A model generated the notes under the pieces. That model saw only the letters and a list, made by a program, of their open reading frames with translations. It did not search any database and had not been told where the DNA came from. The translations under genes and the position numbers were made by a program. From Candidatus Nomurabacteria bacterium (GTDB lineage: Bacteria; Patescibacteriota; Minisyncoccia; Phycocordibacterales; UBA9973), in NCBI GenBank assembly GCA_943357245.1, contig CALRGH010000006.1, positions 1 through 35,825 of the forward strand: a DNA stretch of 35,825 nucleotides, written 5' to 3'. Shown piece by piece: positions 1 to 35,825 of this stretch (positions are counted from its first letter, which is position 1; every line of letters starts with the position of its first letter).

Positions 1-127
1 TTTGCAAAGAAGATAAGGAGGTTATAGAGAGGTTCGTAGAAAAAATTGTTCCAAAATGTTGTTAGCATTTGTTGATTGTAGCACAAGGACGAGTATAAGG
101 GGAAAGTATAAGAATAAGGCCGCTAAA

Positions 128-160
128 TAAGGAAAAGTGCCTTTCAGGCACTTTTCCTTA
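128..160. terminator. Strong bidirectional hairpin (TAAGGAAAAGTGCCT-TTC-AGGCACTTTTCCTTA)
   Basis: 15-bp perfect inverted repeat, flanked by further inverted AAGTATAAG/CTTATACTT words. Confidence 0.75.
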
Positions 161-202
161 GGGGTTTTTCCTTATTCTTATCACTTATACTTATACTTAT
201 AC

Positions 203-454
203 TCAAACCAATGGATCATACGCTGGCCCGTTTTTAGGCCTACAACGCCATATTCTTTTGACTCCAAGGATGATTCCTTTAAAAAACCCATATTTTTCAA
301 GAGCTAATACTGTGTATGCTGAACAAGTAGGAGAAAAAACACACCCACAGGTTGGGCAGAGAAGTCTCCCAAATCCATGATCAGGAGATAGGGTGTGTTG
401 GTATACCCTAATTATGAAAATAGCTATATAGGTAGGTATATTAGAGATAGGCAT
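203..454 (-). CDS. yidD: Membrane protein insertion efficiency factor YidD
   Basis: 83 aa with YidD signature (YQHTLSP...CPTCGCVFSPTCSAYTVLALEKYG..KGIILGVKRIWRCRP); overlaps rnpA. Confidence 0.93.
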   Translation of the reverse strand: MPISNIPTYIAIFIIRVYQHTLSPDHGFGRLLCPTCGCVFSPTCSAYTVLALEKYGFFKGIILGVKRIWRCRPKNGPAYDPLV

Positions 455-764
455 TGGCTTTTTTGAGTAAATCCTTTATATCTTGCTTATTTTTAGGTAA
501 AAATCCCTTTTTCACGGTAAAAATACCAAAAAAACCAGGTTTTATAAGCTTATATTCATGTTCTATGTATGAATAAATAAGGCGTTTTACCTTATTTCGA
601 TCAGTTGCGAGTAAAAATGCCTTTTTTGGTACCGTTACGGTAAATTTTGCTTTTCCTGTTGTGTGCCTATATGCAAGACGCAGGGTTGAAGCATCAACAC
701 TTTTCCGAGTTAAAATAACCGGCATATACTCTTCTCTCTTTATTTTTGAAGCTTTTTTTAGCAT
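441..764 (-). CDS. rnpA: Ribonuclease P protein component
   Basis: 107 aa basic protein in rpmH-rnpA-yidD order; RNKVKRLIYSYIE resembles the RnpA RNR motif. Confidence 0.88.
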   Translation of the reverse strand: MLKKASKIKREEYMPVILTRKSVDASTLRLAYRHTTGKAKFTVTVPKKAFLLATDRNKVKRLIYSYIEHEYKLIKPGFFGIFTVKKGFLPKNKQDIKDLLKKANAYL

Positions 765-774
765 TTTATATAGA

Positions 775-798
775 AATACCGGGATTATTCCCGGTATT
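775..798. terminator. Hairpin between rpmH and rnpA (AATACCGGGA-TTAT-TCCCGGTATT)
   Basis: 10-bp perfect inverted repeat in the intergenic gap; may act as partial terminator or processing site. Confidence 0.5.
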
Positions 799-800
799 CT

Positions 801-935
801 TTATACACTTAGCTTTTTGCGACCCTTTTGGCGTCGGCGGGTGATTACTTTTTTGCCGTTTTTTGATGCTGTACGAACAAGAAAACCGTGTGTTTTTGAT
901 CGTTTTCGCTTTTTTGGTTGGTAGGTGATACTCAT
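801..935 (-). CDS. rpmH: 50S ribosomal protein L34 (absent from the supplied ORF track)
   Basis: Minus-strand translation [44 protein letters not shown], canonical L34, upstream of rnpA. Confidence 0.97.
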
Positions 936-1044
936 ATAGTAAGTAGGTAGTAGAAAATAGTAAGTAGTTATTCGGACAAACGCACTATATCAGAAAAAAA
1001 AGAGGAGCGCAATTGCATCCACCACAGAAAACATCCATACTAGG

Positions 1045-1073
1045 TTATCCACTTTTTACACAACATATCCACA
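1045..1073 (+). promoter_or_regulatory. DnaA-box-like sites upstream of dnaA (TTATCCACT, ATATCCACA)
   Basis: Near-matches to TTATCCACA at 1045-1053 and 1065-1073 in the rpmH-dnaA intergenic region. Confidence 0.65.
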
Positions 1074-1121
1074 TTATTTTTTATTTTCTAAATGTGACCG
1101 CGAGGCACTATACTACATACC

Positions 1122-2474
1122 ATGTTCACCGAGAAACAAATTTGGGAAAGCTGTCTTGCTGAAATAGAGTCACAAGTTTCAAAAGCAAATTTCAGCACTT
1201 GGTTTAAAAATACCTTTATTGCAAAAGAAGATGCAGGCACTGCATATATCGGTGTCCCAAATGAATTCGTAAAAGATTGGCTTTTTAATAAATACCACAA
1301 GCTCATTTTAAAAACATTAATGAATTACAACGACGCAGTGCGTGGTGTTGAGTTTATTATTTCAAAAAGTGGCCACCAGCGTCAAAATGAGCCAACCATT
1401 AATACAAAAGATGATGGGCCGACACGAGAACTTCCGTTTCAAACATCATTTATTAACAAAGAGGATAATTTAAATCCTCGGTACACGTTTTCAACATTCG
1501 TCGTCGGTTCTTTTAATCAACTTGCGTACTCTGCAGCACAAGCAGTTGTTGCTCGTCCTGGTGCCTCGTATAATCCATTTTTTGTGTATGGAAGTACAGG
1601 ACTTGGTAAGACACATCTCATCCAGTCAATAGGGAATATGATAAAAGAAAAGCATCCTGATAAGAAAATCTACTACACCACCCTTGAAAAATTCTCTTTC
1701 GATCTCGTAAACGCACTTCAAGCAAGTAAAGGAAGTACGTTTAAAGAGAAATATCATAAATATGACGTTATTGTGATGGATGATATTCAATTCATCACCG
1801 GTAAACAAAAGACTCAAGAAGAATTATTTCATTTGTTTAATACATTTTATGATTCCAATAAACAAATTATCTTTTCTTCAGATAAACACCCAAACCATAT
1901 TCAAGGATTAGAAGATCGCATGCGTTCTCGACTAGGCGCGGGGATGATTATTGATATTAATGAACCTGAATATGAATCAAAAGTAGCTATTATTCGTTCA
2001 AAATTAGAGGAACAGAGTATTGCGCTTCAAAATGAAATCGTTGATTTTCTCGCCTCATCTGTGCATGGAAGTATTCGTGAACTTGAAGGGAGTTTAAACG
2101 CAATAATGTTCCAAGTGAAGCAAAAACAACGTGAATTAACTCTTATTGAAGTTAAAAACCTTGTAAAAAACAACTTAAAACCAAAAAAGAATGTATCTAT
2201 TAAAGATGTAGTTAAAATAATTGCCGATTATTACAATGTTGACGAGCAAATTATTTATGAAAAAACACGCCGAAAAGAGATTGTGCACGCACGGCAAATG
2301 ATTATGTATATCCTTCGAGAGGATTTCAATGTATCGTACCCATTGATTGGTCAAAAATTAGGAGGGAAGGACCACACTACAGTGATTCACTCTTTTTTGA
2401 AAATTAAAGAAGATTTGAAAAAGAATCCAGAAACAGTCACTGACCTTGAACAACTCAGGTTACTGTTTAAATAG
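1122..2474 (+). CDS. dnaA: Chromosomal replication initiator protein DnaA
   Basis: Walker A GSTGLGKTHL, VMDDIQF, C-terminal GGKDHTTVIHS DNA-binding signature. Confidence 0.99.
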   Translation: MFTEKQIWESCLAEIESQVSKANFSTWFKNTFIAKEDAGTAYIGVPNEFVKDWLFNKYHKLILKTLMNYNDAVRGVEFIISKSGHQRQNEPTINTKDDGPTRELPFQTSFINKEDNLNPRYTFSTFVVGSFNQLAYSAAQAVVARPGASYNPFFVYGSTGLGKTHLIQSIGNMIKEKHPDKKIYYTTLEKFSFDLVNALQASKGSTFKEKYHKYDVIVMDDIQFITGKQKTQEELFHLFNTFYDSNKQIIFSSDKHPNHIQGLEDRMRSRLGAGMIIDINEPEYESKVAIIRSKLEEQSIALQNEIVDFLASSVHGSIRELEGSLNAIMFQVKQKQRELTLIEVKNLVKNNLKPKKNVSIKDVVKIIADYYNVDEQIIYEKTRRKEIVHARQMIMYILREDFNVSYPLIGQKLGGKDHTTVIHSFLKIKEDLKKNPETVTDLEQLRLLFK

Positions 2475-2700
2475 TTGTGGATATACCTGTTATTAATTAA
2501 TGAAAAACACCTGTATGACTAAAAATATAATTGTTAATAAATTCAATTATTTTTATCAAAATCAACAAGTAGTGGGGATTATGGTGAAAAAAAATAATTA
2601 CTTTGTGTATTGATTTCCTGTAAATAATCCTTTATTAATAACCTTATTTTAGTTTTATCCACATATCAACAGGCCTAATAGTAATAATAAATTTTTATAT
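2475..2700. promoter_or_regulatory. Putative oriC: AT-rich dnaA-dnaN spacer with DnaA boxes
   Basis: TGTGGATAT (reverse-oriented box) at 2476-2484 and perfect TTATCCACA at 2655-2663 flank a very AT-rich segment. Confidence 0.65.
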
Positions 2701-3798
2701 ATGAATATAGAATGTAGTGTCGAACAACTTAAAACAGTAATACAAAATGCAGAACGGTGTACAAGTAAAAATGCAACACTCCCTGCACTCCAAGCTATTC
2801 TTATAGTTGCGCGCAATAAAAGTCTTACTATAAAAGCAACCAACCTCAGTATTGGTGTTGAGTATAGTATTCCTGCAAAAATTACTACTGAGGGTGTTGT
2901 TGCACTTCCTGGGATAGTATTTGCAAATATTGTAAATACTATACGAGATGGATCAGTAGTAAATCTAACAGAAAAAGAACAAACAATAGTTATTAGTTCA
3001 AAAAACACCACTATTCGCGTTAAAACACTTCCGTATGAAGATTTTCCAACAATACCGAGTGTTGCTGGTGAATCAGTCGAACTCCCTATTAAGAAGCTTT
3101 TAGAGGGTATTAAAGCTGTTTCTTATAGTGCATCTCTATCTGATATAAAACCAGAAATAGCGAGTATTTTTATATATCCAAATGAAGATGAACTTGTGTT
3201 TGTAGCAACTGACTCATTTAGACTCGCAGAAAAAAGAATAAAAATCAAAAATGCACGAGAATGTACTCCTTGTATTATTCCTATTAAAAACTGTATTGAA
3301 ATCACCCGTATTTTTGATGGTATAGATGGAGAAGTCACTCTTACTTTTTCTGAAAATCAACTCACCCTACAGACTGCAGGTATTATTGTTTCATCCCGTG
3401 TTATTAATGGATCATTTCCTGATTACAAACAAATTATTCCAAAAACAACAACCACAGAAGTTATTATTTTAAAACAAGATTTATTAAATACAGTAAAAAT
3501 GGCAACTATTTTTACAGATAAATTTAATCAAATACAATTTTCATGTAATCCACAAGAGAAAAAAGTAATATTTGAAACAAAAAATAATGATATTGGTGAA
3601 CACACAACAAGTATAGACGCAGTAATTAAAGGTGAGCCAATAGAAGTAAATTTTAATTTTAAATATATTTTTGACTGTCTCACTACACTTGGAGAAGATA
3701 GTGTTTCACTTTCTTTCACTGAAGCACATAAACCTTGTATTATTCGTCCCATAGGGAATACAAGTTTTTTATACCTCTTAATGCCTATGAATAGATAA
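2701..3798 (+). CDS. dnaN: DNA polymerase III beta subunit (sliding clamp)
   Basis: 365 aa following dnaA; beta-clamp-like TDSFRLAEKRI and C-terminal SFLYLLMPMNR. Confidence 0.97.
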   Translation: MNIECSVEQLKTVIQNAERCTSKNATLPALQAILIVARNKSLTIKATNLSIGVEYSIPAKITTEGVVALPGIVFANIVNTIRDGSVVNLTEKEQTIVISSKNTTIRVKTLPYEDFPTIPSVAGESVELPIKKLLEGIKAVSYSASLSDIKPEIASIFIYPNEDELVFVATDSFRLAEKRIKIKNARECTPCIIPIKNCIEITRIFDGIDGEVTLTFSENQLTLQTAGIIVSSRVINGSFPDYKQIIPKTTTTEVIILKQDLLNTVKMATIFTDKFNQIQFSCNPQEKKVIFETKNNDIGEHTTSIDAVIKGEPIEVNFNFKYIFDCLTTLGEDSVSLSFTEAHKPCIIRPIGNTSFLYLLMPMNR

Positions 3799-3801
3799 TA
3801 T

Positions 3802-4050
3802 ATGAATATAGGTTCTTATTTAGAAAGTATACGAAAGAAAATAAATGAGAAATTTGCCTATAAGGATATTGTGGTTGAAATAATAATAACAACAACAGGA
3901 GTTACTATTACCCGTGATGCAATAAAACATAAAAATAACATCATTTTTATTGATGCACACCCACTCATTAAATCAGAAATTATTTTACGAAAAGAAAAAA
4001 TTTTAACCCTCCTTCATGAAAAAAAACTTCCTTATGTAGATATTAGATAA
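3802..4050 (+). CDS. Small DUF721/DciA-like protein (tentative)
   Basis: 82 aa, 3 nt after dnaN; NIIFIDAHPLIKSEIILRKEKILTLLHEK resembles the DUF721 core (hydrophobic strand, s/h-p-l, EL.L.K..IL..LN). Confidence 0.5.
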   Translation: MNIGSYLESIRKKINEKFAYKDIVVEIIITTTGVTITRDAIKHKNNIIFIDAHPLIKSEIILRKEKILTLLHEKKLPYVDIR

Positions 4051-4057
4051 TAATAAA

Positions 4058-4089
4058 TAAAAAAAACGAGCCGTGTGGCTCGTTTTTTT
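4058..4089. terminator. Bidirectional terminator (AACGAGCC-GTGT-GGCTCGTT with A/T tracts)
   Basis: Hairpin between convergent genes with flanking A and T tracts. Confidence 0.85.
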
Positions 4090-4092
4090 ATA

Positions 4093-6621
4093 TTAATTAA
4101 TTTCTATTGACTCAGAAGACTCTTTTTTATTAAAGACTTCATCAGTCACCACCACTCGTACTGTTGTATCCCCAACAGATCCAATAGTTGATAATGGAAA
4201 TGAGACAATGTTGTTTTTATTATATACCGTACCAAGAAATGTATTTCCTATGTACACTTCTGCTTTTTTAAATGGATATGTACCACTATAGTTTATTTTA
4301 AAGGAAATAGTATCAGTGGGTGTATATGTTTTTTTAGAAAGAATAATATCAATAGACGGTATTGTTTGTGCGGTGTGTACATCATCAAGTGTTGTTGGTT
4401 TTACCACGACTACATTTGGGTAATTTTGTTTATTTGTATTCCACCAATTTTGCGCAGATGTTTCCCAATGAGTGTATTGGGAATCCTTACTCGGATTTTC
4501 TGGAATAGGTCCACGAGGATTACTTTTATCTACCCAATGAAGAATATCGTGTACGTTTGGAATCCAGATTTCTTTTTTTGTTTCTGCTGGAGTAAATTCT
4601 GTTGCGAGTTTCTCACTTATTGTATCAATAGTAAATGTCTCTCCTCCTTGCCACACTCCACGAAGGACGGGTTTTAATTCATCACCATCATCAATAATTG
4701 GGGGGATAAATGAAGTGTGAGGGAGTGAAGCAATCGCAAGACGCATATACTCATTCCAAAGTGGTCCAGAAATTGCAGACCCTTTTTTCATTGGTGTATT
4801 ATCATTGTTTCCTGTCCATACACCCACTGCAATATCAGGAGAGTATCCCATAACCCATGCATCTTTATTATTATTAGTGGTACCTGTTTTACCAGCCACT
4901 GAAGCATTATCGCCAAAATAAAAGAATGAACGGGAACCAAACAGTGGCGCTCGAGCGGTGTTATCAGAAAGAATATCTGAAACTTGTCGCGCGATATTTG
5001 AGTCTATTGCTTGGTAAGATATGTCTTTGAATTCTTCAAGTTTTTCATTATCACCATCTACGACAGATAAAATTCCTGTTGTAGGATTTCGAATACCATC
5101 ATTTGCAAAGACTCCGTACGCACTTGTCATTTCAAGAAGACTTACTTCGCCACCTCCAAGGACAAGAGTGAGTCCATATTGATTTGCATTAGTGAGAGAG
5201 GTAATACCTAATGTTTTTGCTGTTTTAAGTGAATCTACAATACCACTTAAATAAAGTAATTTAACCGCGGGGATGTTTCGAGATTGGGCGAGTGCATTTC
5301 GAAGGGTGATTGGGCCTACATATTTCCCATCATAATTATCTGGCGTGTAGCATTTATCTTGACTTGTGGTGACCGCTCGTCCGTATACATTACACCCAGC
5401 ATTAAATTCTGTTCGTGTATCAAAGAGAATAGTGTTTGGTGTGTATCCTTTCATAAAACTAGTTGCGTATACAAAAGGTTTGAATGATGATCCTGGTTGT
5501 CGTTCTGCTGTTGCCACATTGAAATTACCTTCAATTTCTTTATCAAAGTAATCACGTGAACCAACCATAGAAAGAATTTGTCCTGTTTTAGGATCAATAG
5601 CAACAAGTGCGGTGTTTTTAGCGTTCCAGTCTATTTCATTCTTGAGCGCATATTTTTTTGCCATTTCTTCTGCTTGTGATTGGAGTTTCCAATCAAGAGT
5701 AGTGATGACTTTTAATCCACCGTTTTCAACAACATCTTCACCATACGTAGTAACTAACTGTTCTTTAATAAAAAATACGAAATGAGGAGCTTTGATTCCT
5801 TTTGGTTCTTGGGGGAGAAAAACAACCTGCGCTAGTTTTGCATCATTGTATTCTGTTTGGGTAATTAGATTGTTTTCTAATGATTTTTGCAATACAAGAT
5901 TTTTTCGAGTATCAAGTTCTTTTATGTGTTTACCATACGGAGAAAAATAGGTCGGTGCTTGAGGAATGGCTGCTAAATATGCAGCCTCCGAAAGAGTTAA
6001 ATCAATTGGTTTTTTACCAAAAAATGAAATTGATGCTTCTTGAATACCGTACAAATTTCCTCCATACGGCGCTTCATTTAAGTAATACTCAAGAATCTCG
6101 TCTTTATTCAACATTTTCTCAAGTTTAGTTGCAAGGACGATCTCCTTTATTTTTCTGGTAATTGTTTTTTCTTGAGTAAGAAGAGTGTTTTTTACGATTT
6201 GTTGAGTAATTGTCGATCCTCCTTGTGATGTTTTTCCGCTCATAATATCAACCAAGAGAGCGCGAAACAACGAGGAAATACGTATTCCTTTATGGTTATA
6301 AAAACTAGCATCTTCAATAGCAATTGTTGTTTTCTTGATTGAGTTACCCATATCTGCAAATGGGATTACTGTCCGTCTAATGTCTTTATGGATGTCATAG
6401 AGAAGTATTTCTCCTGTGCGATCATATATTTTTGTTGAACGCGCAATTTTACGTTGTTCAAATGCGGATAAATCAGGAAGGGTGATAGTGCTTATATAAA
6501 TCACCACAATTGCGCCGACGAGCATAATACACGAAGCGACAATGAGGAGTATAGTGCGCCAGATATGGTGTTTTTCTGTTTTTATGTGGTGAGACTTAGA
6601 ATATGGTGTATGGGTAGTCAT
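4093..6621 (-). CDS. Class A penicillin-binding protein (PBP1A-like transglycosylase/transpeptidase)
   Basis: Transglycosylase motifs (EDASFYNHKGI, GGSTITQQ) and transpeptidase motifs (RQPGSSFKPF, SRN, GKTGTTNNNKDAW); start taken at MTTHTPY. Confidence 0.95.
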   Translation of the reverse strand: MTTHTPYSKSHHIKTEKHHIWRTILLIVASCIMLVGAIVVIYISTITLPDLSAFEQRKIARSTKIYDRTGEILLYDIHKDIRRTVIPFADMGNSIKKTTIAIEDASFYNHKGIRISSLFRALLVDIMSGKTSQGGSTITQQIVKNTLLTQEKTITRKIKEIVLATKLEKMLNKDEILEYYLNEAPYGGNLYGIQEASISFFGKKPIDLTLSEAAYLAAIPQAPTYFSPYGKHIKELDTRKNLVLQKSLENNLITQTEYNDAKLAQVVFLPQEPKGIKAPHFVFFIKEQLVTTYGEDVVENGGLKVITTLDWKLQSQAEEMAKKYALKNEIDWNAKNTALVAIDPKTGQILSMVGSRDYFDKEIEGNFNVATAERQPGSSFKPFVYATSFMKGYTPNTILFDTRTEFNAGCNVYGRAVTTSQDKCYTPDNYDGKYVGPITLRNALAQSRNIPAVKLLYLSGIVDSLKTAKTLGITSLTNANQYGLTLVLGGGEVSLLEMTSAYGVFANDGIRNPTTGILSVVDGDNEKLEEFKDISYQAIDSNIARQVSDILSDNTARAPLFGSRSFFYFGDNASVAGKTGTTNNNKDAWVMGYSPDIAVGVWTGNNDNTPMKKGSAISGPLWNEYMRLAIASLPHTSFIPPIIDDGDELKPVLRGVWQGGETFTIDTISEKLATEFTPAETKKEIWIPNVHDILHWVDKSNPRGPIPENPSKDSQYTHWETSAQNWWNTNKQNYPNVVVVKPTTLDDVHTAQTIPSIDIILSKKTYTPTDTISFKINYSGTYPFKKAEVYIGNTFLGTVYNKNNIVSFPLSTIGSVGDTTVRVVVTDEVFNKKESSESIEIN

Positions 6622-6679
6622 ATTTACCAATACTACCACACCTATTTATGATTTTTAGTAAAAATGGTAGAGTTGTCTC

Positions 6680-7870
6680 ATGAATAAGGAAGCGCAAATA
6701 AACAAACTACTTACCCGTGGTGTCGAGGAAATTTTTATCAAAGAACACCTCGAGAAAGAATTGTTAGGAGATAAAATCCTTCGCATAAAACACGGCATTG
6801 ATCCAACTGGACCAAAAATACATCTTGGTCGTGCTAGTGTGTTGCGTAAACTAAAGGAATTTCAAGATTTAGGACACCAGATTGTGCTCATTATTGGCGA
6901 CTTTACTGCAAGAATCGGAGATCCTTCAGATAAGTTAGAAAAAAGACCTCAACTAAGTGTTGAACAGATTAAGGAAAATGCAAAAAATTATATTGATCAG
7001 ATAGGTAAGATTATAGATATTTCAAAAACCGAAATACATTACAACACCGAATGGCTTTCTAAAATGGATTTCATCGAAACAGCCCAGCTTATGGATTGTT
7101 TTACTGTCCAACAAATGTCTCATCGGAGAAATTTCAAAGATCGGTTAGATAAAGGAGAAGATGTATTCGTATCAGAATTTATGTACCCCGCATTGCAAGG
7201 GTATGACAGTTTGATGATAAACACTGATGTTGAGATTGGTGGCTTTGATCAACTATTCAATCTTAAAGCGGGACGCACTGTTCAACGGAAATTTAATAAA
7301 CCAGAACAAGATATTATGACCTGCACCATGCTTGAGGGTACCGATGGCCGTAAAATGTCTACGTCGTGGGGTAATGTCGTTACTATTATTGATGAACCGA
7401 ACGATATGTTTGGCAAGATCATGGCAGTGCGTGATGACTTAATGATAAAATATTTTACCCTTTGTACAGATGTATCTACTCAAGAAATAAAAGAAATAGA
7501 AGAATCATTGGCGCTTCCACAAACTAATCCGCGTGATATAAAAATACGTCTTGCAAAAGAGATCGTCACCCTTTATCACAATAAACAAGTAGCAGATACT
7601 GCAGAGCAGTCGTTCGCACTCATATTCAGTGAGGGTGGGGTTCCAGAAGATATTAAAACAGTTACTGTTACGCCTGGCACCTTACTCGCAGATGTATTGA
7701 TTGGTGAAGGATTAATGGTATCAAAGGCGGCATTTCGAAGATTGATCGATGGTAATGGTATGCACAATCTTGCGGATGATTCAAAAATTACAGATCCATA
7801 CTTTAAAATTGAAGAAGAAATCACCCTTCGTATTGGTAAAAAAGATTTTATAAAGATAGTAGCGAAATAG
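6680..7870 (+). CDS. tyrS: Tyrosyl-tRNA synthetase
   Basis: HLGRASVLRKLKEFQDLGHQ, KMSTS motif, C-terminal S4-like domain. Confidence 0.95.
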   Translation: MNKEAQINKLLTRGVEEIFIKEHLEKELLGDKILRIKHGIDPTGPKIHLGRASVLRKLKEFQDLGHQIVLIIGDFTARIGDPSDKLEKRPQLSVEQIKENAKNYIDQIGKIIDISKTEIHYNTEWLSKMDFIETAQLMDCFTVQQMSHRRNFKDRLDKGEDVFVSEFMYPALQGYDSLMINTDVEIGGFDQLFNLKAGRTVQRKFNKPEQDIMTCTMLEGTDGRKMSTSWGNVVTIIDEPNDMFGKIMAVRDDLMIKYFTLCTDVSTQEIKEIEESLALPQTNPRDIKIRLAKEIVTLYHNKQVADTAEQSFALIFSEGGVPEDIKTVTVTPGTLLADVLIGEGLMVSKAAFRRLIDGNGMHNLADDSKITDPYFKIEEEITLRIGKKDFIKIVAK

Positions 7871-7912
7871 TAGCAAGCTACTGGTAGCAAGTAGCAAGGT
7901 TCCGAACAAAAT

Positions 7913-7947
7913 AAATATAGGGTTTGGCGAAGCCAAACCCTATATTT
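7913..7947. terminator. Perfect 16-bp stem hairpin with TTTGGCGAAGCCAAA core
   Basis: AAATATAGGGTTTGGC-GAA-GCCAAACCCTATATTT between convergent genes. Confidence 0.8.
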
Positions 7948-7985
7948 GTTTACCGTGCTACCTGCTACCAGTCCCTTGCTACCAA

Positions 7986-8183
7986 TTACGACCATTGGTC
8001 CAAATTTTCTTCTTCTGGCATGAAATCCTCAAGGGGATTATCAACTTCTTCTGCAGGTATATCTCCCAAAAGAGGATCAACTGCGAGTGGGTCTGGGATA
8101 ATCGGTTCTACTTCATCAAACACGTCGTCACCTAAGGTAAGAGTGCTCAATGCGTCGTTATTTTTTTCTTCTTCGTCACTCAT
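7986..8183 (-). CDS. Small highly acidic hypothetical protein
   Basis: 65 aa, MSDEEEKNND...EEENLDQWS, in the gap downstream of ruvC on the same strand. Confidence 0.55.
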   Translation of the reverse strand: MSDEEEKNNDALSTLTLGDDVFDEVEPIIPDPLAVDPLLGDIPAEEVDNPLEDFMPEEENLDQWS

Positions 8184-8256
8184 TTTTATATTGTAAATTA
8201 CCGCTATTATTAATGATTATAGAGTTGTAACAAAAATACTTTTTTTGTGCAAGTTT

Positions 8257-8745
8257 TTATGACTTTTGTTGTGGATATCCAGCATTACACGAGTGAGTGA
8301 TAGCTACAGCGATTGCGTCCATCTCATCATCTTGGAGTACTTCTTTTACCATAGATACCAGTTTTGGTACAAGTTTTATCACCGCAGTCTTGTCCGCATT
8401 ACCATATCCGGTCACTGCGAGTTTAATTTGATTTGGCGCATATTCAGCTACCGTCATACCAGCTTCTGCGCATGTTGCCAATATAACACCGCGTGCTTCA
8501 CCTACTGCGAGCGCTGTTTTTTTATTGGTGGTAAAAAATAATTTTTCAATCGCAATTGCATCTGGTGTATATTCGGTAATTATTGCGCGAATTTTTTCAG
8601 CAACTAAATGAAGCCGTTCTGCATGAGGGAGTGTTTTTGAGGTAGTGAAGCATTCCGAAAAAACAATACGGTCCTTAGGGGAACCCTTTTCAAGAATTGC
8701 TATACCAAGACGGTCATAGCCTGGGTCGATACCGAGAATAATCAT
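8257..8745 (-). CDS. ruvC: Crossover junction endodeoxyribonuclease RuvC
   Basis: ILGIDPGYDRLGIAI, AIEKLFF, and C-terminal DDEMDAIAVAITH. Confidence 0.96.
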   Translation of the reverse strand: MIILGIDPGYDRLGIAILEKGSPKDRIVFSECFTTSKTLPHAERLHLVAEKIRAIITEYTPDAIAIEKLFFTTNKKTALAVGEARGVILATCAEAGMTVAEYAPNQIKLAVTGYGNADKTAVIKLVPKLVSMVKEVLQDDEMDAIAVAITHSCNAGYPQQKS

Positions 8746-8838
8746 GAAGTTATAAGGTTATCAAGTTTGTAAAGTTCATAAAGTTAGTTTTTTTGCGTCT
8801 TTCTACTTTATTACTTTATAACATTATGAACTTTATAA

Positions 8839-9363
8839 CTATATTGCATTTGTGTAAATTTCATCAACTTCATCATTTTCTTCGAGTTCTTCGATAAGTG
8901 TTTCAAGTTTCAGTGTGTCTTCATCAGATAAGGGAATAGTTGTTGTTGGTTTCCAAATACTGTCTTCTTTTACAAACGCCCAACTTGCCGCGCCAATGGT
9001 AGCAATTGCAGAACCGTGTTCAGAAAGAATGTGGCGGATTTCTTGTGCTGCTTTGTTTCTATTGCTCGTGATTGATTCAATAATCATTGCTACACCGCCC
9101 GGACCATACGCTTCATAGGTGATGCGTTCCATTGCTTCACCTGGTTCGGTTGCACGTTTGATTGCGCGATCAATATTATCTTTTGGCATATCCACCGTCC
9201 GCGCGCGATCAATGAGCGCACGGAGCGTAGGGGAATGTACATCACCATTAACTCGCTTTGCTTCCATGGTAATAGCTCGTGCAAGTTTGCCGAATACCTT
9301 ACTCGTCTTACCGTCCTTTGCGGCTTTCTTTACTTCAGTTTTTGCCCATTTGGAATGTCCCAT
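8839..9363 (-). CDS. yebC: Short YebC/PmpR-family protein
   Basis: MGHSKWA..KKAAKDGKTSKVFGKLARAITMEAK, MPKDNIDRAIKR, YEAYGPGGVAMIIE; start reassigned to MGHSKWA. Confidence 0.9.
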   Translation of the reverse strand: MGHSKWAKTEVKKAAKDGKTSKVFGKLARAITMEAKRVNGDVHSPTLRALIDRARTVDMPKDNIDRAIKRATEPGEAMERITYEAYGPGGVAMIIESITSNRNKAAQEIRHILSEHGSAIATIGAASWAFVKEDSIWKPTTTIPLSDEDTLKLETLIEELEENDEVDEIYTNAI

Positions 9364-9435
9364 AACTAGTAAGTAGATAGTAGTAAGGAGTAAGTAGAAA
9401 AGCAAGCGAGTTGACTATTTATGATGATGAATAAC

Positions 9436-9461
9436 AAAAAACCGGTTAGCAGCCGGTTTTT
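9436..9461. terminator. Hairpin terminator (AAAAACCGG...CCGGTTTTT)
   Basis: Inverted repeat plus T tract between ruvB and yebC. Confidence 0.6.
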
Positions 9462-9491
9462 TTAATTTTCTTTCCATCCCTATATCAAAAA

Positions 9492-10481
9492 TTAAAACAA
9501 TTTTTGATCGGGCACGTCGAATCCAAGATGTTGATATGCTTTTTTAGTAGCTGTGCGGCCACGTGGTGTCCGCTCAAGAAATCCTTGTTGGATGAGGTAG
9601 GGTTCAATGACTTCTTCGATTGTCGCTTCTTCTTCACTTGTTGCGGCAGCGAGGGTACCTAAACCAACAGGTCCACCTTTAAATTTTTCAATAAGTGTTT
9701 GTAAGGTAATGCGATCAACCTCTGAAAGGCCTGTTTCATCAATACCAAGAAGCGACAACGCCAAGAAAACTGTCTTTTTATCCAATTCTTTTTTATGCAC
9801 CTGCGCATAGTCACGACAGCGCTTCAAAAAGTAGTTCGCGGTGCGTGGGGTAAAGCGTGAGCGTTTCGCAATTTCAACAAGCGCGTCATCTTCAATACCA
9901 ATACCCAAAATTTTTGCTGAGCGGCGTACAATTTCTTTAATTTCATCTTCTTTATAATATTCAAGTCGGAATGTACCACCTGAAAATCGCGAGCGAAGTG
10001 GTGCAGAGAGTAATGCGATGCGTGTGGTCGCCGCAATTAAGGTAAATGGCGGTAGATCAAGTTGGATGGTGCGCGCCGATGGGCCTTTGCCTAAAATAAT
10101 ATCAAGTACACCACTCTCCATGGCAGGGTAGAGGACTTCTTCCACCATCTTATTTAAGCGATGAATTTCATCGATAAATAAAATATCGCCTGGCGTGAGG
10201 TTAGTCAGCACACTCGCCAAATCACCGACTTTTTCAATAGCAGGGCCTGAGGTTGTCTTTATTTGTCGGCCAGTTTCTTTTGCAATCAAATGCGCGAGCG
10301 TAGTTTTACCGAGTCCTGGTGGGCCATAAAATAAAATATGCTCCGCAGGGTGATTGCGTTCTTTTGCGGCATCCAAGAGGATCCGCACATTCTGCTTGAT
10401 AGTATCCTGACCGATATAGTCATCCCATGCGTCAGGGCGGAGTGATTGATCGAGATATTTGAGGGAAAAGTCTTTATCCAT
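9492..10481 (-). CDS. ruvB: Holliday junction branch-migration ATPase RuvB
   Basis: LRPDAWDDYIGQ, GPPGLGKTTLAHLIA, FIDEIHRLNK, ERTPRGRTATKKAYQHLG. Confidence 0.98.
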   Translation of the reverse strand: MDKDFSLKYLDQSLRPDAWDDYIGQDTIKQNVRILLDAAKERNHPAEHILFYGPPGLGKTTLAHLIAKETGRQIKTTSGPAIEKVGDLASVLTNLTPGDILFIDEIHRLNKMVEEVLYPAMESGVLDIILGKGPSARTIQLDLPPFTLIAATTRIALLSAPLRSRFSGGTFRLEYYKEDEIKEIVRRSAKILGIGIEDDALVEIAKRSRFTPRTANYFLKRCRDYAQVHKKELDKKTVFLALSLLGIDETGLSEVDRITLQTLIEKFKGGPVGLGTLAAATSEEEATIEEVIEPYLIQQGFLERTPRGRTATKKAYQHLGFDVPDQKLF

Positions 10482-10573
10482 AATGCTAATTATAGCACTG
10501 CGTGGTAAGTGGGAGATGTATTGACAATTATTTTAAATATGATACAATATACGCAAACAAAAAACTTAAACCT

Positions 10574-10801
10574 ATGGGACACGATTTAAATCTTGTTGAA
10601 GCAATACTGCTGTTTTCAATTGCAATATGGGTATTTGGGCTTGGGTTTGCTTTTATTGTGCAACACCAAAACCAATTTATGAATTGGACAAGAAGGACAC
10701 TCTCCACCTTCTTTAGAAACTACTGGAGATACATTGCCGTCTTTGCTCTCGGATATTTTCTTGCCCAAGGAAATATCGTACACCTCTCAACTTCATTTTG
10801 A
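10574..10801 (+). CDS. Small membrane protein of unknown function
   Basis: 75 aa from MGHDLNLVEA, two hydrophobic segments, stop codon inside a terminator hairpin. Confidence 0.55.
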   Translation: MGHDLNLVEAILLFSIAIWVFGLGFAFIVQHQNQFMNWTRRTLSTFFRNYWRYIAVFALGYFLAQGNIVHLSTSF

Positions 10802-10815
10802 GAGGTGTTTTTTTA
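10781..10815 (+). terminator. Terminator (CACCTCTCAA...TTGAGAGGTG + T7)
   Basis: 10-bp stem followed by a T tract. Confidence 0.85.
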
Positions 10816-10863
10816 CCACCAAATACTTCGATGCTTGCGTAACATTTCGTTCATTGGGTGAGC

Positions 10864-10891
10864 TTGACAGAAACAATAGATATGCTATACT
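10864..10891 (+). promoter_or_regulatory. Near-consensus sigma70 promoter
   Basis: TTGACA (10864-10869), 16-nt spacer, TATACT (10886-10891), not followed by a plausible CDS. Confidence 0.75.
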
Positions 10892-10897
10892 AGCTCT

Positions 10898-11280
10898 AGT
10901 TGTGAATAACCTGTGGAGAGAGATTGTAAGTGCCAAATAAGCCTTACAGTCTTTTATTTTTTTAGGAAACGATTTCCCCAGTGTTCCCAACAGAAGCGGA
11001 CTTGACCGCTTGCGCAATGTGCGCCTGACGCTATACTAAGAGTCCTGTTCATTCTTTCCAAATTAAAGAGTACATAAATCTCTAAGCAATCAGAATTTAT
11101 TCTATATGCTTTCTGACAAGACGTTCTGGTTTCGACTGGGGCCATCATGGACGACTGGATTACATGCAATACGCAAGTGATGCATGGATTGTTTAGAGAT
11201 TTATAGACTTTTTAATGAGAAAAGGGAAGTTAGAAGCGAATAGGGAAAAAATCACCGCAACAATGTTGTGGTGATTTTTG
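10898..11280 (+). ncRNA. Candidate structured non-coding RNA (unidentified class)
   Basis: Own promoter and terminator, four short hairpins, and an 18-bp long-range helix 11074-11091 / 11187-11204. Confidence 0.6.
11246..11279 (+). terminator. Terminator of the candidate ncRNA
   Basis: AAAAAATCACCGCAACA / TGTTGTGGTGATTTTT stem followed by T-rich sequence; also in position to terminate the pilB-like gene from the other side. Confidence 0.8.
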
Positions 11281-11316
11281 TATTTCACTAAAACCTAGCA
11301 ACCAGAACCTGATTTT

Positions 11317-13011
11317 CTAGTCTTCCAATAAATCAACCGATGTTCGAAGTTCCGCAAGAGAGGTAATACCTTTCAATACTTTGATAATACCGTCTTCTTT
11401 CATATCAAAAACATGTTGATGCTCTGCTATTTTTTTGATTTCGCGCTCACTTGGATTTTCATCAGTCACTTTTTCTATTTCTTCGTCGGTTTTAATGATT
11501 TCAAAGACCCCAATACGTCCTTTGAATCCTGTATTGTTGCACTTTTCACAGCCGACAGGTTCATAGACATTTAATACTTGATCAGGGGTGATACCTTCTT
11601 TCGCGAAATCTTTTCCTTCAGTAATACCTTGTTGGATAATATCGCGAACCAGTTTTTCATCCTCACCTGCGAGCACTGCTTGTTTTTTACAAGTGGTGCA
11701 AAGTACACGTACCAGTCGTTGTGCAATAGAAAGGGTGAGTGCAGAACTGATAATTTTTGGGTTTACATTCAATTGAATAAGTCGGGGAATAACACCGGCT
11801 GCATTGTTGGTGTGCAGTGTTGAGAATACTAAGTGCCCGGTGAGCGCCGCGTCAATCGCTGTCTGTGCGGTCTCCGCGTCTCGGATTTCACCGATCATAA
11901 TCACATCCGGGTCTTGGCGAAGTGCTGCGCGAAGACCAGAAAGAAAGTCATAATTTTTGTCATGCTCGACTTGGGTTTGGGTAATACCTCCAAGGTGATA
12001 TTCGATAGGATCTTCGATGGTAATTATTTTTAATTCTGGGTTATAGAGTTTGCGCAAAAATGCGTACAGTGTGGTTGTTTTTCCGGAGCCCGTCGGACCT
12101 GTCGTCAAAATAAGTCCATTTGGTTTTGCAATTTCTCCCATTGTCACGTCGAACAATTTTTTATCCATACCCATATCCTCGAGCTTCACTTGTGTTTGTC
12201 GCGGATCAAGCAAGCGCATCACAATTGATTCGCCGTATGCGCCAGGAATAAATGACACACGGATATTTATTTCTATCTTGTCCAAGAAAATACTGAAACG
12301 TCCATCTTGCGCACTATTCGTGATAGTGAGTTTGAGTCCAGATAAAAGTTTGATGCGCGATACGAGCATTTTATACAACTCGCTTTTCATAAACATAATA
12401 TCTTGCAAGAGGCCATCGATACGATAGCGCAGTCGCACACGTTCTTCTTCGAGTTCGATGTGCACATCGGATGCTTTTGTGGTGATTGCACCAGCGAGAA
12501 TTGCCTCCATAATACGCGATACATTTCCAGATCCTCCGGTGAGTTTTTCAATCACCTCAGGCACATCGTGAATGTTTTTTATATCAGCGGAGAGTTTTGC
12601 AAGTGTTTCTCCTTCAACATCAAAACTTCCTTTTTTTGAGGTTGATGCGAACGAAAGATCATCATAAAACGTCCATGCATGTTCGAGTGATTTTTGAGAC
12701 ACCATCACTAAGCTCACCTGGTATCCCTTGGTCGCAAGAGCTTCCACGGCTTTTTGCGTGACGTCTATTTCAGGTGAGAGGATAGCGACGACGAGTTCTT
12801 TGCCGACAAGTTTGATTAATGCCAATTTTGCTGCCTCTGCTTCGGCTTGTGTCATAAGACGAAGCGCATCTGGCTCGATAGTTTGGGTGGTGAGATTTGC
12901 GTACGGAAGGTTAAATTTCGTAGTTGCCAGAAGCTGGACCACATCCTCCTCTTCTTTGGCATTTAAATCCTTAAGTTGGCGATTTTGCTCATCTTCGTCG
13001 AAGGTAATCAT
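11317..13011 (-). CDS. pilB: Type II/IV secretion / type IV pilus assembly ATPase (PilB/GspE family)
   Basis: GPTGSGKTTTLYAFL, ITIEDPIEYHLGGITQTQV, GEIRDAETAQTAIDAALTGHLVFSTLHTNNA, C..C/C..C zinc motif. Confidence 0.93.
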   Translation of the reverse strand: MITFDEDEQNRQLKDLNAKEEEDVVQLLATTKFNLPYANLTTQTIEPDALRLMTQAEAEAAKLALIKLVGKELVVAILSPEIDVTQKAVEALATKGYQVSLVMVSQKSLEHAWTFYDDLSFASTSKKGSFDVEGETLAKLSADIKNIHDVPEVIEKLTGGSGNVSRIMEAILAGAITTKASDVHIELEEERVRLRYRIDGLLQDIMFMKSELYKMLVSRIKLLSGLKLTITNSAQDGRFSIFLDKIEINIRVSFIPGAYGESIVMRLLDPRQTQVKLEDMGMDKKLFDVTMGEIAKPNGLILTTGPTGSGKTTTLYAFLRKLYNPELKIITIEDPIEYHLGGITQTQVEHDKNYDFLSGLRAALRQDPDVIMIGEIRDAETAQTAIDAALTGHLVFSTLHTNNAAGVIPRLIQLNVNPKIISSALTLSIAQRLVRVLCTTCKKQAVLAGEDEKLVRDIIQQGITEGKDFAKEGITPDQVLNVYEPVGCEKCNNTGFKGRIGVFEIIKTDEEIEKVTDENPSEREIKKIAEHQHVFDMKEDGIIKVLKGITSLAELRTSVDLLED

Positions 13012-13070
13012 GGACAAATTTTATCATAAAAATAGGCAAAATAGCCTTATAAATAGGGGATATATAGGTA

Positions 13071-13099
13071 TTGACATTATTGGTAATATATGATAAGAT
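13071..13099 (+). promoter_or_regulatory. Putative promoter for the 13139 CDS
   Basis: TTGACA (13071-13076), 17-nt spacer, TAAGAT (13094-13099). Confidence 0.55.
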
Positions 13100-13138
13100 A
13101 TAAGCAAATAACAAATCACAAAACAATAAACAAAAACG

Positions 13139-14290
13139 ATGAAAACAATCATACTCAGTGCCCTTTTCATGGCGGTGTTCATGGGAAGCGGAGCGAATGC
13201 TCAAACAAAAAAACCAACAGGATACCCCTTTTTCGCTAAAAGTGATCAAATCGCGCAAGGTTTGATTAAGGAACATACTCCGGAAGGAATAATTACAGCG
13301 TATTTAGACAGAGGTATCTACAGTAAGTACTGGAAAATTTCTCAAGCCGATCTTGCTGATTTGATTTATAATGTCAGTCTTCGTGCACAAGAGATGGGGT
13401 GCCCGAGTCCTGTTACCAGTGCTGATAATGCAAGTGCATTGTTCTCCGCTGGTAATTATGGAACTGCAACTGTGGCCTCCCTTAAAAAGGATGGCATCAA
13501 AACAGTACACATGGGCATGATAAGTATTGCTGATGGTAAAGTTAAAATGTACGAACAACCACTTTCAGGACTTGATGACCGAATTGAATTTGGTGTGCTC
13601 TATGATGGAAATGGTGTGCCGTTCCCTGTAATAAAAAAGGGAATTGACGGACTTGGTCAGTGTTGTTTAAACATCTGTTATCCGAAACAAGAAGAGGATA
13701 ATTATGTTGACGATGGCGATGGCGGAGGACAGTACTCTGATAAAACAGTACAGCGTTCAGGAGATGGTGTGGTAATAAACAATTACAATATCATTGAAAA
13801 TTCCGGTAACTCAAGTTCAGATCAGTCGCAAGAGCAAGAACAGGAACAAACTGCTCCTGCACCTGTCCCACAACAACAAGGTTCAGGATTTGTTCCTGCT
13901 CAGATTTCGTACCAAGAAGTACCGATGCAAATGAATCAGCCTATAAATTACAATCCTGGGTACAGTGCTCCTCCGGTAAATTATGGGAATAGTGGTACTG
14001 TTGTGTACAACAATAGACCAAACGGACTTGATGTCGCTGACTTTATTGTTGATGTCGCTACACTTGGTGTCGGTATCTATGGTGCCAATCAATTGTGGAA
14101 ATTAAACAATAAGCCTGCGCCCATTTACAATGTAACCGGAGGTAACACTACTTATGGTACCAATAGTTACAATAGTGGTGTGTACGGAAATGGGCTACTC
14201 CCTACCTACACAGGTCCCGGTGGAGGCACTGGAACTGGTGGAGGTGGAGGACCGATTGATATTGGTAACGGAGGTCCTGGTAATGATTGA
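13139..14290 (+). CDS. Secreted protein of unknown function with Q/P-rich linker and Gly-rich C-terminus
   Basis: Signal peptide MKTIILSALFMAVFMGSGANAQ; QEQEQEQTAPAPVPQQQG; GPGGGTGTGGGGGP tail. Confidence 0.8.
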   Translation: MKTIILSALFMAVFMGSGANAQTKKPTGYPFFAKSDQIAQGLIKEHTPEGIITAYLDRGIYSKYWKISQADLADLIYNVSLRAQEMGCPSPVTSADNASALFSAGNYGTATVASLKKDGIKTVHMGMISIADGKVKMYEQPLSGLDDRIEFGVLYDGNGVPFPVIKKGIDGLGQCCLNICYPKQEEDNYVDDGDGGGQYSDKTVQRSGDGVVINNYNIIENSGNSSSDQSQEQEQEQTAPAPVPQQQGSGFVPAQISYQEVPMQMNQPINYNPGYSAPPVNYGNSGTVVYNNRPNGLDVADFIVDVATLGVGIYGANQLWKLNNKPAPIYNVTGGNTTYGTNSYNSGVYGNGLLPTYTGPGGGTGTGGGGGPIDIGNGGPGND

Positions 14291-14308
14291 GGTATGGTGT
14301 ATTTTTTC

Positions 14309-14339
14309 AAAACCCTGCAAACGAAGTTTGCAGGGTTTT
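14309..14339. terminator. Terminator (AAAACCCTGCAAAC-GAA-GTTTGCAGGGTTTT)
   Basis: 14-bp perfect stem followed by T tract. Confidence 0.9.
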
Positions 14340-14386
14340 TTATATGCCTGGCGTTCTTGCTTTTTTTCGCTCAACTTTTCAGTGGA

Positions 14387-14483
14387 GGATACAGCACATT
14401 TGGAAGTCTCACGGACAGTGTCGACTGGAGTGGGAGCAAATTTGTAGCAACAAATTATGCGTGCTTCCAAATGTGCTGTATCC
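14387..14483. repeat. 20-bp perfect inverted repeat enclosing a foldable 57-nt core
   Basis: GGATACAGCACATTTGGAAG (14387-14406) and CTTCCAAATGTGCTGTATCC (14464-14483); inner AATTTGT-AGCA-ACAAATT hairpin. Confidence 0.85.
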
Positions 14484-14493
14484 GGAGTACCTA

Positions 14494-14522
14494 TTTACAA
14501 TACATGCGATGTATGATATAAT
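14494..14522 (+). promoter_or_regulatory. Promoter with palindrome in the spacer
   Basis: TTTACA (14494-14499), 17 nt, TATAAT (14517-14522); spacer includes ATACAT-GCG-ATGTAT. Confidence 0.7.
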
Positions 14523-14611
14523 CCTTTTAGTTATAAAAAGAGTCGGAAACCCCCATTATTATCACTAGTACCCTATATCCTTTTTAAAAATAAGGATATA
14601 ATAAAACCATT

Positions 14612-17200
14612 ATGAAAGGAATTATACAAAAATGTGCTATTGGCGTTCTCGCTCTCGTTGCATTCATTGCAACAAGTGGTAACGCACTTGCCTTTGTCCA
14701 ATTTAATAACGACCCACAAGACTTTGCGACATTCCGTACGTCGAATGCGACGGCGTGTAATAACTGTTCTAACTGGGCGCAATCTGCCACGGCTAATGCA
14801 GGGGATATTGTTGCATTTTCCGTGTATTACCACAATACCGGTAATGAAACTGCGCAAAACGTACGTATTAAAATCTCTCCACAAACCAATGGTCCGGGTA
14901 CCTCAGAGAGTTTTACTGGCCAAGTACTTTCTGATAATGGAGGTACGGTTTCTGGTACCAATACTATTTATATATCAAGCGTCCAAACAATGACGTATAT
15001 TCCTGGTTCTGCACGATGGTTTGCAAACCAAAGCACAACAGGAGTGCCGATAAATGATGCAGCACTTTTCTCTAGTGGTATTCCTATCGGCAATATTACC
15101 GCAGGATGGCCATCACAAGGACAGCTCCGCGTGCAATATCAAGTTGGACAAACAGCACAAGCATCCACACCAAGTGTTACGACAAACAGTGCGACAAATA
15201 TCGCACAATATTCAGCAACACTCAACGGAAATATTTCTGCAGGTGCGCCAGTAACTTCTAAATATTTTAAATGGGGAACAAGCGCAAGTAATTTGAGTCA
15301 AACCCTTTCACTCGGTTCTCAATCTTCAAATGGTGCATTTTCTGGTTCACTTTCAGGACTTACGACAAACACCCTTTATTATTTCCAAGCATGTGCAGTA
15401 AATACTGCAGGGTCTGGTTGTGGTAGTGTGCTTTCATTCCAAACGGGTGCTGGTCAACAAGTCTATGCATGTAACGATCATGTCGATAATGATTTTGATG
15501 GATTGACCGACTACGGACAAGATCCTGGCTGTTCATCTGCAACAGATAATGACGAATATAATGCACAGCAAACCTATCAATGTAATGATGGTATGGATAA
15601 CGACTATGATGGATTTACTGACTACCCACAAGATATAGGGTGTGCATCCACAACAGACAATGATGAATACAATCAAATCACGAACAATATCCCAACGGTT
15701 ACCACCAACGATGCAACAAGTATTGATGAAGATTCTGCAGTACTCAATGCATACACAAATCCAAATGGCACAAACGTGACACGATTCTTTAAGTGGGGCA
15801 CGAGTGCAAGTAATCTATATAACACGTCATACATTTCTGGCTCACAATCCGCAAGTGGTTCATTTGCGTATTCACTTTCTGGATTAAATGATGATACGAC
15901 CTATTATTTCCAAGCATGTGTAACCCCATCTAGTGGAAGCACTGTTTGTAATGGTACAAAAAGTTTCCACACAGAGACTGTTGGTTCAACAGGAAACGAA
16001 CCTGATGTAACCACACTCTCTGCGTCAGGAATTGATACAGATTCTGCAACACTAAACGGTGATGTAGATACAAACGGCGATTCAGTAACACGATGGTTTG
16101 AATGGGGAACAAGTTCAGGTAATCTTTCGCACACACTTTCACTTTCAGGAACACAATCATCTGACGGAGATTTTTCAAAATTCCTTTCAGGACTTGCTGA
16201 AGACGAGACCTATTATTTCCGCGCATGTGCCGAAAATGATTTCGGTTCTGATTGTGGTTCTGTCAAAAATTTCCAAACAGATGGAGAAGACACGGATAAT
16301 GACGGAGATGCAGATGTGGAAGATATGCATGTGGTCACCCTTCCTGCGACGACAGTTACTCAAGCAGATGCGCGATTGAATGGTCTTGTCGCAAACAACA
16401 CATCGCAATCAGCAACAGGATGGTTTGAATGGGGAACTAATCCACAGATGAGTTTCCGTACACCAGATATTTCTCTTGGCGGAGATGATTCAGTAAATTT
16501 CTGGACAACCGTTTCAAGTCTCAATCCAAACACGACCTACTATTTCCGTGCGGTAGTAAAAACAAACAATGGACTTGAACATTTCGGTACGATTCAGACA
16601 TTCCACACAACAGGTATTACTCCACCAAATTATATTCCACCGGTACGCACGGTGTATGTAAATTCTGGTACCGGTGGTGGTACAGGTAATTCACTTATGA
16701 TGCTCACTATTGATTCTCGATATGAAAATATCTATGTCGGTGACATGATTGATTACACGGTTACGTATAAAAATATTTCTGGTAAGACATTGGCAAATGC
16801 AGTGCTCCGCGTGGCATTTCCAAAAGAAGTTGCTTATAAAAACGGTAGCGCAGGATCATACTCAGGAGGTGACCGCACCGTAACTATTCCTCTTGGTACT
16901 GTTGTTGCAAATCAAACAGCAACATACACATTCCAAGGACAAGTGCTTGGGAATGCTCGTGATAATCAATTGTTAGTCACTACAGCAAGTTTGGTCTTTA
17001 CTGATTGGCGTGGCGCACAAGAAGAAGCAACTGCGTATGAATTAAACACAATACAAGTTGTTCGCAGTACAGGATTTTCACTCTTTGGTGGATTTGGATT
17101 TCTTCCAAACTCACTTATTGAATGGTTTATCATTATCTTGATTATCTTTGGTATTATCTACCTTGCACGCAAAGCGTTTAAGGACGATAAGAAAGTATAA
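14612..17200 (+). CDS. Large cell-surface protein with FN3-like repeats, acidic Cys repeats and C-terminal membrane anchor
   Basis: N-terminal signal sequence; repeated SATLNG...RWFEWGTSS..LS...TYYFRACA modules; CND.xDNDxDG.TDY.QDxGC repeats; C-terminal TM followed by RKAFKDDKKV. Confidence 0.88.
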   Translation: MKGIIQKCAIGVLALVAFIATSGNALAFVQFNNDPQDFATFRTSNATACNNCSNWAQSATANAGDIVAFSVYYHNTGNETAQNVRIKISPQTNGPGTSESFTGQVLSDNGGTVSGTNTIYISSVQTMTYIPGSARWFANQSTTGVPINDAALFSSGIPIGNITAGWPSQGQLRVQYQVGQTAQASTPSVTTNSATNIAQYSATLNGNISAGAPVTSKYFKWGTSASNLSQTLSLGSQSSNGAFSGSLSGLTTNTLYYFQACAVNTAGSGCGSVLSFQTGAGQQVYACNDHVDNDFDGLTDYGQDPGCSSATDNDEYNAQQTYQCNDGMDNDYDGFTDYPQDIGCASTTDNDEYNQITNNIPTVTTNDATSIDEDSAVLNAYTNPNGTNVTRFFKWGTSASNLYNTSYISGSQSASGSFAYSLSGLNDDTTYYFQACVTPSSGSTVCNGTKSFHTETVGSTGNEPDVTTLSASGIDTDSATLNGDVDTNGDSVTRWFEWGTSSGNLSHTLSLSGTQSSDGDFSKFLSGLAEDETYYFRACAENDFGSDCGSVKNFQTDGEDTDNDGDADVEDMHVVTLPATTVTQADARLNGLVANNTSQSATGWFEWGTNPQMSFRTPDISLGGDDSVNFWTTVSSLNPNTTYYFRAVVKTNNGLEHFGTIQTFHTTGITPPNYIPPVRTVYVNSGTGGGTGNSLMMLTIDSRYENIYVGDMIDYTVTYKNISGKTLANAVLRVAFPKEVAYKNGSAGSYSGGDRTVTIPLGTVVANQTATYTFQGQVLGNARDNQLLVTTASLVFTDWRGAQEEATAYELNTIQVVRSTGFSLFGGFGFLPNSLIEWFIIILIIFGIIYLARKAFKDDKKV

Positions 17201-17221
17201 GTAACAAGAATAAGTATAAGA

Positions 17222-17254
17222 AACACAAAATCCGCCGATGGCGGATTTTGTGTT
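17222..17254. terminator. Terminator hairpin (AACACAAAATCCGCC-GAT-GGCGGATTTTGTGTT)
   Basis: 15-bp perfect stem. Confidence 0.8.
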
Positions 17255-17265
17255 ATATTGGCAAA

Positions 17266-17730
17266 ATGAAACGAGAATTTTCTGAAAAAGAAATACCTAT
17301 GATTGCACAAGAAATCTTGCGCTCATTAGAAACTAGCGCTCACACCCTAGAACCTGCGCGAGCGCGTATCCTCGCGCTCGCAGGCGATCTCGGTGCTGGC
17401 AAAACAACACTTACGAAAGAAATAGCAAAACAATTAGGTATTACTGAGACAGTGATTTCACCCACGTATGTGATTATGAAAAGCTATCCGATTACTATTC
17501 CTAAACCCTATACCCTAGACGCTACGACCCTTGTCCACATTGATGCCTATCGTTTAGAAAGCGACGATGAACTCGCTCGTCTCGGGTGGAGCGAGTTAAT
17601 CAGTGATCCGAAAAATCTCATCATTATCGAATGGCCAGAAAAAGTGAAAAATTTGATTCCAGAGAATTCTATTTGGATACGATTGGCACACACAGAAGAC
17701 TCTAAAAGGGTTATCGAAATCAATTCTTAA
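17266..17730 (+). CDS. tsaE: tRNA threonylcarbamoyladenosine biosynthesis ATPase TsaE
   Basis: LAGDLGAGKTTLTKEIAKQLG, SPTYVIMKSY, HIDAYRLESDDELARLGWSEL, IIIEWPEKV. Confidence 0.94.
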   Translation: MKREFSEKEIPMIAQEILRSLETSAHTLEPARARILALAGDLGAGKTTLTKEIAKQLGITETVISPTYVIMKSYPITIPKPYTLDATTLVHIDAYRLESDDELARLGWSELISDPKNLIIIEWPEKVKNLIPENSIWIRLAHTEDSKRVIEINS

Positions 17731-18463
17731 TTACCCAGGAGGCCTTGCCTCCTGGGTAATATCGAGATATGATAAAAGCATGTCAGTCAGAAAAATAAAT
17801 TTTGTAGAGGGAGAATATTTTCATATTTACAACAGAGGAAATAGTAAGCAAAAGATTTTTCACGATAAACAAGATTATTTGTATTTTTTGTTGATATTAT
17901 TTATTTCAAATAATGTAAATAATTTTGATCTTAATAATTTTTCAAAAAAAGAAAACGCCTTTAATGTTAAAAGAAGCAAAGAAATTGTTGCCATTGGTGC
18001 ATATTGTTTGATGCCGAACCACTTTCATGTACTTATCACTCAGATTGAAGATGGTGGTATTAGTAAATTTATGCAAAAACTATCAACGGCCTATGCTATG
18101 TATTACAACAAAAAGTATAAGAGAACAGGGAGTCTTTTTGAAGGAAAATTTAAAGCTGAACATGTTGATACTGATGTATATTTAAAATATATATTTTCAT
18201 ATATTCATTTAAACCCCATTAAACTAATTTATCCAAAGTGGAAAAAAGAGGGGATTACGAACAAAAAAGAAGCATTGCACTATTTGGATTCATATGAGTA
18301 TTCAAGTTACCGCGACTTTTTAGGAAAAGATAGAAAATATAAAAATATCATAAACATCAAACCATTCCCACAATATTTTTCAAAAAAGAATTCTTTTCAA
18401 AAAGAAATAATGGACTGGATTAACTATGGAGAGTAACACCCAGGAGGCAAGGCCTCCTGGGTG
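17730..18463 (+). mobile_element. REP/RayT-type unit: Y1 transposase gene between mirror-image palindromes
   Basis: Palindrome 17730-17760 (core ACCCAGGAGGCCTTGCCTCCTGGGT) and palindrome 18437-18463 (core ACCCAGGAGGCAAGGCCTCCTGGGT, the exact reverse complement) bracket the transposase ORF. Confidence 0.8.
17780..18436 (+). CDS. REP-associated tyrosine transposase (TnpA_REP/RayT, IS200-like Y1 HUH family)
   Basis: YFHIYNRGNSKQKIF, AYCLMPNHFHVLI (HUH), YKRTGSLFEGKFKAEHVDTDVYLKYIFSYIHLNPIK. Confidence 0.93.
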   Translation: MSVRKINFVEGEYFHIYNRGNSKQKIFHDKQDYLYFLLILFISNNVNNFDLNNFSKKENAFNVKRSKEIVAIGAYCLMPNHFHVLITQIEDGGISKFMQKLSTAYAMYYNKKYKRTGSLFEGKFKAEHVDTDVYLKYIFSYIHLNPIKLIYPKWKKEGITNKKEALHYLDSYEYSSYRDFLGKDRKYKNIINIKPFPQYFSKKNSFQKEIMDWINYGE

Positions 18464-18511
18464 GTGAAAATCCCTGTATTTAAGAGCGGTTTTTCTTGTA
18501 TTTGGTGGGTA

Positions 18512-18541
18512 TTGACAAAATGGTACTAAAAATGCTATAAT
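18512..18541 (+). promoter_or_regulatory. Near-consensus promoter
   Basis: TTGACA (18512-18517), 18-nt spacer, TATAAT (18536-18541). Confidence 0.7.
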
Positions 18542-18576
18542 ACTACCAAATTCAAAAACCCAAAAAAATAAACCCT

Positions 18577-19215
18577 ATGGCATACGAAACAGCCAAAGAG
18601 GCGTTGGAATCGAGTTCGATTTCAGACGGTCTCAAAAATGATATCCGTACATTGCTTGAAAAAGTAAAAAACGGAATTACTGACACGACAAAAGCTGTTG
18701 TCGAAAAAGTGATGCGGTTTGTAAAAACGGTCACCATCGAACTCACTACGGTAAACCTGAAAACATTTTTTGTTACGGATAAAAATCTTTATGCCGATGA
18801 AAGTGATTTTCAGCAATTTTTACAGGAAGTACTACAGGACAATGTAGATGCGCCCATAGGTGAGGTAACTTACCATTGGCACACGAACACTGAAAGTGCT
18901 CACGATGATGTTATCTGGCCAGAAATTGGCGAAGTGACTATCGACATGAATACTCCCGAAGGTATGTCAGAAGCTCACAATCGGCTCAATTATCTCTGCA
19001 CAGAGATTAATAAGCAGTCGAAAGGCGAAGCAGGCACGCTCCTCAACAATGGATATGCGAATGTTATTGGCATATTCAAATTGAAATCAGGTCGGGTGTT
19101 TACCGTGTTCGCGTTCTGGTACTCCGGCAATGCGCTGTGGGACTGCTATGGCTTCGAGCCGCGTGGGTGGAATGCTGGTGATCAGTTCCTCTCTCGCAAT
19201 GGTGACGCTAAGTAA
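18577..19215 (+). CDS. Hypothetical protein
   Basis: 212-aa ORF with own promoter and downstream hairpins; no recognised domain. Confidence 0.7.
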   Translation: MAYETAKEALESSSISDGLKNDIRTLLEKVKNGITDTTKAVVEKVMRFVKTVTIELTTVNLKTFFVTDKNLYADESDFQQFLQEVLQDNVDAPIGEVTYHWHTNTESAHDDVIWPEIGEVTIDMNTPEGMSEAHNRLNYLCTEINKQSKGEAGTLLNNGYANVIGIFKLKSGRVFTVFAFWYSGNALWDCYGFEPRGWNAGDQFLSRNGDAK

Positions 19216-19342
19216 TTTTGAACTTGTGTTAAGACACTTTGTGCTTTGGATTCTTAAATCCTTGGCGCGAAGTGTCTTTTTATTTATACGCCTCAAAAAT
19301 GAGGCGATTTTTTATTGAGCAAAATGGTATACTGGCTCATAT

Positions 19343-21781
19343 ATGGCGGAAAAAAGGGTTAAAAAATCAGAAGGAAAATCCGAGAAAAAAGAGGCGAAAA
19401 AACCTTTCGATGGGTTCGACAAACTCACCACAAGCAAACTCAAAGTAAAGCGGCTTATTCTGCTTGATGCACATGCTATCATCCATCGCTCCTATCACGC
19501 ACTTCCTGACTTTAGTGCCTCTGACGGGCGTCCTACGGGCGCACTGTACGGCCTTTCGCTCATGCTCCTTAAGATCATCAAAGACCTAAAACCTGACTAT
19601 TTGATAGCCTGTTATGACTTGCCGCAAAAGACCTTTCGCCACGAAGCATATGATGGGTATAAAGCGGGGCGGGCGAAAATAGATGATAGTTTGGTCACCC
19701 AAATAAATACTAGTCGAGATGTGTTTACGGCATTCGGCATTCCGATTTATGAAATGCCCGGGTATGAAGCAGATGATATTTTAGGAACGATTGTTACTAT
19801 ACTTAAACCAGAAAAAGATATTGAGATTGTTATTGCATCGGGCGATATGGATACCATGCAATTGATTGATGGAAAAAAAGTGCAGGTGTATACACTTAAA
19901 AAAGGATTACAGGATACTATTTTATATGATGAAGATGCGGTGGTTGCGCGCTACGGATTTTCGCCAGCAAGCATTGCAGATTATAAAGGACTTCGCGGGG
20001 ATACGTCTGACAACATTATCGGCATTGCCGGTATTGGTGAGAAAACAGGCACGACGATTATTCAAGCATATGAGACCATAGAACAGTTATATAAAGCATT
20101 AAAAAAAGATAAGAAAAAAGTACAAGAAACACTTGGTGTGAGCGACAGAATGCTTGAACTTCTTGTAGAAGGGGAAGAGGAAGCGATGTTTTCAAAAACA
20201 CTCGCGACCATTAAATGCGATGTGCCGATTGAGTTTGCATTACCACATGATATTTGGCAGAAACATGTAAAACCAACTGATATCGAAACACTGTTTAAGC
20301 AATTAGAATTTCGAAGTTTGATCCCGCGATTAAAAGATATTGGTGATGGATTAGATCAGACTGAAAAAATTATAGAAAAAGTTGACGCACACGAACTTGA
20401 AACAACAGGCATTGCACTTTGGCTTACGAATTCAGATCTTACAGCGCCTACCTATGAAAAAATACTGGAAGCAACTAACTCAGAAAATTTTGCTGATGCA
20501 AAGAAAAAAGTATTTGCAAAATTGGATGCGATGGGACTGCGAGATGTGTATGGTGAAATAGAATTACCAATTGTACCCATGGTGCATGCAATGAGTGACC
20601 ATGGGGTACTTATTGATAGAAAAGCAATTGGAATATTACGCACGGAATTAGTTGCAAAGCTTGATATACTCACCGAAAAAATATTTGGATTTTCTGGACA
20701 TCCCTTTAATATTAATTCACCCAAACAAGTAGGGGAAGTGTTATTTGATGAACTTCATCTTGAACTTCCCGGAAAACGAAATGCAAAACGATCGACACGA
20801 GCAAGCGTGCTCGATGAGCTCGCATCGTCGCACGAAATTGTTGCGCTCATGCTTGAGTATCGTGAAGCACAAAAATTATTATCGACCTATGTGGATGCGG
20901 TACCGGAAAAATTAGACAAGCATGACAGATTGCATGCGATGTTTGTCCAACATGGTACAACGACCGGACGATTTTCTTCAGAACAACCAAATTTGCAGAA
21001 CATTCCTATCAAGAGTGAATTCGGGCGACGATTTCGCAGTGTGTTTATTGCATCGCCGGGGACAAAACTCGTTGCATTTGATTATTCGCAAATAGAACTT
21101 CGCGCGCTTGGCATACTTGCAAACGATGAAGAGCTCATTAGTATTTTCAAAAACGGCAAAGATATTCATACCAATGTCGCCGCAAAAGTATTTGGAGTGA
21201 CTGAAGAGAATGTAACAAGCGATATGCGTCGCAAAGCAAAAGTAATTAACTTCGGTATTCTCTATGGGATGGGGAGTAATGCGCTTGCGAAAAATCTTGG
21301 CACCTCGCGTGCGGAAGCAGAAGAATATATTGGTGCGTATTTCGCTACCTTTCGCGGAGCTGCGCGGTATATGGAAGAAACCAAGCAATTTGCACGAACG
21401 AATGGATATACTAAGACGCTTTTTGGACGACGACGGTATTTTAAAGACATCAATTCTCGGTTGCCGTTTTTGCGTGCAAATGCAGAACGTATGGCAGGCA
21501 ATGCACCAATACAGGGAACAGAGGCGGATATTATTAAGCTCGCGATTAGGTTTGCAGATGAAGATATAAAGAAGGCGGGACTAGAGAAAAAAGTGCATCT
21601 CGTGCTCCAAATTCATGATGAATTAGTGTATGAAATAGAAGACAGTGCGATTGCAAAAGCAACAGAAATTATAACGAGTGCACTTGATGGCGTACTTCTG
21701 CGATCGTATTTAAAATTAAAATCAGAAGTACCTCTTGCGGTGCATGCAGGAATCGGTACAAATCTAACAGATACCAAATAG
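19343..21781 (+). CDS. polA: DNA polymerase I
   Basis: N-terminal 5' nuclease domain (LLDAHAIIHRSYHALP, PGYEADDILGT) and family A polymerase motifs (FDYSQIELRALGILA, RRKAKVINFGILYGMG, LQIHDELVYE). Confidence 0.97.
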   Translation: MAEKRVKKSEGKSEKKEAKKPFDGFDKLTTSKLKVKRLILLDAHAIIHRSYHALPDFSASDGRPTGALYGLSLMLLKIIKDLKPDYLIACYDLPQKTFRHEAYDGYKAGRAKIDDSLVTQINTSRDVFTAFGIPIYEMPGYEADDILGTIVTILKPEKDIEIVIASGDMDTMQLIDGKKVQVYTLKKGLQDTILYDEDAVVARYGFSPASIADYKGLRGDTSDNIIGIAGIGEKTGTTIIQAYETIEQLYKALKKDKKKVQETLGVSDRMLELLVEGEEEAMFSKTLATIKCDVPIEFALPHDIWQKHVKPTDIETLFKQLEFRSLIPRLKDIGDGLDQTEKIIEKVDAHELETTGIALWLTNSDLTAPTYEKILEATNSENFADAKKKVFAKLDAMGLRDVYGEIELPIVPMVHAMSDHGVLIDRKAIGILRTELVAKLDILTEKIFGFSGHPFNINSPKQVGEVLFDELHLELPGKRNAKRSTRASVLDELASSHEIVALMLEYREAQKLLSTYVDAVPEKLDKHDRLHAMFVQHGTTTGRFSSEQPNLQNIPIKSEFGRRFRSVFIASPGTKLVAFDYSQIELRALGILANDEELISIFKNGKDIHTNVAAKVFGVTEENVTSDMRRKAKVINFGILYGMGSNALAKNLGTSRAEAEEYIGAYFATFRGAARYMEETKQFARTNGYTKTLFGRRRYFKDINSRLPFLRANAERMAGNAPIQGTEADIIKLAIRFADEDIKKAGLEKKVHLVLQIHDELVYEIEDSAIAKATEIITSALDGVLLRSYLKLKSEVPLAVHAGIGTNLTDTK

Positions 21782-21812
21782 CGTCTTATTTTTAAATAAG
21801 TACAATAAGTAT

Positions 21813-22268
21813 ATGCAGAAAACTCACATTCATCACTTGCTTAGTCTTTCGTATATAACCCATTTTGTGGCGATACTTGGCGCGTTTTTATTGCAGTATA
21901 TTGTGCCATTTGCGCAATTTGCAAAATATCAGGAAATTGGCTTTTTGTTGATGATCCTCGGCACATGGCTTGTTTTTTATTCTCAATATATTTCTCGCAA
22001 AAAAGTGATGCTTCGCAAAGATATCACACTCCTTACATCGGAGAGTTTTGAACATGGCCCATACAAATTTCTCCGAAGCCCAACACATGTAGGACTTTTT
22101 GTTCTCTCGCTTGGATTTTCATTTGTTACGGGTATGGTATGGATGTTCATTATGAGCGCTGTTGCATTTATCGTGACCAAATTTACTTTTCTACGGCAAG
22201 AAGAAAAAATACTGCGTGCGCGATATGGTGACGCATATCGGGGGTACGAAGCGAAACATCCGTTTTAA
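21813..22268 (+). CDS. Isoprenylcysteine carboxyl methyltransferase-like membrane methyltransferase
   Basis: Multi-TM; GPYKFLRSPTHVGLFVLSLG, C-terminal RQEEKILRARYGDAYRGYEAK. Confidence 0.8.
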   Translation: MQKTHIHHLLSLSYITHFVAILGAFLLQYIVPFAQFAKYQEIGFLLMILGTWLVFYSQYISRKKVMLRKDITLLTSESFEHGPYKFLRSPTHVGLFVLSLGFSFVTGMVWMFIMSAVAFIVTKFTFLRQEEKILRARYGDAYRGYEAKHPF

Positions 22269-22273
22269 AAATC

Positions 22274-22951
22274 ATGCTTACTATTATTATAGGAAAAAAT
22301 AAAGATGCGCAGACACGTGAAATTAAAAAACTCACGAAGGGCACACATTCGTATATTGAGGGGAGTACAGTAACAGGGATACTGCTCGATTCGTTGATAC
22401 ACGATGTGTCACTTTTTGAAACAAAAATTACGCAAGTGGTAATTAGTGATGTGTTAGTAGGGGAATGTGGTGATTTGGTACGAGAACGTGCAGATGATTT
22501 TATTACAAGTGATCGTGTATTTATTTTTACCACAGATACGTTTCTTGTTGCAGATAAAAAAATATTTAAAAACGCAACTCTTGTAGAACTTCCCCCAACA
22601 CAAGAAAAAAAAGAGAGCACACCGTTTGCGTTGACTGATGCAGTGCTCGCGAGAAATAAATTGGAAGCATGGAGTATCTTTAGAAAATTATCGGACAGTG
22701 GTGCGGTTGCGCGAGAAATCCACGGCGCACTTTTTTGGCAAATAAAATGCATGATACTTGCAGGCAGAGGCGCGTCAGCTTCTGGGCTTGCGCCATTCGT
22801 ATTTACGAAAGCAGTAAGTGGACGAAAAAAATATAAAGATGAAGAATTTGTTGGACTCACGCGCAATCTTGTACACATGCTCCACAGGACACAACTTCAA
22901 AATAATAGTTTAGAAACAGAACTTGAGCTTTTGTTGATGAAGTCGCTATAA
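22274..22951 (+). CDS. holA: DNA polymerase III delta subunit-like protein (HolA)
   Basis: C-terminal region FALTDAVLARNKLEAWSIFRKLSDSG...ALFWQIKCMIL...L.RNLVHMLHRTQLQNNSLETELELLL fits delta-subunit pattern. Confidence 0.7.
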   Translation: MLTIIIGKNKDAQTREIKKLTKGTHSYIEGSTVTGILLDSLIHDVSLFETKITQVVISDVLVGECGDLVRERADDFITSDRVFIFTTDTFLVADKKIFKNATLVELPPTQEKKESTPFALTDAVLARNKLEAWSIFRKLSDSGAVAREIHGALFWQIKCMILAGRGASASGLAPFVFTKAVSGRKKYKDEEFVGLTRNLVHMLHRTQLQNNSLETELELLLMKSL

Positions 22952-22980
22952 CATTTTTTTAAAAAATAAAAATCATAAAA

Positions 22981-23010
22981 AAATACCCTTTCAAAAATGA
23001 AAGGGTATTT
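22981..23010. terminator. Terminator (AAATACCCTTTC-AAAAAT-GAAAGGGTATTT)
   Basis: 12-bp perfect stem. Confidence 0.85.
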
Positions 23011-23298
23011 AATATAGTGAGATTCGGGATTGTTAATAATTTCCGAATCGAATGAACAAGTGTTGATAAAAATTAATTGAGCAATTAGTTTTTATCAGAA
23101 AAGAGCTATGTTTCGATATGATATTCGACTTCGATATTTGTGGAGGTTAAACACCTCATTGTTGGAAGCGAACTATTTTTGTATCTGAATACAGTATACA
23201 CCGATTTATACACAACAAACAACGCCCTGTGGAAAAGCGACCTCTGGTCGTACCGTGCTCGACACGGTATCCATCGTGAATGTATAAAAACCCTTATA

Positions 23299-23835
23299 TC
23301 ACAACGTTTCTCGGCGAGGGTGTTTTGCGATAGCAAGGAGTGCAGTAAAGACAATAAGCGACATGGTAGGGATGGTGATGAAGCCAAATTCCATCACATA
23401 GCGAGTAGTACAAGAAACATCGACTCCGCAAGGAAGAGGGTTGATACCAGTGAAAGTAATGAATGTGTGGTATGCCGCAATTAAAAATCCGATCACAGAA
23501 AGATTAAATCCATACATAAGCACATCGCGAGTGGGAAGTCGTTTGATAAGTGCTGTTGCAAATAAGACAACTTGCGAATAGAAAAATATTCTCTGCAACC
23601 AACAAAGTTTGCAGGGTGGGTAGCCGATCACATCAGAATAAAAAAGACTGATGAGTGTTGCGCTACTAACGAGTGCAAGTGAAATGATAACTCTATTTTT
23701 GCCAACAAAATCCGAAAGCCAAGAAATAAATGGCGCACGGATAAATCGTGAGAGTAGTAACAATATTGTGAATAATAATATTCCACAAATACCGAGTGCA
23801 AGAATTGTATTGAAGATAGAAATAGAGGTGCTCAT
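23299..23835 (-). CDS. DsbB/BdbC-family disulfide bond formation protein
   Basis: Four TMs; GYPPCKLCWLQRIFFYSQ (CxxC) and second Cys pair region INPLPCGVDVSCTTRYV. Confidence 0.92.
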   Translation of the reverse strand: MSTSISIFNTILALGICGILLFTILLLLSRFIRAPFISWLSDFVGKNRVIISLALVSSATLISLFYSDVIGYPPCKLCWLQRIFFYSQVVLFATALIKRLPTRDVLMYGFNLSVIGFLIAAYHTFITFTGINPLPCGVDVSCTTRYVMEFGFITIPTMSLIVFTALLAIAKHPRRETL

Positions 23836-23836
23836 A

Positions 23837-24400
23837 TTATTTTTCGGTTGGTGCTACGCATCCAGAAAATGCTGTGAGCTTTTCAAGATCAAGTTCGCCG
23901 CTAGTACGTGAGCCAGCGGGGAATGTCCATGTCGATCCTGTGTGCACAGGATCTGTTTCTGCAATTACTTTTACGTCAGCAAAATTCCACGTCTTGTAAT
24001 ACTTTGAACCTGTTTGTACGCATGATGCTGGTTGGTCAACAGGACCTGGTTGCACATCGCAAATAATTGGTAGAGCTACACTCTCAACAATAATTTCTTT
24101 TGGGAAAAACCATGTTGGGTAACCTTCTACTTTTTTATCGATACAAATTTGTTTTTGAGAATTATCCGCATTTGAACATTCTACATACGGAAGAAAACTT
24201 TTTGAATTTCCAAAGAGTGCTTTTTGTGCTTGGCAGTGTGGACACCAAAATGCTCCATAAAATACAACTCCTTGATCTTTTAGACATTGAGCAAAAACTG
24301 CTTTTGGTGCAGTAGGGTCTGGTTTGCTTACTTGCACTAATAAATATCCACCGCCAACAACTGCAATAATAATGAGTAATGTAATGATAAGTGTTTTCAT
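23837..24400 (-). CDS. Membrane-anchored thioredoxin-like/DsbA-like protein
   Basis: N-terminal TM; VVFYGAFWCPHCQAQKALFG; adjacent to dsbB. Confidence 0.87.
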   Translation of the reverse strand: MKTLIITLLIIIAVVGGGYLLVQVSKPDPTAPKAVFAQCLKDQGVVFYGAFWCPHCQAQKALFGNSKSFLPYVECSNADNSQKQICIDKKVEGYPTWFFPKEIIVESVALPIICDVQPGPVDQPASCVQTGSKYYKTWNFADVKVIAETDPVHTGSTWTFPAGSRTSGELDLEKLTAFSGCVAPTEK

Positions 24401-24526
24401 CCGGGTAGTGAAAAATGGCAGTATTGATTCGTACCATCTTTATTATGTTGATAAATTACGCAAAAGTTAAAAAATATAACTAGTTCACCTCAATGCTTCC
24501 GGCGCTGCCATTTTCTACTACCGGAT
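24401..24526 (-). promoter_or_regulatory. Putative structured 5' leader of the thioredoxin/dsbB pair
   Basis: Imperfect ~20-bp inverted repeat CCGGGTAGTGAAAAATGGCAG (24401-24421) vs CTGCCATTTTCTACTACCGG (24507-24526), abutting the start codon; TATACT-like -10 further upstream. Confidence 0.5.
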
Positions 24527-24760
24527 TCATGCTTTGAGTATACCAAAACAATACATTTTGTCGTCGAAGACATTTCTTGATTTTATGTCATAAATATGTT
24601 ACTTTTGCAGTATTCAATTATCACTTGTTTCCCTAAAACATTTTGTTTCAAAATGTTCGGGTGAACAATTTATCGGATAAATTGTTTTAACCGCCAGGAG
24701 GTGTCTTGGTAGGTATCAGCTGGTAGTGGAAAAAGTAAGGAAAAATATAAAGCACAATAT

Positions 24761-24833
24761 CCGCCCGTAGCTCAGTTGGTAGAGCAGCTCCCTTTTAAGG
24801 AGAGGGTCGTAGGTTCGATTCCTACCGGGCGGA
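24761..24833 (+). tRNA. tRNA-Lys (anticodon UUU), no encoded CCA
   Basis: Cloverleaf: acceptor CCGCCCG/CGGGCGG, anticodon loop CTTTTAA, T-arm GTAGGTTCGATTCCTAC. Confidence 0.95.
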
Positions 24834-24871
24834 CTAGGCTAAAAAAGTAAACTGCTTTACTTTTTTATGCA

Positions 24872-25061
24872 CTAGTCCGAGCCGCAGGCATGTTTCGATA
24901 CCAATCGGAACAGCCGAGGCGGGGTCGCGAAAAATTATGAGCGTCGGCGAATAATTTATTCGTGACGACTAGTCCGAGCCGCAGCGATGTTTTTCGTTTC
25001 GAAAAACCGCGAGGCGGGGTCGCAAAAATTTCGAGCGACGGCGAGAAATTATTTGTGACGA
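24872..25061 (+). repeat. Two tandem ~95-bp structured repeat units immediately 3' of tRNA-Lys
   Basis: Both begin CTAGTCCGAGCCGCAG, share GAGGCGGGGTCGC and GAGCG(T/A)CGGCGA; each has two hairpins with compensatory stem changes. Confidence 0.85.
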
Positions 25062-25101
25062 CAAAAGGAAAGTCGCGGGGAGTTCCTATTTTAGCTTTCC
25101 T

Positions 25102-25575
25102 ATGCCTAAAAAAATCCTCCTCCTCGACAACATACGCTCTTCCGAGAATGTCGGATCATTATTTCGTACCGCGGATGCATTTGGTATTTCAGAAATTATT
25201 CTGATCGGTATCACCCCGACCCCTATAGACCGATTTGGACGCCCAAATGCAAAAGTCGCCAAGACTGCACTTGGTGCAGAAAAAACAATTACTTGGCAAT
25301 CAGTGGGGACAGCAGAAGAAGTAGTTCTCTATATTCGAAAACAAAAATTGCCACTCTATGTACTTGAACAAGACACAAAAGCAATTCCACTTGCAAAGCA
25401 AAAAGCACAAGCGTGGGCGCTTGTGCTTGGTAATGAAGTAAATGGTGTTTCAGATTATTTGTTACAACAAGCAGACATCATTTTTGAAATTCCCATGCAA
25501 GGAGAGAAAGAGTCGCTCAATGTGAGTGTTGCTGGAGGAATAGCGTTACACCAGTTAGTAGAAAGTAGTAAGTAG
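25102..25575 (+). CDS. SpoU-family (TrmH-like) RNA 2'-O-methyltransferase
   Basis: LLDNIRSSENVGSLFRTADAFGI, LVLGNEVNGVSDYLLQ, IPMQGEKESLNVSVAGGIALHQL. Confidence 0.94.
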   Translation: MPKKILLLDNIRSSENVGSLFRTADAFGISEIILIGITPTPIDRFGRPNAKVAKTALGAEKTITWQSVGTAEEVVLYIRKQKLPLYVLEQDTKAIPLAKQKAQAWALVLGNEVNGVSDYLLQQADIIFEIPMQGEKESLNVSVAGGIALHQLVESSK

Positions 25576-25593
25576 ATAGTAGAAGCGAATAAC

Positions 25594-25634
25594 ACAAAAC
25601 GCAGAATTTGGCGAAGCCAAATTCTGCGTTTTGT
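25594..25634. terminator. 19-bp perfect stem hairpin with TTTGGCGAAGCCAAA core
   Basis: ACAAAACGCAGAATTTGGC-GAA-GCCAAATTCTGCGTTTTGT between convergent genes. Confidence 0.85.
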
Positions 25635-25656
25635 TTACTGTTTAATATTTTACTTA

Positions 25657-26256
25657 CTAATTTACAAATCGGACACTGCGCATAATAGTGAGCGCTGTCG
25701 CCTGTGTTTCTGGGGTAAGACTAATGCCAAATATCATCAAACTTTCTTTGTACGGATATCGGTCAAAAAGCATTACTGTTTTTGTACCAAATTTTTTAGG
25801 TAAAAATAACTTTGCATTTGTAGGACCAACTAATTCTTTCGTTATTTGATAGCGATTGTCGCGTTCATCAATGTCTGGTTTGATATACAATCCATATTCA
25901 AATGAAATAGTAGTAACGCCATTGGTAACACCACCACGATAAACAAGATTCTCTGGCTGAGTCGGGTTCACCACATACCAGCCAGGAGGTACATTTAATG
26001 AAAAATTACTGAAGGCAACATTGTGCCAATCTTTCAGCGGTGGTGCGCTTGTGTCAGTGATGATTGGCGCGACAGGAGATTGTACAAATACTGGTGCATT
26101 TTCGGAACGTTCAACACCGCCGGTAATGTACCAAATAAAAAACATGAACATAAATACTCCAAACAGCCACAGGAAAAAAAATCCAGGGTGTGCTGGTGGC
26201 ATAAGCCACCCAAGGGATGAACCTCCTTCTGCTGGTTTTTTCTTGTCATCTGCCAT
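25657..26256 (-). CDS. Single-TM hypothetical protein
   Basis: 199 aa, TM GFFFLWLFGVFMFMFFIWYI and an extracytoplasmic domain (FSLNVPPGWYVV...). Confidence 0.7.
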   Translation of the reverse strand: MADDKKKPAEGGSSLGWLMPPAHPGFFFLWLFGVFMFMFFIWYITGGVERSENAPVFVQSPVAPIITDTSAPPLKDWHNVAFSNFSLNVPPGWYVVNPTQPENLVYRGGVTNGVTTISFEYGLYIKPDIDERDNRYQITKELVGPTNAKLFLPKKFGTKTVMLFDRYPYKESLMIFGISLTPETQATALTIMRSVRFVN

Positions 26257-26279
26257 AGATATAGAATACCACGCGCTTT

Positions 26280-26858
26280 TTAATTTCTCCCCAATAACTT
26301 GAGCGCGTGTTTGAGTCGAGCATTTGTATCCGTGATATCTTCTGGTATATGTCCCAGCACTTCGCGGATTTCACGTTCGCTGTACCCAAGCACTTTAAGT
26401 GCGTCCATGACATCACCAGACCCACGCAATTCCATAGGGCGCTTGCCGATATCTATTCTACTTGCCAATTTGTCGCGTAATTCAATGACAATTTTTTCTG
26501 CAGTCTTTCTACCAATGCCAGAAACCTTCGTAAGGTAGCCAGTATCACCAGACGCGATGGCATGTGAGAGGAGATCGATTGAGGCAAGTCCTAAAATACC
26601 AAGTCCTGATTTTGGACCAATACCAGATACAGAAATAAGCATTTCAAAAAGCTCACGTTCACCAGACGAGAGGAATCCGTACAGCTCGTGTGCATCTTCC
26701 CGAATTGCGAGATAGGTAAAAAGCTTCGCTTCTATGTCGAGCGAAAGGGAAGCGAGCGTGTCGGCTGTGGTAAACACACGATAGCCCAAACCACCGGTTT
26801 CAATGACGGCATATTTATCGGTAATTTCTACAACGGGGCCGCGAATGTGGGAAATCAT
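26280..26858 (-). CDS. ruvA: Holliday junction DNA helicase subunit RuvA
   Basis: MISHIRGPVVEI, SGIGPKSGLGIL, VSGIGRKTAEKIVIELRDKL (HhH motifs), C-terminal UBA-like domain. Confidence 0.96.
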   Translation of the reverse strand: MISHIRGPVVEITDKYAVIETGGLGYRVFTTADTLASLSLDIEAKLFTYLAIREDAHELYGFLSSGERELFEMLISVSGIGPKSGLGILGLASIDLLSHAIASGDTGYLTKVSGIGRKTAEKIVIELRDKLASRIDIGKRPMELRGSGDVMDALKVLGYSEREIREVLGHIPEDITDTNARLKHALKLLGRN

Positions 26859-27035
26859 GGATTAGTAAGTAGTAAATAGTTAGTAGTAAGTAGTGAACAC
26901 AGTATACCAATAGCGAGGAATTTGGCGAAACCAAATTCTGGGCCCGCCCTTGTAAATGCTGTTTTTTTCTGCTATAGTGCTTCTGTTCGAAATTGTCCTA
27001 CTACTAGCTACTTACTACTATCTACTAACTAAGTT

Positions 27036-27296
27036 ATGCCAATCACCCAATCAGCAAAAAAAGCACTCCGCGGATCAATGCGCAAAAAAGCAGTCAACGA
27101 TCGTAAGAAAAAAGCGCTCAAAGAAACATTCAAGAGTATTGAACGTCTTGTGAAAGAAAAGAAAGGCGCTGAAGCAACAAAACAAGTAGCTCTCGCATAC
27201 AGTGCAATCGATAAGGCTGCAAAGTCTGGTGTTATAAAGAAAAACACTGCTGCTCGCAAGAAGTCTCGCATTGCTCGAATGACAAACGTTAAATAA
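27036..27296 (+). CDS. rpsT: 30S ribosomal protein S20
   Basis: 86 aa basic protein; GVIKKNTAARKKSRIAR. Confidence 0.93.
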   Translation: MPITQSAKKALRGSMRKKAVNDRKKKALKETFKSIERLVKEKKGAEATKQVALAYSAIDKAAKSGVIKKNTAARKKSRIARMTNVK

Positions 27297-27304
27297 ATCT
27301 ATTA

Positions 27305-27333
27305 AACAAAAAACGCCTTTGGCGTTTTTTGTT
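27305..27333 (+). terminator. Terminator (AAAAAACGCC-TTT-GGCGTTTTTT)
   Basis: Hairpin plus T tract after rpsT. Confidence 0.85.
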
Positions 27334-27363
27334 TTTATGGAAACATCCTTGTATACTTAATAC

Positions 27364-27627
27364 ATGTTCACTTTTTATTATGGTAAAGATTGCCCGCATT
27401 GTGCAAAAATGCACGAGCTTTTGGATGCGACTGAAAAAAAGCAAGGAAAATTATTTGATCGTGTTGAGGTTTGGCACAACGAAGAGGAATTAAAAAAATT
27501 GGAGGCGATTGATAAAGACCGTTGTGGGGGAGTGCCGTTTTTCTACAATCCAAAAACAGATACCTATTTGTGCGGGGAGATAGAGCCCAATGAACTGGAA
27601 ACATGGCTGAAGGAGCAAGAACTGTAG
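27364..27627 (+). CDS. Small thioredoxin/glutaredoxin-fold protein
   Basis: FTFYYGKDCPHCAKMHELLD (CPHC), GGVPFFYN cis-Pro-like motif. Confidence 0.8.
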   Translation: MFTFYYGKDCPHCAKMHELLDATEKKQGKLFDRVEVWHNEEELKKLEAIDKDRCGGVPFFYNPKTDTYLCGEIEPNELETWLKEQEL

Positions 27628-27676
27628 CTTTACCAAAAGACCTTTCTATCGTATACTAGCTTCACTTTTAATAGAT

Positions 27677-27748
27677 GGTCTTGTCGTTCAATGGATAGGA
27701 CACTCCCCTGCGAAGGGAGAAATGCAGGTTCGATTCCTGCCAGGGCCA
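27677..27748 (+). tRNA. tRNA-Arg (anticodon GCG), no encoded CCA
   Basis: Cloverleaf: acceptor GGTCTTG/CAGGGCC (with G-U pairs), anticodon arm CTCCC-CTGCGAA-GGGAG, T-arm GCAGGTTCGATTCCTGC. Confidence 0.9.
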
Positions 27749-27787
27749 CAATATGAAAAACCGACTCACTGAGTCGGTTTTTCATAT

Positions 27788-27937
27788 TGTGGCCCTGAGC
27801 AAGCAAACTGCTTTGCTTGCGTGCAGGAATCGAACGTCGGAGCGTTACATTTTGTTTCAAAATGTCGCGAGGTGGTGCCCAGACAAATTTTTGCGACGGC
27901 AAAAATTTAGTCGAGGGGGATTCCTGCCAGGGCCACA
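27788..27937 (+). repeat. tRNA-Arg-associated structured repeat with inverted and direct copies of the tRNA 3' end
   Basis: Inverted split copy TGTGGCCCTG...GCAGGAATCGAAC (27788-27835), hairpins 27847-27865 and 27882-27912, direct 19-bp copy GATTCCTGCCAGGGCCACA (27919-27937). Confidence 0.88.
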
Positions 27938-27981
27938 CGTATAAAAAATCTCAGCTTCTCGCTGAGATTTTTTGTCTTTTT

Positions 27982-28452
27982 CTAAAACCCTAATTTATCC
28001 ATAATCTTGTGGCTTCTAGATTCGGTGAGGAGCGCTTCTTTTAATTTTGGCGACAAGAGTGCTTTGACTTCTTCTTTGGAGACGCCTTGGAGGGGGACTG
28101 CAATGAGTGGCATAAAGATACGGTCGCTCATAAAGAGTAACCGATAGCCGTCTTCATCTTGGGATATCCAAAACGATACGGTGTGTATGTGCGGATAAAA
28201 ATGATGGGCTACTTGGATGCCATCGTCAGTAATACTAATAGTGATAATTCCAGGTGGGCGTTTTGCGTAAAGTGATAACGTAATACCCGCAACAATAATA
28301 AGTACGGCAAAAATATAATTTGAAAAAAGTACCGCAGCAACCGCACTGGCTACCGTGATAATACCAAGTGCCCAAAACCAGTCATTGTGTTTTGGTTGGT
28401 GTTTGTATTCGTGTACTTCCCAACTAAGCAGGGAATCAGGGTGGAGAGGCAT
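27982..28452 (-). CDS. Membrane protein with two TMs and a possible PH-like domain
   Basis: Starts MPLHPDSLLSWEVHEYKHQPKHNDWFW; two TMs then a soluble domain; start reassigned to exclude upstream repeat. Confidence 0.65.
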   Translation of the reverse strand: MPLHPDSLLSWEVHEYKHQPKHNDWFWALGIITVASAVAAVLFSNYIFAVLIIVAGITLSLYAKRPPGIITISITDDGIQVAHHFYPHIHTVSFWISQDEDGYRLLFMSDRIFMPLIAVPLQGVSKEEVKALLSPKLKEALLTESRSHKIMDKLGF

Positions 28453-28581
28453 ATGACAAGTATAGCAAGAAAGTAGCTGGTAGCAGGTAGCAAGGAACTG
28501 GGGATTAAAAAAAGATGCAGGAAAATGCTGCGCAAAATCCCGCATCTGCATTTTTCTCATATAAAAAATCCCCACCTGCAA

Positions 28582-29430
28582 TTATGCAGAAGGGGATTTA
28601 CGAAGATTTGCTCGCCACCACTTGATCGCAATGAGTTCTCTTTTTGCTTTACTCGAAAGTTTGATAATGCGAAGTGCAAGAAGAGGACGAATCATCAGAT
28701 GATAAATCGGGTCAAAATCTCCAGGACCATATCCTAAGTTTGGACTCTCAGGAAATTGATGGTGATTGTTTTGGTACAATTCACCGTTCATCAGCGGTGC
28801 GCAAGGGGTGTTTCTTGAGTTGTCGTCAGTCTCAAAATTTCGAGTACCTTTTACATGACCAAACCAGTTTACAATAGCACCTTGCAAGGGACCGTTTAAG
28901 AGAATGATTGGTAAAAACACAAGCAGTATCCAATATGGAATAACTAAGCACCAAAGCAGTATATATAATGCGCCCATAAGAAGAGTTGCTTCTTTACTGT
29001 TACTGACTGTTTCAAATCCTTTCCAATCAATTGCGATTTTTGCCTCGTACCTTTTTGAAATCCAGTGTTTGTTTTCTTGAATTTCTCTAAAAATTTTTTT
29101 CGTATCGAGCATCATAACAAAGAGTGGTTCCCAGAATTTATGAGTAGTGCGACCAATAAGATAATTGGAAGGTGAGTGAGGATCCTTCACTGTGTCACTA
29201 AATTCATGATGAGCAAGATGTAATTTGCGGTAGGTTTCTGGTTTTAAAAACGCAGGCCCTTGCAACAAAAAGGTAAGAATGTAAAAGAATCGTTGCCAGT
29301 ACACGCTCATGGAAAATTGTCCATGCGTATGGTAGCGATGCAGAAAAAAAGTGTGTAATGCGAGTGAAAATTGCCAATGCAATCCTACGCCAATAACACA
29401 CAAAAGAGCGAGAATGATTTCGTGTGTCAT
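28582..29430 (-). CDS. Acyl-lipid/acyl-CoA fatty acid desaturase
   Basis: Histidine boxes HRYHTH, HLAHHEFSD and NNHHQFP; multi-TM. Confidence 0.88.
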   Translation of the reverse strand: MTHEIILALLCVIGVGLHWQFSLALHTFFLHRYHTHGQFSMSVYWQRFFYILTFLLQGPAFLKPETYRKLHLAHHEFSDTVKDPHSPSNYLIGRTTHKFWEPLFVMMLDTKKIFREIQENKHWISKRYEAKIAIDWKGFETVSNSKEATLLMGALYILLWCLVIPYWILLVFLPIILLNGPLQGAIVNWFGHVKGTRNFETDDNSRNTPCAPLMNGELYQNNHHQFPESPNLGYGPGDFDPIYHLMIRPLLALRIIKLSSKAKRELIAIKWWRANLRKSPSA

Positions 29431-29495
29431 GAGTATTTGATTTTGATGATTTACCTAGAATTATATCATGACCACCCATAAGAGGAATGGCTCAT

Positions 29496-30200
29496 TTAAA
29501 ATGAGCGATCAAATTGGTCTTTTGCGAGAGCGAGGGCTTTTTTGTAGGTAGTCATCGCTTGCGCAATAGATTGTTCGCGTATTGTGCGGATCTGGTTTAT
29601 TTGTGCAGTGAATGGTTCGGTATTTTTTTTGTTAATTTTTGTGTGGGCGATAGCCGTGACATCTTTTGCAAATTCACTTTTTGCATCAGCGTCACGTCGG
29701 CCAATAGCGCACGCACTTCGTGCGCGACTAATTGCTTGTCCTAAATCGCTCGGGTTTTCTTTTTCGGTTAGTAGTGCTTGCATTTTTGCTGTCGCTGTCC
29801 GAATGGCATCATCTACAGATGCTCGGTATGTGGCGGTTATGGTTGTGACTGATTGTACAAGAGTAGCAACTGCTTGTTTTTGCTCTTCGTTTTTTGCTTT
29901 TGCGTATAGTGCTTCAAATGCAGTTGCGCGTTTTGCATCTATATCTCTACGTGTTGTTTGTATTGTTGAATCAGTTTTTTGCCATTTTGTTTGTAATTCT
30001 TTGACATGATTTGCGACAATGGTTGTGCGTTTTGCACTGCGTGCATTCACTTTTGCCCAGAGTCGCGCTTCTGTTGCAGGAAGGTTTGTACAAAATGAGT
30101 CTTTGTTTTTAGGTGACAAGAAAGAAGCATGCGCAACCGTATGGGGAATTGCGAGTATGAAAAGTAATGCTATTAAAATGGTAATTATTTTAGAGTTCAT
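29496..30200 (-). CDS. Secreted coiled-coil-like protein
   Basis: Signal peptide MNSKIITILIALLFILAIPHTVAHA; Ala/Lys/Glu-rich helical body; overlaps the upstream gene's end by 11 nt. Confidence 0.7.
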   Translation of the reverse strand: MNSKIITILIALLFILAIPHTVAHASFLSPKNKDSFCTNLPATEARLWAKVNARSAKRTTIVANHVKELQTKWQKTDSTIQTTRRDIDAKRATAFEALYAKAKNEEQKQAVATLVQSVTTITATYRASVDDAIRTATAKMQALLTEKENPSDLGQAISRARSACAIGRRDADAKSEFAKDVTAIAHTKINKKNTEPFTAQINQIRTIREQSIAQAMTTYKKALALAKDQFDRSF

Positions 30201-30567
30201 ATAATTCACTAGTGTCGTTATCGAGTAATACAAGATCACCAAAATCAATTACATCTGCGGCTATACTAGAAGCTTCAGTGTCTGCATCAGTACCAGTGAT
30301 GACTTCGGCAAGGGCTTGTTTCCTGGGATTTCCTTGATACATAATAAGTAACAAAAGAATGCATGCGCCAACACCAAATGGAAATACAAATGAACGACGA
30401 AACCATACGAGCGATTGTTGTTCTCGGATTGGTTTGTGGTGCGTTGTGGTTTTTTCTGGATTAAGGGTAAGCAGAAAAGCACGGTAGGATTCCTTACGTG
30501 GCTCTTCATCTGATTTGAGTATGTTGAGTGCGGAGATATATTCTTGTTGTTCTTCTTGTTCGTGCAT
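30190..30567 (-). CDS. Putative anti-sigma factor (single TM)
   Basis: 3 nt downstream of the ECF sigma gene; cytosolic N-terminus, one TM (FPFGVGACILLLLIMY), outer acidic tail. Confidence 0.6.
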   Translation of the reverse strand: MHEQEEQQEYISALNILKSDEEPRKESYRAFLLTLNPEKTTTHHKPIREQQSLVWFRRSFVFPFGVGACILLLLIMYQGNPRKQALAEVITGTDADTEASSIAADVIDFGDLVLLDNDTSELYEL

Positions 30568-30570
30568 ATA

Positions 30571-31104
30571 TTATTGGTGGCTAAGTATAGTTTTTATTTT
30601 TTCGAGCGCGCGGTGTTTTATTTGGCGGATGGAGACTTCTGATTTTTTTAGGAGGTGAGCTACTTCTTTCGCAGAATGATGTTCATATACAGAAAGTTCG
30701 ATGATTAGTTGTTCTTCAGGGCGGAGTCGTAACAATGCGTGCTCAATTTCATTTCGTGATTCTCTATCTAGTATCTGTGATTGTTCATCTTGGGCGTTTG
30801 GTATGTCGTGGTGGAGTGATTCAAGAGAAATTGTTTTTTTCTTGCGACGATGATCAATGAGTGTATTTCGAGCAACGGTAAATAAGTAAGGCAGGGGAGA
30901 ATCTTGTAATTCTATATGAGCAAGATTGCGATGCCATTTTAGAAATACATCTTGCGTGAGGTCGTCTGTCAGGTCGTGGTCATTTGTTCTTCGCATTAAA
31001 TACCTCCACACTGGCCTATAAAGCGTGCCGAATAAGGTGTCTTCGGCTTCTTTGTCGCCGTTTGTTGCTTTTTCTATTAGAATCTTCCATTCAGTGCTGT
31101 CCAT
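30571..31104 (-). CDS. ECF-family RNA polymerase sigma factor
   Basis: Region 2 DDLTQDVFLKWHRN..., region 4 LRPEEQLIIELSVYEHHSAKEVAHLLKKSEVSIRQIKHRALEKIK. Confidence 0.92.
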   Translation of the reverse strand: MDSTEWKILIEKATNGDKEAEDTLFGTLYRPVWRYLMRRTNDHDLTDDLTQDVFLKWHRNLAHIELQDSPLPYLFTVARNTLIDHRRKKKTISLESLHHDIPNAQDEQSQILDRESRNEIEHALLRLRPEEQLIIELSVYEHHSAKEVAHLLKKSEVSIRQIKHRALEKIKTILSHQ

Positions 31105-31150
31105 ACTGTTTTATAGTATAACGTGGAAAGGACTGTTTTGTGACAAATCT

Positions 31151-31196
31151 CCGCCAATTCAAAAATCCCCCATATGGGGGATTTTTGAATTGGCGG
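31151..31196. repeat. 46-bp perfect palindrome without spacer
   Basis: CCGCCAATTCAAAAATCCCCCAT|ATGGGGGATTTTTGAATTGGCGG. Confidence 0.9.
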
Positions 31197-31461
31197 TGTG
31201 TATTGAACGAAGTTCGAATGTATTTTGAATTGAACCCTGATTCCGACTAATCGCACGCCCCGCGTGCGTAGTGGCTCTGAATCTCTCCGTACGCTCCAAT
31301 TGCGTGGTGAAGCGAACCAATGCGCCTCGGACACGCTCGCGGACTCGCGTGTGCAAAAACCAAAAAATTTCCTTGCATTTTTCTCGCGCCTCCTCCCCCC
31401 ACCCCTCCGCCGCGAAGCGGAAAAAGAAATGGAAAGGATTTTTTTGGTTTTGCTTCGCCGT
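31187..31461. repeat. Left copy of long inverted repeat (IR-L)
   Basis: Block a 31194-31241 and block b 31321-31460 are near-identical to the reverse complement of 34246-34293 and 34095-34236. Confidence 0.9.
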
Positions 31462-31669
31462 TTCAGTCTCCGAAAAGAGCAATCCTATTTTAACATTTTT
31501 GTTTGCTCTTTTCTCCACCCTCACGGCGACCGAGGCGCTTCCTCTCCGCGTTCTGTGGTAGCTTGAAACTCTGTGCCTCCGACCGAGTTCGGTGGTAACT
31601 CATAATGCGGATTGTGCTAGGCACAAACAAATCTGTATGTGCTTGCCCCGCCCGCCCTGTGCGCGCACA

Positions 31670-31712
31670 AATCCCCGCCGTTTTTAGGAGATATTATAAA
31701 ACGGCGGGGATT
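31670..31712 (-). terminator. Terminator of the cassette operon
   Basis: AATCCCCGCCGTTTT...AAAACGGCGGGGATT, 15-bp stem just past the 31719 stop. Confidence 0.8.
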
Positions 31713-31718
31713 GCTCCC

Positions 31719-32543
31719 TTATTCCGTAGGATTATCGTTTTGGGGCTTGTATTCGATTTTGAGTGGCAAATCTGTCATAGCATAGTGAACAAATTGCTTT
31801 CCGAGTTCTGTAAGTTCGTACGAATCTTCATCGTCAAACGCAGAAGTTACGGGTTTTGGTCCCGATCCTTTCGGACGACGTTCGGGAGTTTTAGCAACAA
31901 AATTTCCGTAATAATCAATTTCACGATGTTGTCTAACTACACCACCAGTGCTCAAATCTCGGATTAGGAGCTTGAATAAATCCGCATCAGCAGAATTTTC
32001 CGCAACTTCTGCTTTTCCTAAATCACGCCAAATGCCACCGCGAGAAACTCCACTGGTTCCATGTTTATAAATGACGGCAATAACTTTAAAATGAAGTTCG
32101 GAATACATTTTAAGCCAGTCAATGAAAAGACGAACGACTTCGTCGCTCGTCATAGAAGAAGCGGCAGCGTTAGCTAGTATGTTTCTGATGTAAGTTCTCT
32201 TGTCCTCGCTTTCCGCCCCAGACCATTCTCGAAATGTCTTTTTGAGAAGCGATTGGTATTCTTTGCTTTCCAACCTTTTAGCAATTTCTTCATCGTGAAT
32301 ATCTAGTCGAGCCATAATTTCGAGAATGGTTCTTTCTTTTTCTCGTATTTCATCCTCAAGCATTTTTATCCAGTGTCGAAAAAATTTATTTACTCGCTCT
32401 TGCTCATTTTCTGACCATGCGCCTGCCGCCGCAGAAAACAAACCGCCCGCGAATGGTACGGCTCCGCCGATTACTTGCAAAGCACCCCTAATTATTTTAG
32501 GGGTGCTTCCTTCCTCTGGTAATTTTTTGTCGTCTTCTGTCAT
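31719..32543 (-). CDS. Unknown 274-aa protein with N-terminal Gly/Ala-rich hydrophobic segment
   Basis: IIRGALQVIGGAVPFAGGLFSAAAGAW followed by charged helices and LFKLLIRDLSTGGVVRQHREIDYYGNF. Confidence 0.8.
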   Translation of the reverse strand: MTEDDKKLPEEGSTPKIIRGALQVIGGAVPFAGGLFSAAAGAWSENEQERVNKFFRHWIKMLEDEIREKERTILEIMARLDIHDEEIAKRLESKEYQSLLKKTFREWSGAESEDKRTYIRNILANAAASSMTSDEVVRLFIDWLKMYSELHFKVIAVIYKHGTSGVSRGGIWRDLGKAEVAENSADADLFKLLIRDLSTGGVVRQHREIDYYGNFVAKTPERRPKGSGPKPVTSAFDDEDSYELTELGKQFVHYAMTDLPLKIEYKPQNDNPTE

Positions 32544-32545
32544 AA

Positions 32546-32812
32546 TTACCTATTCGCAAGCACAAAAAGTATAAGTCCGAGAATTATTGCAATAATCCAA
32601 AGTGGCCCAAGAGCAATAATTAACCAAATACCGAGTCCAGCTAAACCTAACCAAAGACAAAACTTAAGCAGTTTTTTAAATGCTCCACCTGCTGTTTTTG
32701 TTGAATTGACTTGATAGGGGGTGTCGCTTTTAGCAACACCGATTGTTTGCCCACAATGTGTGCAAAATTTTTCATCGGATGTAATTTTATTGCCACAGAT
32801 TGTGCAAAACAT
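32546..32812 (-). CDS. Small zinc-ribbon membrane protein
   Basis: N-terminal CTICGNKITSDEKFCTHCG and C-terminal hydrophobic segment(s). Confidence 0.82.
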   Translation of the reverse strand: MFCTICGNKITSDEKFCTHCGQTIGVAKSDTPYQVNSTKTAGGAFKKLLKFCLWLGLAGLGIWLIIALGPLWIIAIILGLILFVLANR

Positions 32813-32814
32813 AA

Positions 32815-33798
32815 TTATTTGACTTGGAATGAATCCACAAACTTATCGTATTGCAATAGATATTCTTGTGTTTTGTCATACGCAGTAAGTAATTGATAAA
32901 GTTTGTGGTCAACCAAAATGTTCAATCCTCGAATCCTAGACGTGGTATCTGGATGTACAATTTCTATTAAATAATCAATCGCGGGATAACCGTTTTTCGT
33001 TGTTGGAGTCGAATTTATGACAGTGCCGTTGTTAGCGGAAAGTTGAACGGTATTTTCAAGAAATGCGGATGGGTCAGATACATCTACATCAGATGAAAAA
33101 CTAGAAATGTTGACGATGTAGGCGACATCAGCAGTTTCATTTGCGGTCTTATAACTATCGATTTGAACTTTCCCATTTGGTGTATCTTGAGTCTTTGTGT
33201 CGTGAACTGGACGAGAAGGAAAATCTACAGAAAAATCGGGAGCGTTATTGTAACTAATCCAATTATCGGTAGGGACATATTGACCGGACTCAACAGCTTT
33301 ATCCCGCGTTGTTTCCAATGAATCGAACCCTGCGGATAAAACAAGAGCAAAAAGAGCGATAACTACAATTACCACAGCAAGAATTGGTCGAGCTTTTGTC
33401 TTTTTTCCTGTCGCCATGAACCCTCCAAACTGATACCATTTCTTTTTCTCTCCCGATCTATCTTTCCCAGCAATAGCGATATATACCAAGTTGGCTAGAT
33501 AAGCCGCTCCTATAAATCCTAAAATATTTCCAATGGCTTCTGCGTTGTCGTAACCCTCGGTGCTTTCAATTCCAAACAACAATACTGCACCAATTTTGAT
33601 AATGACCATTAACGCTTTGCCTAAACCTCCAAAGACAAGCAGAGCAAGGATAATACCAACTGTAATTCGTAGACCGTTTACAGTTTTTGTCTTTACTGCT
33701 TGAACAATTTCTGCTGTTTCGCTTACAGCTTTTGCCCCACACTTACCACAAAACTTTGCACTATCGGGAAGCGGATTGTTACAATTTTTGCAATTCAT
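32815..33798 (-). CDS. Zinc-ribbon multi-TM protein with C-terminal soluble domain
   Basis: MNCKNCNNPLPDSAKFCGKCG, several TMs, soluble C-terminal domain (DFSVDFPSRPVHDTKTQ...). Confidence 0.82.
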   Translation of the reverse strand: MNCKNCNNPLPDSAKFCGKCGAKAVSETAEIVQAVKTKTVNGLRITVGIILALLVFGGLGKALMVIIKIGAVLLFGIESTEGYDNAEAIGNILGFIGAAYLANLVYIAIAGKDRSGEKKKWYQFGGFMATGKKTKARPILAVVIVVIALFALVLSAGFDSLETTRDKAVESGQYVPTDNWISYNNAPDFSVDFPSRPVHDTKTQDTPNGKVQIDSYKTANETADVAYIVNISSFSSDVDVSDPSAFLENTVQLSANNGTVINSTPTTKNGYPAIDYLIEIVHPDTTSRIRGLNILVDHKLYQLLTAYDKTQEYLLQYDKFVDSFQVK

Positions 33799-33801
33799 AA
33801 A

Positions 33802-34023
33802 TTATTTAATGAAATAGTTAATGTCTTTATTATAAATCTTCGCAAAAAATTGGAGTTCGACAACATCAACCCTTTGCTGTCCCGATTCGACATTAGAAAT
33901 ATGCGATTGCGGACGCTTTAATTTCTTTGCCACTTCGGTTTGAGTCAATCCTGCCTCCTCGCGAGCTTTCCGCAATCGCTCAACAAAATAGGCGTATTCC
34001 TTTGTTTGTCTTGACCTAGTCAT
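33802..34023 (-). CDS. XRE-family HTH transcriptional regulator
   Basis: LRKAREEAGLTQTEVAKKLKRPQSHISNVESGQQRVDVVELQFFAKIY. Confidence 0.93.
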   Translation of the reverse strand: MTRSRQTKEYAYFVERLRKAREEAGLTQTEVAKKLKRPQSHISNVESGQQRVDVVELQFFAKIYNKDINYFIK

Positions 34024-34049
34024 ATAGTACTATGTTCTATCTAAATTTT

Positions 34050-34072
34050 CAATATCCAAAGTTTGGATATTG
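34050..34072. promoter_or_regulatory. Putative operator for the XRE regulator
   Basis: CAATATCCAAA-G-TTTGGATATTG, 11-bp perfect dyad 26 bp upstream of the XRE start. Confidence 0.6.
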
Positions 34073-34094
34073 TGATAAACTGGATTTATGCTAC

Positions 34095-34301
34095 CGGCGA
34101 AGCAAAACCAAAAATTTCCTTTCCATTCCTTTTTCCGCTTCGCGGCGGAGGGGTGGGGGGAGGAGGCGCGAGAAAAATGCAAGGAAATTTTTTGGTTTTT
34201 GCACACGCGAGTCCGCGAGCGTGTCCGAGGCGCGCATCATTCTGCATCAGGATTCAATTCAAAATACATTCGAACTTCGTTCAATACACACCGCAATTTT
34301 T
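34095..34301. repeat. Right copy of long inverted repeat (IR-R)
   Basis: Reverse complement of IR-L blocks. Confidence 0.9.
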
Positions 34302-34431
34302 CGAAAAGGGTTTCTGAACTCAAATCTGGGTCGGCGCGAAGCGCCGACACTAATGCATTCCCCCCGCCGAATCCAGAATCCAAAAGGGTTTTCCACGCTC
34401 CGCGTGGCTCGTCGTTTGCCAATACAATTCT

Positions 34432-35825
34432 ATGAATAATCAAACCAAAAAGTTTTTTATATATACTCGCAAGTCTACGGACGACAAAGACAGGCAAGTC
34501 CGCAGTATTGCTGACCAGTTGAGTGAGTTAAAAGAACTCGCGTTGAAAGAACAACTGGAAGTAGTAGATGTCTTTGTCGAAAAGCAGACCGCCAAAATAC
34601 CAGGTCGCCCCGTGTTTAACGAAATGATAGAGCGTATGGAGCGTGGCGAAGCATCTGGTATTTTGGCGTGGCATCCCGATAGACTTGCTCGCAACTCGGT
34701 AGATGGAGGGAAAATCATCTACCTCGTTGATACTGGTGTCATTTCAGAAATGAAATTTCCAACTTTTTGGTTTGATCCGACACCGCAAGGCAAATTCATG
34801 CTCTCAATCGCTTTTTCGCAATCCAAGTATTATGTGGATAATTTGAGTGAAAATATCAAGCGCGGACACAGAAACAAAGTGAAGGACGGAATATGGCCTC
34901 AAATGTCTCCGATTGGATATGTGAACGAGAAAGGAAAAGGTATTGTGCCACATCCCGAACTTTCGATTTTAGTTAAAAAGACATTTGAGGCATATGCAAC
35001 TGGAAACTTCACTTTGCGGGAAGTCCGCGACAAATTTAACGCGCTTGGATTGAAGCGAAAAAGCGGTAGAGAGCTTGCGGTGTCGAATTATCAAAAACTT
35101 CTCAAAAATCCGATTTACACCGGTCTAATGAGGTATAACGGAGAGATTTTTGAGGGCAAGCACGAACCGATTATCACAAAGAAACTTTTTGATTCCGTTC
35201 AAGAAGTGATGAGCCAAAAATCTAAACCGCATAGCAAAGGTCTCAAGCCGTATATCTATCGCGGATTTTTCCGTTGCGGAGAATGTGGTTGCTTCATTAC
35301 TACCGAGCAACAAAAAGGTCATAACTATTTGCGATGTACCAAACGGAAAAATCCTTGTACTCAAAAATACGTTCGTGAGGAGCTCATCACTTCTCAAATT
35401 CAAAAGGAAATCAAAAAAGTTTCTTTGCCTCTCGATTGGACAGAATGGATGATTGCCGAAAATGCAAAAGATCGGCAATCGGAAGTCCAATCGAGTGAGA
35501 TTTTTTCTCAAAAAACAAAAGATGAAATTTCTCTTTTGGATTCCAAGATAGAGAAGCTGATGAGTGCCTATCTCGAAAGTGCGTTGTCGCTCGAAGAATA
35601 TCGTGAAGCTAAAAACAAGTTAGTTAATCAAAATCAGCTTCTCAAAGAGAAATTATCGGCTTTTGAGCAAAAAGCGAATAATCGGTTCGAACTTACCGAA
35701 AAGTTTTTGAAATACAATATGGAATTGGCAAACGACCGAACAAATGAGAAAAATACTCATTTGTTCAAAAAAGTCGGTTCGAACTTTCAAATTAAGGATC
35801 GAACCGTACTTTTTGAGCCACGCGG
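34432..35825 (+). CDS. Large serine recombinase (site-specific), truncated by window end; absent from the ORF track
   Basis: FFIYTRKSTDDKDRQVRSIADQL, WHPDRLARNSVDGGKI, recombinase domain SPIGYVNEKGKGIVPHPE, NPIYTGLMRYNGEIFEGKH, zinc ribbon FRCGECGCFIT...LRCT; open at 35825. Confidence 0.96.
   Translation, partial: MNNQTKKFFIYTRKSTDDKDRQVRSIADQLSELKELALKEQLEVVDVFVEKQTAKIPGRPVFNEMIERMERGEASGILAWHPDRLARNSVDGGKIIYLVDTGVISEMKFPTFWFDPTPQGKFMLSIAFSQSKYYVDNLSENIKRGHRNKVKDGIWPQMSPIGYVNEKGKGIVPHPELSILVKKTFEAYATGNFTLREVRDKFNALGLKRKSGRELAVSNYQKLLKNPIYTGLMRYNGEIFEGKHEPIITKKLFDSVQEVMSQKSKPHSKGLKPYIYRGFFRCGECGCFITTEQQKGHNYLRCTKRKNPCTQKYVREELITSQIQKEIKKVSLPLDWTEWMIAENAKDRQSEVQSSEIFSQKTKDEISLLDSKIEKLMSAYLESALSLEEYREAKNKLVNQNQLLKEKLSAFEQKANNRFELTEKFLKYNMELANDRTNEKNTHLFKKVGSNFQIKDRTVLFEPR

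What the first reader, a model, noticed from the sequence alone, without database searches (positions are those of the whole stretch)
24834..25095. Tandem structured repeat 3' of tRNA-Lys with compensatory base changes between copies
Seen: two ~95-bp units start right after tRNA-Lys and its hairpin. H2 in unit 1 is GTCGCGAAAAATTAT-GAGCGTCGGCGA-ATAATTTATTCGTGAC (24924-24966). H2 in unit 2 is GTCGCAAAAATTTC-GAGCGACGGCGA-GAAATTATTTGTGAC (25019-25059). Paired positions change together (G-C to A-T, A-T to T-A, T-A to C-G), while a G-U pair and a one-base bulge stay in place. H1 also differs in sequence but stays a hairpin (TGTTTCGAT/ATCGGAACA vs GTTTTTCG/CGAAAAAC). This suggests selection on a fold, as RNA or single-stranded DNA, rather than on sequence. 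The unit start CTAGTCCG is the reverse complement of CGGACTAG at the tRNA 3' end. I do not recognise a named family.
Basis: partly seen in the sequence, partly recalled or inferred. Interest (0 to 1): 0.78.

Follow-up and report, generated by a model that had tools for sequence, protein, structure and literature searches.

The report
Folded mini-elements at tRNA gene ends
Downstream of many tRNA genes in these tiny, uncultured bacteria (Patescibacteria) sit roughly 200-base DNA pieces that keep a folded shape while their sequence changes, appear to jump into the ends of essential genes, and supply a replacement end each time, which matters because no enzyme or family that would explain them could be found.

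Summary
The two units after tRNA-Lys belong to a family with at least 18 strong copies in this 564-kb Patescibacteria genome, and 86 of 100 genomes of the same family carry it. In 104 copies all 23 pairs show compensatory changes (96.7% of cells paired). G·U outnumbers A·C 138 to 20, so the tRNA-sense strand is the one that folds.

The copies look mobile. 123 of 157 sit just 3' of a tRNA on the same strand, none on the opposite strand. Others sit at tmRNA and at the 3' ends of topA, rplL, rpsI and efp. Insertions regenerate the gene's 3' end and leave the original displaced downstream. At protein genes the two ends differ at 43 synonymous and 4 nonsynonymous codons, so the new end was probably carried in. 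In one genus, 18 of 24 genomes are empty at topA.

A segment just 5' of H1 is the reverse complement of the target and matches its own tRNA, even where cores are 99% identical.

I read it as a non-autonomous, gene-3'-end-regenerating mini-element recognised as a folded single strand. The recombinase is unknown: five enzyme families do not track it. Rfam and the literature searched gave no match.

The parts
24761..24833 (+). tRNA-Lys (anticodon TTT), the target gene
   Evidence: Rfam RF00005, 70.4 bits; ARAGORN mislabels the anticodon
24830..24837 (+). T, target segment CGGACTAG at the tRNA 3' end
24838..24871 (+). H0, terminator-like hairpin with loop AAACTGCTTT, 34 nt between T and T'
   Evidence: (I17)
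24872..24879 (+). T' of unit 1, CTAGTCCG, reverse complement of T
24880..24968 (+). core of unit 1 (H1 plus H2), 80.6 bits with model R1
24881..24920 (+). H1 of unit 1: outer GCC/GGC, GGC/GCC and TGTTTCGAT/ATCGGAACA
24924..24966 (+). H2 of unit 1: stem with G-U pair, one-base bulge and GC(GTCG)GC tip
24969..24976 (+). T' of unit 2, second CTAGTCCG
24977..25061 (+). core of unit 2 (H1 plus H2), 98.9 bits, best match in the genome
25019..25059 (+). H2 of unit 2
25071..25088 (+). AGTCGCGGGGAGTTCCTA, apparent right-end remnant of an older insertion (end of a type-B H2 plus a decayed T-arm copy)
   Evidence: direct reading; inference
27677..27748 (+). tRNA-Arg (GCG), second target gene in the window
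27728..27740 (+). T of the tRNA-Arg copy, GTTCGATTCCTGC (T-arm)
   Evidence: L021
27741..27797 (+). perfect palindrome: tRNA acceptor strand plus terminator, 28-bp arms
   Evidence: I2
27798..27822 (+). H0b hairpin AGCAAGCAAACTGCTTTGCTTGCGT
27823..27835 (+). T' GCAGGAATCGAAC, reverse complement of the T-arm
   Evidence: (I14)
27836..27918 (+). core of the tRNA-Arg copy (H1 plus type-B H2), 85.1 bits
27919..27937 (+). displaced original tRNA-Arg 3' end, GATTCCTGCCAGGGCCACA, 19-bp direct repeat
   Evidence: D7

Best explanation
These are miniature, non-autonomous integrative elements of Patescibacteria. A unit consists of a replacement 3' end for the target gene, a hairpin (H0 or H0b, often a terminator), an arm T' complementary to the target site across the insertion point, and a conserved two-hairpin core (H1, H2). 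Shown by comparison: the unit sits at a precise point in the 3' part of a gene (tRNA T-loop, tRNA acceptor end, tmRNA, or the last codons of topA, rplL, rpsI, efp); the gene's 3' end is present upstream of the core; and a second 3' end lies immediately after H2 (GTGAC|...), so H2 is the exact right end. Inferred: the second end is the displaced original; the unit is recognised as a folded single DNA strand (tRNA-sense), with T:T' pairing making a double-stranded copy of the target site next to H1 and H2; and a site-specific recombinase acting in trans joins it to the matching gene end, as integrases do for tRNA islands and IntI does for folded attC sites. The enzyme is not identified.
For: Mobility: at topA in one genus of 24 genomes, four have a second partial copy of the topA 3' end (G086, G076, G055, G088) and exactly these carry the hairpins between the two ends; 18 are empty, one (G068) keeps only a T' remnant and one (G066) runs off its contig. 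tRNA-Arg(GCG) has the element in this window and lacks it in the sister genome G011. Target breadth: tRNA on the same strand within 300 nt upstream in 123 of 157 copies, opposite strand 0; tmRNA; rplL, rpsI, efp. Regeneration: direct copies of at least 10 bp of the own tRNA after H2 in 27 of 123 against 0.5 expected. At protein genes the two 3' ends differ at 43 synonymous and 4 nonsynonymous codons; at G088 topA 19 to 0. Target arm: exact T:T' complement of at least 8 nt in 98 of 157 against 9 of 157 for swapped arms. Cores 99% identical at tRNA-Lys and tRNA-Leu of this genome carry T' matched to each. Fold and strand. A terminator-like hairpin often lies between tRNA and core, so tRNA transcripts would usually stop before the core, which favours DNA.
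Against: No enzyme found. Apart from one Xer-like gene, tyrosine recombinases are absent from this genome; 21 of 27 element-rich genomes have at most one, and five element-bearing genomes show none. Y1 transposases, reverse transcriptases, serine recombinases and IS110 do not clearly track copy number. No excised form has been seen. How T and T' change together when a near-identical core appears at another tRNA is not explained by simple integrase chemistry. All inference is comparative, from draft genomes.
Confidence: 0.6

Rival explanations
1. A host-encoded structured RNA: the core is a 3' trailer domain of tRNA (and some mRNA) transcripts that controls termination, maturation or stability, inherited vertically; T:T' competes with the acceptor or T-arm.
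For: The tRNA-sense strand folds, with G.U strongly over A.C; no copy lies downstream of a tRNA in the opposite orientation; hairpin at a nearly fixed 34-36 nt spacing in the acceptor-end class.
Against: Displaced gene ends, and absence of the element at the orthologous site in relatives; copies at topA, rplL, rpsI, efp; a terminator-like hairpin often precedes the core; copy number 0 to 18 between relatives.
Confidence: 0.15
2. A copying mechanism: the element enters by template switching or reverse transcription, and T' is written by fold-back synthesis on the target strand, so the target-complementary arm is made anew at each insertion.
For: T' matches each own target even when cores are 99% identical; in this genome the complementary arm can run through acceptor and terminator, 28 bp perfect, interrupted only by H0b.
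Against: The regenerated 3' ends at protein genes differ from the displaced ends almost only at synonymous positions, which fits import from another genome better than copying of the host's own end. RVT_1 is absent from element-rich G010, G013, G003 and G068.
Confidence: 0.12
3. Integron cassette sites (attC) or close relatives, mobilised by an integron integrase.
For: Covarying folded strand with a conserved bulge; cassette-like gene end plus folded site; arrays of units.
Against: No attC R-box motif was seen by eye in the cores. The only tyrosine recombinase of this genome scores 132.6 against the integron-integrase cut-off of 265 and is Xer-like. Insertion is into many gene ends, not at one attI.
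Confidence: 0.04
4. REP or BIME-like hairpins mobilised by the Y1 (RAYT or IS200/IS605) transposases common in the family, with T' acting like the guide 5' of the hairpin foot.
For: A guide-like arm directly 5' of H1; Y1 genes present in 64 of 86 element-bearing and 5 of 14 element-free genomes (p=0.01, relatedness ignored); a RAYT-like gene lies in this window.
Against: The RAYT-like gene in the window is flanked by its own different hairpin pair. Element-rich G010, G013, G029, G040 and G042 have no Y1 hit. IS200/IS605 insertion does not regenerate gene ends (own knowledge).
Confidence: 0.05

Closest known systems
Genomic islands in tRNA and tmRNA genes (Islander, PMC4383910)
   Same: Insertion in tRNA/tmRNA genes, regenerated target, displaced fragment marking the far end.
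   Different: The whole insert is about 100-300 bp, has no integrase, carries a conserved covarying fold, and the same core is found at more than a dozen different tRNAs and at several protein genes.
Integron cassettes with attC sites (own knowledge)
   Same: A folded-strand recombination site recognised by structure more than sequence, with an unpaired bulge; gene part plus site; arrays.
   Different: No integron integrase in this genome, no attI-like array, no R boxes seen, many targets.
REP elements and RAYTs; IS200/IS605 ends (own knowledge)
   Same: Small hairpins; a short arm 5' of the hairpin foot complementary to the target.
   Different: Regenerated gene ends, arms of 8-24 nt, no matching transposase; the window's RAYT-like gene has its own different hairpins.
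RtT repeats after E. coli tyrT (recalled from memory)
   Same: Tandem units downstream of a tRNA gene that include a copy of the tRNA 3' end.
   Different: One locus, no known covarying two-hairpin core; no Rfam match here even at E up to 5.
Folded attP of CTX phage used by host XerC/XerD (own knowledge)
   Same: A single-stranded hairpin used as a recombination site by a host Xer enzyme; a Xer-like protein is the only tyrosine recombinase found in this genome.
   Different: Targets here are gene 3' ends, not dif; no phage genes.

Membership tests
tRNA/tmRNA genomic island | Target gene regenerated, displaced fragment at the far end | tested here: met
   19-bp copy at 27919-27937; 27 of 123 copies with at least 10 bp against 0.5 expected; protein genes
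tRNA/tmRNA genomic island | Encodes its own integrase | tested here: not met
   Inserts of about 100-300 bp without such a gene; one Xer-like tyrosine recombinase in the genome
Integron attC | Folded strand with covariation and an extrahelical base | tested here: met
Integron attC | Integron integrase in the genome | tested here: not met
   TIGR02249 132.6 bits against cut-off 265; the genome is 88.6% complete
Integron attC | R''/R' boxes (RYYYAAC ... GTTRRRY) | tested here: inconclusive
   not seen by eye in the aligned cores; no formal motif scan was run
REP/RAYT | Hairpin matches those flanking a RAYT gene | tested here: not met
   The RAYT-like gene at 17780-18436 is flanked by a different hairpin pair
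REP/RAYT | Copy number tracks Y1 transposase | tested here: inconclusive
   weak association, Spearman 0.19, p=0.057; several element-rich genomes without Y1 hits
Known RNA family (Rfam 15) | Match to a covariance model | tested here: not met
   only tRNA at gathering score; nothing relevant at E up to 5
Mobile element in general | Filled and empty orthologous sites | tested here: met
   topA in 24 genomes; tRNA-Arg in G000 and G011
Mobile element in general | Excised form or observed transposition | not testable with these tools
   needs reads or cultures

The most novel reading that the evidence does not exclude
A widespread class of structure-recognised mini-elements in Patescibacteria that integrate into essential gene ends by pairing a renewable arm (T') with the target, i.e. 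a retargetable, base-pair-guided site-specific integration system that carries replacement gene ends, run by an enzyme not yet described.
Probability: 0.3. Interest if true: 0.93.

Novelty: new variant of a known kind. Interest (0 to 1): 0.8.

Why it matters
Patescibacteria have very small genomes, yet this element is kept at up to 18 copies, here beside about 13 of 31 tRNA genes. It would be a mobile element whose identity is a fold, not a gene, and which imports gene ends, so it could move short stretches of essential genes between species. The complementary arm that changes with each target raises a testable question about base-pair-directed DNA integration outside the known guide systems. 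It also affects annotation: displaced tRNA and gene fragments in these genomes have a source.

Tried and rejected
Rfam at gathering and permissive thresholds: no family.

Y1 transposase as mobiliser: weak association, different hairpins.

Tyrosine recombinase: one Xer-like gene in G000. The YR next to a copy in G068 (L184) appears to belong to an island inserted in the tRNA-Lys anticodon region, not to the element.

Reverse transcriptase, serine recombinase, IS110: no fit.

IMG/VR scans with core patterns: no element; the one 18-mer hit (L261) scored nothing with the model.

Target-site duplication of the host's own sequence: first favoured, then set aside because the two gene ends differ almost only at synonymous sites. 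Nearest-relative comparison of the left and right topA ends did not point to one donor.

Larger islands ending in the core: among 157 copies none was seen with a distant target, but flanks were 2.5 kb at most.

Literature searches gave no description of the element; the library lacks most subscription journals and preprints.

Full report
THE OBSERVATION. The quoted sequences are at the stated coordinates, the two units are spaced 97 bp apart, and a third unit follows tRNA-Arg. In 15 copies from the same genome, aligned by MAFFT without a structure, 22 of 23 predicted pairs change on both sides. In 104 copies from relatives every pair does; 96.7% of cells are paired against 70.6% in shuffles, and sliding partners by 1-3 columns drops this to 40-52%. 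Over 182 distinct copies there are 138 G-T and 20 A-C cells, so the tRNA-sense strand is the one under selection.

COPIES. The window lies in a 563,906-base draft genome in 33 contigs. The covariance model R1 finds 18 strong copies there, and further divergent units follow tRNA-Tyr and tRNA-Gln. In the same family 86 of 100 genomes have copies, 1 to 18 each; across the phylum 25 of 241. Named records with exact matches to a core pattern are MAGs of Candidatus Paceibacterota and Candidatus Nomurabacteria. Of 157 distinct copies, 123 have a tRNA on the same strand within 300 nt upstream and none has one on the opposite strand there.

ANATOMY. From 5' to 3': target segment T in the gene; a hairpin (H0, or H0b with loop AAACTGCTTT in many copies); T', the reverse complement of T; H1; H2 (typically GGTCGCG ... 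CGTGACC, with a one-base bulge and usually a GC-tetraloop-GC tip); then a second copy of the target. There are two tRNA classes. In the acceptor-end class T covers tRNA positions -4 to +3 (for example CGCACAAG) and the loop between T and T' is mostly 34-36 nt. In the T-loop class T is GTTCGANTCC plus T-stem, and the loop is often 77-94 nt. T' matches exactly over at least 8 nt in 98 of 157 copies; after swapping arms between copies the count is 9 of 157. Within this genome, tRNA-Lys and tRNA-Leu carry cores that are 99% identical and nearly the same H0b, but T' is GTAGGAGTCGAAC at one and AGAGGACTTGAAC at the other, each matching its own gene.

MOBILITY AND REGENERATION. After H2 comes a second copy of the target's 3' end: in 27 of 123 tRNA-linked copies at least 10 bp, against 0.5 expected; at tRNA-Arg in this window 19 bp. 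The element also sits at protein gene ends. In one genus of 24 genomes, four have a second partial match to the topA C-terminus (G086, G076, G055, G088), each with hairpins between the two gene ends. Of the other 20, 18 are empty, G068 keeps only a T' remnant, and G066 runs off its contig. Two units also follow topA in G044 of another genus. Copies also follow rplL (two genomes read in full, a third similar), rpsI and efp (these gene names are my reading of the protein sequences). Between regenerated and displaced ends, 43 changed codons are synonymous and 4 are not; at G088 topA, 19 to 0. A relic drifting freely would not do this, so either the regenerated end was imported from another genome, or both ends are kept under selection because the insertion is reversible. 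The sister genome G011 has tRNA-Arg(GCG) without the element, though that locus is also rearranged, with the tRNA inverted and an alr-like gene beside it.

MECHANISM. Best supported: a non-autonomous integrative element. Shown: precise right end at H2, gene-end regeneration, empty sites, selection on one folded strand, target-complementary arm. Inferred: use of a single DNA strand, action of a recombinase in trans, import of gene ends. DNA is favoured over RNA because a terminator-like hairpin often stands between the tRNA and the core, but no transcript data were available.

ENZYME. Not found. Tyrosine recombinases: this genome has one, Xer-like, as do most element-rich genomes; five element-bearing genomes have none detected. 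Y1 transposases: weak association only, and the window's RAYT-like gene has its own hairpin pair. Reverse transcriptases, serine recombinases and IS110 do not track the element. An integrase seen next to one copy was explained otherwise.

KNOWN FAMILIES. The logic of regenerated target plus displaced fragment is that of tRNA islands (abstract of PMC4383910), but there is no integrase. The folded single-strand site recalls integron attC and the Xer-used attP of CTX phage, but there is no integron integrase here. Arm plus hairpin recalls IS200/IS605 and REP ends, but not their hairpins or products. Rfam has no match, and the literature searched gave no description.

LIMITS. Draft genomes and MAG contigs, comparative evidence only. 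E-values of R1 are rough; alignment A3 was fitted to the model; the association tests ignore relatedness. The retargeting of T and T' together is unexplained and is the most novel part.

Noticed in passing
window 17780-18436 (+), hairpins at 17730-17760 and 18437-18463: RAYT-like Y1 transposase gene (NF047646, 45.5 bits, below cut-off) flanked on both sides by hairpins with arms CCCAGGAGGC/GCCTCCTGGG, presumably its own REPs.
   Followed up: partly
window 34456-34893 and on towards the contig end: Serine recombinase domain (PF00239, E 1.5e-20) in a 490-aa open frame at the end of the window.
   Followed up: no
window about 24690-24745; L010 about 2828-2880: Sequences resembling the 5' part of tRNA-Lys lie just upstream of both tRNA-Lys genes; degenerate tRNA-like fragments of unknown origin.
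   Followed up: no
L012 1735-1835: Upstream of tRNA-Leu(CAA) a copy and an inverted copy of the tRNA 5' end enclose a hairpin, like a mirror image of the 3' arrangement.
   Followed up: no
L184 1247-2420 (G068): A tyrosine recombinase gene followed by a tRNA-Lys cut in the anticodon region: an integrative island apparently inserted into a tRNA that already carried the element downstream.
   Followed up: partly
L253 213-1448 (G011): At the tRNA-Arg locus the sister genome has an alr-like gene and the tRNA in the opposite orientation, so the locus was rearranged between the two species.
   Followed up: partly
window 25559-25582, 26863-26900, 26998-27031: Repeats of the type TAGTAAGTAGTAG, direct and inverted, in intergenic regions; similar stretches turn up at many places in G011.
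   Followed up: no
window 27741-27797; L009 4464-4527; L010 3236-3300: In this genome several tRNA terminators form perfect palindromes that run back into the tRNA acceptor strand.
   Followed up: partly
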